This document shows positions 1 through 64,000 of a stretch of 64,000 nucleotides of DNA, piece after piece (positions within the stretch are counted from its first letter, which is position 1; every line of letters begins with the position of its first letter). Source of the DNA: Streptosporangiaceae bacterium. Its GTDB lineage: Bacteria > Actinomycetota > Actinomycetes > Streptosporangiales > Streptosporangiaceae. The stretch covers positions 1-64,000 of the forward strand of contig JAOPYK010000074.1 of NCBI GenBank assembly GCA_025964695.1. The letters are read 5' to 3'. The notes under the pieces were generated by a model. That model searched no databases, was not told where the DNA came from, and saw only the letters and a list, made by a program, of their open reading frames with translations. The position numbers and the translations under genes were made by a program.

Positions 1-287
1 TGCTCGTGGCCACCATCAAGACGGCCGGCAGGCAGGGAGCCAGCCAGCAGCAGATCTGGATCTGGGGCGGGGCGGCCATCGTCGTCCTGCTGGCGCTCTC
101 CTTCGCCTGGGACGCGGTCGCCGGAAACAAGAAGGGCCAGGAGATCGAAGCCGATCTCCCCGCGGCGGAGGGCCCGGACGCCGCCGGCGGGTTCCCCGTA
201 CCGCCACTCGACGCACCCCACTACCACGGGGTCGTGGCCGGGGCTCCCGACACGACCCACAAGGAGGTCCGCAGTGGGCTTCACTGA
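1..287 (+). CDS. nuoH: NADH-quinone oxidoreductase subunit H, C-terminal end (partial)
   Basis: This is the 3' end of the membrane subunit of complex I that links the quinone site to the proton pumps. The frame is open from the window edge and reads [12 protein letters not shown], the typical end of the NuoH last-helix region. A further hydrophobic segment ([22 protein letters not shown]) and a hydrophilic acidic, proline-rich tail follow, an extension seen in actinobacterial NuoH. The stop lies 14 bases inside nuoI, so translation is probably coupled. The call rests on the short remnant plus the perfect nuoI-N order that follows. Confidence 0.85.
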
Positions 288-870
288 TTTCCTGAACCCT
301 GTCAAGGGCTTCGGGGTCGCCTTCCACCAGATGCTGACCAAGCCGGAGACGGTGCAGTACCCGGAGCAGAAGCTGCCGCCGGCGCCGCGTTTCCACGGCC
401 GACACCAGCTCAACCGCTGGCCGGACGGGCTGGAGAAGTGCATCGGCTGTGAGCTGTGCGCCTGGGCCTGCCCGGCGGACGCGATCTACGTCGAGGGCGG
501 CGACAACTCCGAGGAGGCGCGGTTCTCGCCGGGTGAGCGCTACGGCCGCGTCTACCAGATCAACTATCTGCGCTGCATTCTGTGCGGGCTCTGCATCGAG
601 GCCTGCCCGACCCGGGCGCTCACGATGACCAATGAGTATGAGCTCGCCGACGACAGCCGGGAGAGCCTGATCTACACCAAGGACATGCTGCTCGCGCCGT
701 TGCGCGAGGGCATGGAGCCGCCACCACACGCGATGCGGCTCGGTGAGACCGAGGAGGACTACTACCGCCTCGGTCTCAGCGACGACGCGGCGGCTCCGAA
801 GATCCCCTCCGAGGACGGCGGCCGGGCCAGCGTGGACGCGGCGGTCCGTAAGGAGGCTGAGAAAAAGTGA
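274..870 (+). CDS. nuoI: NADH-quinone oxidoreductase subunit I (two 4Fe-4S clusters)
   Basis: Peripheral-arm subunit of complex I that passes electrons to NuoB through clusters N6a and N6b. Two ferredoxin motifs are complete: [12 protein letters not shown] (Cys56, 59, 62, 66) and [12 protein letters not shown] (Cys101, 104, 107, 111). Length 198 residues is usual for actinobacteria, with a charged, disorder-like tail after about residue 150. The GTG start overlaps nuoH by 14 bases and the stop overlaps nuoJ by 4, as in a tightly coupled operon. No doubtful points. Confidence 0.97.
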
Positions 871-1631
871 TCTTCTGGTTGGTCACCATCCTGTCGGTGC
901 CGGCCGCCGTGGGCATGATCTTCATGCGCAAGGCCGTGCATTCGGCGATCATGCTGGCGGTGGTGATGCTGTCGCTGGCACTGGCCTACGCGGCGCTGGA
1001 CGCACCGTTCCTGGCCTTCGTACAGGTGATCGTCTACACCGGCGCCGTGCTCATGCTCTTCCTGTTCGTGCTCATGCTGGTCGGGGTGAGCTCGACGGAC
1101 TCGCTGGTCGAGACCATCCGGGGACAGCGGCTGCTGGCCGGCATCGCGGGCATGGCGTTCGTGGTGCTGATGATCACCGGCTTCGGTCACGTCGTCCTCG
1201 GGGACGCCAAGGGCCTCAAGCAGGCCAACGCCGAGGGCAACATCTTCGGCCTGGCCAGGTTGATCTTCACCAAGTACGTCTTCGCCTTCGAGGTGACCAG
1301 CGCGCTGCTGATCACCGCCGCGCTGGGCGCGATGGTGCTGGCACACCGTGAGCGGGCCACGCCCAAGGCCACCCAGAAGCAGCTGTCCAAGGAGCGCTTC
1401 AAGCTCGGCGGCCACCCCGCGCCGCTGCCCGGGCCGGGCACCTACGCCAGGCACAACGCCGTGGACATGCCCGCCCTGCTGCCCGACGGCACCGTCTCGG
1501 AGCTGTCGGTCAACCCGGTCATCGCCCGGCGGCCGGAGACTCCGGAGCTCCACGCGGACCTGTACGGCCATACCGAGCAGGAAGCGATCGCCGAGGACGT
1601 CGCGACCGTGAAGACGGAGGTCGAGAAGTGA
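867..1631 (+). CDS. nuoJ: NADH-quinone oxidoreductase subunit J
   Basis: Membrane subunit of the proton-translocating arm. The first 170 residues form about five transmembrane helices, including the segment [23 protein letters not shown] typical of the helix that carries the pi-bulge in NuoJ. Residues after about 175 are hydrophilic and proline-rich, an extension common in actinobacteria. Start GTG overlaps the nuoI stop by 4 bases (GTGA) and the end overlaps nuoK by 4. Function is known from the family. Confidence 0.95.
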
Positions 1632-1918
1632 ACTACCTGGTCCTCTCGGCGATCTTGTTCACCATCGGCGCGGTGGGCGTGCTCATCCGCCGCAACGCCA
1701 TCGTGGTGTTCATGTGCGTCGAGCTGATGCTCAACGCGACCAATCTGGCGTTCGTGACGTTCTCCCGTCAGCACGGCAACCTCGACGGCCAGATCATCGC
1801 CTTCTTCGTGATGGTCGTGGCCGCAGCCGAAGTCGTGGTGGGTCTGGCGATCATCATGGCGATCTTCCGAAGCCGCAGGTCCTCGTCGGTCGACGACGCG
1901 AACCTGCTGAAGTACTAG
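1628..1918 (+). CDS. nuoK: NADH-quinone oxidoreductase subunit K
   Basis: Small three-helix membrane subunit, 96 residues, an antiporter-like element of complex I. The second helix reads [17 protein letters not shown] with the buried glutamate that takes part in proton transfer in this family; a second glutamate lies in the third helix ([11 protein letters not shown]). GTG start, 4-base overlap with nuoJ. Only 11 bases separate its stop from the ATG of nuoL. Confidence 0.97.
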
Positions 1919-1929
1919 GACGTGTGTCA

Positions 1930-3831
1930 ATGAAGGCCGTGTTGAGTGCCGAGGGCGTACAGTCCCTGGCTTGGCTCCTCATCGCCCTGCCTCTGGCCGG
2001 TGCCGCTGTCCTGCTGCTGGGTGGCCGCCGGACGGACAAGTGGGGTCATCTGTTCGCCTGCGCGATGGTGCTGGGCTCGTTCGTCGTCGGAGTGGCGGCG
2101 TTCGTACAGATGCTGGGCTACTCCGGTGAGGAGCGGGTGCGGTCGCTGCACCTCTACGAGTACTTCGTGGTGGGTTCGTTCAAGCTGGACATGGGCCTGC
2201 TGATCGACCCGCTGTCCATCAGCTTCGTGCTGCTGATCACCGGTGTGGGATCACTGATCCACATCTACTCGATCGGCTACATGGAGCACGATCCGGACCG
2301 GCGGCGATTCTTCGCCTATCTCAACCTGTTCGTGGCGGCGATGCTCCTGCTGGTGCTGGCCGACAACTACCTGGGTCTGTACATCGGCTGGGAGGGCGTC
2401 GGTCTCGCCTCGTACCTGCTGATCGGCTTCTGGCAGTACAAGCCCAGCGCGGCGGTCGCGGCCAAGAAGGCCTTCATCGTCAACCGGGTCGGTGACTTCG
2501 GTCTGTCGATCGCGATCCTGCTGATGTTCACCACCTTCGGCACGGTCGGCTTCACCGGGGTCTTCGGTGCGGTCGGCCAGGCGTCGCCGAACGTCGTCAC
2601 CGCGATGGGCCTGCTGCTGCTGCTCGGCGCCTGCGGTAAGTCCGCCCAGCTCCCGCTGCAGTCCTGGCTCCTCGACGCGATGGAGGGCCCGACTCCGGTC
2701 TCGGCCCTCATCCACGCCGCGACGATGGTCACGGCCGGCGTCTACCTCGTCGTCCGATCCCACGCGATCTTCGACCTGTCGCCGGACGCGCGGCTCGTCG
2801 TCACCATCGTCGGCGCGGCCACATTGCTGGCCGGTGCGATCATCGGTTGCGCCAAGGACGACATCAAGAAGGCCCTGGCCGGATCGACGATGTCGCAGAT
2901 CGGCTACATGATGCTGGCCGCCGGCCTCGGCAAGGCGGGCTACGTGTTCGCCATCGCGCACCTGATCGCGCACGGTTTCTTCAAGGCCGGGCTGTTCCTG
3001 GGCGCGGGCTCGGTCATGCACGCGATGAACGACGACGTGAACATGCGCAGGTACGGCGCCCTGCGCAAGGTGATGCCGGTCACCTACGGCACGTTCCTGG
3101 TCGGTTATCTCGCCATCATCGGCGTCCCGCCGTTCGCCGGCTTCTTCACCAAGGACGGCATCATCGACGCAGCCTTCGAGAAGGGCGGCACCTCCGGGAT
3201 GATCCTGGGCGGCGCGGCCATGCTCGGTGCGGTGATCACCGCCTTCTACATGTCCCGGGTGCTCTTCATGACCTTCTTCGGCGAGAAGCGCTGGGAGGAG
3301 GACGTGCATCCGCACGAGTCACCCAAGGTCATGACCATTCCGCTCGTGCTCCTGGCGATCGGCTCGCTCATCTCCGGTGGTTTCCTGATCGTGGGCAACC
3401 GCTTCGCCGACTTCCTCGCGCCCGTGCTGGGCCCCGCGGAGGTCGCCCACAAGCTGATCACTCCCTACGGGATCGTCACGCTGGTGCTGGTCCTCGCCGG
3501 GGTGGGGCTCGCCTGGCAACTGTACGGCTCTCGGCCGGTGCCACGTGAGGCGCCCAAGGGCTCGCTGGTCACCACGTTCGCCCGCCGGGACCTCTACGGC
3601 GACGCGCTCAACGAGTCCCTGGTCATGCGCCCGGGGCAGTGGGCGACCCGGCTCGCGGTGTACTTCGACAACAAGGGGGTGGACGGGGTCGTCAACGGTC
3701 TCGCCGCCGCCATCGGTGGCTCGTCCGGACGGCTCCGCAAGGTTCAGACCGGTTTCGCCCGGACGTATGCCCTGTCCATGTTCCTCGGTGCCGCCGTCCT
3801 GGTCGGCGCCCTGCTCCTGGTGAGGATCTGA
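1930..3831 (+). CDS. nuoL: NADH-quinone oxidoreductase subunit L
   Basis: Largest antiporter-like subunit of complex I, 633 residues and at least 14 membrane spans. Family segments are clear: [34 protein letters not shown], and [19 protein letters not shown]. The open frame extends 216 bases upstream into nuoK, but the protein similarity begins at [17 protein letters not shown], so I place the start at the ATG at 1930; a GTG two codons before (1924) is possible. The nuoM GTG begins one base after the stop. Confidence 0.96.
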
Positions 3832-3832
3832 C

Positions 3833-5398
3833 GTGCACCAGTTTCCCTGGCTGAGCGTCCTCATCGCGCTGCCCGCACTGGGCGCCTTCGGGGTCGCCCT
3901 CCTGCCCAAGGGCAGTGACGAGCTGGCCAAACGCTGCGCGCTGACCGTGTCCGTGGTGGTAGCGGTGCTGACGGTGGTCATGACCGCCCGGTTCTCCGCC
4001 AACGGGGATCGCTTCCAGTTCACCGAGTCGTACTGGTGGATCAAGCAGTTCGGAGTGCACTGGGGGCTCGGCGTCGACGGCGTCGCGCTGGTCCTCATCC
4101 TGCTGTCGGTCATCCTCGTACCGGTGGTCATCCTGGCGTCGTGGAACGACGCGGAACGCTCGGGCGGTGCCGCCGAGGTGGCGCCGAAGCGCTCGGTGAA
4201 GACATACTTCGCCCTGCTGCTGACCCTCGAGGCGATGATGATCGGCGTCTTCGCGGCGACAGACGTCTTCCTGTTCTACGTGTTCTTCGAGGCCATGCTG
4301 ATCCCGGTGTACTTCATCATCGGGTCCTACGGCGGCCCGCAGCGCTCGTACGCCGCGGTCAAGTTCCTGCTGTACTCGCTGTTCGGCGGGCTGCTCATGC
4401 TCGTCGCGGTGATCTGGCTCTACGTCCTGTCGGCCCGTACCGGCCAGGCCAGCTTCATGTTCGGTGACCTGGTCAAGCTGAACATCGACCCGACCACCGC
4501 CAAGTGGCTGTTCCTGGGCTTCTTCATCGCCTTCGCGATCAAGGCCCCGATGGTGCCGTTCCACACCTGGCTGCCCGACGCGGCCGGGCAGGCACCCGCC
4601 GGTGCCGCGGTGCTGCTCGTCGGCGTGCTGGACAAGGTCGGCACGTACGGGATGCTGCGGTTCTGCCTGGAGCTCTTCCCGGGCGCCGCCAAGTGGGCGA
4701 CCCCGGTCGTGATCGCGCTCGCGGTCGCCGGGATCATCTACGGTGCGGTGCTGGCCATCGGCCAGGTCGACCTCAAGCGCCTGATCGCCTACACCTCGAT
4801 CTCGCACTTCGGATTCATCATCCTGGGCATCTTCGCGATGACCTCGCAGGGGCAGTCCGGCGCCACGTTGTACATGGTCAACCACGGCTTCTCCACTGCG
4901 GCACTGTTCCTGATCGCCGGGTTCATGATCGCCCGGCGTGGTTCGGCCCGGATCGACGCGTACGGCGGCGTACAGAAGGTCGCCCCGCTGCTGGCGGGCA
5001 CCTTCCTGATCGCCGGGTTGTCGGGGCTCTCCCTGCCCGGGCTGTCGTCCTTCGTGTCGGAGTTCCTGGTGCTGGTGGGTACCTTCACCCGCTACAAGGC
5101 GCCGGCCGTGATCGCCACTCTCGGCATGATCCTGGCGGCCGTCTACATCCTGTGGATGTACCAGCGGACCATGACGGGGCCCACCCCTGAGCCGGTCAAG
5201 GGCATGAAGGACCTGTCGCGGCGTGAGCTGGTCGCGGTGGCGCCCGTCATCGCGATCATCGTGGCTCTCGGCTTCTTCCCCAAGCCGGCGCTCGATGTGA
5301 TCAACCCCTCGGTCACGCGGACGCTGGAGCGGGTCCACATGCAGGATCCCAAGCCCACTGTCGGTAATAAGCTCGCTGAAAAGGGAGTACGCCCGTGA
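3833..5398 (+). CDS. nuoM: NADH-quinone oxidoreductase subunit M
   Basis: Antiporter-like proton-pumping subunit, 521 residues, about 14 helices. Diagnostic stretches are FYVFFEAMLIPVYFIIG (conserved membrane glutamate), HTWLPDAAGQAPAGAAVLL and DLKRLIAYTSISHFGFI. In many species the segment after LPDA reads HTEAPT; AGQAPAG is the actinobacterial version. GTG start one base after nuoL; the stop overlaps the nuoN GTG by 4 bases. Confidence 0.96.
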   Translation: MHQFPWLSVLIALPALGAFGVALLPKGSDELAKRCALTVSVVVAVLTVVMTARFSANGDRFQFTESYWWIKQFGVHWGLGVDGVALVLILLSVILVPVVILASWNDAERSGGAAEVAPKRSVKTYFALLLTLEAMMIGVFAATDVFLFYVFFEAMLIPVYFIIGSYGGPQRSYAAVKFLLYSLFGGLLMLVAVIWLYVLSARTGQASFMFGDLVKLNIDPTTAKWLFLGFFIAFAIKAPMVPFHTWLPDAAGQAPAGAAVLLVGVLDKVGTYGMLRFCLELFPGAAKWATPVVIALAVAGIIYGAVLAIGQVDLKRLIAYTSISHFGFIILGIFAMTSQGQSGATLYMVNHGFSTAALFLIAGFMIARRGSARIDAYGGVQKVAPLLAGTFLIAGLSGLSLPGLSSFVSEFLVLVGTFTRYKAPAVIATLGMILAAVYILWMYQRTMTGPTPEPVKGMKDLSRRELVAVAPVIAIIVALGFFPKPALDVINPSVTRTLERVHMQDPKPTVGNKLAEKGVRP

Positions 5399-6963
5399 CC
5401 GGCCAGGTAGTGATCAACACGGTCGCGCAGGGGGACATCCCGTCCCCACACCTTGAATACGGGCAGCTGGGCCCGATGCTGCTGGTGTTCGGCGTGGCCA
5501 TCGCAGGGGTGCTGGTCGAGGCACTGGCCAACCGGGACTGGCGGCAGCCGATCCAGGTCCCCCTGGCCTTCTTCGGCCTGGCCGGCGCCTTCGTGTGGAC
5601 CCTTGTGCTGGGTTTCAAGGACAAGCCTTTCCACGTGGCAGCGGAAGGCGCGGTCGGCATCGACGGGCCCACGCTGTTCCTGCAGGGGACGATCCTGGTG
5701 CTCGCGCTGGTGAGCCTGCTGCTCATCGCCGAACGTGAGAACAGCGCCTTCACCCCGCAGGCGTCCGCCCTGCCGGGCAGTGAGGCGGAGCGGGAGAGCC
5801 TGGCCTCCGGTGCCTTCCAGTCCGAGGTCTATCCGCTGATGCTGTTCGCCGTGGGCGGAATGCTGCTGTTCCCGGCGGCCAACGACCTGCTGACCATGTT
5901 CGTCGCGCTCGAGGTCCTGTCACTGCCGCTGTACATCATGTGCGGGCTGGCCCGGCGTCGCCGGCTGCTCTCGCAGGAGGCCTCGGTCAAGTACTTCCTG
6001 CTGGGCGCGTTCTCCTCGGCCTTCTTCCTCTACGGCACGGCGCTGCTGTACGGCTACGCCGGGTCGGTGCGGTTCTCCGACATCGCCGCAGCCACCGCCC
6101 GGAATGCGGGCAGCGAGATCCTGCTGCTGGCCGGGGTGGCGCTGCTGGCGGTCGGCCTGCTGTTCAAGATCGGCGCTGTTCCCTTCCAGGCCTGGAAGCC
6201 GGACGTCTACCAGGGTGCTCCCACGCCGATCACCGCGCTGATGGCGTCCTGCACGATGGTGGCCGCCTTCGGTGCCACGCTGCGCGTGTTCTACGTGGCG
6301 CTGGAGAACCTGAAGTGGGACTGGCGGCCGATGATGTGGGGCGTCGCGATCGTCACCATGATCGTCGGCGCTGTGATCGCCATCACCCAGACAGACGTGA
6401 AGCGGATGCTCGCCTACTCCTCCATCGCGCACGCCGGTTTCCTGCTCACCGGTGTGATCGCCGTGTCCAAGGCAGGCCTTTCCGGCACACTGTTCTATCT
6501 CGCGGCGTACGGCTTCACTACGATCGGTGCCTTCGCCATCATCACCATGGTGCGCGACGCCGGCGGCGAGGCCGGTCATCTGAGCCGCTGGGCCGGGCTG
6601 GGCAAGCGTTCGCCGCTGATCGCCGGCGTCTTCGCCTTCTTCCTGCTGGCCTTCGCCGGCATCCCGCTGACCAGTGGGTTCACCGGTAAGTTCGCGGTGT
6701 TCCAGGCGGCCATCGCAGCCGGCGCCACCCCGCTGGTCATCATCGGTGTGATCTCGTCCGCGATCGCGGCCTTCTTCTACCTCCGGGTCATCGTGGTCAT
6801 GTTCTTCAACGAGCCGGAGGCCGACGGCCCCATCGTCGTCGCCAGCGTGCCGACCGCGGCGGCGGTCGCTCTGGGAGCGACGGCTACTGTTGTACTCGGT
6901 GTGCTGCCGCAGCCGATGCTCGACCTCGCCGGGCAGGCGGCTTCGCAGCTGTTCGTGCGGTAG
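5395..6963 (+). CDS. nuoN: NADH-quinone oxidoreductase subunit N
   Basis: Third antiporter-like subunit and the last gene of the nuo operon, 522 residues. Motifs include LTMFVALEVLSLPLYIM with the membrane glutamate, AWKPDVYQGAPTPITALM and TDVKRMLAYSSIAHAGF. GTG start overlaps nuoM. The next gene, a polyprenyl diphosphate synthase, starts only 30 bases on, so both may share a transcript. Confidence 0.96.
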   Translation: MTGQVVINTVAQGDIPSPHLEYGQLGPMLLVFGVAIAGVLVEALANRDWRQPIQVPLAFFGLAGAFVWTLVLGFKDKPFHVAAEGAVGIDGPTLFLQGTILVLALVSLLLIAERENSAFTPQASALPGSEAERESLASGAFQSEVYPLMLFAVGGMLLFPAANDLLTMFVALEVLSLPLYIMCGLARRRRLLSQEASVKYFLLGAFSSAFFLYGTALLYGYAGSVRFSDIAAATARNAGSEILLLAGVALLAVGLLFKIGAVPFQAWKPDVYQGAPTPITALMASCTMVAAFGATLRVFYVALENLKWDWRPMMWGVAIVTMIVGAVIAITQTDVKRMLAYSSIAHAGFLLTGVIAVSKAGLSGTLFYLAAYGFTTIGAFAIITMVRDAGGEAGHLSRWAGLGKRSPLIAGVFAFFLLAFAGIPLTSGFTGKFAVFQAAIAAGATPLVIIGVISSAIAAFFYLRVIVVMFFNEPEADGPIVVASVPTAAAVALGATATVVLGVLPQPMLDLAGQAASQLFVR

Positions 6964-6992
6964 AGGCCCTATGGGTCAAGCAGGGGGTTTGG

Positions 6993-7997
6993 GTGAGTAG
7001 TGCGGTTCCGTTCGGGCTGCCCGTTGACGATGCGCTCGCCGCGGACATGCAGGAGCGGCTCGCCGAGGTGGAGGAGCTGCTGCTCGAGTCGGTGTCCAGC
7101 GACGATGCGCTGCTCGCCGATGCCTCACGGCATCTGGTCGATGCGGGAGGCAAGCGTTTCCGGCCGATGCTGGTGCTGCTCGCCTCGCATTTCGGCGACC
7201 CTTTCGCACCCGGGATCGTACCGGCGGCGGTCGTGGTGGAGCTGACCCATCTGGCCACTCTTTACCACGATGACGTCATGGACGAGGCGGTCATGCGCCG
7301 TGGCCAGGAGTCGGCCAACAACCGGTGGACCAACACCGTGGCCATCCTCACCGGCGACTACCTCTTCGCCCGCGCGTCGGATCTGCTGGCCGATCTCGGC
7401 CCCGAGTCGGTGCGCATCCAGGCCCGTTCGTTCGCGCGGCTCGTCCGCGGCCAGATTCAGGAGACGGTCGGGCCCGCCTCGGACGCCGATCCGCTCAAGC
7501 ACTACCTGCAGGTGGTGGCGGACAAGACCGCGTCGCTGATCGCCACCTCCGGTCAGTTCGGGTCACTGCTGTCCGGCGCCCCCTCCCATGTCGTCGACAC
7601 GATCACCTCGGCCTGCGAGAAGATCGGCGTCGCCTTCCAGCTGTCCGACGACATCCTGGACATCACCTCGGAGTCCGACCAGTCGGGGAAGACCCCGGGC
7701 ACCGACCTGCGCGAGGGCATCCGCACCCTGCCGATGCACCATGTGCTGTCCGGGTTGGGCGTCGGCACCCCCGGCGACGCCCGGCTACGCGAGCTGCTGG
7801 CCACCGACCTCACCGATGACACCCTGCACGCCGAGGCGCTGGAGCTGCTGCGCGCCCACCCGGCGATGGACCGGGCAAACGCCGACCTGCGGCAATGGGC
7901 CGAGGACGCCCGGGGCGAGCTGCTCACCCTGCCTGACGTCCCGGTGCGCGCGGCCTTCGAGGGCCTCTGCGACTACGTGGTCTCCCGTACGGGCTGA
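6993..7997 (+). CDS. Trans-type polyprenyl diphosphate synthase (menaquinone side chain)
   Basis: Class I prenyltransferase of 334 residues that elongates allylic diphosphates with isopentenyl diphosphate. The first aspartate-rich motif is HDDVMD (Asp93, 94, 97) and the second is SDDILD (Asp219, 220, 223). The position five residues before the first motif is small (Ala88), which in this family allows long chains; the exact chain length is not readable. Its place right after nuoN, as in mycobacteria and streptomycetes, suggests it makes the tail of menaquinone, the electron acceptor of complex I. GTG start 30 bases after nuoN. Confidence 0.93.
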   Translation: MSSAVPFGLPVDDALAADMQERLAEVEELLLESVSSDDALLADASRHLVDAGGKRFRPMLVLLASHFGDPFAPGIVPAAVVVELTHLATLYHDDVMDEAVMRRGQESANNRWTNTVAILTGDYLFARASDLLADLGPESVRIQARSFARLVRGQIQETVGPASDADPLKHYLQVVADKTASLIATSGQFGSLLSGAPSHVVDTITSACEKIGVAFQLSDDILDITSESDQSGKTPGTDLREGIRTLPMHHVLSGLGVGTPGDARLRELLATDLTDDTLHAEALELLRAHPAMDRANADLRQWAEDARGELLTLPDVPVRAAFEGLCDYVVSRTG

Positions 7998-8040
7998 GCG
8001 TCCCGTACCCGCCGTGAGGTGAGGGCGCGCGTCGCTGAGG

Positions 8041-8964
8041 CTAGCCCTGCTGGAGCGCCGGCTCCGGCAGCGGGGCCGGCACGTTCCCGCGGTTGCGGTG
8101 GGCGGTGCGCAGACCGTTCACGCTCAAGGTGATCAAGGCAGCCCATACCAGCAGGAAGCCGGCCCAGCGGCTGGCGGGCATGGTCTCGTGCTGGACCAGC
8201 AGGCCGATGAGGAACTGCAGCACCGGCGCGAGGTACTGCAGCATTCCGAGTGTGCTCATCGGAATGCGGATGGCCGAGGCGTTGAACAGCATCAGCGGCA
8301 CCGCCGTGACCAGCCCGGTGCCCACGATCAGCAGTGCGTGGCCGGCGCCGTGGTGGCCGAAGTCGGCCGTGCCCTGCAGCTGGACGTACACCGCGTACGC
8401 CAGCGCGGGCAGGAAGATGATGAAGGTCTCGGTCGCCAGGCTCTCCGCCGACGGCATGTTCACGAACTTCTTGACCAGGCCGTAGGTCCCGAACGAGCCC
8501 GCCAGCAGCAAGGCGATCCAGGGCAGCCGGCCATAACCGATGGTCAGCACGACCACGGAGAGCGCGCCCAGGCCGACGGCCACCCACTGCCAGCGCCGCA
8601 GCCGTTCACGGAAGATCACGACCCCGAACACCACGCTGAGCAGCGGGTTGATGAAGTAGCCCAGCGACGCCTCCAGGGTGCGCCCGCTGTTGACCGCATA
8701 GATGAAGATGCCCCAGTTCACGGTGATCACCACCGCCGCCAGCGCGAGCAGCCCCAGCTTCTTCGGCTGCCGGACGAGGTCCCGTACCCACGACCAGTGG
8801 CGCCGCACCGCCAGCATCATCAGCACGGCCACCAGGGACCAGATGATCCGCTGCGCCAAGATCTCGGACGGCCCGGCCGGCTTCAACAGGGGAAAGTAGA
8901 GGGGGAATATTCCCCACATCACATATGCCGCGACTCCGAACAATATTCCGCGACGATCAACCAT
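8041..8964 (-). CDS. rarD: RarD-type EamA-family exporter
   Basis: Ten-helix drug/metabolite-type transporter of 307 residues. It opens with RRGILFGVAAYVMWGIFPLYFPLLKP, the RarD signature, and has the EamA half-repeat around QRIIWSLV and SLGYFINPLLSVVFGVVIF. RarD homologues are named for chloramphenicol sensitivity but substrates are mostly unknown. The frame stays open for another 88 codons upstream into the divergent methyltransferase gene; ATG at 8964 is chosen because family similarity starts there. Convergent with the prenyl synthase, 43 bases between stops. Confidence 0.9.
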   Translation of the reverse strand: MVDRRGILFGVAAYVMWGIFPLYFPLLKPAGPSEILAQRIIWSLVAVLMMLAVRRHWSWVRDLVRQPKKLGLLALAAVVITVNWGIFIYAVNSGRTLEASLGYFINPLLSVVFGVVIFRERLRRWQWVAVGLGALSVVVLTIGYGRLPWIALLLAGSFGTYGLVKKFVNMPSAESLATETFIIFLPALAYAVYVQLQGTADFGHHGAGHALLIVGTGLVTAVPLMLFNASAIRIPMSTLGMLQYLAPVLQFLIGLLVQHETMPASRWAGFLLVWAALITLSVNGLRTAHRNRGNVPAPLPEPALQQG

Positions 8965-9032
8965 GATCGGTAGAATATCAGGGCGTAAGCAGTCAAATGG
9001 CGTCACGCTAATGTCGATCAAGGAGAGCCCCG

Positions 9033-9650
9033 ATGACGGCGGAGAGCTACGACCGGGTGGCCCTCGACTACGCCGCACGGTTCCTGGGTGAGCTGGCGGA
9101 CAAGCCGCTCGACCGGCTGCTGCTGAACCTGCTCGCCGAACGGGTCGACGGGATGGGCGCGATCGCGGATCTGGGCTGCGGCCCCGGTCACGTGGCCCGC
9201 TATCTCCACGACCACGGCGCGCCATCACTGGGGATGGACCTGTCAGCGCGCATGGTGGAGATCGCCGCGGAGAGGCATCCGGGCATCGGCTTCCACGTGG
9301 GCGACATGCGTGCTCTGCGGGTACCCGACCAGGCCTGGGGCGGGATCGTAGCGTTCTACTCGATCATCCACCTGCCGCCCACACAGCTCGGCGAGGCCTT
9401 CAGCGAGTTCTTCAGGGTGCTGCGTCCGGGCGGAACCCTCTTGCTGTCGTTCCATCTCGGGGATGAGCTCCGGCACTTCGACGAGCTCTGGGGCCATGAG
9501 GTCTCGCTGGATTTCCAGTTCTATCAGCGAGATGTCGTGGAGAGCGCACTGGCGAAAGTCGGCTTCGCCACGGACGTCTACGTGGAGCGAAAGCCCTACG
9601 AGAGCGAGGTTTCGACCAACCGGGCCTACCTCCTGGCCCACCGGCCCTGA
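9033..9650 (+). CDS. Class I SAM-dependent methyltransferase
   Basis: Protein of 205 residues with the Rossmann SAM-binding motif IADLGCGPGHVARYL (about residues 45-59), the acidic residue after strand 2 (LGMDLS), GDMRAL after strand 3 and the motif LRPGGTLLLSFH. The substrate cannot be told; similar small stand-alone methyltransferases are annotated as UbiE/Coq5-like or generic. ATG with a near-ideal AAGGAG seven bases ahead. Divergent from the RarD gene with a 68-base shared promoter region. Confidence 0.9.
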   Translation: MTAESYDRVALDYAARFLGELADKPLDRLLLNLLAERVDGMGAIADLGCGPGHVARYLHDHGAPSLGMDLSARMVEIAAERHPGIGFHVGDMRALRVPDQAWGGIVAFYSIIHLPPTQLGEAFSEFFRVLRPGGTLLLSFHLGDELRHFDELWGHEVSLDFQFYQRDVVESALAKVGFATDVYVERKPYESEVSTNRAYLLAHRP

Positions 9651-9738
9651 TCGCCTGCCCACCGGCGTCGGCCGGACGAGGGTCTTACAAGCACGTACGA
9701 TCCGCACGTTCGGCGAGTTGGCGAGTTAGCCTGGGAAC

Positions 9739-10419
9739 GTGTTCGGATTCGCGAAGTCACAGATGGTCTCTCCGGAGAAGGCACTTCCCGGCAGGGAGGT
9801 GCCGCTGCCGGTTCCGCCGCGTCACGAGGTGCTGGGTGGTCCTCTGGCGCCTCCCTACCCGGACGGCGCGGAGGTCGCCGAGTTCGCCCTCGGGTGTTTC
9901 TGGGGCGCGGAGCGGAAGTTCTGGGAGACGCCCGGCGTGCTCTCGACCGCCGTCGGCTACGCGGGCGGTTACACGCCCAACCCCACCTACGAAGAGGTCT
10001 GCTCCGGGCTGACCGGTCACACCGAGGCCGTACGGGTCGTCTTCGACCCCACTCAGGTCTCCTACGCCGAGCTGCTGCGTGTCTTCTGGGAGACCCACGA
10101 CCCGACCCAGGGCATGCGCCAGGGCAACGACGTCGGCACCCAGTACCGCTCCGCGATCTTGTACCGCACGGAAGCGCAGCGAATCGCCGCTGAGGCCTCC
10201 CAGCACGCCTACCAGCAGGTCCTGACCGCGGTGGGCCACGACAAGATCACCACTGAGATCACCGAAGCCGGCGAGTTCTACTTCGCCGAGGACTACCACC
10301 AGCAGTACCTCTCTGCTGGCAAGAACCCCAATGGCTACTGCGGCATCGGCGGCACCGGTGTCCAGCTAGGTGACCCTACTTCGTGGTGCCCGACAGGGAT
10401 CGCGCCGACCGACGGATGA
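9739..10419 (+). CDS. msrA: Peptide methionine-(S)-S-oxide reductase
   Basis: Repairs oxidised methionine using a catalytic cysteine and thioredoxin. The active site GCFWGAE holds Cys53; [23 protein letters not shown] and the C-terminal [10 protein letters not shown] (Cys201, a likely resolving cysteine) are intact, with another cysteine at 217. Length 226 and an N-terminal extension of about 45 residues match the actinobacterial MsrA type. GTG start. No msrB lies beside it. Confidence 0.96.
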
Positions 10420-10445
10420 GGGCCCGGCACGGATGAGGGCCTGGC

Positions 10446-10575
10446 ATGGGAGGGTGTGGACTCGATCGGGTCCGAGGGATTGCTCTTGCCCTGCCCGGCG
10501 TGAACGAACGACTGAGTCACGGCGCCCCGTGCTTCTTTGTTCGGGACAGGCGGCCGGTCTGCTACTACCACGACA
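10446..10575 (+). pseudogene. N-terminal fragment of a MmcQ/YjbR-like protein
   Basis: About 43 codons read GLDRVRGIALALPGVNERLSHG then APCFFVRDRRPVCYYHDNH, which matches the start of the MmcQ/YjbR family (usual pattern: IALALPGVxERxSHGxPxFFVRxK). The family is about 115 residues, so two thirds are missing. After roughly 10575 the frame turns into arginine- and histidine-rich sequence with no family likeness. I infer a gene broken by deletion or rearrangement. The DNA-binding-like CyaY-type fold cannot form from this piece. Confidence 0.6.
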
Positions 10576-10626
10576 ATCACCCCCCCGCGGCGAGCGCAGG
10601 GTATCGCTGTGGTGCCCTGCCCCAAC

Positions 10627-10722
10627 GTGTCGGTGATCGATACTGCGACCAACATCGTCATCGCCACGGTCGCCGTCGGGACCGGTCCCTTTGGGGTGAC
10701 GATCACTCCCAACGGCGCCCCG
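10627..10722 (+). pseudogene. Fragment of a YVTN beta-propeller repeat
   Basis: In a different frame from the YjbR fragment, about 32 codons read VSVIDTATNIVIATVAVGTG followed by PFGVTITPNGAP, one blade of the YVTN family of surface beta-propellers. A real propeller needs several such blades; only one is present here. It abuts the YjbR fragment, so two unrelated genes were joined and shortened. Not expected to make a functional protein. Confidence 0.55.
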
Positions 10723-10816
10723 GCCGCCGGAGGCTGCAGACTTTGCCGACCACCGAAAACTTTGCCTTGCTTCGGGACGTTATCGCCAGATGTCGTGGTT
10801 TTTTGACTTGTAGGAG

Positions 10817-12451
10817 GTGAGAACCGCACGTTCGGGGGAGCAGCTGTTGAACTGGAACCGATCATCGATTCGAGCTCGTAGGACATTGGGGTATTCCGCT
10901 GTCGCGGCAGTGGTGTGCATCGGGGTCAGTGTGCTCTTCCTGCTGTACGCGGGCAGCAAGGAGGCCGACGCGGCCCGGGTTCGGGCCACCGGGGCCTGGA
11001 GCCGTGTGGTGCCCCTCATCAGACAGGGCCCTCTCCCGTCCGTGCTGCCGGGCGGCGATGTCCAGGCGATCCAGGCCCTGGACGCGCACAGCCGGGTGGT
11101 CGCGGCGACTCGGCAACTCGTCGGCAAGCCGCCGATGGCCATGTTCCGTTCGACCAGCAGGGACGTGCGCGCCGCACGGGCGTTGTGCCCACCGGTCGGG
11201 CTGAAAGGTTGCATGACCGTCTTCTCGTACAAGGTCTATCAGCCGGATGGGATCTGGTTGCTCTATGTGGCGGTTCCGGTGGTCCCCTGGTACGGGGACT
11301 CCGCAGCGGTGTTCATGGCGATCGGTGTGTCCCTGCTGATGACCGCGATGGTGGCCGCCGGGACTTTCCGCGTGGTCGACAAGGACCTGACTGCGGTGGA
11401 CGCCATCCGCACAGAACTGGCGGAGATCACCGCCACCGGCCTGGATCGCCGGGTTCCGGTGCCCAGCAACAATCAGGATGAGATCAAACTTCTGGCCGAA
11501 ACGGTGAACGACACTCTGGACCGCCTCGAGGGCGCCTACCAGCAGCTGCGGCGCTTCACCTCGGACGCCTCCCACGACCTGCGCAGCCCGATCACCGCCA
11601 TGCGGGCTCAGTTGGAGGAGGCGCGGTTGTACCCGCAGGACACTGACTGGCCGAAGATGAACGAGGCGGTGCTCGCCGGGGTCACCCGGCTGCAGGCGAT
11701 CGTGACCGATCTGCTGACCCTGGCCCGGTTGGACGCCCGCGCCCCCCTCACCCGCGAGGCGACCGATCTGGGCCGGTTGGTCGGCGCCGAGTTGGACCGC
11801 CGGACCTTCGGGATGGAGATCGTCAAGGATCTACGCCAGAACGTCTTCGTCGACTGCGACCCGCTGCGGATCACCCGGGTGCTGGTCAACCTGCTCGACA
11901 ACGCCGAACGCCACGCCACCTCAAAGATCACCGTAATCGTGAGAGCGGACGGGCCGACCGCGGTCCTGGAGGTCATTGACGACGGCGCCGGAATCGCCCC
12001 CGAACACCGCGAGATGGTCTTCGACCGCTTCACCCGGCTGGAGGCCTCACGCGACCGGGATGCCGGCGGAACCGGGTTGGGGCTGGCGATCGCACGGGAG
12101 ATCGCCGAAGCACACGGGGGCATGTTGACCATCCAGGAAAGCGAACGCGGAGCACGCTTCGTCATGCGCCTCCCCGTGTGCGATCCCGCTTCGGACCGTT
12201 GGCCCACGTCGTCTTCTGAGACACGAACGCAGACGCAGGCGGCGGGGATGCTCGCCCGGGACCACGTGCCAGGTGGAGCTGGACGGTTCCGGACTTGCGC
12301 GGGGCGGGGCCTCGTAGCCTGGGCTGGCGGACGGGCTGCTGGCAGCCTGCCCGGAATTGGCCGTCGTGAGGCCCCGCGAGGGGTCCCCGTGCAAGTCGGG
12401 AATCGGCCAGCGGCACCGCCCGGACGTTCCGGCCCGGCCATCGTCCTGTGA
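10817..12451 (+). CDS. Orphan sensor histidine kinase (HAMP, HisKA, HATPase) with abnormal tail
   Basis: Membrane sensor kinase: helix 1 at about residues 23-46, an external domain of about 115 residues, helix 2 at about 163-185, HAMP, then the H-box SDASHDLRSPIT (phospho-acceptor His253), N-box LVNLLDNAE (Asn358, Asn362), G1 DDGAGI (389-392) and G2 GGTGLGL (417-423). The kinase fold ends near residue 453, but the frame runs 91 more residues of arginine/glycine/proline-rich sequence that covers a strong hairpin at 12292, so the natural stop may be lost. No response regulator lies beside it, unlike most such kinases. GTG at 10817 overlaps its own AGGAGG; TTG at 10847 with GGGGGAG six bases ahead is a good alternative start. 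Confidence 0.85.
   Translation: MRTARSGEQLLNWNRSSIRARRTLGYSAVAAVVCIGVSVLFLLYAGSKEADAARVRATGAWSRVVPLIRQGPLPSVLPGGDVQAIQALDAHSRVVAATRQLVGKPPMAMFRSTSRDVRAARALCPPVGLKGCMTVFSYKVYQPDGIWLLYVAVPVVPWYGDSAAVFMAIGVSLLMTAMVAAGTFRVVDKDLTAVDAIRTELAEITATGLDRRVPVPSNNQDEIKLLAETVNDTLDRLEGAYQQLRRFTSDASHDLRSPITAMRAQLEEARLYPQDTDWPKMNEAVLAGVTRLQAIVTDLLTLARLDARAPLTREATDLGRLVGAELDRRTFGMEIVKDLRQNVFVDCDPLRITRVLVNLLDNAERHATSKITVIVRADGPTAVLEVIDDGAGIAPEHREMVFDRFTRLEASRDRDAGGTGLGLAIAREIAEAHGGMLTIQESERGARFVMRLPVCDPASDRWPTSSSETRTQTQAAGMLARDHVPGGAGRFRTCAGRGLVAWAGGRAAGSLPGIGRREAPRGVPVQVGNRPAAPPGRSGPAIVL
12292..12397. other. Long nested inverted repeat (rod-like hairpin)
   Basis: Bases 12292-12313 pair with 12368-12397: 7 pairs (GACTTGC/GCAAGTC), 6 pairs, an 8-base bulge at 12377-12384, then 9 pairs (CGGGGCCTC/GAGGCCCCG), 22 pairs in total with one G-U. 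An inner hairpin lies at 12332-12353. It sits in the unlikely C-terminal tail of the histidine kinase frame. It could end transcription of the kinase, be a structured RNA, or be a mobile palindromic element. No U-run follows. Confidence 0.6.
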
Positions 12452-12866
12452 TCTTTCGGAGTCGCTGCGGTCCCGATCCTCGTCCGGGCCAGCCGACCGG
12501 GTGCTTGCCTGTCTGGCGCGGGAACGTCAGTGGGAGCGCCGGGCAGGCGCCGTGTCGGCGGCGTGTGCGGCCCGGTTTGCGGGCCGCCCTGAAGACGACA
12601 GAAAGTTTGCACGGAGACGGACGATGCCTGGCGGTAGCAGCTTCTTGAGGGGACCGTCGAGGCTAGGGCTGGGCAGCTCCACGGCTTTACCGCACCTGTT
12701 GGTCCGGGTCCGTGTCGGGCCATGCCAAGGGCCTATCGGCCGGATCCAAACAGGCGGGGCTCCGCCCCGCCCGCTTCGTTGAGGCAGCGCACGGCCCATG
12801 GCGTCAATCACGCTTATGTAGGGGTTTGGGCGGTGCCCTGTCCGGGTGGGGGTTGGGCAAGGCCCC
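12452..12866. other. Gene-free stretch with three hairpins
   Basis: No reading frame here looks like protein. It holds further inverted repeats: 12507-12548 (GCCTG/CAGGC plus GGCGC/GCGCC), 12567-12587 (GCGGCCCG/CGGGCCGC, 5-base loop) and 12753-12771. Together with the repeat at 12292 this gives about 480 bases rich in strong hairpins. I recognise no Rfam class by eye. Confidence 0.5.
12753..12771. terminator. GC-rich hairpin, candidate terminator
   Basis: Perfect 8-bp stem GGCGGGGC / GCCCCGCC with loop TCC. No T-run follows on either strand. It lies 95 bases past the end of the minus-strand aldehyde dehydrogenase gene and may end its transcript. Confidence 0.45.
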
Positions 12867-14318
12867 TTAAGTCTCGATCAAGCAGGACTTCTCGCGGGTG
12901 TTGGCCAGGACGGAGTCGTGGCCGTAGCCGCTGTCCTTCATGCCCTCGAACGGCAGGCCAGGGGGCATCTTGCGGTAGGTGTTGATCCAGATGGTGCCCG
13001 CCTCCAGGTCACGGAACATCCGCTGTCCCCGGCCGAGGTCGGAGGTCCACACTCCGGCGGCCAGCCCGTAGGTCGAGTCGTTGGCGAGCGCCACGGCCTC
13101 CTCCTCGGTGTCGAAGGGGATGGCCACCGCGACGGGCCCGAAGATCTCCTCCTGGCACACCCGCAGTGAGTTGTCGCTGGTGGTGAAGAGCGTCGGCTCC
13201 ACCCAGTAGCCGCCCGCGTAGGCACCGTCGACGAGTTCGGCGCCGAAGCGGCCGCCGAACACCAGTTCCGCGCCCTCCTTGGCGGCGATCTCCAAATACG
13301 AGGTGACCCGCTCGTACTGCTCCTGGGAGACGATCGGGCCCATCGTGGTCTCCATGGACAGCGGCTCACCGAGCCGGATGCCCTTGGCGATCGCGGTGAT
13401 CCGCTCGATCATCTCGTCGAACACCGGTCGCTGGATGAGGATCCGGGAGCCGGCGACGCAGACCTGACCCGCGTTGGCGGTGAAGATGCTCATCGTCGAG
13501 ACGCCCTTGGCCGCCGCGTCGAGATCGGCGTCGGCGAAGACGATGTTGGGGGACTTGCCGCCCAGTTCGAAGCCCATCGGCTTGAGCGCGTCCGTGCTGG
13601 CCCGAGTGATGATCTTGGCGGTCTCGGTGGAGCCGGTCATGGTGATCTTGTTGACGCCCCGATGGCGGACCAGGGCGTCCCCGGCCTCTTCCCCCAGGCC
13701 GGACACGATGTTGAGGGTGCCCGCGGGCAGCACGTCCTTCAGCAGCTCGCCGAGGCGGAGCGTGGAGACGGTCGCCTGCTCGGCGGGCTTCATGATGACC
13801 GTGTTGCCGGCCGCCAGCGCGAACGCCGCCTTGGCGGAGAACGTTGAGATCGGTGAGTTCCACGGGATGATGCCCAGCACCACGCCGTACGGCTCGCGCC
13901 GGGTGAAGCCCATCGAGTTCGGGCCGACGATCACGCTCTTGCCCACGACGGCCGCTCCGCACTCGGCGGCGGCCATGTGCCACAGATAGGTCATGCCCGG
14001 CACGTCGCGTTTGGCAGTCTCGCTGAGGATCCGGCCGTTGTCGCGGGTCTCGATCTCGGCCAGCTCTTTGGCGTTGTGCGCGAAGACGTCTGCGACCTTG
14101 CGCAGGAAGTGCGCCCGTCCCGCGGCCGGCATCGCCGACCAGGCAGGAAAGGCCTTGCGGGCCGCCCGCACCGCGGCCTCGGCGTCCTCGGCCGTGCTGC
14201 GCGGGATCTTCGCCCACACCTCGCCGGTGGCCGGATTCACCGAGTCGAGCTTGCCGCCGCCGGACGCCGGCCGCAGTTCGCCGCCGATCAGATTGGAGAA
14301 CTCCCGCACCTCTGCCAT
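12867..14318 (-). CDS. NAD(P)-dependent aldehyde dehydrogenase
   Basis: Aldehyde dehydrogenase superfamily protein of 483 residues. Catalytic parts are complete: IPWNSP (Asn154), the base in FELGGKSP (Glu251) and the nucleophile in ANAGQVCVAGSR (Cys287). It resembles the betaine/gamma-aminobutyraldehyde class, but substrate cannot be fixed from sequence. The start is ATG 14318, with GAAGGGA five bases ahead; the frame is open 16 codons further. Four 13-bp iterations lie just upstream in the probable promoter region. Confidence 0.93.
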   Translation of the reverse strand: MAEVREFSNLIGGELRPASGGGKLDSVNPATGEVWAKIPRSTAEDAEAAVRAARKAFPAWSAMPAAGRAHFLRKVADVFAHNAKELAEIETRDNGRILSETAKRDVPGMTYLWHMAAAECGAAVVGKSVIVGPNSMGFTRREPYGVVLGIIPWNSPISTFSAKAAFALAAGNTVIMKPAEQATVSTLRLGELLKDVLPAGTLNIVSGLGEEAGDALVRHRGVNKITMTGSTETAKIITRASTDALKPMGFELGGKSPNIVFADADLDAAAKGVSTMSIFTANAGQVCVAGSRILIQRPVFDEMIERITAIAKGIRLGEPLSMETTMGPIVSQEQYERVTSYLEIAAKEGAELVFGGRFGAELVDGAYAGGYWVEPTLFTTSDNSLRVCQEEIFGPVAVAIPFDTEEEAVALANDSTYGLAAGVWTSDLGRGQRMFRDLEAGTIWINTYRKMPPGLPFEGMKDSGYGHDSVLANTREKSCLIET

Positions 14319-14352
14319 CGCCGTCCCTTCACGGTACTGCCCGGTCACGCCG

Positions 14353-14404
14353 TACGGCCTCGCCATACGCGCTCGCCATACGTTTTAGCCGTACGCTCTC
14401 GCCG
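14353..14404. repeat. 13-bp tandem iteration upstream of aldehyde dehydrogenase gene
   Basis: Four consecutive 13-bp units, each starting TACG (14353, 14366, 14379, 14392), for example TACGCTCTCGCCG; a looser fifth begins at 14405. They lie 35-86 bases before the ATG of the minus-strand gene, so they may act as repeated binding sites or be only slippage products. Confidence 0.7.
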
Positions 14405-14477
14405 TACGACGCCCAAGCGTACGCTTGCTCAGGGAATGAACGGAACCCGGGTGCGGGCCGACGGCCCCGGATGCGGC

Positions 14478-14512
14478 GATCATGCGGCCGATCCACGATC
14501 GGCCGCATGATC
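14478..14512 (-). terminator. Long inverted repeat after the lipoprotein gene
   Basis: A perfect 15-bp inverted repeat GATCATGCGGCCGAT / ATCGGCCGCATGATC with a 5-base loop, about 30 bases past the stop of the minus-strand lipoprotein gene. Likely a rho-independent-type terminator without a U-tract, as is common in high-GC actinobacteria. The right arm is followed by a second short copy of CGCATGATCAC. Confidence 0.7.
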
Positions 14513-14542
14513 ACCGCATGATCACAGGGCCCCGGCAGGGCA

Positions 14543-15118
14543 TCAGTCGGCAGTCCGGGTGAAGTTGACGACCCGGTAGCCGGAGGACGGGTAGGGGTCC
14601 ACGTCGAAGCCGGTGGAGCCGCCCTCGTAGCGGTGGTAGCAGAAGAATGCGTGCCCGGATCCGGACTGGGGGGTGCACTCGTCGATCGGGGTCTCGACAT
14701 AACGCACGGCGAACATCTTGCCGACGGTGTTGGGTCCTGCCGCCCGCAGCGCCGCCTGGCGGTCGCCGCGCCGCCAGGCGTCGACGAGGTAGGTCGCGGC
14801 CTCGTTGGGCGTGGCGAACCTCTTGACCGGCACGCCGTCCGGCTGCGTGCCGGGCGTGCCGGGCGTGCCGGGCTTTGCGCCCGGGGAATGGACGCTCTTC
14901 GAGGGGCCGGATGCCGGGCCACCGGGAGACGGAGTGACCGTGCCGCCGGCGCCGGGGGAGGCGGTCTCCGTCGTGGGCCCCGCCGGGGTGCTCCCCGCCG
15001 CGCCCGCCGTGGGGCCGTTCTGGCAACCGGTCAGCAGGGTCAGACCGGCGGCGGCGGCGACAGCGGCCACCGCCAGCGAACGCGAACGCATCATGGGTGG
15101 TTTCGGCCTCTCACTCAC
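14543..15118 (-). CDS. Secreted lipoprotein of unknown function
   Basis: A 191-residue protein with a lipoprotein signal: hydrophobic stretch LAVAAVAAAAGLTLLTGC, where the lipobox LLTGC gives the lipidated cysteine at residue 32. A linker rich in glycine, proline and threonine (about 33-95, including GTPGTPGT) leads to a C-terminal domain of about 95 residues with VKRFATPNEAATYLVDAWRRGDRQAA and two cysteines that could form a disulfide. I do not recognise the domain. GTG start with GAAGGGA seven bases ahead; an internal ATG pair at 15094/15091 is possible. Confidence 0.8.
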   Translation of the reverse strand: MSERPKPPMMRSRSLAVAAVAAAAGLTLLTGCQNGPTAGAAGSTPAGPTTETASPGAGGTVTPSPGGPASGPSKSVHSPGAKPGTPGTPGTQPDGVPVKRFATPNEAATYLVDAWRRGDRQAALRAAGPNTVGKMFAVRYVETPIDECTPQSGSGHAFFCYHRYEGGSTGFDVDPYPSSGYRVVNFTRTAD

Positions 15119-15183
15119 GGTCCCGTCCCTTCTGGGAGGGTCGCTAAGTGAGATGCGGCCGGCCCCGGGCCGGTTCGCCCGGA

Positions 15184-16242
15184 TCAGCCCAGGATCTCGT
15201 CCAGGTCATAGGCGACCGGTACCTCCAGCTGCTCGTAGCCGCAGGATTGAGGCGTACGATCCGTACGCCAGCGGCGGAAACGCGCGGTGTGCCGGAACCG
15301 GTTGCCCTCCATGCTCTCGTAGGCGACCTCGCAGACCAGCTCGGGGCGCAGCGCCACCCAGGACAGGTCCTTCTTCCCGGTCCAGCGGGACACCGCGCCG
15401 GGCATCCGGTCGGTGGTGGCACCCGACTGCTCGGCCCAGGCACCCCAGGGATGCTCGCTGAGATCCTCGGTGCGGTAGGGCTCCAGCTCCGCCACCAGTT
15501 CCGCCCTGCGCGCCATCGGGAACGACGCCGCGACCCCCACGTGCTGCAGGCCGCTCTCGCCGTACAGCCCGAGCAGCAGCGAGCCGACGATGGGGCCGCT
15601 CTTGTGCCAGCGGAACCCGGCGACCACGCAGTCCGCGGTGCGCTCATGCTTGACCTTGAACATGATGCGTTTGTCGGGCTGGTAGGGGATCGCCCGGGGC
15701 TTGACGATCACTCCGTCGAGACCGGCGCCCTCGAACTCCTCGAACCACTGCTGCGCCAGCTCGTAGGAGTCCGTGACGGGCGTGACGTGGATCGGTGCCG
15801 CCGCCTTGGCCAGCGCCGATGTGAGGCGCTCCCGGCGCTCTCCGAACGGCAACTCCATCAATGACTCGTCGCCCAGGGCGAGCAGGTCGAACGCCACGAA
15901 CGACGCCGGGGTCCGCTCGGCCAGCAGCGCGATCCGTGAGGCGGCCGGATGGATGCGCTGCTGCAGTGCCTCGAAGTCGAGTACGGACCCGGTACGCAGC
16001 ACGATCTCACCGTCGACGACGCAGCGCTCCGGCAGTTCCCGGCGCGCGGCCGCCACCAGCTCGGGAAAGTATCGGGTCAGCGGCCTCTCGCCGCGGCTGG
16101 ACAGCTCGACCTCGTCGCCGTCCCGGAAAATGATGCAGCGGAAGCCATCCCATTTGGGCTCGTACAGCAGATCGCCCTCGGGCATGGTCTTGACCGCCTT
16201 GGCCAGCATCGGCGCCAGTGGCGGACTGATCGGCAGCTCCAT
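15184..16242 (-). CDS. ligC: ATP-dependent DNA ligase, LigC type
   Basis: Seals DNA nicks using ATP. Nucleotidyltransferase motif I is KWDGFR (Lys30 takes AMP), with SRGERPLTRYFPE, DGEIVL, DGVIVK and MFKVKHERTADCVV following, then an OB-fold domain. At 352 residues it lacks polymerase or nuclease domains, matching mycobacterial LigC, a backup ligase linked to stationary-phase repair. ATG 16242 is taken because family similarity begins there; 20 more codons are open upstream. No ku gene is beside it. It is divergent from the reductase at 16329. Confidence 0.93.
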   Translation of the reverse strand: MELPISPPLAPMLAKAVKTMPEGDLLYEPKWDGFRCIIFRDGDEVELSSRGERPLTRYFPELVAAARRELPERCVVDGEIVLRTGSVLDFEALQQRIHPAASRIALLAERTPASFVAFDLLALGDESLMELPFGERRERLTSALAKAAAPIHVTPVTDSYELAQQWFEEFEGAGLDGVIVKPRAIPYQPDKRIMFKVKHERTADCVVAGFRWHKSGPIVGSLLLGLYGESGLQHVGVAASFPMARRAELVAELEPYRTEDLSEHPWGAWAEQSGATTDRMPGAVSRWTGKKDLSWVALRPELVCEVAYESMEGNRFRHTARFRRWRTDRTPQSCGYEQLEVPVAYDLDEILG

Positions 16243-16328
16243 GGGCTCATTCTGCCCCTCCGGGCGCCGTGACCTCACCCGGCAGCCGCCACAAATGTGC
16301 ACGCGGCCTGCGCGGATAATGTCTGATC

Positions 16329-17075
16329 ATGCGCCGACTCTTGCCCGAACCCGCCGTCGACCTCGACCCGTTCGAGGCGTACGGGGACGTCCCCGCAGGC
16401 CGGGAGGGCCCGTGGCTCCGCGTCGGCATGGTGATGAGCGCCGATGGATCGGTCACCGACGAGCACGCCTGGACCGACGGGCTGGGCGGCGACGCGGATT
16501 TCCGGGTGTTCCGGACCCTCCGCGCCCTGGCGGACGGGATCATGGTCGGCGCCGCCACGGTCCGTACCGGCCGGATCGGCCCGCACCGGCTCCGGCCGGA
16601 CCTTCGGGCCCGCCGGGAGGCGATCGGCAAGCCGGCCCCCGCCCCGATGATCGTGGTCAGCAGATCACTGGAGCTGGACTGGGCGCTGCCGCTGTTCACG
16701 GCGGGTGAGTCCATCGTGGTGACGTCGGCGGCGGCGCTGGAGACCACCCGCGTACCGGCACACGTCCAGGTGCTGGCGGCCGGCCAGGACACCGTGGATC
16801 TCACCCAGGCGGTACGTGACCTGCGGGAACGTTTCGGCCTTGCGCATCTGCTGTGCGAGGGCGGCCCGGTCCTCACGACGTCGGTCATCGCGGCCGGGCT
16901 GGCCGACGAACTCTGCCTGAATCTCGCTCCGACCCTGATCGGCCGCGGCCATCACACTCGCCTGCTGGGCGATCTGCCCACCCGGGCTGATCTGGAGCCG
17001 ACGTCCGTCTATGTGGACGAGGGCGTCCTCTTCCTACGCTACGCGCTGCCGCACCGCTCTCAGCGCCTCTCGTAG
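16329..17075 (+). CDS. RibD C-terminal/dihydrofolate-reductase-like pyrimidine reductase
   Basis: Protein of 248 residues with the RibD_C fold: WLRVGMVMSADGSVTD near the start, ADGIMVGAATVRTGR in the NADPH-binding region and LLCEGGPVLTTSVIAAGLADEL. In riboflavin synthesis this domain reduces the ribosyl side chain, but stand-alone actinobacterial copies have unproven roles. ATG start; 86 bases from the divergent ligC. The last codons lie in a 12-bp iteration (AGCGCCTCTCGT twice, from 17062). Confidence 0.85.
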   Translation: MRRLLPEPAVDLDPFEAYGDVPAGREGPWLRVGMVMSADGSVTDEHAWTDGLGGDADFRVFRTLRALADGIMVGAATVRTGRIGPHRLRPDLRARREAIGKPAPAPMIVVSRSLELDWALPLFTAGESIVVTSAAALETTRVPAHVQVLAAGQDTVDLTQAVRDLRERFGLAHLLCEGGPVLTTSVIAAGLADELCLNLAPTLIGRGHHTRLLGDLPTRADLEPTSVYVDEGVLFLRYALPHRSQRLS

Positions 17076-17119
17076 CGCCTCTCGTAGCGCAGGAAGGGAC
17101 CCTCTTCCCCGGCCGGCCC

Positions 17120-17404
17120 TCAGGCCTCCGGCTCGGCGAGGACGAAGGTCACATCGCCCTGCTCATCGAAGGTGGCGTCGAGGGTGGAGTTCTCCAGGAC
17201 CGTCGCGGCGGTCGGCTCCAGGTAGACCTTCGCGCCCTCGGCCTCCACCGTTTCGTCCCCCTCTTCCGGGCCGGGCGTCACGGAGAGGCCCAGGGAGCTT
17301 CCGTCGTCCTGAGCCGCGATGCGGATGCCGGTGTCCGGCGGCAGCTGCGGCTGCTCGGTCACGGAACGGATCACTTGAACTGCACTGTCGGTCAGTGTGA
17401 GCAT
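17120..17404 (-). CDS. HesB/IscA-like protein without cysteines
   Basis: A 94-residue acidic protein that fits the HesB-like fold: MLTLTDSAVQVIRSVTEQ, then GIRIAAQDDGSSLGLSVTPGPEEGD and AKVYLEPTAATVLENSTLDA. IscA-type carriers bind iron or clusters through three cysteines; none is present here, so cluster binding in the usual way is ruled out. Cysteine-free relatives are common in actinobacteria and their role is unknown. Convergent with the reductase gene. Confidence 0.75.
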   Translation of the reverse strand: MLTLTDSAVQVIRSVTEQPQLPPDTGIRIAAQDDGSSLGLSVTPGPEEGDETVEAEGAKVYLEPTAATVLENSTLDATFDEQGDVTFVLAEPEA

Positions 17405-17616
17405 GTCAACTCCTCACTCGAGGTGCTCGGACCCTGCCCCTCCCCCGCGATGTACGGGGCTAAACGGCCCGCCCCTAACTCAAGAGGTCCCAGGCCCGGG
17501 GAAAGCGCAGCTGGAGGGGTGAAGCCGGGGAAACCCGATCAGGCAGGAGCGCAACTGGCCGCCTGAGGCCAGTGTCATCACTTGATCATGACAACCTAGA
17601 AGAGGATCTTCAAACT

Positions 17617-17634
17617 CGATGACCCAAGTCATCG
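17617..17634. promoter_or_regulatory. Inverted repeat upstream of secreted protein gene
   Basis: Perfect 7-bp arms CGATGAC / GTCATCG with spacer CCAA, ending 26 bases before the GTG of the peptidoglycan-binding protein. It may be an operator or a leader hairpin. Confidence 0.5.
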
Positions 17635-17659
17635 ATCCCGTTCGCTCGAGGGGAGCATC

Positions 17660-18712
17660 GTGGTCACGCCACGTCGACGTTCTGCTTTCAGCCTTGCCCT
17701 TGGCCTGCTCACCCCCCTGACCCTCGTCTTCTCGCTGGCGCCCCCGGCGCACGCGGCCGTTGGCTCGACCTTTGCGCAGTCGGTAAATGAGGCGGTCGTT
17801 TCGGTTGCTCCTTCCTACTCGTACAAGTCCAGCCACGTCGAAACCTCTGTTTCGGAACTCGACCCGGCGCAGCAGTCGACCGTGGACACCGCGGTCTTCG
17901 CCGCCGGCGACAAGATCCTCGGAGTCCAGCGGGTGGTAGGAGCCTCCCGCCAGGTTTCGCCCGCCACGGTCGCCGGGAACGCGCGGGTGCTGTCGCGCGC
18001 ATCGGTACGCCGCTCGGGAGCGGGTGCCCGGCCGGTCATCGTCACGTCCACCGCGGACGAATGGGGGCCGGGCCTGACCGTTGCCTCATGGACGGAGCGG
18101 AGCGGGGTCAACTACCAGGTGGTCTCCCGGGACGCCGTGGGAGCGGCGGACCTGCTGAAGATCGCCCAGGCGCTGCCGACGGACTCCTCGACGGTCAGTG
18201 GGGCGACCGCGTCGCGCATCGCCAAGGCCAAGCCGCCGGTCGCCGCCGACGTGGACGGCATCGTCAAGGGATCCCAGACCCCGGGGCCGGCACAGCGCTC
18301 CACCTCGAACTACACCGTTGACGGATCGGGAACGGTCACCGACGACTGGGCCAATGAAGCCACTCTCTGTGCGGGATGCACCTACTCCAATGGCAATTAC
18401 ACGGGCATGTGGCAGCTCGTGCTCTACGCCGACAAGAAGCTCTCCTGGTCGAGCATCGACTGCTCGTTCGGCAGTGGCACCGCCTCGGCCACCCGTTCCT
18501 GGCAGACTTCCGAGGGGCTGGGCAGCGACGGAGTCGTGGGAACCAACACCAGGGGCCGGGCCGACAATTATCTCAGCGGGAACTCTTCCGTCACTTATTG
18601 GGGGACGTACGACGCCATCAGCTTCACCCGCAGCACCTCCAGCTATTACTACTACTACGGCGGGACGCGGCTGAGTTACAGCTTCGCGCCCGGGAGGATC
18701 TCGCCCTGCTGA
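17660..18712 (+). CDS. Secreted peptidoglycan-binding-domain protein
   Basis: A 350-residue exported protein. A Sec signal peptide (RRRSAFSLALGLL..., cleavage near AHAA, about residue 32) leads to a region of unknown fold, then a domain with W..LVLYADKKLSWSSIDCSFGSGTASATRSWQ and LGSDGVVGTNTRGRA, the pattern of peptidoglycan-binding domain 1. Paired cysteines (CAGC, then one in the domain, one at the end) suggest disulfides. The C-terminus is tyrosine-rich (SSYYYYYGGTRLSYSF). GTG start after GAGGGGAG. A cell-wall or spore-surface role is inferred. Confidence 0.8.
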   Translation: MVTPRRRSAFSLALGLLTPLTLVFSLAPPAHAAVGSTFAQSVNEAVVSVAPSYSYKSSHVETSVSELDPAQQSTVDTAVFAAGDKILGVQRVVGASRQVSPATVAGNARVLSRASVRRSGAGARPVIVTSTADEWGPGLTVASWTERSGVNYQVVSRDAVGAADLLKIAQALPTDSSTVSGATASRIAKAKPPVAADVDGIVKGSQTPGPAQRSTSNYTVDGSGTVTDDWANEATLCAGCTYSNGNYTGMWQLVLYADKKLSWSSIDCSFGSGTASATRSWQTSEGLGSDGVVGTNTRGRADNYLSGNSSVTYWGTYDAISFTRSTSSYYYYYGGTRLSYSFAPGRISPC

Positions 18713-18720
18713 TCGTGTGT

Positions 18721-18761
18721 GCGTCCGCCCCCGGGAACGGCCGGTTCCCGGGGGCGGACGC
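18721..18761 (+). terminator. Perfect 18-bp hairpin terminator
   Basis: Arms 18721-18738 and 18744-18761 (GCGTCCGCCCCCGGGAAC and its exact complement) around a 5-base loop, 9 bases after the stop of the secreted protein gene. No U-run, typical of high-GC terminators. Confidence 0.85.
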
Positions 18762-18833
18762 TCGTCCGGGCGGCGGCAACCATCCGAATGCCGCCGGCGT
18801 GTGTAGTGGGACATGTGTTGCGAGGGAGGCTAT

Positions 18834-19364
18834 GTGGTTCGGGACGACGAGGTCGGCTTCACCGCGTTCGTGGAGGCGCGCGGCCTCGGCCTGCTCCGGT
18901 TCGCCACCGCGGTGACCGGCGACCGCCACCAGGCGGAGGACCTCCTGCAGGGAGCGCTCGAGCGGGCGTACGGCAAGTGGAACCGCGTCGCCGGGCGGGG
19001 GGATCCCGAGCGATATGTCAAGCAGAGCATCGTCAACGCCGCGCGGGACGGCTGGCGGAAGCAGAAGCGCCATCCGGAGGTGTTCGGCCTGGGCGAGGGC
19101 TCCGGCAGCTATCTCCCGTTCGACGAGGTCATCACCCGTGACGTGGTCCGCGGCGCGCTCGCGAGCCTTCCGTCGCGGCAGCGCCTGGTGGTCGTGCTGC
19201 GCTACTGGGAGGGCATGACCGAGGCCGAGACCGCCGATCTCATGGGCATCTCCATCGGCACGGTCAAGAGCCAGGCACATCGTGCCATGAAGACGCTGCG
19301 CGAACAGCTGGCGCTCAGCGAGGAGCCGCACGCCGAGCCGTCACAGGGAGTGGTGGGACGATGA
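18834..19364 (+). CDS. SigE-family (ECF) RNA polymerase sigma factor
   Basis: A 176-residue extracytoplasmic-function sigma factor. Region 2 reads DRHQAEDLLQGALERAYGKW and region 4 reads LPSRQRLVVVLRYWEGMTEAETADLMGISIGTVKSQAHRAMKTLRE, the SigE-family form found in many actinobacterial paralogues. GTG 18834 has GGGAGG six bases ahead, so it is preferred to ATG 18813. The next gene overlaps by 4 bases and encodes a one-helix membrane protein, as for a sigma/anti-sigma pair. Confidence 0.92.
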   Translation: MVRDDEVGFTAFVEARGLGLLRFATAVTGDRHQAEDLLQGALERAYGKWNRVAGRGDPERYVKQSIVNAARDGWRKQKRHPEVFGLGEGSGSYLPFDEVITRDVVRGALASLPSRQRLVVVLRYWEGMTEAETADLMGISIGTVKSQAHRAMKTLREQLALSEEPHAEPSQGVVGR

Positions 19365-20065
19365 GCACCGAGGACCGGCTGGTGACGCTCATCCGCGCCG
19401 GCATCGAAGAGGACCTGCGAGGTCTGGCGCTGCCCGCCGATCTGGCGTGGCGGGTCGTGGCGCGGCCGCCGCGGCGCCGGCCCCGATGGCGGGTGCACTT
19501 GGCGGTCGCGACCGTGGCCGCCGCCACCGCGGGAGCCGTCGCACTGACCTCCGCGGTGCTGCCGGAGCGGGTGGATCGCCCGCGGCAGCCGATGGCCATC
19601 GGGACGCCGTCGCCGGCGCCCTTCGACCCGACCTCTCTGATGACGTTCGGGACTCCGCCCCTGGGGTGGGCGGAGCTCCACACCCCCCTGCACCCGGGCG
19701 GGCTCCGCGAGGTGACCGACCAGGTAGACCGCGCCGCCGAGGTGCGACGGTGGCTGCTGGCCTACCTCCCACCCGGGCCGGGCCGCCGCAAGGGGGGCCG
19801 TGACTTCCTGTGGATCGAGGTGATGACCGGGCGGGTCACCATCGCCTCCGCCCGCGCCGCGGTGACGGTGAATGGTGCGGACAAAATGTCGGTGCTGCCG
19901 GTACGGATCGGTACCGCGGAATACGACCTGCACTCCCACGACGGAGCCGGAGTACGAGTGATCTGGCAGCCGCGCCCCGGAATGGTGATCGTGATTCAGT
20001 CGAATGCGCTACCCAAAGATCAATTGTTCGAGGTCGTGCATGGTATCAAGATAGCGAGCACCTGA
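19361..20065 (+). CDS. Single-pass membrane protein, probable partner of the sigma factor
   Basis: A 234-residue protein with a cytoplasmic N-terminus of about 45 residues (EDRLVTLIRAGIEEDLRGLALPADLAWRVV), one transmembrane helix (about 46-66, HLAVATVAAATAGAVALTSAVL) and an external domain of about 165 residues that I do not recognise. Position and topology suggest an anti-sigma-like regulator; no zinc-binding ZAS motif (HxxxCxxC) is present, so this is inference. ATG overlaps the sigma gene by 4 bases. Confidence 0.7.
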   Translation: MSTEDRLVTLIRAGIEEDLRGLALPADLAWRVVARPPRRRPRWRVHLAVATVAAATAGAVALTSAVLPERVDRPRQPMAIGTPSPAPFDPTSLMTFGTPPLGWAELHTPLHPGGLREVTDQVDRAAEVRRWLLAYLPPGPGRRKGGRDFLWIEVMTGRVTIASARAAVTVNGADKMSVLPVRIGTAEYDLHSHDGAGVRVIWQPRPGMVIVIQSNALPKDQLFEVVHGIKIAST

Positions 20066-20071
20066 GAGGCC

Positions 20072-20147
20072 GACCGTCTTGTCATGACAGGACCGTCTTG
20101 TCATGACAGAGCTGTTTTGTCTGACAGAGCTGGCTTGTCGTGACAAG
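20072..20147. repeat. Four tandem palindromic sites (TTGTCATGACA type)
   Basis: Units start at 20072, 20091, 20110 and 20128 (19, 19, 18, 20 bases). The first two are identical, GACCGTCTTGTCATGACAG. Each contains a palindrome core: TTGTCATGACA at 20079 and 20098, TTGTCTGACA (one base short) at 20117 and TTGTCGTGACAA at 20135. GT...AC half sites at fixed spacing look like repeated operators for a dimeric regulator such as a GntR/FadR-type protein. They lie between the sigma partner and the membrane gene at 20265. Confidence 0.75.
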
Positions 20148-20162
20148 GCGGTCGGTATCGCG

Positions 20163-20174
20163 ATTCGTACGAAT
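20163..20174. promoter_or_regulatory. 12-bp perfect palindrome
   Basis: ATTCGTACGAAT, a perfect palindrome 17 bases after the four-site array and about 90 bases before the membrane gene. Possible second operator. Confidence 0.45.
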
Positions 20175-20264
20175 GGCCTGTGTCGTAGGCCGGCTGGAGA
20201 GACACTGAGTCCGGGGCGGGGGCAGGGGCTCGCGGGGGTAACTGAACACAGGGGGTGAGAGGCG

Positions 20265-20675
20265 TTGCGGTTCGCGGCGCTCGTCGCATGGGTGCTGTCC
20301 GGCATCGCGGGGTTCTACCTGCTGGTGGTGTGGCTGGCCAATGGGGGATTGAAGGAGCAGGCGACCAAGGTCACCAGGTTTCCGGCCGTCGTCGTGGTGG
20401 GGCATCCCTTGCTCGCGGTGGCCGGACTGGGCACCTGGATCATGTATCTCACGACGACCCGTGTGGTCTACGCGTGGAGCGCGTTCGGAACGCTCGTCGC
20501 GGTCGCGCTGCTCGGGTTCGTCATGCTGACCCGCTGGCTGGTCGGCCGGGGCGGCAGGCACGCTCGGGGAGCCGAGCAGGCATTCCCGGCCGTCGCGGTG
20601 ATGGTGCACGGCGTGGTCGCCGTCGCCACCTTCATCCTGGTGCTGCTGACCGCCCTGGCCATCAGCAAGGCCTGA
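20265..20675 (+). CDS. Small integral membrane protein
   Basis: A 136-residue protein with about four transmembrane helices (approximately 4-25, 40-62, 68-90, 108-132) and short charged loops (KEQATKVTRF, GRGGRHARGAEQ). A conserved-looking histidine sits in helix 2 (VVGHPLLAVAGLGTWIMYL). No family recognised; it resembles small membrane proteins next to regulators. TTG start after GGGGGTGAGAGG. Preceded by an array of palindromes that probably controls it. Confidence 0.7.
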   Translation: MRFAALVAWVLSGIAGFYLLVVWLANGGLKEQATKVTRFPAVVVVGHPLLAVAGLGTWIMYLTTTRVVYAWSAFGTLVAVALLGFVMLTRWLVGRGGRHARGAEQAFPAVAVMVHGVVAVATFILVLLTALAISKA

Positions 20676-20745
20676 CGGTACGCGTTGATCCGCGGGAGTT
20701 GATCGGGGAGTCGAGCAGGGAGAGTTGACAGGAAGAGCAGGGGGA

Positions 20746-22896
<2,151 letters not shown>

Positions 22897-23127
22897 GCGC
22901 CACTCCTCGGTCATCTAGCGGTTCCGGACCTGTCAACTCTCTCGTACCCGGCGGCGATGCCGTGACAGCACGCCGGACCCATTGCGGACACGTCACTCTG
23001 GCCAATCGGAACCCGTAAGGCAACTCGGAGCCGTCCCGCAGAGTTCAGCTCCGCCAGATGATCTCGCCGCCGGCGCGCTCGTCGGTGGGGGAGAGCCCGA
23101 GCTTGCGGGCGACTGCGGGCGGATCAT

Positions 23128-23157
23128 TTCTTACTAAAACAGTAGGAATAGTTGACT
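23128..23157 (+). promoter_or_regulatory. Inverted repeat and -35 box before the sulfur leader peptide
   Basis: TTCTTACT / AGTAGGAA arms (7 of 8 match) around AAAAC at 23128-23148, then TTGACT at 23152-23157 as a probable -35 box; the -10 (near TTCTCT, 23175) is weak. The AT-rich repeat stands out in 72% GC surroundings and looks like a repressor site for sulfur control. The identity of the regulator is unknown. Confidence 0.5.
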
Positions 23158-23186
23158 TGAGCCATCGGGCCTGGTTCTCTTTAACC

Positions 23187-23264
23187 ATGCGCGTTCGGCT
23201 CATCCTCACCCGCCGGCGGCACGTGGACCTGGTCCGTGTCGCCGGAGCCAACTGTCGGTTCTGA
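23187..23264 (+). CDS. Leader peptide of sulfur-type transport operon
   Basis: A 25-codon frame, too short for usual gene finding, with the motif LTRRRHVDLVRVAGANCRF. Actinobacterial sulfonate, cysteine and sulfate operons commonly carry such peptides with RRHVDL.RV...C. The cysteine codon is three from the stop. Eight bases after the stop begins a perfect 11-bp hairpin. This suggests translation-coupled attenuation of the ABC operon that starts at 23439. A second member with the same motif lies at 38006. Confidence 0.75.
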   Translation: MRVRLILTRRRHVDLVRVAGANCRF

Positions 23265-23271
23265 TGGATCG

Positions 23272-23295
23272 GCCGGCCGATCGTGATCGGCCGGC
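23272..23295 (+). promoter_or_regulatory. Attenuator-like hairpin after leader peptide
   Basis: GCCGGCCGATC (23272-23282) and GATCGGCCGGC (23285-23295) form a perfect 11-bp stem with a 2-base spacer. The left arm also overlaps a 16-bp palindrome (23267-23282), which allows alternative pairing. It lies directly after the leader stop. Confidence 0.6.
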
Positions 23296-23438
23296 ACTGA
23301 CGCCTCGCACGTACGTGCCCGTACCTCGCCCGGCCGCGCTGCGGCGGCCCGCGCGCCGCCGGTACGAGCTCGCACCCCTTCATCACGCGCCTCGAGCACG
23401 GGCCCGTGACCCCCACACCCACCTCAGATCGAGGATTC

Positions 23439-24488
23439 ATGCGCAAGAAACGTGTCATCACCCTGCTCACCGCGCTCATCACCACGGGCTGCCTGACCGT
23501 CACCGGCTGCGGTGGCTCGGCCTCCGGCGCGAAGGGTGAGAAGAACCCTCCCCTGAAGGTCGCCTACTTCCAGGGGGCCCTGGCCGGGCCGGACGTCGTC
23601 GTGGCTGCCAACCCTCAGCTAGCCGGCGGCCTCGGGACCAAGATTGAGCTCCACCCCATCGACAGCGGCGTCGCCGGGATCTCCCAGCTCAAGGCCGGCG
23701 CCTTCCCGATCATCTCGGGGGTCGGCAACCCGCCGTTCGTCGGGGCCATCGCCAACCGAATCGACGTGACGGCGGTGTTCGTCGAGAGCCTCGACCAGGC
23801 CGGGCTGGTGGTCAGCAACAAGATCAAATCCAACGCGGACCTGGCCGGCAAGAAGGTCGGGGTGCTGGTCGGCTCGACGCTCGACTTCGAGTTCAAGGGC
23901 TGGCTGAAGTCGCAGGGGCTGGAAGGCAAGGTGGAGGCGGCGAGCTTCGCAAGCGAGGCCGCCGAGGCCGCCGCCTGGAAGGCGGGCCGGATCGACGCCG
24001 TCTACATCAGCCAGGCCTTCCTGCTGGAGCTCGAGAAGCACGGCGGCCGGGTCGTGGTGGACGCCGCGCAGATCGCCAAGCTCGGATACGCGGCGACCAA
24101 CCTGCTCGCCATCTCCACGCCCTACCTCAAACAGCACCCCGACCTCGTACAGAGGCTGGTCTGCCAGATCTCCAAGGCGCAGGAACTCGTCACCGGGCCG
24201 GACGCCGCGACGTACATCACGCCCGCGGCCAAGTTCCTCGGAGTGGCCCCGGCGGACGCCATCGCGGGCACGAAGGGCTATCCCTACGTCGCCGCCGCCG
24301 ATGAGCTCGCCTGGCTCAAGGGCGCCGACGGCACGTCCGGATCCGGCAAGCTCGCCCAGAACTTCAAGCTCACCGGGGACTTCCTGGTCGCCCAGGGCCG
24401 GGCCAAGACCGCGCCCGCCGCCGACGTGATCGCCGCTCACATCGATCCTGCCTTCTGGGAGAAGGCCCAGTCCGGAGGCTGCAAATGA
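23439..24488 (+). CDS. ABC transporter substrate-binding lipoprotein (sulfonate/taurine type)
   Basis: A 349-residue periplasmic-type receptor anchored as lipoprotein: MRKKRVITLLTALITTGCLT then VTGCGG, lipobox giving Cys27 (an earlier TTGC is less likely). The mature part shows the NMT1/TauA fold, with LKVAYFQGALAGPDVVVAAN, VFVESLDQAGLVVSNKIKSNADLAGKKVGVLVGST and WKAGRIDAVYI. Ligand cannot be read; the leader peptide and TauD-like enzyme downstream argue for a sulfonate. ATG 23439 has CGAGGA ahead; it overlaps the ATPase gene by 4 bases at its end. Confidence 0.88.
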   Translation: MRKKRVITLLTALITTGCLTVTGCGGSASGAKGEKNPPLKVAYFQGALAGPDVVVAANPQLAGGLGTKIELHPIDSGVAGISQLKAGAFPIISGVGNPPFVGAIANRIDVTAVFVESLDQAGLVVSNKIKSNADLAGKKVGVLVGSTLDFEFKGWLKSQGLEGKVEAASFASEAAEAAAWKAGRIDAVYISQAFLLELEKHGGRVVVDAAQIAKLGYAATNLLAISTPYLKQHPDLVQRLVCQISKAQELVTGPDAATYITPAAKFLGVAPADAIAGTKGYPYVAAADELAWLKGADGTSGSGKLAQNFKLTGDFLVAQGRAKTAPAADVIAAHIDPAFWEKAQSGGCK

Positions 24489-25345
24489 CCGCCCAGGTAC
24501 TGACCGGGGCCGCCGCGGCACAGGCCGGACAGGTGGCGGCCGTACGGATCCGGAACGTGTCCAAGACCTTCACCGGCCGCCGGAAGGCCCGGCGGGCCGC
24601 CCTGGAAGGGGTGGACCTCGACATCGCGCCGGGTGAGTTCCTCTGCCTGCTCGGCCCGTCCGGCTGCGGTAAGTCCACGCTGCTCAACCTGCTCGCCGGG
24701 TTCGAGTTCCCGGACTCCGGCGAGGTGTCGGTCGGCGGTGCCCCGGTCACCGGACCGGGTCCCGACCGGGGGATGCTGTTCCAGACGCCGCGGCTGTTCC
24801 CCTGGCTGACCACCTGGCAGAACGTGCTGTACGGCCCGCGTGCCCGTGGCGCGCTCACCCCCTCGGTACGGGAGGAGGCCGCCGCCCTGCTGGAGACGGT
24901 CGGCCTGTCGGACGCCAAGGACGCCTATCCGCACGAACTGTCGGGCGGCATGCGGCACCGGGCGGCGTTCGCCCGGGTGCTGATCAACCGGCCGGGAGTG
25001 CTGCTCATGGACGAGCCCTTCGGAGCGCTGGACGCGATCACCCGGGCCAGCCTGCAGCGGTTCCTGCTGGAGCTGTGGCAGAGCCGGCCCACGACGATCG
25101 TGTTCGTCACCCACGACGTCGAGGAGGCCACCCTGCTCGGCGACCGGGTGGCCGTGCTGTCCGGCGCCCCCGGACGAACCAAGGACATCCTCGACGTCGA
25201 CCTGCCCCGGCCCCGTTCCTACGACGATACCGAGACCCTCGAGTTTGTCACCGCCAAGCGCCGGATCCGGGAAGTCCTCGAAGCCGGTTCAGGGCCGATT
25301 CAGGGGGCGGTTCAGGGCTCGGTTCAGGAGGCGGCTCATGAGTGA
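24485..25345 (+). CDS. ABC transporter ATP-binding protein (TauB/SsuB type)
   Basis: ATPase of the importer, 286 residues. Walker A GPSGCGKST (57-65), Q-loop LFQ (98-100), signature LSGGM (152-156) and Walker B LLMDEP (173-178) are complete; the D-loop follows as FGALD. The C-terminus ends in a small 12-bp iteration that encodes IQGAVQGSVQEA, not part of the fold. Coupled to both neighbours by overlaps (4 and 8 bases). Confidence 0.94.
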   Translation: MTAQVLTGAAAAQAGQVAAVRIRNVSKTFTGRRKARRAALEGVDLDIAPGEFLCLLGPSGCGKSTLLNLLAGFEFPDSGEVSVGGAPVTGPGPDRGMLFQTPRLFPWLTTWQNVLYGPRARGALTPSVREEAAALLETVGLSDAKDAYPHELSGGMRHRAAFARVLINRPGVLLMDEPFGALDAITRASLQRFLLELWQSRPTTIVFVTHDVEEATLLGDRVAVLSGAPGRTKDILDVDLPRPRSYDDTETLEFVTAKRRIREVLEAGSGPIQGAVQGSVQEAAHE

Positions 25346-26180
25346 CGTGCTGGTCGCCCCGCGCGAACGCAGCGAGGCCGCCGGGTCGCCGGGCCCACGC
25401 CGTCGCCGCCGGGGCGTGAACCTGCGCCGGGTGCTGCTCGGCCTTTCCGGGCTGGTGGCCGTTCTGATCGTCTGGGAGCTGGCGGCCGAGTGGATCAGCG
25501 ACCCGGTCACCCTGCCGACCGTGCAGGAGACGGTCCAGGAGACCGTCGACAAGCTGACGGTGCCGTATCCTGCGCAAGGGCACACCCTGATCGCCAACGC
25601 GGCGATCAGCACGGGCCGGATCCTGGCGGGTTTCCTGCTCGGCACACTGGCCGGGCTGGTCCTGGGCGGCGCGATGGCGAGCGTGCGCGTCATCCGCGAT
25701 CTCATCGACCCCATCCTGCAGGTGACCAGGCCGCTGCCGCCGATCGCGTTCATCCCGCTGCTCGTCGTCTGGTTCGGCATCGGTGAGGCGTCGAAGATCG
25801 CGCTGATCTTCTCCGGAGTGTTGCCGATCGTCACCATCGCCACGTTGAGCGCCATCGACGCGGTGCCGGCCGAGCTGCTGCAGGCCAGCCGTTCACTGGG
25901 CGCCTCGCCCCTGCACACACTGCTTCATGTGCGGTTCCGCAGCGCCGTTCCCGGCGTCATCACCGGTCTGCGGCTGGCCATGGGCGGCGCGTGGACCAGC
26001 ATCATCGCCGCCGAGATGATCGCGGCCACCGGGGGAGTGGGCTTCCTCATCCTCCAGGCCGGCAACTACCTGCAGACCTCGCTGATCTTCAGCGGCATCG
26101 CCTTCATCGCCGTGCTCGGCTTCGTCTTCGACGCGCTGCTGCGCCTGCTGCTGCGCGCCGTCGACCCCACGTCCCGCTAG
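25338..26180 (+). CDS. ABC transporter permease (TauC/SsuC type)
   Basis: Permease of 280 residues with about six transmembrane helices and the EAA loop around AVPAELLQASRSLGASPLHTLLHVRFRSAVPGVI that contacts the ATPase. The start ATG 25338 overlaps the ATPase gene by 8 bases; the longer frame upstream would only add arginine-rich shadow sequence from the iteration. Partner of the receptor at 23439. Confidence 0.93.
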   Translation: MSDVLVAPRERSEAAGSPGPRRRRRGVNLRRVLLGLSGLVAVLIVWELAAEWISDPVTLPTVQETVQETVDKLTVPYPAQGHTLIANAAISTGRILAGFLLGTLAGLVLGGAMASVRVIRDLIDPILQVTRPLPPIAFIPLLVVWFGIGEASKIALIFSGVLPIVTIATLSAIDAVPAELLQASRSLGASPLHTLLHVRFRSAVPGVITGLRLAMGGAWTSIIAAEMIAATGGVGFLILQAGNYLQTSLIFSGIAFIAVLGFVFDALLRLLLRAVDPTSR

Positions 26181-26232
26181 CCCGTTTCGGCTGCCCCTTT
26201 CCGGCAGCCCGTTCTGACATCCCGTTCCGTAA
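26180..26232. repeat. 13-bp iteration between permease and dioxygenase genes
   Basis: Four units at 26180 (13), 26193 (14), 26207 (13) and 26220 (13), each with the pattern (G/T)CCCGTT(T/C)nGnnn, for example GCCCGTTCTGACA. They fill almost the whole gap between the two genes, and the first unit includes the last G of the permease stop codon. Confidence 0.7.
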
Positions 26233-26255
26233 GCTCTTCGAAAGGCAGGAAACTC

Positions 26256-27179
26256 ATGTCCGACTCAACCGGCTCAGCTGGTTTCGACATCCGCAAGGTA
26301 GGCGGGCGGATCGGCGCCGAGGTCGTCGGCGTCGATCTGCGCGACCTCTCCGAGACCGTCTTCGCCGAGATCCACGCCGCTCTGCTGGAGCACAAGGCGC
26401 TGGCCTTCCGTGGCCAGGAGCTGACCGACGCCGACCAGCTCGCGTTCGCCTCGCGATTCGGGCCGCTCACCGGCGCGCACCCGACCGTGCCGTCCGTACA
26501 GGGGCAGCCGCAGGTGCTCCCGGTCGACAGCGAGGAAGGCCGTGCCAACCAGTGGCACACCGACGTGACGTTCGTCCGTACCCCGCCGAAGGCCAGCACG
26601 CTGCGTTCGCTGGTCGTCCCGCCCTACGGTGGCAACACCCTCATCGCCAACACCGCCACCGCCTACCAGGACCTGCCCACCGAGTTGCGGGAGTTCGCCG
26701 ACAAGCTGTGGGCGGTGCACACCAACGACTACGACTACGTACGGCCGCCGCAGTCGGGGGTCGACCCGGAGAAGGAGGCCGAGCACCGCAGGATCTTCGT
26801 CTCCACCAAATGGAAGACCGCGCACCCCGTGGTCCGCGTCCACCCCGAGTCGGGAGAGCGCAACCTCTACATCGGGGGATTCGCGCAGACCATCCTCGGC
26901 CTGCGTCCCCGTGAGGGCCGGGCGATCCTCGACATCTTCCAGTCGTATGTGACCCGGCCGGAGAACATCTTCCGCTGGCAGTGGGCCCCGGGCGACCTCC
27001 TGCTCTTCGACAACCGGATCACCCAGCACTACGCCCCGGACGACTATGGCGACCTGCCCCGCCTGCTGCACCGGGTCACCGTCGCGGGTGACGCCCCGGT
27101 CGGCGTCGACGGTAAGGAGAGTTACATCATCGAGGGCGACGAGGCGTCCCACTACACCCCCGCGGTCCCAGCCGCCTGA
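26256..27179 (+). CDS. tauD: TauD/TfdA-family Fe(II)/2-oxoglutarate dioxygenase
   Basis: Likely releases sulfite from a sulfonate such as taurine, or cleaves an alkyl sulfate, inside the cell. Iron ligands are the HTD motif (His101, Asp103) and His272 in RLLHRV; NQWHTDVTFVRTPPKAS is the family signature. Length 307 is normal. It follows the ABC genes after a 75-base gap, so import and desulfonation are linked. Taurine is inferred from family name only; aryl- or alkylsulfonates are possible. Confidence 0.9.
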   Translation: MSDSTGSAGFDIRKVGGRIGAEVVGVDLRDLSETVFAEIHAALLEHKALAFRGQELTDADQLAFASRFGPLTGAHPTVPSVQGQPQVLPVDSEEGRANQWHTDVTFVRTPPKASTLRSLVVPPYGGNTLIANTATAYQDLPTELREFADKLWAVHTNDYDYVRPPQSGVDPEKEAEHRRIFVSTKWKTAHPVVRVHPESGERNLYIGGFAQTILGLRPREGRAILDIFQSYVTRPENIFRWQWAPGDLLLFDNRITQHYAPDDYGDLPRLLHRVTVAGDAPVGVDGKESYIIEGDEASHYTPAVPAA

Positions 27180-27288
27180 TCCCTCGACCCGCGTTCCCGG
27201 CCTGAAAGGTGCCGGGGGTCCCCGGCTCGGTCGTACGGCGCCGGGGAAATCGGGTGCCGATGGTCATGATCTTGGTTAGCGTGTTCGT

Positions 27289-27756
27289 ATGGATGCCACA
27301 GCCGCGCACGTCGCCGAGGTTCTACGGGTGCTGGGAGTGCCGGGCCAGGTGATGGAGCTGACGGAGCCCGCGCCGACGGCGGCGGCCGCGGCGGCCCAGC
27401 TCGGCTGCGAGGTCGGCGCCATCGCGAACAGCCTGATCTTCGTCGTGGACGGTGAGCCCCTGCTGGTGCTGACCAGCGGGGCCCACCGGGTCGACACCAA
27501 GCGGGTTGCGGCCCTGCTGGGGACCGGCAAGCTCAAGCGCGCGGACCCGGAGTTCGTCACGTCCGCGACCGGGCAGCTGGTCGGCGGGGTCGCTCCGGTC
27601 GGCCATCCGACCGTCATCCGCACCGTGGTCGACGCCTGGCTGGGCAAGCACGAGGTGGTGTGGGCCGGCGGCGGGGACAAGCACACGATGTTCCCCACCT
27701 CGCTGGACGAACTCGTCAGGATCACCGGCGGGCTCGTCGCCGAGGTCGGCGACTGA
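27289..27756 (+). CDS. YbaK/EbsC-family aminoacyl-tRNA deacylase
   Basis: A 155-residue free-standing editing domain that removes wrongly attached amino acids from tRNA, most often Cys or Ala from tRNA-Pro. Signature elements are AAAQLGCEVGAIANSLIF, LVLTSGAHRVDTKRVAALLG with the conserved lysine, and TGQLVGGVAPVGHP. ATG start with no clear ribosome site. Cysteinyl editing next to sulfur uptake is probably chance. Confidence 0.88.
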   Translation: MDATAAHVAEVLRVLGVPGQVMELTEPAPTAAAAAAQLGCEVGAIANSLIFVVDGEPLLVLTSGAHRVDTKRVAALLGTGKLKRADPEFVTSATGQLVGGVAPVGHPTVIRTVVDAWLGKHEVVWAGGGDKHTMFPTSLDELVRITGGLVAEVGD

Positions 27757-27768
27757 TCCCGCGAAGGC

Positions 27769-29055
27769 CTATCTGACCGAGCGGACCGGCTGGATGAGCG
27801 CGGCGCCGATCAGGATGACGGCTCCCGTGGTCACGTAGAGCCCGCTGTAGCCGAACACCGCGACGATCGGCCCGGCGATGGCCGGCGCAAGTGCCTGGGA
27901 CCCGGTGTTGGCCACACTGATCAGGCCCAGATCCTTTCCGCGGCTGAGTTCATCCGGCAGTACCTCGGTGATCAGCGCGTTGTCGATCGCGAGGTACGAC
28001 CCGTACCCGAGTCCGAGGACGGCTCCGGCGAGCATCGCGGCCGTCCAGTCCTCGCCCAGGGCGAAGACCAGAACCGCGCCGGCCATCATGACCGACGACC
28101 CGATGACGAAGGGCTTGCGCCGCCCGGTCCGGTCCGACCAGCGGCCCACCACGACACTGATCACCATGGCCGACAGTGTGTAGATGATGACGAGGGTGAG
28201 CACGCTCTGCGCCGGATCGGGCCTGTGCAGCACGTCCTGCAGGTAGTAGTACAGGTAGAGCAGGCCGACCGCGTTTCCCAGCTGGATCGCGAAGCGGCCC
28301 GCCCCGACCCAGGCGAAGTCGGGATGAGCGCGAGGGCTGAACTTGAAGTCCGCCAGGAAGCGGCGCAGCACGAACGGTTCCCGCGCCGTCAGCACCGGAT
28401 CACGGCCCCAGATCAGGAACGGCAACTGCAGTACGACGACCAGCACGGCCAGCAGCAGATAGCCCGGTACGGTCCCGCGCACCAACGTGGTCGTCAGCAG
28501 GGTCCCAAGGATCAAGCCGACCGGAAGCGGGAGCCCGACGAAGGCGGAGACCAATCCCCGTTGCCGCGTCGGCACCTGGTCGGCGATGGTGGCGCTGAGC
28601 GCGGCGTACATGGCGTTGATGGCCGCCTGGACCACGCACAGGCACAGCACCAGCCCGGCGAAGCCGGTCTGGACCGACTGGGCCGCCAGGGCGGCGGCGC
28701 AGATCACCGCGCCGCCCAGCGCCCACGGCCGGCGCCGGCCCAGCCGCGACATCGTACGGTCCGACAACGCCCCGGCGATGGGACAGGCCAGGATCGCCGC
28801 GACGGAGGCGAGACCCGTCGCCCAGGCCAGGAGCGAGTTCTTGTCCCCGGGGTGCCCGGACGCGCGGGCGATCGCCTCGATCTGGCGGGGGAACAGAGCC
28901 TGGAGCGGGCTCAGGGCCGCCAGCCAGAGACCCAGCATGGCGAGCGAAAGGCTGACGATCCACCTCATCGGCACCGGAGCGGCACCCGGCCCGGACGGGT
29001 CCTCCGGGCGCGGGCTGTTCTCGGCGGCGACCTTGGCGGCGACCTCGGCGCTCAT
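27769..29055 (-). CDS. MFS transporter
   Basis: Twelve-helix transporter of 428 residues. The loop motifs GALSDRTMSRLGRRRPW and GRWSDRTGRRKPFVIG are the paired MFS signatures and resemble the GPH (glycoside-cation symporter) group. Substrate unknown. Ends 12 bases from the convergent YbaK stop. A 12-bp iteration lies about 100 bases upstream. Confidence 0.88.
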   Translation of the reverse strand: MSAEVAAKVAAENSPRPEDPSGPGAAPVPMRWIVSLSLAMLGLWLAALSPLQALFPRQIEAIARASGHPGDKNSLLAWATGLASVAAILACPIAGALSDRTMSRLGRRRPWALGGAVICAAALAAQSVQTGFAGLVLCLCVVQAAINAMYAALSATIADQVPTRQRGLVSAFVGLPLPVGLILGTLLTTTLVRGTVPGYLLLAVLVVVLQLPFLIWGRDPVLTAREPFVLRRFLADFKFSPRAHPDFAWVGAGRFAIQLGNAVGLLYLYYYLQDVLHRPDPAQSVLTLVIIYTLSAMVISVVVGRWSDRTGRRKPFVIGSSVMMAGAVLVFALGEDWTAAMLAGAVLGLGYGSYLAIDNALITEVLPDELSRGKDLGLISVANTGSQALAPAIAGPIVAVFGYSGLYVTTGAVILIGAALIQPVRSVR

Positions 29056-29154
29056 ACGGCGGCTACCTCCCGTGCCGAGGGGTGGGACTCGGCCGAGGCA
29101 GACTATCTCGACCCCGTGAACTGGTGATACCGGTCGGGGCGTGTTGTTCTCGTC

Positions 29155-29212
29155 ACACCCGGTTGAACACCCGGTTGAACACCAGGCTGAACATCCGGCT
29201 GAACATCCGGCT
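29155..29212. repeat. 12-bp tandem iteration between two MFS genes
   Basis: Five units at 29155, 29167, 29179, 29191 and 29203 (last one partial), for example ACACCCGGTTGA and ACATCCGGCTGA. It runs into the stop codon of the second MFS gene at 29211. Units 1-2 and 4-5 are near-identical pairs, showing stepwise duplication. Confidence 0.8.
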
Positions 29213-30479
29213 AGCCCGTCTGGCCGACCGTGTCGGGTTGGCGGCCGAATTCGACGCCACGGGCCTCACGGCCGAAGGCGGTCAGTACCGCCACCGCCAG
29301 CAGCACCGGCACGATCACCACGGTGAAGGCGTACGGATACCCATGCGTGCTCGCGAGGTGCTCCTGGAGCGGCAGGTTGATCGCCGCAAAGAGATTGCCG
29401 AGCTGGTACGTCACCCCGGGATAGAAGCCCCGGATCGCGTCCGGTGACATCTCGGTGAGGTGCGCGGGGATGACGCCCCACGCGCCCTGGACGAAGAACT
29501 GCATGATGAAGGCACCGAGCGCCAGCATCGCGGTCGTCCGGGAGTAGGCGTACAGCGGCACCACCAGCAACGCCAGCAGGGCGGAGGTGACGATGGCCCG
29601 CCGGCGGCCGTAGCGCTCCGACAGTGCGCCGATCAGCACGCCGCCGATGATGGCCCCGATGTTGTAGATGATCGCGATGGCCACCGCGTACGCCGGGGTG
29701 TGGCCCAGGCCCTTCTTGAGGAACGTCGGGAAGAGGTCCTGGGTGGAGTGGCTCATGAAGTTGAACGCCGTCATCAGCAGCACGAGGTAGAAGAACCGGC
29801 GCAGCACCGTCGCGTCGAGGAACACCGAGCGCAGTGACGTGCGGGTCGCCTTCAGCCGTGAGTTCGTCCGCTCCCATACCTCCGACTCGGCCACCTGGTA
29901 GCGGACGTACAGCGAGAGCAGCGCGGGGAGGGCACCGAAGACGAACAGCCCCCGCCAGCCGAAGAACGGGGTGATGGCGAAGTAGGCGAGCGCGGCGATG
30001 AGGTAGCCGAGGGCGTATCCCTGCTGGAGGAGGCCGGAGTAGAACCCGCGTTTCGAAGCCGGGATCTTTTCCATGGCCAGGGACGCGCCGAGACCCCACT
30101 CGCCGCCCATTCCGATCCCGTACAGGAACCGCAGCACCAGCAGCATGGTGAGCGAGGTGGAGAACCCCGACGCCACCTCGATGGCCGAGTAGAACAGCAC
30201 GTCGGCCATCAGGGGGATGCGCCGCCCGACCTTGTCGGCCCACAGCCCGAACAGCAGCGCGCCCAGCGGCCTGGCGGCCAGCGTGAGCAGCGTGGCCACG
30301 GTGACCTTCTCAACCGAGGTGCCGAAGTCCTTGGCGATCTCGGTGATGACGAAGACCAGGAGGAAGTAGTCGAAGGCGTCCATCGTCCAGCCGAGCAGTG
30401 CGGCCAGGAAGGCGTTGCGCTGGTCGCGGTTCAGGCCGCGGGCCTGGTCGCGAAGATCGGCGAAGAGAGGGACGGCCAT
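29211..30479 (-). CDS. MFS transporter of the SHS/NanT (organic acid) type
   Basis: A 422-residue transporter, about twelve helices. It opens with [30 protein letters not shown], the acid-in-helix-1 pattern of sialic acid/lactate-type carriers, and has [14 protein letters not shown] and [29 protein letters not shown]. Probable substrate a carboxylate. ATG 30479 with AGGAG eight bases ahead is preferred to the start nine codons before it. Confidence 0.88.
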
Positions 30480-30646
30480 GGTCGGGGCTCCTTCCGCGAG
30501 GCTCAATCTCCACTACCCTGAAACGCCGGGAGCATGACCGAGTGTTTGCTCGATCCTGCCGCTGAGCGAGGCGATGCCCATCTTCGTGGGCAGCCTGGTG
30601 GTACTGCCGGCGATCGCGCTGGTCTACTTCGGTGAGCGGCCGGCGA

Positions 30647-30820
30647 TCAGCCCACGGTGCGCTGAGCGGGGACCTCCGGATACGCCTGAGGCAGGCCGGC
30701 GGTGCGCAGGCACTCCCAGTGAGCGTGCTCGGCGTACTGGTGGTACACCGCGTTGTTGAGATGGCCCTGGGTGTGCGGCTCGTAGCCGCGGACGACGATG
30801 TGGGTGCTGAACACGCTCAT
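30647..30820 (-). pseudogene. N-terminal fragment of an acyl-CoA thioesterase (hotdog fold)
   Basis: Its ATG overlaps the acyl-CoA dehydrogenase stop by 4 bases (ATGA). It reads SVFSTHIVVRGYEPHTQGHL, then NNAVYHQYAEHAHWECLRTAGLP, the start of 4HBT-family thioesterases, whose catalytic Asp is usual at the GHLNN site region. The frame stops after 57 codons, while the family needs about 140. The rest is absent downstream, so the gene was cut, probably by a deletion that also left an unidentified hydrophobic fragment near 30541-30640 on the other strand. Confidence 0.65.
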
Positions 30821-32457
30821 CCGATCTTCGGTGCGGCGCGCTCCAGGATGGCGCCGAAGTCCACTCCAGAGGGCAGCGTGCCGAACGCGTGGCCCCACTC
30901 ACCGCCGAGCCGCGACGCGCAGAAGGCGTCGGCGACCGCCGGATGGCCGTGCCGCACGAGCAGTGAGCCCTGCAGCGCGAGGGCCATCCGCTCGACGATC
31001 CGGCGGGCCCGGAGCTCGATGCCCTCCACGTCGCCCAGCTCAGCGCGCAGGGCCCGTACCGCCTCGTCCAGCCGGGCGTCGGCGCCCGCCGCGGCGTCCA
31101 GCTCGGCGAAGAACGTCTCGACGGCCTGTGGCTCCTTCACCATCGCGCGCAGCACGTCCAGCGCGGCGACGTTGCCGGAACCCTCCCAGATCGAGTTGAG
31201 CGGGGACTCCCGGAACAGCCGGGGCATCCCCGACTCCTCCACGTAGCCGTTGCCGCCCAGGCATTCGAGGGCCTCGGCGGAGTGCGCCGGCCAGCGCTTG
31301 CACGTCCAGTACTTGCCGACCGCGAGGGCCAGCCGCTTGAAGGCGGTCTCCTGCTCGCGATCGCCGGCGTCGCCGCGCACCGACCGGTCGGTGGCGCCGG
31401 CCAGCCGCACCATCAGGGTGGTCGCCGCCTCGGACTCGACCGCCAGGTCGGCGAGCACGTTGCGCATCAACGGCTGGTCCAGCAGGTACTTCCCGAACGC
31501 CTGCCGGTGCGTCGCATGGTGCGTCGCCACGGTGAGGCCCTGGCGCATCCCGGCGGCCGCGCCGATCACGCAGTCCAGCCGGGTCATGTTGACCATCTCG
31601 AGGATCGTGCGGACCCCCCGGCCCTCCTCGCCGACCGGCCAGGCCACCGCGTTCTCGTACTCCACCTCGGACGAGGCGTTGGACCTGTTGCCGAGCTTGT
31701 CCTTGAGCCGCATCAGCCGCATGGGGTTCAGCGAGCCGTCCGGCAGCACCCGCGGCACCAGGAAGCAAGTCAGCCCCTCGGCGGTCTGCGCCAGGGTGAG
31801 GAAGAGGTCGCACATCGGCGCGGAGGTGAACCACTTGTGCCCGACGAGCCGGTAGTGGCCGTCCGGTTGCTCGGTGGCCGTCGTGGTGTTGGCGCGGACG
31901 TCCGAGCCGCCCTGCTTCTCGGTCATCGACATGCCCGCCAGCAGGCCGGTCTTGGTGAGCGGCGCGCGCAGCCCGAAGTCGTACGATCCGGTGCTCAGCA
32001 GCGGCTCGTAGGCCGCCGCCAGCTCGGGACTGCGCCGCAGCGCGGGTACGGCGGCGTACGTCATGGAGATCGGGCAGCCGTGGCCGGCGTCCACCCGCCA
32101 GGTGTAGAACTTGGCGGCCCTGGCCACATGGGCGCCTTCCCGGGCGTCGGCCCACGCGGCGCCGTGCAGGCCGTGCCCGACCGCGACGCGCATCAGCTCG
32201 TGCCAGGCCGGGTGGAACTCCACCTCGTCGACCCGGCGGCCATGACGGTCGTGGGTGCGCAGCACCGGCGGGTGCTCGTTGGCCAGCCGGCCCCACTCCT
32301 GGGCCTGCTCGGTGCCGGACAGCCGGCCGAGCTCGTGCACCTCGGCGGACGCCCAGCCGGCGCCCTCCCGGGCCAGCCCGTCCAGCAGCGCGGCGTCGTC
32401 CGCGGCGTCGTAGTCCACCAGCGGAGGGACCTGGTTGAAGACGTCATGCGTGGTCAT
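30817..32457 (-). CDS. Acyl-CoA dehydrogenase, AidB-like
   Basis: Flavoprotein of 546 residues, longer than normal acyl-CoA dehydrogenases and closest in pattern to AidB/isovaleryl-CoA-type proteins: AGMSMTEKQGGSDVRANTT, GHKWFTSAPMCDLFLTLAQT, and LECLGGNGYVEESGMPRLFRESPLNSIWEGSGNV. AidB is linked to alkylation response; others oxidise acyl-CoA. ATG 32457 with GGAG six bases ahead overlaps the tetR stop by 14 bases, so both are one transcript. A truncated thioesterase is fused downstream. Confidence 0.9.
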   Translation of the reverse strand: MTTHDVFNQVPPLVDYDAADDAALLDGLAREGAGWASAEVHELGRLSGTEQAQEWGRLANEHPPVLRTHDRHGRRVDEVEFHPAWHELMRVAVGHGLHGAAWADAREGAHVARAAKFYTWRVDAGHGCPISMTYAAVPALRRSPELAAAYEPLLSTGSYDFGLRAPLTKTGLLAGMSMTEKQGGSDVRANTTTATEQPDGHYRLVGHKWFTSAPMCDLFLTLAQTAEGLTCFLVPRVLPDGSLNPMRLMRLKDKLGNRSNASSEVEYENAVAWPVGEEGRGVRTILEMVNMTRLDCVIGAAAGMRQGLTVATHHATHRQAFGKYLLDQPLMRNVLADLAVESEAATTLMVRLAGATDRSVRGDAGDREQETAFKRLALAVGKYWTCKRWPAHSAEALECLGGNGYVEESGMPRLFRESPLNSIWEGSGNVAALDVLRAMVKEPQAVETFFAELDAAAGADARLDEAVRALRAELGDVEGIELRARRIVERMALALQGSLLVRHGHPAVADAFCASRLGGEWGHAFGTLPSGVDFGAILERAAPKIG

Positions 32458-33052
32458 GGGTGGCTCCAAGTGCGCGCTGGGCGAAGAGGATCAGATCCGG
32501 GATGGTCTGTGGGGTGGCGGCGCCGATGGAGAGCGGGCCGACCAGCGCCTCGCCGATGGCCCCCACCAGCGCGGTGGCGCTCAGCTCGGGATCCTGCCGG
32601 GGCAGTTCGCCGGACTCGACCCCGGCGCGGACGAAGGTGGCGAAGACCCGGGCGTACTCCCGCCGGAAGACCAGGCGCTCGGCGTCCACGGCCAGGTCGA
32701 CCGGTTCGGCGAGCAGCGCGTACGCCATCCGGGGGGCGCGCAGCGCGCGGCCGGCGAACGTCTCGATCGCGGAGGCGATCCGCTCGCTCGCGGTCCCCTC
32801 CAGCAGGCCGGCCCGGGCGACGGCGTCCACCTCGCGCTGCGACGCGGTGCGGAACACCTCGGCGACCAGATCGGCCTTGCCGGGGAAGTGCCGGTAGACG
32901 CTGCCGATGGCGACTCCGGCGCGGTCGGCGACGGCGGCGACCGAGCAGCCCGCGTAGCCGTGCTCGGCGACGATCTCCAGCGCGGCGGACAGAATCCGCT
33001 CACGGGAGGCGTTGAGCCGGGCCGTGACCCGTTCGGTTCTCCGGTAGGCCAT
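32444..33052 (-). CDS. TetR-family regulator
   Basis: A 202-residue repressor. The HTH domain reads RILSAALEIVAEHGYAGCSVAAVADRAGVAIGSVYRHFPGKADLVAEVF; the ligand domain is generic. ATG 33052 fits the family, and the frame upstream is arginine-rich non-family sequence. A perfect palindrome (33056) lies just before the ATG, so it probably represses itself and the acyl-CoA dehydrogenase gene that it overlaps. Confidence 0.92.
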   Translation of the reverse strand: MAYRRTERVTARLNASRERILSAALEIVAEHGYAGCSVAAVADRAGVAIGSVYRHFPGKADLVAEVFRTASQREVDAVARAGLLEGTASERIASAIETFAGRALRAPRMAYALLAEPVDLAVDAERLVFRREYARVFATFVRAGVESGELPRQDPELSATALVGAIGEALVGPLSIGAATPQTIPDLILFAQRALGATHDHA

Positions 33053-33055
33053 ACA

Positions 33056-33068
33056 AAGATTGAATCTT
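33056..33068. promoter_or_regulatory. Probable TetR operator
   Basis: AAGATTGAATCTT, perfect 6-bp arms around G, three bases before the tetR ATG in an AT-rich pocket. Likely autoregulatory operator. Confidence 0.6.
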
Positions 33069-33189
33069 AGTTCATTTCTTAGGACAAGGGCTTTTCCGCG
33101 GTAATTCCTGGTCGTATCCCTGACCTTGGGCAGCCAGGAACCTTCTGCCTCCCCGTACCGTTGACACGGACGGCGAGAGGGGATCAAGG

Positions 33190-34401
33190 ATGCGATTTGT
33201 GCGTGGGGTGACGGTCGCGGCCGGTCTGGGGGCCGTCGCGGCGCTCGCCTGGGCCGCGCGGGAGATACCGGACGCGCTGGGCGGGACTCCGGAGGGCGAT
33301 CGGATCCGGCGATCGCCGCAGTTCCGCGACGGCGCCTTCCGTAACCCCCCGGGCATCGACCGGGGAGTGGTCCCCGGGCCTGCCGGGTCGATCCTGCGGG
33401 AGATGCTCTTCGGGGGCCAGCGCCGTCATCCGGTCCTGCCCATCCCGGTCGTGATGGCCCCGGCCGCCCAGCCGGCGGCCGACGGGCTGGCGGTGACCTG
33501 GTACGGACACGCCAGCGCGCTGGTGGAGATCGAAGGGCGGCGGGTGCTCCTGGACCCCGTGTGGAGCAAGCGCTGCTCCCCGTCCCAGTCGGTCGGGCCC
33601 AGCCGGATGCACCCGCCGCCCGTGCCGCTGGAGACGCTCCCGCAGGTCGACGCGGTTCTCATCTCGCACGACCACTACGACCACCTCGACCTGCGGAGCA
33701 TCAAGGCGCTGGCGCGCACCCAGACCGCGCCGTTCGTCGTGCCGCTCGGGGTGGGCGCACACCTGGAGCGCTGGGGCATCGAGTCGTCGCGCATCATCGA
33801 GCTCGACTGGGGCGAGAGCACCTCGGTCGCCGGACTGGAACTCGTCGCGACCTCGGCCCACCACTTCTCCGGACGGGGGCTCTCCCGCGACCGGACCCTG
33901 TGGAGTTCCTGGGTCGTGGCCGGAGCCCACCGGCGGATGTTCTACAGCGGGGACTCGGGCTATTTTCCCGGCTACGCCACCATCGGCGCGGAGTACGGGC
34001 CGTTCGACCTCACGCTGATCCAGATCGGCGCCTACAGCCCGCACTGGGCGGACATCCACATGACCCCCGAGGAGGGGGTGCGAACCCACCTCGACGTGCG
34101 CGGTGGACTGCTGGTACCGGTGCACTGGGCGACCTTCGTGCTGGCCATGCACGACTGGTCCGAGCCGGTGGAGCGGCTCTGCGCCGATGCCGGCGCGCGC
34201 GGAGTACGGGTGGCCGTGCCGCGCCCGGGCGAACGGATCGACGTCGACGCCCCGCCGGAGGTCGACCACTGGTGGCGCAGGGTGGCGGGCACCCGGGAGC
34301 GGCGACCCGACCTGGGCAACGTGATCGAGCTGGCCGAACAGGCCGCCCGTGACCGCCGCGGCCTGCTGGGCCCCCTGGGCGACGAAGCACCCGCGGACTG
34401 A
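33190..34401 (+). CDS. Metallo-beta-lactamase-fold hydrolase (NAPE-PLD/UlaG-like)
   Basis: A 403-residue zinc hydrolase with an N-terminal hydrophobic anchor (about residues 5-23). The metal motif is SHDHYDHLD (His160, His162, Asp164, His165), followed by TSAHHFSGR, FYSGDSGYFPG and PVHWATF. The order and spacing match the N-acyl-phosphatidylethanolamine phospholipase D-like branch, which acts on lipid phosphodiesters; that substrate is inference. ATG start after GAGAGGGGATCAAGG. Confidence 0.88.
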   Translation: MRFVRGVTVAAGLGAVAALAWAAREIPDALGGTPEGDRIRRSPQFRDGAFRNPPGIDRGVVPGPAGSILREMLFGGQRRHPVLPIPVVMAPAAQPAADGLAVTWYGHASALVEIEGRRVLLDPVWSKRCSPSQSVGPSRMHPPPVPLETLPQVDAVLISHDHYDHLDLRSIKALARTQTAPFVVPLGVGAHLERWGIESSRIIELDWGESTSVAGLELVATSAHHFSGRGLSRDRTLWSSWVVAGAHRRMFYSGDSGYFPGYATIGAEYGPFDLTLIQIGAYSPHWADIHMTPEEGVRTHLDVRGGLLVPVHWATFVLAMHDWSEPVERLCADAGARGVRVAVPRPGERIDVDAPPEVDHWWRRVAGTRERRPDLGNVIELAEQAARDRRGLLGPLGDEAPAD

Positions 34402-34533
34402 TCCCGCCTCCGGGCCGGCCCGCGACCCGCTGAAATCGTGGGCTGGGCCGGTGCTCGGATCTGCTGTCGGGGTTGCCGTCGTTTCGCTTCCGCGGGAGCG
34501 CGTCGTGCCTTAGCGGATGCCGAGGTTCGGCGA

Positions 34534-35289
34534 TCAGACCGCGGCGACGGTCCGGGTCTCGTGCAGGGCCTCCGCGTAGCGCTGGAGGATGATCTCGGCG
34601 AGCTCGGGAGCCGCACCGAGGACGGCGGAGACCGCGGTGGCCCCGGCGGCCAGGGACTCGGTCCGGACTTTGTCCGCGAAGTAGCCGGGGGCCAGGAAGT
34701 AGGACGCGACCACTACGCGGGGTGCGCCCGCCTCCCGCAGGGCACGGACCGCTTCCGCGGGAGCGGGGCGGGCGGCGGAGGCGTACGCGGGGCGTACGGC
34801 CCACCAGCCGCGCGCCGACCAGGCCCGGGCCATCGATTCGATGACGGCATTGGCCGAGGGATCGCTCGAGCCCGCGGAGACCAGCACCACCGCGGTGGAC
34901 GGGTCGCCGGTCTCGACACCCGTCTCGGCCAGCCGGCGCTCCAGGGCGCCCAGCAGCAGCGGGTGCGGGCCGAGGGTGCCTGCGGTGCGCATCCGGAAAC
35001 GCGGGTGCCGGGTGGCGACCGTGGACAGCACCCCAGGGATGTCGATCTTGCTGTGGTAGGCCGCGGTGAGCAGCAGCGGGAGCACCACGGCCTCGCGGGC
35101 GCCCCCGGCCGCGAGGCCGTCCAGGACCTTCACGGGCGTGGGCGGCGCGTGGTCCAGGTACGACGTGAGCACCCGCAGTCCCGGCCGGCGGAGCCCTACC
35201 GCGCCGAGCAACTGCTCCACGGTGGCGGCGGCGCGCGGGTCCGTGGACCCGTGCGCGACCGCCACCAGCGGGCGGGAGACTCCGGTCAC
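34534..35289 (-). CDS. Sirohydrochlorin chelatase (CbiX/SirB-like)
   Basis: A 251-residue two-lobed protein, LVAVAHGSTDPRAAATVEQLL at the start (the HGS histidine binds metal) and LPLLLTAAYHSKIDIPGVL with the second histidine. It inserts iron into sirohydrochlorin to give siroheme, the cofactor of the sulfite reductase encoded upstream. GTG start overlaps the cysH stop by 4 bases (GTGA). The frame is open much further but that part is shadow of cysH. Confidence 0.9.
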   Translation of the reverse strand: MTGVSRPLVAVAHGSTDPRAAATVEQLLGAVGLRRPGLRVLTSYLDHAPPTPVKVLDGLAAGGAREAVVLPLLLTAAYHSKIDIPGVLSTVATRHPRFRMRTAGTLGPHPLLLGALERRLAETGVETGDPSTAVVLVSAGSSDPSANAVIESMARAWSARGWWAVRPAYASAARPAPAEAVRALREAGAPRVVVASYFLAPGYFADKVRTESLAAGATAVSAVLGAAPELAEIILQRYAEALHETRTVAAV

Positions 35290-36008
35290 AGGTGGATGCC
35301 GCACTCTGTCTTGCCGGAGCCGGCCCAGCGGCCGCTGCGGGGGTCCTCTCCGGGGGCCACCGGGCTGGTGCAGGGCTCGCAGCCGATGGACGGGTAGTCG
35401 TCGTAGTGCAGCGGGTTCACCAGGACCCCGTTGTCGGCCATGTAGTTGTCCATGTCCGCCTCGCTCCAGTCGAGGATCGGGTTGACCTTGACCATGCCGC
35501 GCTTGCGGTCCCACTCGACCACGCGACGGTCCTTGCGACTGGCGGTCTCGTCCCGGCGGATGCCGCTGAACCAGGCCATGTAGCCCTCCAGGGCCCGGCC
35601 GAGCGGCTCGACCTTGCGCAGATGGCAGCACAGATCCGGGTTGCGGCCGTACAGCCGGGGGCCGAGGTCGCGCTCCTGCTCCTCGACGGTGCGGGTCGGC
35701 GTCACGTTGATGACGTTCACCGGGTACACGGCCTCGACCGCGTCCCTGGTGCCGATCGTCTCGGCGAAGTGGTAGCCGGTGTCGACGAACAGCACGTCGA
35801 TGCCGGGCTTGACCTTGGACACCAGGTGGATCAGCGCGGCGTCAGACATGGACGAGGTCAGGCAGATGCGGTCGCCGAAGGTCGCCGACGCCCATCGGAT
35901 GACCTCGAGGGCGGACGCACCCTCCAGGGCGTGGGCGGCGGAGTCGACGATGTCCTGGAGATCCAGGGCCGGGCGCAGGTCGGGGCGGACTGTCTCAAGA
36001 GTGGTCAC
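35286..36008 (-). CDS. cysH: Phosphoadenylyl/adenylyl-sulfate reductase (4Fe-4S type)
   Basis: Reduces activated sulfate to sulfite. Cluster cysteines DLCCHLRK (Cys127, 128) and GCEPCTSP (Cys210, 213) are all present, as in iron-sulfur enzymes that accept APS; the catalytic cysteine is in TECGIHL (Cys236). LTSSMSDAALIHLV is the substrate loop. The gene overlaps the small zinc-ribbon gene (GTGA). No cysD, cysN or cysC follows in the window. Confidence 0.95.
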   Translation of the reverse strand: MTTLETVRPDLRPALDLQDIVDSAAHALEGASALEVIRWASATFGDRICLTSSMSDAALIHLVSKVKPGIDVLFVDTGYHFAETIGTRDAVEAVYPVNVINVTPTRTVEEQERDLGPRLYGRNPDLCCHLRKVEPLGRALEGYMAWFSGIRRDETASRKDRRVVEWDRKRGMVKVNPILDWSEADMDNYMADNGVLVNPLHYDDYPSIGCEPCTSPVAPGEDPRSGRWAGSGKTECGIHL

Positions 36009-36157
36009 TTCGGCACGGTTCCAATCCCGAGGAATTTCAGCTTGAAGGCACGGGCGCAGCTCCGGCAGTACCAGCCCCCATGCGGTTCCGGCTCGTACGG
36101 CTCGAGGTCCTCATCGCCGCAGTACGGGCAGTAGAACGGGGCGGCGCGCTCGCTCAT
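36005..36157 (-). CDS. 50-residue zinc-ribbon protein in the sulfur operon
   Basis: A short gene missed by length cut-offs. It contains two CxxC knuckles, FYCPYCGDEDLEP and WYCRSCARAFKLKFLG, the pattern of a zinc ribbon. ATG 36157 lies 40 bases after the sulfite reductase stop and its stop overlaps the cysH GTG by 4 bases, so it is surely translated with the pathway. Equivalent small genes sit between sulfite reductase and cysH in streptomycetes. Role unknown; a metal or redox partner is possible. Confidence 0.85.
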   Translation of the reverse strand: MSERAAPFYCPYCGDEDLEPYEPEPHGGWYCRSCARAFKLKFLGIGTVPK

Positions 36158-36197
36158 TCCGCTCTCCCTGCCCGTACCGGGGTCGTCTGGATCACAG

Positions 36198-37856
36198 TCA
36201 CTGGAGGTCGTCGTCCGCGGCGCGGTGGACCCACTCCGTGAAGGTCTCGCCGTCGGTACGCTGCGCGTCGTACCGGCGTACGACCCGCTCCACGTAGTCG
36301 GTGAGACCCGCCGAGGTGGTCTTGAGTCCCCGGACCTTTTTGCCGAAGGAGGCGCCGACCTGGCCGCCCAGATGGATCTGGAAGCCCTCCACCTGGTCGC
36401 CGTTCTCGTCCACCACCAACTGGCCCTTGAGACCGATGTCGGCGACCTGGATGCGGGCGCAGGCGTTCGGGCAGCCGTTGACGTTGATGGTCAGTGGCTG
36501 GTCGAAGTCCGGCAGCCGCCGCTCAAGCTCCTCGATCAGGTCGATCCCGCGCTGCTTGGTCTCGACGATCGCGAGCTTGCAGTACTCGATGCCAGTGCAG
36601 GCCATGGTCTGCCGGCGGAACGTCGACGGGTGGACCTGCAGGTCGTGCTTGCCGAGCTCGGCCGCGAGCGCTTCGGTACGGTCCTCGGGGACGTCGAGGA
36701 TGACCATCTTCTGCTCGACGGTGGTGCGGACCCGGCCCGAGCCGTACTCCTCGGCGAGGTCGCCGATGACGTGCAGCAGGTCGCCGTTGAGCCGGCCGAC
36801 CTTCGGGGCGAAGCCGACGTAGAAGTCGCCGTCCTTCTGCGGGTGGATGCCGACGTGGTCACGGCGGGGGAGCGGGGCGGCCGGGGCGGGGCCGTCCGGC
36901 AGGGCGAAGCCCAGGTACTCCTTCTCCAGCACCTCACGGAACTTCTCCGCGCCCCAGTCGTTCACCAGGAACTTGATCCGGGCCCGATGCCGCAGGCGCC
37001 GGTATCCGTAGTCCCGGAAGATCGAGATGATCCCTTTCCAGACCTCGTGCACCTGCTCGGGCTTCACGAACGCGCCCAGGCGCTTGGCGAACATCGGGTT
37101 GGTGGACAGGCCGCCGCCGACGAAGACGTCGTAGCCGACCTCACCGGCGTCGTTGACCACGCCGACGAAGGCGATGTCGCTGATCTCGTGGACCGTGCAG
37201 TGCGCGGTGCAGCCGGACATGGCCGACTTGAACTTGCGCGGCAGGTTGGAGAACTCCGGCGAGCCGATGTACCGGTCATGCACGTCCTTGATCTGCGGGG
37301 TCGCGTCGATGACCTCGTCCTCGGCGACGCCGGCGAGCGGGCAGCCGAGGATCACGCGCGGGGTGTCACCGCAGGCCTCCATGGTGGAGAGCCCGACGGC
37401 CTCGAGCTCCTGCCAGATGGCCGGCACGGACTCGATCTCGATCCAGTGCAGCTGGATGTTCTGCCGGTCGGTGACGTCCGCGGTGCCGCGGCCGTACTTG
37501 TTGGAGATGTCGGCGATCGCCCGCAGCTGGGCGGGGTTCAGCTGGCCGCCGTCGATGCGGATCCGCAGCATGAAGTAGCGGTCGTCGAGCTCCTCGGGCT
37601 CCAGAACCGCGGTCTTACCGCCGTCGATCCCGGGCCTGCGCTGTGTGTACAGCCCGAACCAGCGGAATCTGCCGCGCAGGTCGGCCGGATCGATCGAGTC
37701 GAACCCCGCCTTGGAGTAGATGTCGATGATCCGGCGTTCGACGTTGAGCCCGTCGTCGTTCTTCTTGTTCTCTTCGTTCTTGTTCAGCGGTTCGCGGTAA
37801 CCGAGAGCCCACTGGCCCTCGCCACGCTTCTGCTTCACGGTTTGCTTCGGTGGCAC
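36198..37856 (-). CDS. Ferredoxin-dependent nitrite/sulfite reductase
   Basis: Reduces sulfite to sulfide with a coupled siroheme and 4Fe-4S centre, 552 residues in two ferrodoxin-like halves. Cluster ligands are ACTGIEYC (Cys420, Cys426) and GCPNAC (Cys462, Cys466); the Tyr425-Cys426 pair matches the mycobacterial enzyme, where tyrosine and cysteine are cross-linked. The siroheme-site arginines lie in TADVTDRQNIQLHWIEI. Context says sulfite rather than nitrite. ATG start; a leader peptide precedes it by 150 bases. Confidence 0.93.
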   Translation of the reverse strand: MPPKQTVKQKRGEGQWALGYREPLNKNEENKKNDDGLNVERRIIDIYSKAGFDSIDPADLRGRFRWFGLYTQRRPGIDGGKTAVLEPEELDDRYFMLRIRIDGGQLNPAQLRAIADISNKYGRGTADVTDRQNIQLHWIEIESVPAIWQELEAVGLSTMEACGDTPRVILGCPLAGVAEDEVIDATPQIKDVHDRYIGSPEFSNLPRKFKSAMSGCTAHCTVHEISDIAFVGVVNDAGEVGYDVFVGGGLSTNPMFAKRLGAFVKPEQVHEVWKGIISIFRDYGYRRLRHRARIKFLVNDWGAEKFREVLEKEYLGFALPDGPAPAAPLPRRDHVGIHPQKDGDFYVGFAPKVGRLNGDLLHVIGDLAEEYGSGRVRTTVEQKMVILDVPEDRTEALAAELGKHDLQVHPSTFRRQTMACTGIEYCKLAIVETKQRGIDLIEELERRLPDFDQPLTINVNGCPNACARIQVADIGLKGQLVVDENGDQVEGFQIHLGGQVGASFGKKVRGLKTTSAGLTDYVERVVRRYDAQRTDGETFTEWVHRAADDDLQ

Positions 37857-37951
37857 GGCGCGCGTCCTCAGGATCTTTGTTCGTGAGGGACGCGTGACGC
37901 ATCGGCAGAACGGCCGCAGGCCCAGATCGCAATGTCGCGTTGCTAGGAGAT

Positions 37952-38009
37952 GTGACGCCGCCGGCGCACCACGCGCCCACTAATCAAATGGGGCGGGGGA
38001 GGGCGTCAC
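37952..38009 (-). promoter_or_regulatory. Stem overlapping leader stop, attenuator candidate
   Basis: On the minus strand GTGACGCC (38009-38002) contains the leader stop codon, and GGCGTCAC (37959-37952) is its exact complement; a second stem GGCGC/GCGCC sits in between. A ribosome at the stop would cover the left arm, which is the arrangement expected for attenuation of the sulfite reductase gene. Confidence 0.6.
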
Positions 38010-38083
38010 AGACAGATTGCGGTGCTTACGCGGAGAAAATCGACATGGCGGCGCATCACCAGCAGGGGATCCGCAGCACTCAT
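38006..38083 (-). CDS. Leader peptide of the sulfite reductase operon
   Basis: A 25-codon frame with the motif MRRHVDFLRVSTAICL, matching the peptide at 23187 (RRHVDLVRVAGANC). Cysteine is the penultimate residue. ATG 38083 has GAGG almost on top of it; the internal ATG at 38056 is the other possible start. It ends 150 bases before the sulfite reductase gene, with a stem that begins on the stop codon. Known as a family of putative leader peptides near sulfur genes in actinobacteria. Confidence 0.75.
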   Translation of the reverse strand: MSAADPLLVMRRHVDFLRVSTAICL

Positions 38084-38165
38084 GCCTCGACTGTGCCACG
38101 CGGCCTGCAAGATTGTCCAGCCGCGTCCGGCATATGGACAGGCACGTGAGAAGGCGTTCATGACA

Positions 38166-38378
38166 TCATCCCTGCCGGATCCAGTTGACCGGCGGCTCGG
38201 TCTGCGGCTCCTCGATGGGCTCACCGGACGTGTCTCCGACGGGCCGGCCGGCGGCGGCCTTTTCGGCCGCGGAGGCAGGCTGGTGCTGACAGTCGCACCA
38301 GCTGCCACCACGGCACTGCTCGTGGTGACGCTTCCGGCACGCCGTACAGATCATGCCTTCAGTGTCACCTAACGTCAT
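38166..38378 (-). CDS. Small cysteine/histidine-rich protein
   Basis: A 70-residue frame whose first part, MICTACRKRHHEQCRGGSWCDCQHQ, has five cysteines and three histidines in 25 residues, like a small zinc-binding module. The rest is disordered and acidic (GEPIEEPQTEPPVNW). Start is either ATG 38378 or ATG 38354; no strong ribosome site supports either. Function unknown. Confidence 0.6.
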   Translation of the reverse strand: MTLGDTEGMICTACRKRHHEQCRGGSWCDCQHQPASAAEKAAAGRPVGDTSGEPIEEPQTEPPVNWIRQG

Positions 38379-38431
38379 ACGTGCTCTGTTCACCGCCCGT
38401 CTCATGGGGTCCGGTAGCAGGGCATCCCGGC

Positions 38432-38587
38432 TCAGTGCATCCGGCGGTTGCGCAGCATTCGGCCGATGGCCGCGATCACGGCGAGGGTGCCGAAGGCCAT
38501 GAGGCTCTTTTTCGCCCTGGAGCCCCTGGAGTGCCCGTTCATCCGCCGGGTGGCACTCTGGATCTTCGACTTCTTCATGGTCTTCAT
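38432..38587 (-). CDS. Small basic protein with one hydrophobic segment
   Basis: A 51-codon gene shorter than usual limits. The N-terminal half is strongly basic (MKTMKKSKIQSATRRMNG, then RGSRAKKS), followed by LMAFGTLAVIAAIGRMLRNRR, which could be a short membrane helix. ATG with TGAGG seven bases ahead. No family recognised; a membrane- or nucleic-acid-associated peptide is possible. Confidence 0.55.
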   Translation of the reverse strand: MKTMKKSKIQSATRRMNGHSRGSRAKKSLMAFGTLAVIAAIGRMLRNRRMH

Positions 38588-38968
38588 TGGTATTCCTCAC
38601 CTCAAGGTCTGGCCACGAACGTGCGTGGACGGCGAACGGTCGGGAGACGGTCGCGACGCGAACCGCGGAGGCCGCCGCGTCCGAACTGTCGCGTCCGAAC
38701 CAGGAGTCTCCCCAGCCGATCGAGCCCCAGAACCCACAGGTGGGCACCGTTTACCATGGTTTTCACTGAAACAGAGGTGTGTGATATTCATCACATGGGC
38801 CTGGCGATACGGGGTGGCGCATTGCCGAACCACGTCCGCCGCGTTTCGCTCCTACTCCCTAGGGCACGAGCGTGTGCAGGCGCCGGGTGAACGGCCGACC
38901 ACCGGGGTGATCCGAGAAATGGGCGATGCGGCATGTTCCGGACCGGTAAGGCTCTACGGTAGGTGCCC
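38588..38968. other. Intergenic region with divergent promoters
   Basis: 381 bases with no credible protein. It holds the CRP/FNR-type palindrome at 38780 in an AT-rich pocket (38750-38795), between the divergent small basic gene and the YihY-type gene. I see no terminator in it. Confidence 0.5.
38780..38795. promoter_or_regulatory. CRP/FNR-family binding site
   Basis: TGTGATATTCATCACA: exact TGTGA-N6-TCACA. This is the consensus for Crp and GlxR in actinobacteria. It lies 173 bases before the YihY gene start. Confidence 0.6.
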
Positions 38969-39949
38969 GTGACGACCGTCTCCGATGCCTCCGCTCGCGT
39001 AGCCGAAGCCCCCGTCTCCGAGCGGGCGCCGGCGGGCGTCCGGGTGACCGTGTGGCGGCTGGTGTGCAGCACCGCGGTCGCGGCCTTCCGCTACCGGGTG
39101 ACCGGGCTCGCCGCGGAGGCCGCGTTCTTCGCCCTGGTTTCGCTGCCGTCGCTGGTGCTCGGATTGATCGGCACGATGGGTCACTTCAGCGGGGCCCTGG
39201 GCGAGCCGACGGTCACCGAGATGCGCGAGTGGGTCATTGACAAATCGTCCACGGTGCTGACGCCCGACACCGTCTCCTCGGTCGTCATCCCCCTCATCGA
39301 CGACGTGATCAAGGGACAGCGCGTCGAGATCGTCTCTGTCAGCTTCCTGATCTCGCTGTGGGCGGGGTCGCGGGCGATGAACGTCTACGTCGACACAATC
39401 ACCATCGCCTACGGTCTGTCCGGGATCCGCGGAGTGATCAGGACCCGGCTGCGCGCCTTTCTGCTGTACCTCGGCGGTCTGATCGGGATGCTCATGGTGA
39501 TCCCGCTGCTGGTCGCGGGTCCCGCGCTGGTCAGGCAGGCTCTGCCGGCGACGGCGCACTACGTCCAGCTGCTTTATTGGCCGACCGTCGTGGCGCTGTC
39601 GATCCTGCTGCTCGCGATGCTCTACCACGTCAGTGTTCCGGTGCGTACGGCCTGGTGGCGTGAGGTGCCGGGGGCCGTGGTCGCGATGACCATCTGGATG
39701 GTCGGCAGCGTCGTGCTGCGCATCTACCTGGCCGGTTCGCTGTCGGGGGTCTCGGCGTACGGGTCGCTGTCCGCGCCGATCGCGCTGCTGGCCTGGCTGT
39801 ACGTGGCGGCCCTGGCGGTCCTCATCGGCGCCGCGCTGAACGCCGAGATCGACAAGATGTGGCCGAGCGTGGGCACCGCCCGCGCCCGGGCGTTCCGTGC
39901 CGGTACCGAGGCGGCCGCCGCCCAGGAGAGCCTCCAGCAGGGTCACTGA
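38969..39949 (+). CDS. YihY/BrkB-family membrane protein
   Basis: A 326-residue protein with six transmembrane helices and the family pattern LAAEAAFFALVSLPSLVLGLIG, SLWAGSRAMNVYVDTITIAYG and AYGSLSAPIALLAWLYVAALAVLIGAALNAE. The family was once called ribonuclease BN by error; its role is unknown, perhaps transport. GTG 38969 has TAGG five bases ahead; GTG 38963 would sit on top of that site. Confidence 0.9.
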   Translation: MTTVSDASARVAEAPVSERAPAGVRVTVWRLVCSTAVAAFRYRVTGLAAEAAFFALVSLPSLVLGLIGTMGHFSGALGEPTVTEMREWVIDKSSTVLTPDTVSSVVIPLIDDVIKGQRVEIVSVSFLISLWAGSRAMNVYVDTITIAYGLSGIRGVIRTRLRAFLLYLGGLIGMLMVIPLLVAGPALVRQALPATAHYVQLLYWPTVVALSILLLAMLYHVSVPVRTAWWREVPGAVVAMTIWMVGSVVLRIYLAGSLSGVSAYGSLSAPIALLAWLYVAALAVLIGAALNAEIDKMWPSVGTARARAFRAGTEAAAAQESLQQGH

Positions 39950-39986
39950 CGGTGCTCACAGTAGAGCCGCCGTCCACGCAGTCGCA

Positions 39987-40049
39987 CAGACGTTCACGTG
40001 GGTGACACAGAAGCGCATGCAGGTGACACAGACGTTCATGCAGGTCATT
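39987..40049. repeat. Three 21-bp direct repeats
   Basis: Units at 39987, 40008 and 40029, all starting CAGA, with CGTTCA and CAGGTGACA shared between pairs. The 21-bp period is two helix turns, so proteins bound to them would face the same side. They lie 62-124 bases before the gene at 40111, followed by an AT-rich promoter-like stretch (TTAATTGTATCCCTATGTAC). Confidence 0.65.
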
Positions 40050-40110
40050 CGGTAAAGTTTCGCCCTTAATTGTATCCCTATGTACTAAACGTGACGTAAT
40101 CTCCCGAAGC

Positions 40111-41085
40111 ATGACCCCACGTCCAGAGCTCGGGCAACTGCGTACCGTCACCGAAACCGTGCCGGTCTCCGCCATCGGGGGGCCGGTTCTGGCCCATGAG
40201 CACCTGCAGATCGATCTGCGCTGGCCGGTGAGTATGCCATCGGACCCGCGTCGCTGGCTGGACGAGGAGTCCAAGGTCGCCAACGAGCTCATGGACCTCC
40301 GCGACGAGCACGGCCTGAGTCTGGTGATCGACCTGACCGGCTGCGCTGTGGGACGCGACGCCTCGACGCTGGCGCGGATGAGCGCCCGCAGTGAGGTCGC
40401 CGTGGTGGCCGCGACCGGAATGCTGGCCGAGCCGTTCCACCCGGACTTCGTGCGCAATGCCGACGTCGACCGGATCACCCAGCGGCTGCTCGCCGAGATC
40501 GGGTTCGGCATGGACGGCACCTACATCCTGCCCGGCGTGATCGGGGAGATCGGCACGTGGGGGAGCACGCCGACCGAGGCCGAGGAACGGTGCCTGCGCG
40601 CCGCCGCCCGGGCCGCACTGAAGTCGGGGCTCTCGGTCGCCACGCACGGACAGGCCGGGCTGGCCCAGCTGGAGATCCTCGTCGGTGAGGGCCTGCCAAC
40701 CGACTGGATCGCCGTCGGCGGCCAGGATCTGACCGAGGACGTGGCCGCCCATCACAAGATCGCCGAGTCCGGGGCGTACGTGTCCTTCGGCATGCTGGGC
40801 CGCGCCACCATGCCGGGAAGCTCGGCGAAGGCCGATGAGGACGGGCGGCTGGGCCGGGTGCTGGCACTCATCGAGGCCGGACACGCCGACCGGGTGCTGC
40901 TGTCCGGCGGAGTGTCGCGGGTGGACCATCTGCTCGGCTACGGCGGCACCGGCTACGGGTACCTCTTCCGCACCTTCCTGCCCGCCCTGCGGTACCACGG
41001 CGTCGACGAGGCCACGTTGTGGACGATCGTGCACGACAACCCCCTGCGCTGGCTGACCGGCGTCTCGGTCCTTCCCGAGGCCTGA
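40111..41085 (+). CDS. Phosphotriesterase-homology protein with missing metal ligands
   Basis: A 324-residue TIM-barrel of the amidohydrolase superfamily, closest in pattern to bacterial phosphotriesterase homology protein. Retained are the HEH pair (His29, His31), the bridging glutamate in GVIGEIG (Glu146) and His179 in ATHG. The usual VGHxD histidine is VGGQD (Gly204), and the terminal aspartate of LSxDxxR is LSGGVSR (Gly267). With two of six ligands lost, normal binuclear catalysis is doubtful. ATG start. Role unknown. Confidence 0.8.
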   Translation: MTPRPELGQLRTVTETVPVSAIGGPVLAHEHLQIDLRWPVSMPSDPRRWLDEESKVANELMDLRDEHGLSLVIDLTGCAVGRDASTLARMSARSEVAVVAATGMLAEPFHPDFVRNADVDRITQRLLAEIGFGMDGTYILPGVIGEIGTWGSTPTEAEERCLRAAARAALKSGLSVATHGQAGLAQLEILVGEGLPTDWIAVGGQDLTEDVAAHHKIAESGAYVSFGMLGRATMPGSSAKADEDGRLGRVLALIEAGHADRVLLSGGVSRVDHLLGYGGTGYGYLFRTFLPALRYHGVDEATLWTIVHDNPLRWLTGVSVLPEA

Positions 41086-41190
41086 GCCCGTACGGATGCG
41101 CGCCTGCGGGCCGAGCAGACCCGCCACTGGAAGATCATGCACAAGGAGATGTGGCGATCGGGCCGCAATCGCCCCTGAGCGCCATAGCCG

Positions 41191-41226
41191 TGATCGTGTG
41201 GTCCGGCCGAACGGATCGCACGATCA
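41191..41226. terminator. Weak inverted repeat
   Basis: TGATCGTG (41191-41198) and CACGATCA (41219-41226) around a 20-base loop, between the phosphotriesterase-like gene and the phosphoribosyltransferase gene. Possible terminator of the first. Confidence 0.35.
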
Positions 41227-41271
41227 TGGCGGGACGGGGACGTGAGGGGGTAGGGACCAGACCAGAGGGAA

Positions 41272-41991
41272 GTGGTGCTGGTGCCGTGGACCCGCAGATC
41301 GGCGCGGAGGGCGGACTCCCTGCTGCCCTTCGCCGACCGTGCGGAGGGCGGCCGGGAGCTCGCCGAGCGGCTGGTGCCGCTGGGCCTGGACCGTCCGATC
41401 GTTGTGGCGCTGCCCCGGGGCGGGGTCCCGGTGGGGCTGGAGGTCGCCCGGCGGCTCGGCTCGGCCCGCCGGCGGGTTCCGCTGGAGGTCCTGGTCACCC
41501 GCAAGATCGGTTACCCGTCCCAGCCGGAGCTGGGCGTGGGCGCCATCGCGGAGGGAGGAGAGCCCGTCCTCGACCACGGGCTGCTCGACCGGCTCGGCCT
41601 CTCCGAAGAGGATCTCGCCGAGACCGTACGCGATGAACGGGCCGAGCTGGCACGCCGGGTCGCCGTCTACCGCGGGGACCGGCCGCTCCCGGCGCTGCGG
41701 GGCCGGGCCGTGGTCGTGGTGGACGATGGGCTGGCCACCGGGGGCACTGCTCGTGCGGCGTTACGAGCCGTACGGCGGAAGAAGCCGGCCCGGCTGGTGC
41801 TCGCGGTACCGGTCGCCGCCGTGGAGGCCGTGCGTGCCCTGTCCGGTGGTGCTCCGGACGGTGCGGACGATCTTGTAGTGGTCGCCGCGCCGATGAACTT
41901 CCGGGCGGTGGGATACTGGTATCGGGACTTCGGACAGCTCACCGACGCTGACGTGGTCAGACTGCTGGCCCGAGCGCCGGCGAGGCCGTAG
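41272..41991 (+). CDS. Phosphoribosyltransferase-domain protein
   Basis: A 239-residue protein with the PRTase fold: RPIVVALPRGGVPVGLEVARRLG, VLVTRKIGYPSQPELGVGAIAEGG and the PRPP loop VVVVDDGLATGGTARAAL (about residues 144-161). Stand-alone proteins of this type often sit by erythromycin-esterase or dienelactone-hydrolase genes and their substrate is unknown. Three GTG codons (41272, 41275, 41281) compete as start; GAGGGA at 41265 fits 41281 or 41275 best. Confidence 0.88.
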   Translation: MVLVPWTRRSARRADSLLPFADRAEGGRELAERLVPLGLDRPIVVALPRGGVPVGLEVARRLGSARRRVPLEVLVTRKIGYPSQPELGVGAIAEGGEPVLDHGLLDRLGLSEEDLAETVRDERAELARRVAVYRGDRPLPALRGRAVVVVDDGLATGGTARAALRAVRRKKPARLVLAVPVAAVEAVRALSGGAPDGADDLVVVAAPMNFRAVGYWYRDFGQLTDADVVRLLARAPARP

Positions 41992-42003
41992 GCGTGCACG
42001 CAA

Positions 42004-42041
42004 ACGGCCCCGCAGACCAGGCTGCGGGGCCGTACGTTTTT
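42004..42041. terminator. Rho-independent terminator with T-run
   Basis: ACGGCCCCGCA / TGCGGGGCCGT (11 bp, 8-base loop) followed by ACGTTTTT on the plus strand. Ends the phosphoribosyltransferase gene; the stem may also serve the convergent whiB gene. Confidence 0.9.
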
Positions 42042-42082
42042 GTTCGCCTGGGGTTGTCGTCCAGGGGGCTGGCCTCTGCGTG

Positions 42083-42379
42083 TCAGGCGGCGTTGGCGCG
42101 GCGCATCCGGCGGCGGCGCTCCGAAGCGCGCTCGTCCTCGTTCAGGCCGCCCCATGTGCCGTACTTCTCGGGCCGGGAGACGGCGTAGTTAAGGCAGTCG
42201 GTCCGCACGGGACATCCCATGCAGACCTGCTTGGCCTTGCGCTCACGAATTTCGCGCTCTGGCTGCCGTTCACCGTCTGGGCCGAAGAAAAGTACGAGGT
42301 CTTCCCCCTGGCACGCGGCGGCGTCCTGCCAGCCCCAGCTGGGACGGGGAAGGTTGGCCTGCCGACGTACCTGAGCCAT
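42083..42379 (-). CDS. WhiB-family transcription factor
   Basis: A 98-residue actinobacterial iron-sulfur regulator. The cluster ligands are Cys23, Cys53, Cys56 and Cys62 (CMGCPVRTDC), followed by the turn GTWGGLNEDER and a basic tail (RRRRMRR). Such proteins bind sigma factor A and sense redox or nitric oxide. ATG with GAGGTGAG six bases ahead. Which Wbl subfamily it belongs to is not clear by eye. Confidence 0.95.
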   Translation of the reverse strand: MAQVRRQANLPRPSWGWQDAAACQGEDLVLFFGPDGERQPEREIRERKAKQVCMGCPVRTDCLNYAVSRPEKYGTWGGLNEDERASERRRRMRRANAA

Positions 42380-42534
42380 GGAACACTCACCTCGTTGATT
42401 GTGCTGAGCAATTTCGGACATGGACGCTGGACGTGCTTGGAAGCGCCGAAAGTTCCAACGTCTGGAAGTGCCGCTCTGTTCCCCTAAGATGGAGTTGGCG
42501 CGGCGTGAAACCCACGAATGGGGCCTCGGAGAGG

Positions 42535-43452
42535 TTACACGAGGGCCGCCTCGTTGAGAAGGGTCATATCCCGGATTAGGTATGACCTGACGTTCTCGTT
42601 GCACTCCGTGCCGCAGCAGCCCTGAGCCTCGGCCTGCTCGACGGACGCCTGGTAGCGGTTCCCGGCGGCCTTCACGACCACGGTGAACCCCTCCGCCCCG
42701 CCTGTGACGGACTCCACGCTCACCGCGTCGACTCCCGTGATGCCGGTCCGCTCGCGCACGTGGTGCTCGACGGCCTGGGCCGGTTCGGGAAGTCCCGCCC
42801 GGCCGCGGAGCCGCCCCAGCGCCACCTCGCCGCGCAGGTAGCACTCGACGGCCTGGATCGCCTCGGCGCCGCCGAGGTTGCCGTAGTAGAGCCCATGTGG
42901 CAGACACGCCAGGTTCGCCGCGTATCGGTCCCCGCCCAGGTGGGTGGTCTCCCAGACGAGGTCGCCGAAGCGGGCGTGCAGGTCCCGGGCCAGTGGGGCC
43001 CCGGTGCGGGCGCAGCAGGCGTTGCGGCGGCCGTGTGTGCAGACGAGCAAGAGCGGGTCGGCGACCGGCTCGCCGAAGCCCGGCCGGACACCCGCGGCCA
43101 CCGCGGCCAGATCGAGGCCGGCCAGCTCGGCCGGATCATCGAGCTCCCGGCCCTCGACCCACACGTCCGAGCCGTACGACCAGCCGGTGTAGACCCGCAG
43201 CGGCGGAGTGGCCCGCCGCCGCTCGGTCCGGCGGATGAGCTGGGGGCGTACGCCCGCCCGTCCGGCCTCGGCGATCACCGAGGCCATCGGTGCGGGCAGA
43301 TCCATCCGCTCGATGCGGTCACCCCAGGGGCCGGGATGCTCGATGAGCAGCCACCCCCGGGCCTTGGTGGTCGCGGTGGCCAGGCACGGCAGCTCACCGG
43401 TGTGACTGCCGGGGCAGTGCTCACACCGGTTGGAGTGTGCCCGCTTGCTCAC
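42535..43452 (-). CDS. Sucrase/ferredoxin-like protein (thioredoxin-fold [2Fe-2S])
   Basis: A 305-residue protein of the sucrase/ferredoxin-like family. It has RCEHCPGSH near the start, then a thioredoxin-like ferredoxin domain with LLLVCTHGRRNACCARTG (about residues 135-152), ETTHLGGDRYAANLACLPHGLYYG and a late GCCGTECNENVR. Members are linked to iron and siderophore metabolism in some actinobacteria. GTG 43452 has GGAGAGG ahead. A 17/19 iron-regulator box lies 82 bases upstream, supporting control by iron. Confidence 0.82.
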   Translation of the reverse strand: MSKRAHSNRCEHCPGSHTGELPCLATATTKARGWLLIEHPGPWGDRIERMDLPAPMASVIAEAGRAGVRPQLIRRTERRRATPPLRVYTGWSYGSDVWVEGRELDDPAELAGLDLAAVAAGVRPGFGEPVADPLLLVCTHGRRNACCARTGAPLARDLHARFGDLVWETTHLGGDRYAANLACLPHGLYYGNLGGAEAIQAVECYLRGEVALGRLRGRAGLPEPAQAVEHHVRERTGITGVDAVSVESVTGGAEGFTVVVKAAGNRYQASVEQAEAQGCCGTECNENVRSYLIRDMTLLNEAALV

Positions 43453-43533
43453 CCGCCCACCTCTCCGGCCATAAAGCACGTCGGCGCCCTACGTGGCGAA
43501 GCTCACGGGGGTGCCCACGGGATGTTCACGGAA

Positions 43534-43552
43534 TTAGGTGAGACTAACCTAA
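43534..43552 (-). promoter_or_regulatory. DtxR/IdeR-type iron box
   Basis: TTAGGTGAGACTAACCTAA matches the consensus TTAGGTTAGGCTAACCTAA at 17 of 19 positions. It precedes the sucrase/ferredoxin-like gene. Confidence 0.75.
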
Positions 43553-43578
43553 GTTGATGTTGCTTGGCCAGAAAAAGT

Positions 43579-43668
43579 GAGGCACCTCATACCCGGCCGC
43601 CCTCAGGGGGCGAGCGGATCCGCGAGGCACCTCATACCCGGCCGCCCTCAGGGGTCGAGCGGATCCGC
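43579..43668. repeat. 45-bp tandem duplication at the glpD 3' end
   Basis: Copies at 43579-43623 and 43624-43668 differ at one base. The right copy contains the last codons and the stop of glpD (on the minus strand), and the left copy lies past the stop. Confidence 0.9.
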
Positions 43669-45252
43669 AAGGACGCGGCGGGCCGTGGGCAACGCGGCCT
43701 CCCGGTCGGCGGCCACCAGGCCGATCCGGGTGCGCCGGTCCAGCAGGTCCGACTCGTCCAGCGCGCCTTCGTGCCGCACCGCCCAGGCCAGCTCGGCCCC
43801 GGTCACCGGCAGCCCCGCGACCACCGGCTCCAGCAGCGCCGGATCCTCGCGTCCCAGCGCCTGCACCAGCGGTGCCTCGGTCCCGTACCGCTGGATCAGC
43901 CGGCGCGGTGCGTCCAGCCCGGCGAGCGTCCGGAGGGACGCCGCACCCACCAGCGGCAGCCGCCCGGTCCGGGAGGGCCCGGCGGTCAGGCCCCGGGACG
44001 CCACGACGGCGTCGACCGCGTCCTGGGCCATCCGCCGGTAGGTGGTGAGCTTCCCGCCGACGATGGTGAGCACTCCGTCGGGGGAGGTCAGCACCGCGTG
44101 CCGCCGGGACAGGTCGGCCGTCCGTCCAGCCCGGGCGCCGCCGCCGGTGTCGAGGAGGGGACGCAGCCCCGCGTAGGCGCCGGCCACCTCGTCCCGGCGC
44201 ACCGGCACGTCCAGCGCGGAGCCGAGGATGTCGAGCAGGAAGCCGATGTCGGCCTCGGGCGCCTGAGGCACGTCCGGGATGGGGCCGTCGACCGGCTCGT
44301 CGGTGAGGCCCACATAGACGCGGCCGTCGCCCTGCGGCAGCACCAGCACGAACCGGTTGTCCTCGCCGGGGATCGGCAGATGGAGCCCGGTGGTGAGCCC
44401 TCCGCGGAAGGATTCCGCCCGGAGCACCAGATGAGTGCCGCGCGAGGGGCGCAGCCGTACACCCTCGACCAGCCCACCTGCCCAGACCCCGGCGGCGTTG
44501 ATCACCGCTCGGGCCCGCACGGTGAACTCCCGGCCGGTCCGCTCGTCGCGGACGAGGGCCTCCATGGGGGCGGCGGGGCGTGGCCGTGAGGGCCGAACGC
44601 CGCCGGTGAGGGCGAGCGCGCGGCAGCGGGTCAGGACGCGGGCTCCGTGCGCGGCGGCCGTGCGCGCGATGGCGGTCACCAGCCGGGCGTCGTCGCATAG
44701 CTGGCCGTCCCAGGACAGCAGCCCCCCGCGCAGCCCGTGGCCGCGCAGCGCCGGGGCCAGCCGGAGGGTCCGCGCCGCGGACAGCCGGCGCGGGCCGGGC
44801 AGGGTGGCGCGCGCGGTGCCCGCCGACAGCCGCAGCAGGTCGCCGGCGGCGAAGCCGGTCCGGGCCAGGACGCTCTGCCGGGTCGAGGTCAGCGGGGTCA
44901 GGGGCAGCACGAACGGCAGTGCCCGGACCAGATGCGGGGCGGTGCGCTCCATCAGCACGCCCCGCTCCACCGCGCTCTCGTAGGCGACGTCGAGCTGACC
45001 GGAGGCCAGATAGCGCAGACCCCCATGGATCAGCTTGGAGCTCCAGCGGGAGGTGCCGAACGCCAGGTCGTGCGCGTCGATGGCCACGACCGACAGGCCA
45101 CGGGAGGCGGCGTCCAGGGCCACTCCGGCACCGGTCGCGCCCAGGCCCACGACGAGCACGTCCACGGCCGCACCGTCCGCTAGCCCGGTGAGCTCGCGGG
45201 CCCGCCTGGCCGCGTTGAGCGAGGAGCCGCCCCCGGCGGCCGGCGCGGTCAT
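43648..45252 (-). CDS. glpD: FAD-dependent glycerol-3-phosphate dehydrogenase
   Basis: Oxidises glycerol-3-phosphate to dihydroxyacetone phosphate and feeds electrons to quinones. The FAD site is VLVVGLGATGAGVALDAASRG (about 33-53), followed by SSKLIHGGLRYL, NAAGVWAG and VGGKLTTYR, all diagnostic. Length 534 residues. ATG overlaps the tetR stop by 4 bases. It lies back to back with an alkylglycerone-phosphate-synthase-like gene, which uses the acylated form of its product. Confidence 0.93.
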   Translation of the reverse strand: MTAPAAGGGSSLNAARRARELTGLADGAAVDVLVVGLGATGAGVALDAASRGLSVVAIDAHDLAFGTSRWSSKLIHGGLRYLASGQLDVAYESAVERGVLMERTAPHLVRALPFVLPLTPLTSTRQSVLARTGFAAGDLLRLSAGTARATLPGPRRLSAARTLRLAPALRGHGLRGGLLSWDGQLCDDARLVTAIARTAAAHGARVLTRCRALALTGGVRPSRPRPAAPMEALVRDERTGREFTVRARAVINAAGVWAGGLVEGVRLRPSRGTHLVLRAESFRGGLTTGLHLPIPGEDNRFVLVLPQGDGRVYVGLTDEPVDGPIPDVPQAPEADIGFLLDILGSALDVPVRRDEVAGAYAGLRPLLDTGGGARAGRTADLSRRHAVLTSPDGVLTIVGGKLTTYRRMAQDAVDAVVASRGLTAGPSRTGRLPLVGAASLRTLAGLDAPRRLIQRYGTEAPLVQALGREDPALLEPVVAGLPVTGAELAWAVRHEGALDESDLLDRRTRIGLVAADREAALPTARRVLADPLDP

Positions 45253-45896
45253 GGTGCGAGGGTCCTGTCCAGGATGTGCCGGAGCTCCCGGTCGAAGGCC
45301 TCGGTGCCCAGCTCGGCGTCGGTGCCGCTGGTCATCGTGTGCAGTGAGAGCGCGAAGGACTGGACGACGAGGAGCAGGGCGCGGGCCTGCCGGAGGGGGT
45401 GGTCCGGGCGGATCGAGCCGTCGGCGTGCCCGTTCCGCAACGCCGTCTCGAAGAGCTCCAAAAAGGCCTCCTGGCTGGCACCGAGCCGGTCGAGCACGTA
45501 CGGGAGCAGCAACTCGGGATCGACCTCGACGATCTTGCGGAGGAGCGGGTGCTCACGGAAGGCCCGGACGCCGGTGACCAGGCTGTCGACCAGCTGCGCG
45601 CGCACATCCGGGTCGTCCTGGCGGTCCGGGTCGCCTCCCGCGGCCCGCGGCACGGAGGTGGCGACGGCCACCCATTCCCGGGTCATCAGGTCGCCGACCA
45701 GGGTGCGCACGTCCGGCCAGCGCCGGTAGAGCGTCATCCGGGAGACCCCGGCGCGCCGGGCCACGTCGGTCAGGGTCGTTCTGCGGACGCCTACGGCCAG
45801 CACGCAGTCGCGTGCGGCGTCGAGCACGCTGTCGTTGTCGACACCCTGACGAGGTCCCGGATCCGCCTCCGGCTGCTTGTGACGATTCGGCGTCAT
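45249..45896 (-). CDS. TetR-family regulator of the glycerolipid genes
   Basis: A 215-residue repressor with HTH VLDAARDCVLAVGVRRTTLTDVARRAGVSRMTLYRRWPDVRTLVGDL. It is co-transcribed with glpD (ATGA overlap) and divergent from the flavoprotein gene; its ATG touches another ATG on the plus strand (CATATG). The 66-base gap to the likely start at 45963 and the TGACG/CGTCA repeat at 45880-45895 may hold operators. Confidence 0.9.
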   Translation of the reverse strand: MTPNRHKQPEADPGPRQGVDNDSVLDAARDCVLAVGVRRTTLTDVARRAGVSRMTLYRRWPDVRTLVGDLMTREWVAVATSVPRAAGGDPDRQDDPDVRAQLVDSLVTGVRAFREHPLLRKIVEVDPELLLPYVLDRLGASQEAFLELFETALRNGHADGSIRPDHPLRQARALLLVVQSFALSLHTMTSGTDAELGTEAFDRELRHILDRTLAP

Positions 45897-45962
45897 ATGT
45901 CACAGTGTAAGGCCACGCGGGCCCTTCGCAAGGCGCCCCGGTGGGTGGAGAGGGGTGCTTCG

Positions 45963-47615
45963 GTGGAGATGCTGTGGAGCGGCTGGGGGGATCCGGCCAA
46001 GGCGACGCCGCTGCCCGAGCCGGTGGCCGGGCTGTTGCGCGAGCTGCTGGGGGTCAAGCCGTCCGGGCCGCCGCCGGTGGCGCTGGACGAGATCATCGTG
46101 GCCGGTTCCCGGCTGACGCCCGCGGCCCGCGAGGCGCTCGTCCGGGCGGTGCCGGACGTGCCGCCGGATCCGGGGCAGCCCGTTGGGGGCCATCCCTTCC
46201 TGCGGACCGACGACGAGAGCCGGATCCGGCACACCCGGGGGAAGTCCACCCCCGACCTGCTGCGCATCCGCGCCGGTGAGGCGGCCGACGCCCCTGACGC
46301 GGTGGTGCTGCCCGGCAACCACGACGAGGTGGTGGCGGTCCTGCTGGCCTGCGTGGAGCACGGCGTCGCCGTGGTGCCCTTCGGCGGCGGGACCTCGGTG
46401 GTGGGCGGCCTCGCACCGCAGACCACTGGCCCCTTCGTCGCCCTCGACCTGCGCCGCCTCGACCGGCTCCTCGACGTCGACCCGGTCTCGCGCACCGCGA
46501 CCCTGCAGCCGGGCCTGCGCGCTCCGCACGCGGAGGCGCTGCTCAACGAGCGGGGCTTCACTCTCGGGCACTTCCCCCAGTCCTTCGAATGGGCCACCAT
46601 CGGCGGGTTCGCCGCGGCCCGCTCCAGTGGCCAGGCCTCGGCTGGCTACGGCCGCTTCGACGAGATGGTGGTGGGGCTGACCGCCGCCACCCCGCAGGGC
46701 ACGCTCGACCTCGGCCGCGCGCCCAAGTCCGCCGCCGGGCCCGATCTGCGGCAGCTGGTGCTCGGCTCCGAGGGCGCCTTCGGTGTGATCACCTCGGTCA
46801 CCTTGAGGGTGCACCCGGTGCCTGCCGTCAAGGTCTACGAGGGCTGGCGCTTTCCGTCCTTCGAGGTGGGGGCGGCGGCACTGCGGACCCTCGCCCAGGA
46901 CGGCCCGCTGCCCACGGTGCTGCGGCTGTCCGACGAGACCGAGACCATGGTCGGGCTCGCCGACCCCGAGGCCATCGGCGCTCAGCGGTCCGCGGGCTGC
47001 CTGTCGATCGTGGGCTTCGAGGGCACCGCGGCGGACGTGGCGGACCGGCAGGCGAAGGCCCGGGAGGTGCTGCGCCGGGCCGGGGGCGAGCCCCTCGGCC
47101 AGGAGGCGGGGGAGAGCTGGGCATACGGCCGGTTCGAGGCCCCCTACCTGCGGGACGCGCTCCTGGACGTCGGAGCCTTCGCCGAGACCCTGGAGACGGC
47201 GACGTTCTGGTCGCGCCTCCCGGACCTGTACGAGGCCGTACGGGACGCCGTCACGACGACCCTCGCCGGAGCGGGCACCCCTCCGCTGGTCATGTGCCAC
47301 ATCTCGCACGTCTACCCGACCGGGGCGTCGCTCTACTTCACCGTGGTGGCGGCCCAGGGAGATCCTGTGCTGGAACACTGGGCGCGGGCCAAGCACGCGG
47401 CCAGCGACGCGATCATCACCGCGGGTGGCACGATCAGTCACCACCATGGGGTGGGCACCGACCACCGCGACTGGTACGCCCGGGAGATCGGACCGCTCGG
47501 CATGGACGTCCTGCACGCCATCAAAGACCGCCTCGACCCCGCAGGCATCCTCAATCCCGGCGTGCTCATCCCCGGCGTACCTGGTCCGTCCGGCCCATCC
47601 CTCCCGGCGAAGTGA
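45963..47615 (+). CDS. FAD-binding oxidase, alkylglycerone-phosphate-synthase type
   Basis: A 550-residue flavoprotein with the FAD_binding_4 loop VVPFGGGTSVVGGL and the motif TISHHHGVGTDHRDWY; the HHH triplet is the hallmark of alkyldihydroxyacetone phosphate synthase, which replaces the acyl chain by an alkyl chain to form ether lipids. ADPS-like proteins also occur in mycobacteria with unsettled roles. GTG 45963 (VEMLWSGWGDP, with GAGAGGGG ahead) matches family starts; ATG 45897 is the alternative. Divergent from tetR-glpD, followed by a lipid kinase. Confidence 0.88.
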   Translation: MEMLWSGWGDPAKATPLPEPVAGLLRELLGVKPSGPPPVALDEIIVAGSRLTPAAREALVRAVPDVPPDPGQPVGGHPFLRTDDESRIRHTRGKSTPDLLRIRAGEAADAPDAVVLPGNHDEVVAVLLACVEHGVAVVPFGGGTSVVGGLAPQTTGPFVALDLRRLDRLLDVDPVSRTATLQPGLRAPHAEALLNERGFTLGHFPQSFEWATIGGFAAARSSGQASAGYGRFDEMVVGLTAATPQGTLDLGRAPKSAAGPDLRQLVLGSEGAFGVITSVTLRVHPVPAVKVYEGWRFPSFEVGAAALRTLAQDGPLPTVLRLSDETETMVGLADPEAIGAQRSAGCLSIVGFEGTAADVADRQAKAREVLRRAGGEPLGQEAGESWAYGRFEAPYLRDALLDVGAFAETLETATFWSRLPDLYEAVRDAVTTTLAGAGTPPLVMCHISHVYPTGASLYFTVVAAQGDPVLEHWARAKHAASDAIITAGGTISHHHGVGTDHRDWYAREIGPLGMDVLHAIKDRLDPAGILNPGVLIPGVPGPSGPSLPAK

Positions 47616-47623
47616 GTTCCGCC

Positions 47624-48535
47624 ATGCGCCAGTTCACCGCAGTGGTCAACCCGTCCGCCGGTACCGGGGGCGCATCGGTCCTGATCCGGCTGGCCCGGCT
47701 GCTGCGCGAGGCCGGTGCCGGGCTGGAGGTGGAGTACAGCCGCGGGCTGGCCCACGCGCGGGAGATCGCCCACCGGGCGGCCGAGCAGGGGGGCGTCGTC
47801 CTCGGCGTGGGCGGCGACGGCATGATCGGCTGCGTCGGCGGAGCGCTCGCGGGCACCGGCGCGACTTTCGGGATCGTGCCCGCCGGACGGGGCAACGACT
47901 TCGCCCGTCAGCTCGGGCTGCCCGCCGACCCGGCGGGTCTGGCTGAGCTGCTGCTGCACGCCGAGCCGCGGCCGGTGGACGTCATCGACGTCATCTCGGG
48001 TGCGGCCCGGGACACGGCGCGGGCACATCCCCAGCTGATCGCCGGTACGGCGGTGCTGGGCAGCGTCTACGCCGGGGTGGACGCCGTCGCCAACCGCAAC
48101 GCCAATCACAGCCGGGTGCTGCGCGGAAAGGCGTCCTACACCTTCGGGGCCGTCCGGGCCGTCGCCACCTGGCGGCCGGTCGAGTACCGGATCACTGTGG
48201 ACGGTGAGGTGCACGAGCGACGCGCCTACACCGTGGTGGCGGCCAACTCCGGCTTCTACGGCTTCGGCCGGCACATCGCCCCCGCCGCGCGGATCGACGA
48301 CGGGCTGCTCGACGTCGTGATCATCCGGCACGCGCCCAGGCGGCTGTTCTTCGCCGTGATGCGGGAGCTGGAGGACGGTTCGCACGTACGGCGTCCAGAG
48401 GTGGAGGTGCTGCGTGGCCGGGAGGTGCGGATCGAGGCCGACCGGGGCCTGCCGTGGGGCGCGGACGGTGAGGTCGACGAAGAACTTCCGGTGACCGCCC
48501 GGATCGTGCCGGGGGCGCTCAACGTGCTGATGTGA
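47624..48535 (+). CDS. Diacylglycerol kinase-type lipid kinase
   Basis: A 303-residue DagK/sphingosine kinase-fold protein: TAVVNPSAGTGGASVLI at the start, the nucleotide loop VLGVGGDGMIGCVGGALAGTGATFGIVPAGRGNDFARQLGLP, and GLLDVVIIRHAPRRLF. GGDGMIG replaces the usual GGDGT.NE. It likely phosphorylates a (di)acyl- or alkylacylglycerol. ATG 47624 is 8 bases after the flavoprotein stop; a GTG overlapping that stop (47612) is possible. Confidence 0.9.
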   Translation: MRQFTAVVNPSAGTGGASVLIRLARLLREAGAGLEVEYSRGLAHAREIAHRAAEQGGVVLGVGGDGMIGCVGGALAGTGATFGIVPAGRGNDFARQLGLPADPAGLAELLLHAEPRPVDVIDVISGAARDTARAHPQLIAGTAVLGSVYAGVDAVANRNANHSRVLRGKASYTFGAVRAVATWRPVEYRITVDGEVHERRAYTVVAANSGFYGFGRHIAPAARIDDGLLDVVIIRHAPRRLFFAVMRELEDGSHVRRPEVEVLRGREVRIEADRGLPWGADGEVDEELPVTARIVPGALNVLM

Positions 48536-48695
48536 CAAACGACACTCTGTCCTATTCCACGATGTTCATAGCGCTTTGCCAGGTCGTGAAGGACCGGTGG
48601 ATAGCTTTCAGGTACGCCCTGAGATATCGGGCGTGATGTCGGTGGCGGTCCGGGGGGTCCGTCACCGACCGGGAGAGCGGAGGAGCCGGACGAGA

Positions 48696-49313
48696 ATGCG
48701 AAGCGCACTTGTCGCGCTCGGGGGCATTGTGATCGTCACGCCGGCGGCCATGGGGGTGGCCGACCTGGTCGATGATCCGCCTGGGAGCGTGGCCGTGACC
48801 ACGGCTGCGACAGGGCCGCGCGCGCATTCCACGCACTCCGCAGCCGCCGCCGTGGGCACGTCCGTACTGGGGTCGGATGCGCCCGCGGCGGCGGATCACC
48901 CACCTGCCGCGCGGACGGAGGGGGCCGTGGCTCCTGCCGCCGATGTGCGGCTGACGGTCACCGCCCCGGCGACCGTTGTCGCGGGCGACAGCTTCACCTA
49001 CACGCTGCGAGTCGCCAACCAGGGTCCCGCGACCCCGTCGGCGGTCGTCGTGCGCATCCTGCTGCCGGAGGGCACCGTGCGCACCGGCGCCCAGCTGCCC
49101 AATGGGGTGGGCGGCGAGGCAGACGGCCGGTTCGGCCAGCTCGTACTGCCCCCGATCAAGCCGGGCACGTCGTTGACGATGGGCATCACGGTCCAGTCGC
49201 AGCGGGCCGGCACGCTGGTGAACACCACGCGCATCTCCTACGTGGAGGGTGTGCGCGACGCACGGCCGCGCCCGGCCGTCACGACCGTCACCCGCGTCCG
49301 GCAGCGCTCGTAG
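48696..49313 (+). CDS. Secreted DUF11-type protein
   Basis: About 205 residues: an N-terminal hydrophobic signal (SALVALGGIVIVTPAAMGVADLV), a low-complexity alanine/threonine-rich part to about residue 80, and a beta-sandwich domain of the DUF11 kind (DVRLTVTAPATVVAGDSFTYTLRVANQGPATPSAVVVRILLPEGTV). Such repeats occur in surface proteins of actinobacteria. Start ATG 48696 with GGAGGAG 11 bases ahead; a 40-codon upstream extension is open but unlike a signal peptide. Confidence 0.75.
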   Translation: MRSALVALGGIVIVTPAAMGVADLVDDPPGSVAVTTAATGPRAHSTHSAAAAVGTSVLGSDAPAAADHPPAARTEGAVAPAADVRLTVTAPATVVAGDSFTYTLRVANQGPATPSAVVVRILLPEGTVRTGAQLPNGVGGEADGRFGQLVLPPIKPGTSLTMGITVQSQRAGTLVNTTRISYVEGVRDARPRPAVTTVTRVRQRS

Positions 49314-49381
49314 CCCCCGCTCCCGTACTGGCCCTGCCCCGCGCACCTTCCGCCGCGCCGGGGCGGGGTCCGCCCGCCGCC

Positions 49382-49472
49382 GTTCTGGCCTACAGCTCTG
49401 GCTTACCGCTCTGGCTTACCGCTCTGGCTTACCGTTCTGGCCTACGGCTCTGGCTTACCGTTCTGGCCCTGT
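49382..49472. repeat. 13-bp minisatellite, seven copies
   Basis: Units at 49382, 49395, 49408, 49421, 49434, 49447 and 49460. Consensus GCTCTGGCTTACC alternates with GTTCTGGCCTAC variants. The period is not a multiple of three and no start supports translation through it. It lies between the DUF11 gene and the gene at 49537. Confidence 0.9.
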
Positions 49473-49536
49473 CAATAGTGATCCTGACGTGTTGGAACGG
49501 GTCCCGTGTGGACAACTTCGGCTGACCAGCGCCACT

Positions 49537-49992
49537 ATGGGCGCCATGGCAGGTGCGACTCCGTTGCCCCGGGTGGGCGAGGTCTTCTTCGATGACCGAG
49601 GTGAAGACCGGGCTCTGCGTCTCAGCTGGCACCCCGACGCCGAGGTCATGGTGGTGAGCATCTGGAACAGCGGCGCCTGCACGGGCACCTTCCGGCTGGC
49701 GGCCAAAGACGTCCCGGTGCTCATGGAGACGCTGTCCCAGGGCGTCCCGGTGCCGCAGCCCCGCGGCCGGCGGCACGCGGCACCCGTGGAGGACGAGCCC
49801 GCGGGAGCACACCCCGCCCCCGCCCAGCCCAATCCGTACACCTATCCGGAGCCGGACGCCGCCGAGCCCAACCCGTACACCCATCCCGAGCCGGACCCCG
49901 GCCCAGCCCCGACGCAGGCCCCGCCGTGGCCTCCGCCACAGCAGAACTTCCCGATGACCGGGGAGTACCGTGCCCCCCGGCACCGGTCCTGA
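49537..49992 (+). CDS. Conserved actinobacterial protein with proline-rich tail
   Basis: A 151-residue protein: a compact N-terminal domain of about 70 residues (LPRVGEVFFDDRGEDRALRLSWHPDAEVMVVSIWNSGACTGTFRLAAKDVPVLMETLSQG), familiar from hypothetical proteins in streptomycetes, then a disordered tail with two copies of EPNPYT.PEPD-like sequence and PPWPPPQQ. Start ATG 49537 or 49546. Possible interaction scaffold; function unknown. An AT-rich spot (GTCAATAGTGATCC) upstream may be its promoter. Confidence 0.75.
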   Translation: MGAMAGATPLPRVGEVFFDDRGEDRALRLSWHPDAEVMVVSIWNSGACTGTFRLAAKDVPVLMETLSQGVPVPQPRGRRHAAPVEDEPAGAHPAPAQPNPYTYPEPDAAEPNPYTHPEPDPGPAPTQAPPWPPPQQNFPMTGEYRAPRHRS

Positions 49993-49996
49993 CGCT

Positions 49997-50127
49997 GGTC
50001 TGGCGGGCCGGGTCTGGTGGGCTGGGTCTGGTGGGCTGGTCTCACGGCCGGCCCTGACATTGGTCTCCGGGCTGGTCAGAGGGCCGGTCTGAGGGCCGGT
50101 CAAGTGGGCCGGTCAAGTCGGCCGGTC
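49997..50127. repeat. 12-14-bp GGTC...GGGC iteration
   Basis: GGTCTGGTGGGCTG-like units at 49997, 50011 and 50025, then after an interruption GGTCAGAGGGCC-like units of 12-13 bp from about 50075 to the stop of the RDD gene at 50128. About eight degenerate copies in all. Confidence 0.65.
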
Positions 50128-50598
50128 TCAGGCGTCGACCACGACGGTGCCGGTCACCCGGTCCGACACGGCACGCCGGTCGCGGTCCCAGATCGGGGAG
50201 AAGGTGTCGGCCGCGTAGAGCGCGGCGCCCAGAGCGGGAATGATCGCCGGTACGACCCGTACTGCCGCCAGCTTCCCCGCGGCTCCCCAGCTGATCGTCC
50301 CATCCTTGATCGCACTGGTCGTCCCGCCCGCGGCGACCACGGTGACCCCGGCGGCGCGCTCGCCGAGCGTACGGCCCCAGCAGGCGCGGCTGACGAGCTC
50401 GTACGCGAAGACGATCGCGGCCGCACCGATCCGGGTGCCTGCGGTGGGACCCGGCGGCTGCACGCTCCGGCTCGCCCTGCGGTGCTTGATGATCGCGGTC
50501 ACGGTGACCGGACTGGTGAGCGCGATCGCCACCACTCCATCGATCAGCTCGGCGGCCATCCGCCGCCCGATGCTCGCTGTCTGAACCATGTGCCTCAT
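50128..50598 (-). CDS. RDD-family membrane protein
   Basis: A 156-residue protein with three transmembrane segments. It keeps the RDD layout, MAAELIDGVVAIAL at the start, ELVSRACWGRTLGERAAGVTVV in the middle and DRDRRAVSDRVTGTVVV at the end. Some RDD proteins move sodium; the function here is unknown. ATG 50598 or 50589; GAGG before the second is only three bases away. Confidence 0.8.
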   Translation of the reverse strand: MRHMVQTASIGRRMAAELIDGVVAIALTSPVTVTAIIKHRRASRSVQPPGPTAGTRIGAAAIVFAYELVSRACWGRTLGERAAGVTVVAAGGTTSAIKDGTISWGAAGKLAAVRVVPAIIPALGAALYAADTFSPIWDRDRRAVSDRVTGTVVVDA

Positions 50599-50640
50599 TA
50601 TGTTGCGTGATCACCCACGGATGGGGAATGGTCGGGAGAC

Positions 50641-52170
50641 ATGCGACCAGAAACCCCCGGCGGTTCGCGTGCGAGTTCCCGTCAGTCGGCCGCAGGTGCG
50701 GGCTGGGACTGCGCACAGCCCGGCACATTCGTGGACCTCCTGCCTGCCAAGACCCCGCATTTCTCCTGGCTGCGGCCATCGGTGCTCTGGAAGTCCCGCA
50801 ACGACATCATCGCCCGCTGGTTCGGCGATCCCACCGACGACGTACGGCGGCGCTGGGTCGCCGGGCAGCTCACCCGCGGCGCCGACCCGTCGTTCACCAT
50901 GCACTGGCCCGACGAGGACTACTCGTTTCTGCTGCTGGGCGATACCGGCGAGGGCGACAAGTCGCAGTACGCCGTCGTCCCCGGCGCGCTGAAAATCGGC
51001 ACGGGCACCGACTTCATGCTCATCGCGAGTGACGTCATCTATCCGGTCGGCAGCGTCAACGACTATCCGGACAAGTTCTTCCGCGCCTACCAGGGCTATC
51101 CCGGGCCGATCTTCGCCGTGCCCGGCAACCACGACTGGTACGACGGGCTCGGCGGCTTCATGCGGGTCTTCTGCGCGGGGCCCACGGAGCCGCTGCGGCC
51201 CGGGCCGTGGAAGGGCAGCTTCTCCTGGCTGGCGCGGTGGCTCTGGCGGGCGCCGGAGAAGGCCGACGAGGCCGCGCTGGCCGCCGGTGAACTGCTACGC
51301 GACGACCCTCCCCAGCACGCGACGCAGCCGGGACCGTACTGGGCGATGGACACCCCCGCGCTGCGCATCGTCGGCATCGACACCGGGATCATGGGAGACC
51401 TCGACCGTGACCAGGGCGAATGGCTGCGGCAGGTCTCGGCCGGCCCCAAGCCCAAGCTCCTCATCACCGGCAAGCCGCTGTACGTCGACGACGAGCACCA
51501 TCCGGGCCCGATCGAGGGCGGCGGGTTCGTGGACGACATCATCGCCGATCCGGCGTGCAACTACGTGGCCGCGATCGGCGGGGACATCCACAACTACCAG
51601 CACTACCCGGTGAGGGTCGGAGACCGGACCATCCAGTACGTCGTGTCCGGCGGCGGCGGGGCCTTCATGCACGCCACCCACACGATCCCCAAGACGACGC
51701 TGGTCGACGAGAGCGACTTCAAGTGCTATCCGCTGCGAGGTGACTCGCTGGCCTTCTACAGCCGGCTGTACGGGCGGCGCCTGCGTCTGCGCCGGTTCTT
51801 CGAGCTCACCCACGAGCAGGCGTCCGCCGCGGTCGCCAACCGGCTCGATATGGAGCCCACCCGGCCCGAGAACAAGGGGATACGGCCGTCGCTGCGGGCC
51901 CGGCTGGTGGCCTCGCTGCTGGGCGTGCCGGGCGCCGGCCCCGGATGGTTCCGGCTACCCGTCCGCAAGGCATATCACCGGCTGTTCTCATCGGCGTCCG
52001 ACTCCGATGTGCCGCCGTTCTTCAAGAACTTCCTCCGCCTCGACGTGCGCCCGGCCGAACTGCGGATCCGCTGCTACGCCGCCACCGGCTGCCGGGAGCA
52101 CGAACTCGACCCGCCCCTGGAAGACGAGATCGTCATCCCGCTCGTCCCCTCAACGGCCGCCGCGGTGTGA
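50641..52170 (+). CDS. Calcineurin-like metallophosphoesterase
   Basis: A 509-residue cytoplasmic protein. Metal ligands are in LLLGDTGEGDK (about residues 97-107), GNHDW (about 161-165) and IGGDIHNYQHY (about 314-324). C-terminal extension of about 150 residues carries no motif I recognise. Substrate unknown. Plain ATG start; the 3' end overlaps the convergent gene by 21 bases. Confidence 0.88.
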   Translation: MRPETPGGSRASSRQSAAGAGWDCAQPGTFVDLLPAKTPHFSWLRPSVLWKSRNDIIARWFGDPTDDVRRRWVAGQLTRGADPSFTMHWPDEDYSFLLLGDTGEGDKSQYAVVPGALKIGTGTDFMLIASDVIYPVGSVNDYPDKFFRAYQGYPGPIFAVPGNHDWYDGLGGFMRVFCAGPTEPLRPGPWKGSFSWLARWLWRAPEKADEAALAAGELLRDDPPQHATQPGPYWAMDTPALRIVGIDTGIMGDLDRDQGEWLRQVSAGPKPKLLITGKPLYVDDEHHPGPIEGGGFVDDIIADPACNYVAAIGGDIHNYQHYPVRVGDRTIQYVVSGGGGAFMHATHTIPKTTLVDESDFKCYPLRGDSLAFYSRLYGRRLRLRRFFELTHEQASAAVANRLDMEPTRPENKGIRPSLRARLVASLLGVPGAGPGWFRLPVRKAYHRLFSSASDSDVPPFFKNFLRLDVRPAELRIRCYAATGCREHELDPPLEDEIVIPLVPSTAAAV

Positions 52171-53157
52171 CCCTCCGGTTCCGTACCGCTTCGACAGGAT
52201 CGGGTCGGTCTCCCACCACGGCCGCATCATCTCGGGTTCCCCGTCGGCACCGTCCGCCGCCGGGGAGGCAGCACGTTCCTCGGCCGCCCGGGCGTCCAGC
52301 TCCCGGTCGATCTTCGCGGCCTCGTTCTGGTCCTGCCGGAACATGCGGACGAACAGCGCCCCGAGGAAGGGCAGCCCGGCCAGATCCCCGGTCATCCACA
52401 GCACGCCACCGCCGATGACGTGGTCCATCCGGATGCTCGGGCCCCAGGGACGGTGCAGCGACTCGTAGTAGGAGGCGGCGACCGGATGGGTCATGAAGAT
52501 CAGGGTCAGCCCCAGTGCCCCATCGAAGATCGCCTCAGCGAAGGTGATGCCGACCGACACCAGATGCGGGTACTCGTGCGGCATCGGGTCGGCCTGCAGC
52601 CGCGCCCAGAAGTACAGGAAGCCGATCGCCAGGATGGTCACCTTTGCCAGGGCGTCGGCGGCGGCATTGCGCAGGACCACTTCGTACAGCGGCGTGAAGT
52701 ACAGCACCCAGGGCGTCAGGACGAGCAGTACGGTTCCGGCCGGCGGAAAGGTGAGCAGCCGGGCGAACCGGCCGTGAAAGACCCGCTCGGCGCGCGCTCT
52801 GCGGTCCTCGGGGAGCGCCGCGAGCAGCAGCGTGAACGGGGCGCCGTTGGCCAGGAACATGGGGCTGATCGCGAGCAGCGTGATGACCTGCAGCGCCCGG
52901 ACCCAGAACAGGGTTCCGTCGTAGACGCCCACGAACGACATCGTCACCAGGAGCGCGCTGCCCAGGCCCAGGCCCAGAAAGTTGACGGCCCGGGAGATCG
53001 GCCATTCCGCGCCCGTGGCCCGCACCCGGCGCATCGCCAGCACGTACCAGCCGCCGAGCGCGATCACGACCAGGACGATCACGGGGTCGAGCGTCCATTC
53101 GGTGAACACTCTCGTCAGTGTCAGTTCAGGAGGTCCCTGATAGGCGGCGGCGCTCAT
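52150..53157 (-). CDS. CtaG/Caa3-type cytochrome c oxidase assembly protein
   Basis: A 335-residue membrane protein with about seven helices. Family stretches: FTEWTLDPVIVLVVIALGGWYVLAMRRVR, HMV-free ANGAPFTLLLAALPE, FLYFWARLQADPMPHEYPHLVSVGITFAEAIFD and MDHVIGGGVLWMTGDLAGLPFLGALFVRMFRQD. Implied in copper delivery to cytochrome oxidase. ATG 53157 with GAGGAG nine bases ahead. No oxidase gene is in the window. Confidence 0.85.
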   Translation of the reverse strand: MSAAAYQGPPELTLTRVFTEWTLDPVIVLVVIALGGWYVLAMRRVRATGAEWPISRAVNFLGLGLGSALLVTMSFVGVYDGTLFWVRALQVITLLAISPMFLANGAPFTLLLAALPEDRRARAERVFHGRFARLLTFPPAGTVLLVLTPWVLYFTPLYEVVLRNAAADALAKVTILAIGFLYFWARLQADPMPHEYPHLVSVGITFAEAIFDGALGLTLIFMTHPVAASYYESLHRPWGPSIRMDHVIGGGVLWMTGDLAGLPFLGALFVRMFRQDQNEAAKIDRELDARAAEERAASPAADGADGEPEMMRPWWETDPILSKRYGTGGSHRGGR

Positions 53158-53325
53158 TGGTGCGCACTCCTCGGGCTCGGCGAGATGACCGTCGCCGGCC
53201 ATGCCGTCGATGTCGCGGCCGGTCAGGTCCCGCAGCCACGTTACCGCCGCGCTCCGGAGCCCGTTCCGCACCCCTCGCTTTGCGATCGCGACGCTCTGGC
53301 CGGGATCACTGGTCGGGATCACTGG

Positions 53326-53370
53326 CCGGGCTTGTCAGTGGCGGGCTTGTCAGTGGCGGGCTTGTCAGTG
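53326..53370. repeat. 15-bp direct repeat, three copies, in the polymerase promoter region
   Basis: Units at 53326, 53341 and 53356, consensus GCGGGCTTGTCAGTG, preceded by two 13-bp (C/T)CGGGATCACTGG units. They end 27 bases before the probable polymerase start. Confidence 0.8.
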
Positions 53371-53396
53371 GTGGGGCGGACAATGGGGGCGTGCGG

Positions 53397-55166
53397 ATGG
53401 CGGTGGCGGTGGGGCCGGGCAGCGGGGGGACGATGGTCCCGCTCGCCGACGACGGGGCGCCCACCGGTCCGCGCGTGCCATGTGACGACCTGCTCGCCGC
53501 GATGGCGGCCCTCGAGCGTTCCGCTGCGCCGCGCTGGGTCTGGTCGGCGGTCGGCAACCTCTATCCCCGGCTGCTGCAGGCCGGGCTACGGGTGGCGCGC
53601 TGCCATGATCTGGAGCTGGTCGAGCCGCTGCTGCTGGCCTATGACGGGCGGTACGGCGAGCCGCGTTCGCTGCGGGCGGCCGCCGCCAGGCTCCGGGGCG
53701 AGCCGGTGCCCGCCGACGCTCCACCGGGCGCCGCGCATTCCGGCCAGCCCTCACTGTTCGACGACTCGTCCGACGAGAACCAGGACGCCGGCGAGGACGT
53801 CGAGGCCATCATCGCCGTGCACGCCGGTCAGCTGGCCCGGATGGCGGCGACCGAGCACGCCGACCGGCTCCCGCTGCTGGCCGCCGCCGAGTCGGCGGGC
53901 GGCCTGATCGCCGCCGAGATGAGCCATGACGGGCTGCCATGGCGGGCCGACGTGCACGACGCCCTCTTCACCGAGCTGCTCGGGCCCCGGCCCACCCATG
54001 GCCGGTCGGGGGCCGCGCCCGGCGCCGCGATGCGGCCCCGCAAGCTGCAGGCACTGGCCGACCGGATCGCCGAGGCGTTCGGCCGCCCGGTCAACCCCGA
54101 CTCCCCGGGGCAGATCGTCAAGGCGCTCGCCGCCGAGGGGTTCACCGTGCCCTCGACCCGCGCGCACGTGCTGCGTGAGATCGCCCATCCGGCGGTGCCG
54201 GTGCTGCTGGAGTACAAGGAACTGGCCCGCCTCTACACCGCGCACGGCTGGACCTGGATGGACACCTGGGTCAGCGACGGCCGCTTCCGTCCCGAGTACG
54301 TCGTCGGCGGGGTCGTGTCCGGCCGATGGGCCACCAACGGCGGTGGCGCGCTGCAGATCCCCAAGGTGCTGCGCAAGGCGGTCGTGGCCGACTCCGGCTG
54401 GAAGCTGGTGGTCGCCGACGCCGCCCAGCTCGAACCCCGGGTGCTCGCCGCCCTCGCCGGCGACCGCGCCTTCTCCGGCGCGGCCGGGCAGGGCGATCTC
54501 TACGCCGCATTGGCCCATGTCTTCGACGCCCCGTCCCGCACCCCGTCCCGCATCCCGTCCCCTGTCCCGTCCCCGTCCCCGTCTCGCGTCCCGTCGGCCG
54601 CGCCCGCGGGAGCGGCCGGTGCCGGCCCGCGCGACAAGGCCAAGATCGCCCTGCTGTCCGCGATGTACGGCGGCGGCACCGGCGAGGCCGTACAGCTCCT
54701 CGGGGTTCTCCGCCAGCGGTTCCCGGCCGCGTACGGCTACGTTGAGAACGCCGCCCGCGAGGGCGAGGCGGGGCGGCTGGTCCGGTCCCGGCTGGGCCGC
54801 ACCTGCCCGCCACCGCCCGAGGGCTGGCGGGAGCTGGTGTCGGGTGACTCCGTGCGCGGCGCCGCGGCCATGCGCAGCCGGGGGCGCTTCACCCGTAACT
54901 TCGTCGTCCAGGCCACTGCCGCCGAGTGGGCACTGGTCCTGCTCGCCACCCTCCGCCGCCGTCTGCACGACATCCCGGGCGGTGCCCACCTGGTGTTCTT
55001 CCAGCACGACGAGGTCATCGTGCACGCCCCGGACAGCCAGGCCGGTGCGGTCACGGCCGCGATCCGGGAGGCGGGGGAGGAGGCGGGCCGGGTGCTGTTC
55101 GGCCGCACCCCCGTCGTGTTCCCCCTGGAGATCGCCACCGTCGATTCCTACGCCGACGCGAAATAG
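53397..55166 (+). CDS. Family A DNA polymerase (exonuclease/polymerase-like), with repeat insert
   Basis: About 589 residues. The polymerase palm is recognisable: motif A VADAAQLEPRVLAALAGDR (about residue 338), motif B RDKAKIALLSAMYGG (about 412) and motif C FFQHDEVIVH (about 535). The N-terminal half corresponds to a 3'-5' exonuclease-like fold but I find no clear DxE motif. Between motifs A and B a 12-bp iteration adds PSRTPSRIPSPVPSPSPSRV. Known in actinobacteria as a second pol I-like enzyme, role unclear. ATG 53397 with GGGG eight bases ahead; the frame is open further. Confidence 0.85.
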   Translation: MAVAVGPGSGGTMVPLADDGAPTGPRVPCDDLLAAMAALERSAAPRWVWSAVGNLYPRLLQAGLRVARCHDLELVEPLLLAYDGRYGEPRSLRAAAARLRGEPVPADAPPGAAHSGQPSLFDDSSDENQDAGEDVEAIIAVHAGQLARMAATEHADRLPLLAAAESAGGLIAAEMSHDGLPWRADVHDALFTELLGPRPTHGRSGAAPGAAMRPRKLQALADRIAEAFGRPVNPDSPGQIVKALAAEGFTVPSTRAHVLREIAHPAVPVLLEYKELARLYTAHGWTWMDTWVSDGRFRPEYVVGGVVSGRWATNGGGALQIPKVLRKAVVADSGWKLVVADAAQLEPRVLAALAGDRAFSGAAGQGDLYAALAHVFDAPSRTPSRIPSPVPSPSPSRVPSAAPAGAAGAGPRDKAKIALLSAMYGGGTGEAVQLLGVLRQRFPAAYGYVENAAREGEAGRLVRSRLGRTCPPPPEGWRELVSGDSVRGAAAMRSRGRFTRNFVVQATAAEWALVLLATLRRRLHDIPGGAHLVFFQHDEVIVHAPDSQAGAVTAAIREAGEEAGRVLFGRTPVVFPLEIATVDSYADAK

Positions 55167-55234
55167 CGGGTGCCCCAGGCTGGGCTCAGCTCCCCGACAC
55201 GGCTTGGCGGTACGGGCGAGGATCTTGGGTGTCT

Positions 55235-55270
55235 TGTCGAGGGTGTCGAGGGTGTCGAGGGTGTCGAGGG
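55235..55270. repeat. 9-bp tandem repeat, four copies
   Basis: TGTCGAGGG at 55235, 55244, 55253 and 55262, in the 295-base gap between the polymerase gene and the HNH gene. Nothing else coding is visible in that gap. Confidence 0.85.
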
Positions 55271-55461
55271 TTCTGGGTGTCGACGGTTCGGGTGGGTCGT
55301 GGGGAAATCGGCGATCCTCACCCCATCGGCTCTTGGTAACTCTATGTGACTAACTGTCTGGCCATTAGTAGCGAGAGGGATTGACTTGTCTCGCTCACGT
55401 ATTCGATTGTGTTGCTGCTGGGGTAGAGGTGTTCTGGCCGGGCGAGGCGTAGCTTTGAGGT

Positions 55462-57072
55462 ATGTGGTCGGCGGAGGCGGGGCTTGCGGAGGCCTCTTGC
55501 GCGGAGCTGGCGCAGGCGTGCGAGACGATCGCCGCTGAGCTGGCGGCGCGTGCGGCTCCCGAGGCGGGGCTGGCCGCCCTGGAGGTCGCCGAGACCGTGG
55601 GCCGGGCCATTGATCTGGCCGAGGCCGCGTTGGCGACCCTGGTGGCGAGGGTGGACGTCTGTGGCGCCCACGGTCACCATGGTTTTCCATCGGCGGTGTC
55701 GTGGCTGCGGGAGCGGATGGGCATGCGCCATGGCAGGGCCGCCGAGCGCCTGACGTTGGCGCGGCAATTGCCCCGGTTGGAGCGGGTACGGAAACTGTTG
55801 TCCGGGCGTGGGCTGTCGCTGGGATTCGCCTCCTGCATCTGTTCCGCGACCCCGCGCCTGGACGACGCCGACGCCCCGGTGGCCGAGGACATCCTGCTGG
55901 GCATGGTCGAGGACGGATGCACAGTCGGTCAGGTGGCCAAGGCGGCCGACAAGATCACTGACCTGGTCGCCGAACGTCTCGGTAAGGAGCCGGAGCCGCA
56001 AGACTCCAAGCGCGGGTTCGCCCGTTCCTGGCTGACGAGGTCGAAGTCGTTGGACGGCGGGTCATGGTTCAAGGGCTGGTGCAACCCCGAGCACACCGCC
56101 GCGTTCGACCAGATCATCGGCCCCCTCGCAAAGCCCCGGGCTCAGGGCGACGACCGTGACATCGCCCAGCGCACCGCCGACGCCCTGTTCTGCGTCCTGA
56201 CCGAAGGCAACCGTGGAGCGGGGGTGACCGTCATCATCGACCTGGCCGCCTACGCAGCGGCCACCGGCGACCCCGGACCCTGCACCGGCACGGGCCACTT
56301 CACCCACACCCGCCGCCCCAGGACCGGCTTCGACACCCCGGAAACCCGCGAGAGCGCCGACGACCGGGACGAGACTGATGAGACCGAGGAGCCAACCGAA
56401 ACCGACGAGCCCAGCGAGACCAACGAGCCAAGGGAAACCGCCGAGCCCAGCGAGACCAACGAGCCCAGCGAGACCTATCAGCCCAGCGAGGCCCATCAGC
56501 CCAGTGAGACTGATGAGCCCAGCGAGACCTATCAGCCCAGCGAGACTGATGAGCCCGGGGAAACCGACGAGCCCGGTGAACAGGGCACAACCGCCGGCTC
56601 CGCGGAGCGGCGAAGACCGGCACGGCTACTGGACGGCACCCCGATCTCACCCCGCGACGCCCGCCGTATCGCACTCAACGCCGGCATCAGCGCCCTGATC
56701 CTGGGCAGGGACGGGACTCCGCTCTACCTGGGACGCACCACCAGATTCGCCACCTCGGCCCAGCGCAGAGCGCTGCTGGCCCAGTACCAGACCTGCAGCG
56801 TCACCGGCTGCCAGATCCCCGCTCACCTCTGCGAGATTCACCACCTCAACGGAGGCTGGAAACTCGGCGCCCTCACCGACATCGACCAGCTCACCCCGCT
56901 GTGCGGTTGGCACAACAGATGGATCGAAATCCACCAGGACCAGGTCGCCCAGACCAGGGACGACCAGGGCCGCACCGCGCTGAAGATCCTCCCGCCCCCC
57001 AGCACCCGACTAGCGACGGATTCGTCCGGGCGCCAGACCAGCGGTGACCACCGCCAACCGGGTGCACCCTGA
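55462..57072 (+). CDS. DUF222-HNH endonuclease-like protein with hexapeptide repeat
   Basis: A 536-residue member of the DUF222 plus HNH family abundant in actinobacteria. The N-terminal DUF222 part covers about 1-285. The HNH module is CSVTGCQIPAHLCEIHHLNGG and DQLTPLCGWHNRWIE (about 435-485). Between them lie about 11 tandem hexapeptides such as DEPSET, NEPSET and YQPSET (56386-56583, 18-bp unit), a likely variable spacer. The role of the family is not settled; mobile repetitive origin is often suggested. Start: ATG at 55462. Confidence 0.88.
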   Translation: MWSAEAGLAEASCAELAQACETIAAELAARAAPEAGLAALEVAETVGRAIDLAEAALATLVARVDVCGAHGHHGFPSAVSWLRERMGMRHGRAAERLTLARQLPRLERVRKLLSGRGLSLGFASCICSATPRLDDADAPVAEDILLGMVEDGCTVGQVAKAADKITDLVAERLGKEPEPQDSKRGFARSWLTRSKSLDGGSWFKGWCNPEHTAAFDQIIGPLAKPRAQGDDRDIAQRTADALFCVLTEGNRGAGVTVIIDLAAYAAATGDPGPCTGTGHFTHTRRPRTGFDTPETRESADDRDETDETEEPTETDEPSETNEPRETAEPSETNEPSETYQPSEAHQPSETDEPSETYQPSETDEPGETDEPGEQGTTAGSAERRRPARLLDGTPISPRDARRIALNAGISALILGRDGTPLYLGRTTRFATSAQRRALLAQYQTCSVTGCQIPAHLCEIHHLNGGWKLGALTDIDQLTPLCGWHNRWIEIHQDQVAQTRDDQGRTALKILPPPSTRLATDSSGRQTSGDHRQPGAP

Positions 57073-57131
57073 ACCGACGCCGTCTCGATGTCAGCCGGTC
57101 GCGACCCTGAGCTCCCAAGACATGACCTTGA

Positions 57132-57196
57132 GCTGCCAAGACAGGCTCCCAACACAGGCTCCCAACACAGGCTCCCAAGACACGCTCCCAACACAA
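57132..57196. repeat. 13-bp tandem repeat, five copies, between HNH and glycosyltransferase genes
   Basis: Units at 57132, 57145, 57158, 57171 and 57184, consensus GCTCCCAACACAG; a further diverged copy lies at 57110. Units 2 and 3 are identical. It fills the gap between two convergent gene ends. Confidence 0.88.
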
Positions 57197-57244
57197 GGGA
57201 GACTCGGTCAGAACGGATTCGTGAGCCGTGCAGGGATGAGGTGA

Positions 57245-58852
57245 TCAGGCCTTCCGGGCGAACAGGGTGAGCCGGACGCTGCCGAACGTCCACCGTCCGG
57301 CCCTGCCGAACCGCCGGTCGGCGCGCAGGGCCGCTAGGTTCGCCCGGGGGGCCGGGGTGCGGTAGATCCTGTGCGGAGGGGGGATCTCGACGACCCAGAC
57401 GCGCGGGTGAGCTTCGAGGGCCGCGCGGAAACGCTCTGGTGGCAGGTCGGCGCCGTGTTGCTGGAAGGCCTGGGCGTCGAGGTTCCGGAAGGCGTCGGCG
57501 TACACGGTCACGAAGGCCTCGCGGTAGACCGGGACGTACAGCACGGCGTCCCCGGGCCGGGCCTGGTGCCGGAGCACCTGCGCGAAGGAGCGCAGGTCGT
57601 CGGGGCGGCTGCCGGGTTCGCGGATCTCCGCCTGGGCCGGGGCCACCAGCACCGCGAGTACGCCGAGCACGGCCAGGGCGGCCACCGGACGGGCCTGGCG
57701 TAGCCGCTCCGGGACGAGACCGGCCAGGGAGGCCAGTCCCGCTCCCGCGAGGAGGGCGAACGCGCACACGCAGTACAGGACGTAGCGCGGGTGGTATACC
57801 GGGTGGACCTGCGAGACGGCGTACGCCACCGCGACCGGCATGACCAGCCACGGCACCGCGACGGCCGCGCCCGACCGGCCGGCCCGGACCAGACCTGCCG
57901 CGCCCGCCGCGGCCAGCAGCGTGACGAGCACCAGGGTGGTCCCGCCGCCGGTGATCAGCGTCCCGAAGGCCGGCAATGCGGAGGGGCCGGGCCGCTGCAG
58001 CCAGGAGACCTGGGCCTCCTGCCCTCGGGCGATCAGCACCAGGGGGACGACGGCCGTCAGCGCGCCCAGCAGCGCGACGATCCAGCGGAGCAGGGGGCCG
58101 GGGCCCCGCCGCCAGGTGACCACCAGAAGGGTCACGGCATGGGCCGAGAGCAGGAACAGCGAGTAGAGGTGCAGCCAGCCGAGCAGGGCCATCGCTGCGC
58201 CGTACCAGCCGAACCACAGCAATCGCGGCTGTTCCAGAGCCCGCACCAGCAGATAGGTGACGAGCACCGCGCCAGCGCTGACCAGCGCGTACTGGCGGGT
58301 CTCCTGCGCGTACCGGCTCACGATCGGCAGCAGGGCGTACACCAGCCCGCCGTACAGGCCCGCCGCGGGCGAGTGCCAGCGGCGGCCCAGCACGGCGATC
58401 CCGCCCGCAGCCAGGGCGGCGCCCACGGCCGAGGGCAGCCGGGCGACGGTCTCGCCGGTCCCGAACACGGTCACCGCGTGCATCAACAGGTAGTAGAGCC
58501 CGTGCACGGCGTCGGTGCCGCGCAGGAAGTCGCGAAGCTGGGAGAAGGACCCGTGGCCGAGCACGACGCTGACCGATTCGTCCCGCCAGTAGGACGGTGC
58601 GCCGATCTTCCAGAGCGCGACGGCCAGGGTGACCAGCGCGGGCACGACCACGATCACGCGATCACGTGACCGAGACGGCAGGTCCGGCCGCGGCGGGTCC
58701 GGCGGCGGCAGGTCCGGTGGCGGGCCGGACGGCGGCACGTCCGAGCGTGGCGGATCTGACGGTGGCAGGACCGAGGGTGGCAGGACCGACGGTGGCACGG
58801 CCGACTGCTGGAGGTCCGACAGTGGGATGTCCGGCATGGCAGAGATTCTCAC
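57245..58852 (-). CDS. GT-C-fold glycosyltransferase (mannosyltransferase-like)
   Basis: A 535-residue polytopic protein. After a low-complexity proline-rich N-terminus (15-bp DNA repeats giving PPSVLPPSVLPPSD) come about eleven helices; the first loop has APSYWRDESVSVVLGHGSFSQL with the conserved DE pair of GT-C enzymes, and a later periplasmic part carries VHPVYHPRYVLY. Uses a lipid-linked sugar, probably mannose. GTG 58852 overlaps the upstream stop by 4 bases (GTGA); ATG 58837 is possible. Confidence 0.83.
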   Translation of the reverse strand: MRISAMPDIPLSDLQQSAVPPSVLPPSVLPPSDPPRSDVPPSGPPPDLPPPDPPRPDLPSRSRDRVIVVVPALVTLAVALWKIGAPSYWRDESVSVVLGHGSFSQLRDFLRGTDAVHGLYYLLMHAVTVFGTGETVARLPSAVGAALAAGGIAVLGRRWHSPAAGLYGGLVYALLPIVSRYAQETRQYALVSAGAVLVTYLLVRALEQPRLLWFGWYGAAMALLGWLHLYSLFLLSAHAVTLLVVTWRRGPGPLLRWIVALLGALTAVVPLVLIARGQEAQVSWLQRPGPSALPAFGTLITGGGTTLVLVTLLAAAGAAGLVRAGRSGAAVAVPWLVMPVAVAYAVSQVHPVYHPRYVLYCVCAFALLAGAGLASLAGLVPERLRQARPVAALAVLGVLAVLVAPAQAEIREPGSRPDDLRSFAQVLRHQARPGDAVLYVPVYREAFVTVYADAFRNLDAQAFQQHGADLPPERFRAALEAHPRVWVVEIPPPHRIYRTPAPRANLAALRADRRFGRAGRWTFGSVRLTLFARKA

Positions 58853-60996
58853 AGGAGTACGTGTTCGGCGGGCGGGCCGTAGAAGGCCACCGTGGCGTCG
58901 CGCATCAGGTCTCTGTCGGTGACCTGCCAGGTGTGGTCTCCAGGGTCGGCGCTGCGCATGGTGACGAAGGAGTACCGGTCGGCCGAGTAGACCTTGACGC
59001 CGTCGGCTTCTAGCGCGCGGAACAACCGGGTGTCCTCGCCGCGGGAGACGTCCTCGAAGCGGTAGCCCCGGAGCAGAGCGCCGCGGGACAGGAAGGCTCC
59101 GCCCCGCAACACCTTGACGTAGCGGTGCTCACGGTCGGCGCAGCGCAGCACCGTGGCGCCGGTGGACCGCAGGTGGACGTAGTGTGCGAGCTTGCCGGTG
59201 ACCTCGGCCTCGGTGTAGCCGAACGCCATCATCAGGTCCGACAGGTAGTGCGGCCCGTACAGTTCGTCGTCGTCCATCTTGCCGATCAGCTCACCGTCCG
59301 CCGCATCCAGCCCGAGGTTGAGGCACGCCCCGAGGGAGAGGGAACGATCGGCGATCAGCACGACGACGTCCTCGATCCCGGCTCCCCGGGCCTTGTCGGC
59401 GATCACGTCCGGATCGAGGTCCAGGCCGTGCAGGACCAGAACGAGCTGCACCGGCCGCCACAGTTGCCGGGCGACCTGCTCGATGGAGTGGGCTATCTGC
59501 CCGGGACGGCAGGTCGGCATCACCACCGAGATCGGCGGCGTACGGCCGTGCACCGGCAGGCCCAGCGTGCTCAGCACGGTGTCCACGCGCCGGGCGTAGG
59601 TGTGCTCGGCGAACACCTTCCGCATCGCCAGATGCGCCTGCCGGTCGCGCAGCTCCGGGCTGTCCAGCAGCGTGCGCAGCAGGGTGGCGGCCTCCCCGGC
59701 GGTGGTCACGGTGGGCATCAGGTCGCCGAAGGCCTCCCTGACGGCCGGATCCGGGCCGGACAGTGCGGGGATCCCGGCGGCCGCCAGTTCGAAGGCCCGC
59801 TGGGCTGGTGAGTCAGCGGTGGTGAGGGCGATCTTGTAGCGTTTCTGCGCGGCGAGCAGCGTGTCGCGCGGCAAGGTGCCGACCACATGCGGCAGGTACG
59901 GCGGCGGGTACGGCTGCGGGAACGCCGAGCCGGCGCCGGCCTCACCGTAGAGGTGCACCCCGAAACGCAGGGCGGGCCGGACCACCGTCGCCAGCGCCTC
60001 GGAGGGTTGCCCGGCGAAGACGACATCGTCCATCCCCTGCTCCGGTATCCGGACGGGGTTGTGCAGGCGAGGCTGGACCGCGTGACCCAGGACCCCGACC
60101 CGGTCATGGCAGAGGGCCGCGCACCAGCGGGGCACCGATCCGGCATCGGCGGTGAACACCCGGTCGAAGAGCCGCGCGGTCTCCGCGCAGGACTGGGCGC
60201 AGGTCTGGGCGCAGGTCTCGGGGCAGGACTCGACATCCCGGTCGTGGTGCCAGAACACCGTGGGAACGGCGTGCTCACGGCACCAGCCGATCAGGTCGCG
60301 GAGTTCCCGGCTTGGTGCCTCGGGGCCGTCCAGGTGCCTCGCCCAGCGGCCGTCGCCGCCGTCGCGGGCCGACTGGACGAACAGCAGATCGGGGTGGTCC
60401 TCCTCGAGGGCTTCGCGCCAGTCGGCGGGGCCGAAGTCGCACAGTTGCCGCCACTCGTACCCCAGCGCCGCCCGGGTGGTGTCGTTCACGATGGCCGCGA
60501 CGGTGAGGTCCGGGCGGCCGACCGGACCCTCGGGCGGGACCACGGGCGGAACCACGGCCGGGCCCTGCATCACGACGGTGTCCGCGGGCCCGACCGGTGC
60601 GGACCTCACCGTCTCGGCACGCCGGGCCTCCACGGGCCGGGGGCGCGCCCGCAGCGCACGGCGGATTTCGCGCGGCGACGCCAGGATGCCTCGTGCCCCG
60701 TCCGTGCCGGCCGTGCTCAGCGCCTCGCCCAGCCGATGCCAGCGGCTCGCCCGCACCGACTCCAGCTGCCAGGCAGTGTGGTCCCGCTGGTAGCCCCGCT
60801 CGGCGGCCTGCTCGGCGAGGTCGTCCGCTCGCTCGGTGGCCTCGGCCAGCCGGGCCGTGAGGTGCTCGATCTGCCGGTCCCGCCGTGCCGCCCGGGTCGC
60901 GGCATCGTCCAGCCGCTCCCGCAGGAGCGCGTTCTCGGCGGCCAGCCGATCGCCTCTGGCCCGCCCGCGCTCGAGGTCGGCCAAACGGTCGGTCAT
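58849..60996 (-). CDS. Coiled-coil / CgeB-like / GT2 fusion glycosyltransferase
   Basis: A 715-residue cytoplasmic protein in three parts: a coiled coil (about 1-80, leucine and arginine/glutamate-rich), a GT-B-like CgeB/DUF3880 region (about 165-480; LFVQSARDGGDGRWARHL, FELAAAGIPALSG, HTYARRVDTVL), and a GT-A family 2 domain (about 490-690; ISVVMPTCRPGQIAHSIEQ, and the metal motif KMDDDELYG). The middle contains ESCPETCAQTCAQSCAETA made by a 12-bp iteration. It probably glycosylates cell-surface or spore polymers with the neighbouring GT-C enzymes. Confidence 0.8.
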   Translation of the reverse strand: MTDRLADLERGRARGDRLAAENALLRERLDDAATRAARRDRQIEHLTARLAEATERADDLAEQAAERGYQRDHTAWQLESVRASRWHRLGEALSTAGTDGARGILASPREIRRALRARPRPVEARRAETVRSAPVGPADTVVMQGPAVVPPVVPPEGPVGRPDLTVAAIVNDTTRAALGYEWRQLCDFGPADWREALEEDHPDLLFVQSARDGGDGRWARHLDGPEAPSRELRDLIGWCREHAVPTVFWHHDRDVESCPETCAQTCAQSCAETARLFDRVFTADAGSVPRWCAALCHDRVGVLGHAVQPRLHNPVRIPEQGMDDVVFAGQPSEALATVVRPALRFGVHLYGEAGAGSAFPQPYPPPYLPHVVGTLPRDTLLAAQKRYKIALTTADSPAQRAFELAAAGIPALSGPDPAVREAFGDLMPTVTTAGEAATLLRTLLDSPELRDRQAHLAMRKVFAEHTYARRVDTVLSTLGLPVHGRTPPISVVMPTCRPGQIAHSIEQVARQLWRPVQLVLVLHGLDLDPDVIADKARGAGIEDVVVLIADRSLSLGACLNLGLDAADGELIGKMDDDELYGPHYLSDLMMAFGYTEAEVTGKLAHYVHLRSTGATVLRCADREHRYVKVLRGGAFLSRGALLRGYRFEDVSRGEDTRLFRALEADGVKVYSADRYSFVTMRSADPGDHTWQVTDRDLMRDATVAFYGPPAEHVLL

Positions 60997-61074
60997 CAGA
61001 ATCCGCTTCCGTTGTGTGGAGGTCCCTCGGGGTGGGAAAATCTGGGGGAACAGACAACGTTAGGTCGTGGACGG

Positions 61075-62589
61075 TCAGATGAGGCTCGGTGTCGGTGACC
61101 GTTCATCTGGGCTCCCGTGGCTGTTCACTCCGGGGACGCCCGTGCCGGGCGGGTCGGGGATCCAGCGTTTCCGCGCGGCGATGACGACGAGAGCCAGCCC
61201 GACGACCAGCAGGGCGGACGGCACCAGGTAGGCCATGACGCCGTGCCTGACGAGGGTGTCCAGCCACGCTGGATGCAGGAGCTCGACGGCTCCGGGGATG
61301 CAGCCCAGTGCCGCGATGCCGCCGCGGATCACGAGCAGGACGTCCACGCGGGAGACGGGCATGAGGGCCAGCAGCGAGAAGACCATCGTCTCGTACCAGG
61401 GGTAGTAGACCTGGCTGCTGATCAGCCAGGCCAGGCTGAGGGCCAGCGCGAGCCGTACTCCCGGTGCCTCCGGTGGCTCCGCCGGCAGCCCCCTGGCGAA
61501 CACCGCGGCCAGTGCGACCGCGAGGAGCAGAGCCCCCCAGGTCACCACCCAGGCCGGGGGTCTTCCCCCGGCCAGTTCCGCGCCCAGATGCCACGGCGAC
61601 GATCGGGACATGCGCTCACCCCGGCGGATCACCGCGTCGACCGCCGCGCCGCCGGCCAGCAGGTACCCGGGAACGATCGCGAGAAGCGTGCCGAGCGCAC
61701 CCATGACCAGGGTCCGGGGGGAACGCCGCCACGACCACGCTCCCCCGGCGGCCAGCAGCGCGAACGGTGCCTTGACAGCGGTGGCGCCGCCGAGGAGGAG
61801 CCCGCCGCAGAACCCGGCGGCCAGGGGCCTGCGCCCGGCCGAGCGGAGCGCCCACAGCCCCGCCATCGCGAGCGCCACCGACAGGCCGTCGATGTGGCCG
61901 CCGGCGACGACGGCCCACAACATCAGCGGGTTCAGTGTCCAGAGCAGGTGCGCGCGTGCCCGGCGAGCGCGGTCTCCGGCCGTCATCCGGTCCAGTGCCA
62001 GGGCCACCACGAGGAACGCGAGCGCGTTCTCCAGCTTCAGCCACCAGACCGTACGGGCGGCGGACGCGCCGGCCATTCGGGACGCCAGCCACTGGGCGGC
62101 CGTCGCGGCCGGACCGTAGACCGATGGTTTGTGGCGCCAGGCGTGCGAGGACAGCCGTGCGACCGGGTCGCCGGTCCGGCCCAGCTGATAGGGCGTCGTG
62201 GTGTACGGACTATGGCCCACACTCGCGATCCGCCCGTAGGCGGCGTAGTCCATCAGGTCGGTCGATCCGACCGGCGGCACGACGACCAGCACAGCCACGG
62301 CGAGGGCGCCCCCGGCAGCCAGCCGGGCCGGGCTCGGCGCCCGCCCGGTCCGCACCAGTGACAACCCGGCCGACACCGCGACGCAGCCCAGGATCACCGC
62401 CGTCCACAGCATCACCGTGACCCACGCATCCGGCAGGTGCATGGGACGGAACCAGGGCGGCGCCGGCGTGGGCCGGCCGATCCACGGCTCGGCGGCCGAC
62501 GGACCGCTGAGTCCAACCACGGCCATCAGGAGAACACTTGCGGCCACTCCCGCCACGACGATCCGGCTACGCATGCACGCGGAGGTCAT
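61075..62589 (-). CDS. Polyprenol-phosphate-mannose-type alpha-mannosyltransferase (GT-C)
   Basis: A 504-residue protein with about 13 helices. Matches the MptA/MptB-like group in VVPPVGSTDLMDYAAYGRIASVGHSPYTTTPYQL, LENALAFLVVALALDRMTAGDRARRARAHLLWTLNPLMLW and SSQVYYPWYETMVF. In mycobacteria these extend lipomannan with polyprenol-P-mannose. Starts near ATG 62589 with no clear ribosome site, or ATG 62574. Separated by 78 bases from the fusion protein gene downstream. Confidence 0.82.
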   Translation of the reverse strand: MTSACMRSRIVVAGVAASVLLMAVVGLSGPSAAEPWIGRPTPAPPWFRPMHLPDAWVTVMLWTAVILGCVAVSAGLSLVRTGRAPSPARLAAGGALAVAVLVVVPPVGSTDLMDYAAYGRIASVGHSPYTTTPYQLGRTGDPVARLSSHAWRHKPSVYGPAATAAQWLASRMAGASAARTVWWLKLENALAFLVVALALDRMTAGDRARRARAHLLWTLNPLMLWAVVAGGHIDGLSVALAMAGLWALRSAGRRPLAAGFCGGLLLGGATAVKAPFALLAAGGAWSWRRSPRTLVMGALGTLLAIVPGYLLAGGAAVDAVIRRGERMSRSSPWHLGAELAGGRPPAWVVTWGALLLAVALAAVFARGLPAEPPEAPGVRLALALSLAWLISSQVYYPWYETMVFSLLALMPVSRVDVLLVIRGGIAALGCIPGAVELLHPAWLDTLVRHGVMAYLVPSALLVVGLALVVIAARKRWIPDPPGTGVPGVNSHGSPDERSPTPSLI

Positions 62590-62682
62590 TTGGTGACGCT
62601 ATGGGTGGACAGTGAACGATCGGGGGCTTGAAGGAGAACGATGAGAAATGTCCGGCCGCCCCGTGCCGTGAGCCCTGCCACA

Positions 62683-62726
62683 GGTCAGGCCTCACAAGAC
62701 AGGCCTCACAGGTCAGGCCTCACAGG

Positions 62727-62731
<5 letters not shown>
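62683..62731. repeat. 14-bp tandem repeat at the ATPase gene end
   Basis: GGTCAGGCCTCACA-type units at 62683, 62697, 62711 and a partial one at 62725. The last reaches into the stop codon of the ABC ATPase gene at 62727. Confidence 0.8.

Positions 62732-64000
<1,269 letters not shown>

Follow-up and report, generated by a model that had tools for sequence, protein, structure and literature searches.

A leader frame ahead of the sir operon

The window, by which we mean the whole 64,000-nucleotide stretch of Streptosporangiaceae DNA that was analysed, carries on its minus strand the sulfate-assimilation operon sir-cysH-sirB, which lies downstream of a short leader frame:

38114-38119, minus: -35 element TGGACA
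38090-38095, minus: -10 element CACAGT (xAnnnT), 6 nt 5' of the ATG; leaderless mRNA predicted
38083-38006, minus: leader peptide frame MSAADPLLVMRRHVDFLRVSTAICL*, 25 codons, stop codon TGA at 38008-38006
38012-38014, minus: UGU at motif position +13, the putative regulatory codon for Cys
36198-37856, minus: sir, sulfite/nitrite reductase, GTG start (PF01077, 5.6e-60; PF03460, 7.5e-45; NIR_SIR domains)
35286-36008, minus: cysH, (P)APS reductase (PF01507, 3.5e-46)
34534-35631, minus: CbiX/sirohydrochlorin ferrochelatase-like frame (sirB), start provisional (PF01903, 8.6e-35)

The first-pass annotation had reported a 25-codon minus-strand frame upstream of sulfite reductase; its coordinates were right, and the sir product carries NIR_SIR domains. 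Of the named relatives, those nearest to Sir come from Actinomadura species. The MSAADPLLVMRRHVDFLRVSTAICL frame matched the NCBIfam model NF042934, "putative leader peptide", with 29.4 bits against a cut-off of 27 (27.5 bits in the scan of the genome). With NF042936, the Ms4527A Cys-rich leader, the sir leader scored only 27.4 bits, below the cut-off of 45. A Pfam search of the leader peptides gave no matches, and an Rfam search of the window at gathering score gave none either. The window's sir leader has a single Cys codon and no contiguous Cys codons.

Orthologues of the leader ahead of sir were analysed in 109 relatives of the same family. An xAnnnT sequence was present at -12 or -13 in 109/109, ending 6-7 nt ahead of the start codon, and 108/109 matched TGGACA in at least five of six positions; the combination of the two elements was met at 0.5% of shifted positions. 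A sequence resembling a Shine-Dalgarno (SD) was found upstream of the leader in 19/109, as against 104/109 upstream of sir. Sequence and comparison show the leader and its promoter, and leaderless transcription of the leader is likely.

Alternative helices between the leader and sir

The RNA between the leader and sir can be divided into the following segments, two of which are predicted to have a choice of partners:

38002-38010, minus: P1 5' arm TGTGACGCC, which includes the stop codon; complementary to 37959-37951
37989-37999, minus: segment 1 (P2 5' arm) CCCCCGCCCCA, paired with segment 2 in the minimum free energy (MFE) fold; P2 is kept in relatives
37960-37978, minus: segment 2 GGGCGCGTGGTGCGCCGGC, partner of segment 1, or of segment 3 at 18/19 positions
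37951-37959, minus: P1 3' arm GGCGTCACA, partner of TGTGACGCC
37888-37906, minus: segment 3 GCCGATGCGTCACGCGTCC, which includes the anti-Shine-Dalgarno CGCGTCC
37857-37869, minus: segment 4, sir Shine-Dalgarno GAGGACGCGCGCC, partner of segment 3 (93.5% of cells paired, three pairs with double changes)

That the stop codon is embedded in a stem arm, as first described, holds: TGTGACGCC (38010-38002) and GGCGTCACA (37959-37951) are complementary throughout. The arms had been given as 8 bp, 42 nt apart, with another stem in between, which is also correct; the full complementarity is 9 bp. When the stop was held fixed and the remaining downstream part was dinucleotide-shuffled, 0.44% of 5000 trials placed the stop in a stem of at least eight perfect pairs formed within 80 nt. 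The MFE fold of the region holds the P1 stem, and a further hairpin in it occludes the ribosome-binding site of sir. Because the total folding energy of the region is ordinary (z -1.1), the case rests on conservation and comparison and not on stability.

Conservation was assessed in an alignment of 41 Actinomadura-type sir leaders, with 40 distinct relatives in the helix scoring. In helix 3:4, CGCGTCC pairs with GGACGCG of the sir SD, hiding it. A 19-bp helix between segments 2 and 3 is mutually exclusive both with P1/P2 (1:2) and with 3:4. We refer to 2:3 as the ON helix and to the others as the OFF helices. The 8-bp P1 helix was paired in 94.7% of cells among the 40 distinct relatives. The OFF helices were paired in 93.5% of cells, with five pairs changed on both sides (10 double-change cells), and the ON helix in 95.5%, with five such pairs (14 double-change cells); these cells are counts of related sequences, not independent events. 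In slid registers pairing dropped to 23-59%, and none of 500 shuffles reached the covariation score, for the OFF set and for the ON helix alike. RNAalifold, unprompted, picked helix 2:3. The covariation comes largely from Actinoallomurus and a few basal sequences. Compensatory pairing among relatives, the check that the first-pass annotation had proposed, was thus found for both the OFF and the ON helices, and is clearest in Actinomadura. The first-pass annotation had overlooked the 19-bp alternative helix and the hiding of the sir SD.

In a swap test, in which segments were exchanged between clades without overlap, 2:3 was weakened by 8.3 kcal/mol and 3:4 by 5.1 in Actinomadura. No such effect was seen for 3:4 in the Streptosporangium-type and Nonomuraea clades, and outside Actinomadura the covariation of 3:4 in this test was little or none. 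Relative to shuffled segment 3, z was -3.55 for Actinomadura; for the window it was -2.1. Both arms differ between clades (GACGCC/GGCGTC, TGCGACGC/GCGTCGCA, AACGTCGG/CCGACGTT and CACGACGCC/GGCGTCGTG); since the arms were found by maximising pairing, this list illustrates the point and does not test it. Sequence and comparison show that the helices are conserved and mutually exclusive, and the arrangement is that of a candidate four-segment RNA in which 1:2 and 3:4 exclude 2:3, the formation of which would free the sir SD.

The CGCGTCC of the leader codons RV had also been considered as an anti-SD; this candidate was dropped, as Actinoallomurus loses the complementarity and keeps the peptide. 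In two divergent relatives (L126 and L130), the Cys codon tract CTGCTGC(T) pairs with (A)GCAGCAG beside the sir SD AAGGA, which may represent a minimal form of direct sequestration.

P1/P2 could instead be a terminator, intrinsic or Rho-assisted, the formation of which is prevented by stalling. We consider such transcription attenuation unlikely for the window, which has TCTCCTAG and no U-run after P1, and no terminator call there; a U-run is likewise absent in 35/40 scored sequences of the window's group, in which the SD hairpin is conserved. In the sister clade, the 8 nt that follow the P1 3' arm contain five or more U in 26/66 scored sequences (for example GGCGTC-TTTTTCATG), and in these the P1 hairpin looks like an intrinsic terminator, as judged from sequence. 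With about 26/66 carrying such a U-run behind P1, termination may replace sequestration in the sister clade or add to it. Sequences with the U-run directly behind the arm include L012, L018, L069, L072, L080, L090, L091 and L112, among others. Within one family, the sir leader has apparently shifted between sequestering the SD and resembling a terminator, and the series offers natural material for the study of riboregulator evolution.

Ribosome position, the UGU codon and the leader peptide

The effect of a ribosome on the leader was modelled by folding the window RNA with the ribosome-covered part removed; these runs give equilibrium energies and ignore kinetics. With no ribosome, P1 stood at 0.95-0.99, the ON helix at 0.00-0.01 and the unpaired SD at 0.01-0.02. 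With the 3' edge at Cys+12 to +15, at which the A or P site holds the Cys codon, the ON helix rose to 0.42-0.68 and 3:4 was at 0.06-0.18, with the SD unpaired at 0.09-0.15. The ON helix was at 0.17-0.18 with the edge at +18/+19 (stop in the A site) and at 0.13 with the edge at +45. The clade mean for the ON helix was 0.15 in the free RNA, 0.65-0.71 at edges +21 to +30 and 0.24 at +45, so that the best stall edge lies at Cys+12 to +15 for the window but at +21 to +30 for the clade mean. By these equilibrium energies the SD opens modestly, from 0.02 to 0.15, and when the accessibility of the SD and start codon was profiled in general over 121 leaders, only weak trends were seen. The direction is consistent in the folding model: covering segment 1 turns the RNA ON, and covering segment 2 turns it OFF.

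It had been proposed that a terminating ribosome on the arm-embedded stop unmasks the stem, with the position of the stop as the sensor. A ribosome sitting on the stop would shield a portion of the arm, and TGA or TAA lies inside the arm in 41/41 Actinomadura-type sequences. However, the placement of the stop did not hold up as a working part. In Streptosporangium, Microbispora, Nonomuraea and their allies, the leader ends in ...ICxDAR*, the arm GACGCC codes for Asp-Ala and the stop is displaced 9 nt downstream, from Cys+6 to Cys+15, with the arm core fixed at Cys+6/+7. The 5' arm spans Cys+7 to +11 in 37/40 Actinomadura-type and 60/66 sister-group scored sequences. Thus, the arm keeps its distance to the Cys codon while the stop shifts, and the stop codon is not the key element. 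As the stop-positioned edge also gave little ON structure in the window, sensing through the stop is very unlikely.

We consider it probable that the leader attenuates sir-cysH-sirB in response to cysteine by way of the ribosome, for the most part at the level of translation; that cysteine is what is sensed, where the ribosome stalls and in which direction control runs are what we infer. The leaderless mRNA would begin at or beside the leader AUG. With plentiful Cys-tRNA, the ribosome would pass the UGU codon, terminate and depart, whereupon the P1/P2 hairpin (1:2) would form, segment 3 would pair with the sir SD (3:4) and sir would be OFF. When Cys-tRNA is scarce, the ribosome would wait with UGU in its A site and cover the P1 arm; segment 2 would then pair with segment 3, forming the 19-bp antisequestor, and sir would be ON.

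The Cys codon at motif position +13 (C13) is invariant. It was TGT in 121/121 sir leaders, as against 853 TGC versus 39 TGT in the sir genes downstream. In a class-wide sample, with leaders in 45/60 genomes from about 25 families and ahead of many different operons, C13 was TGT in 86/87 distinct leaders; other Cys codons were 19 TGT and 76 TGC in the same leaders, and 37 TGT and 234 TGC in the longest downstream frames (Fisher p 1e-31, the leaders being related to one another). No search made use of which codon stands at C13, and none of the other two-fold codons in the leaders behaves like it. A nucleotide motif around UGU was considered as the cause and rejected, since the flanking positions are much less conserved, save for a pyrimidine preference after UGU. 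In the class-wide leaders (L141-L148, L163-L251), UGU is followed by a pyrimidine in 83/87 and by G in just one. The sole Cys anticodon among the tRNA genes found in the genome is GCA, so that UGU has to be read by G:U wobble.

The peptide is also constrained. R0, D4, R7 and C13 occur with fixed spacing in 87/87 class-wide leaders, ahead of unrelated sulfur operons, and L-3 in 97%; the 87/87 is somewhat circular, because the regular expression that located the frames partly required these four residues (7/97 loci did not fit it), while the NCBIfam profile matches behind the class-wide set did not require them. In the sir set the four residues are invariant apart from one residue position, and R7, V8 and A11 are invariant though not all were demanded by the search. 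Since synonymous sites in its codons vary, the peptide is conserved as a peptide. Among the papers listed in a literature search for the RRHVD motif, none naming it was found, which is not proof of absence.

This conservation could reflect a functional small protein, with the RNA pairing incidental. We regard this as highly improbable: most copies examined sit directly before sulfur-type operons, the RNA helices are conserved with compensations, and one Cys is constrained at the level of the codon. Alternatively, R-R-H-V-D-x-x-R-V in the exit tunnel might hold the ribosome near UGU or the stop in a TnaC-like manner, sensing cysteine or another sulfur metabolite and not tRNA charging alone. The fixed R0, D4, R7 and C13 across unrelated sulfur operons, with varying synonymous sites, speak for such arrest, as a pure hungry-codon device would need no such peptide. 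However, the conservation count is partly circular, and peptide arrest leaves the UGU-only rule unexplained, since UGC encodes the same peptide. We hold it to be possible but on the unlikely side; it can be combined with cysteine-responsive attenuation.

Together, the UGU rule and the fixed spacing of R, D, R and C suggest a peptide-assisted, codon-specific sensor. Tentatively, and with appreciable doubt, we propose that the R-x-x-x-D-x-x-R chain sensitises the ribosome, and that the response is set by the one UGU, which tRNA-Cys(GCA) can read only by G34:U wobble; the codon might in addition register the thiolation of the tRNA (ms2i6A37) and, through it, sulfur status directly. UGC would then fail despite encoding the same peptide. 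Both the UGU rule and the conservation of the peptide would follow if the nascent chain sharpened a slow sensor codon.

Other family members and known attenuators

A second leader lies in the window:

23187-23264, plus: leader peptide MRVRLILTRRRHVDLVRVAGANCRF, NF042934 38.0 bits, preceding a sulfonate/taurine-type binding protein

The copy at 23187 had been said to have the same motif as the sir leader, and MRVRLILTRRRHVDLVRVAGANCRF indeed matches the same NCBIfam model. The two had further been taken for a shared sulfur device. They have the peptide and UGU in common, but the RNA at 23187 is built differently, and in a simple folding test it did not behave as a similar switch. That leader peptides of this kind serve a sulfur-gene device at several places in the genome is supported: a scan found six sites above the family cut-off and two weaker but convincing ones, and all eight have TGT at +13. 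Downstream of the copies lie sulfonate-type ABC transporters, a luciferase-like monooxygenase, rhodanese, cysteine dioxygenase and a HEAT-repeat protein. Two DNA-pattern sites (C174 and C246), considered as third and fourth copies, were rejected as chance, being without a leader frame.

One family leader (L159:380-973; C202:45379) lies ahead of cysteine dioxygenase (PF05995) and rhodanese; a device turned ON by Cys starvation would be odd ahead of a Cys-degrading enzyme. Another (L160:336-1316; C118:3235) precedes the HEAT-repeat protein, which has no obvious sulfur role. Two sulfonate-transporter leaders (C202:46403 and C310:146552) have a common upstream sequence, TTGAYTTAGTAGGNAA, resembling a promoter plus operator. 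It has two exact copies genome-wide, both ahead of sulfonate-transporter leaders, and the control was not empty; in the window (23130-23160) the copy at 23130 is merely similar.

A family known to NCBI merely as a "putative leader peptide" would hereby gain a candidate RNA mechanism with testable helices. Moreover, about 25 families retain the same synonymous codon, UGU, at one position in the face of a strong GC bias. This rule makes an old question testable, namely whether slow codons are chosen as attenuator sensors and whether the nascent peptide tunes them.

In ermC-type translational attenuators, a stalled ribosome frees a sequestered SD via alternative pairing. The same SD-freeing logic is proposed here; the signal is presumably Cys-tRNA, whereas that of ermC is a drug. 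An RNA structure sequestering the ribosome-binding site was found in silico, with 3:4 conserved and the SD unpaired at 0.02 in the free RNA. The uORFC-8-2 motif before cysS in Rhodobacterales (Alphaproteobacteria; PMC8632094) is alike in being a Cys-codon leader with RNA stems, but it has tandem Cys codons, with UGC dominant, and an intrinsic terminator. Candidate cys leader peptides were predicted in 2005 in Mycobacterium, Propionibacterium and Bifidobacterium, with Rho proposed (PMC1262725). These too are ORFs of actinobacteria that lie ahead of cys genes and have Cys codons close to the stop; conserved hairpins were not found in that study, in contrast to the conserved alternative helices found here. 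The NF042934 entry (cis_reg_atten) is a peptide profile only, and the RNA switch and the UGU rule lie outside the model.

Cysteine-responsive attenuation by leaderless short ORFs is already established in mycobacteria, for polycysteine ORFs (Canestrari et al., 2020, doi 10.1111/mmi.14498, as cited in PMC9031893 and PMC13236596). In the passages that concern them, PMC9031893 has this attenuation depend on cysteine availability, and PMC13236596 terms the device translation attenuation. As far as these passages describe the mycobacterial ORFs, the present leader is alike in being a short ORF, here predicted to be leaderless, before a cysteine/sulfur operon, with Cys codons near the stop. It differs from them, as so described, in having one Cys codon, always UGU, and no polycysteine tract, and in its putative four-segment RNA, with a long antisequestor helix and a P1 arm that overlaps the stop.
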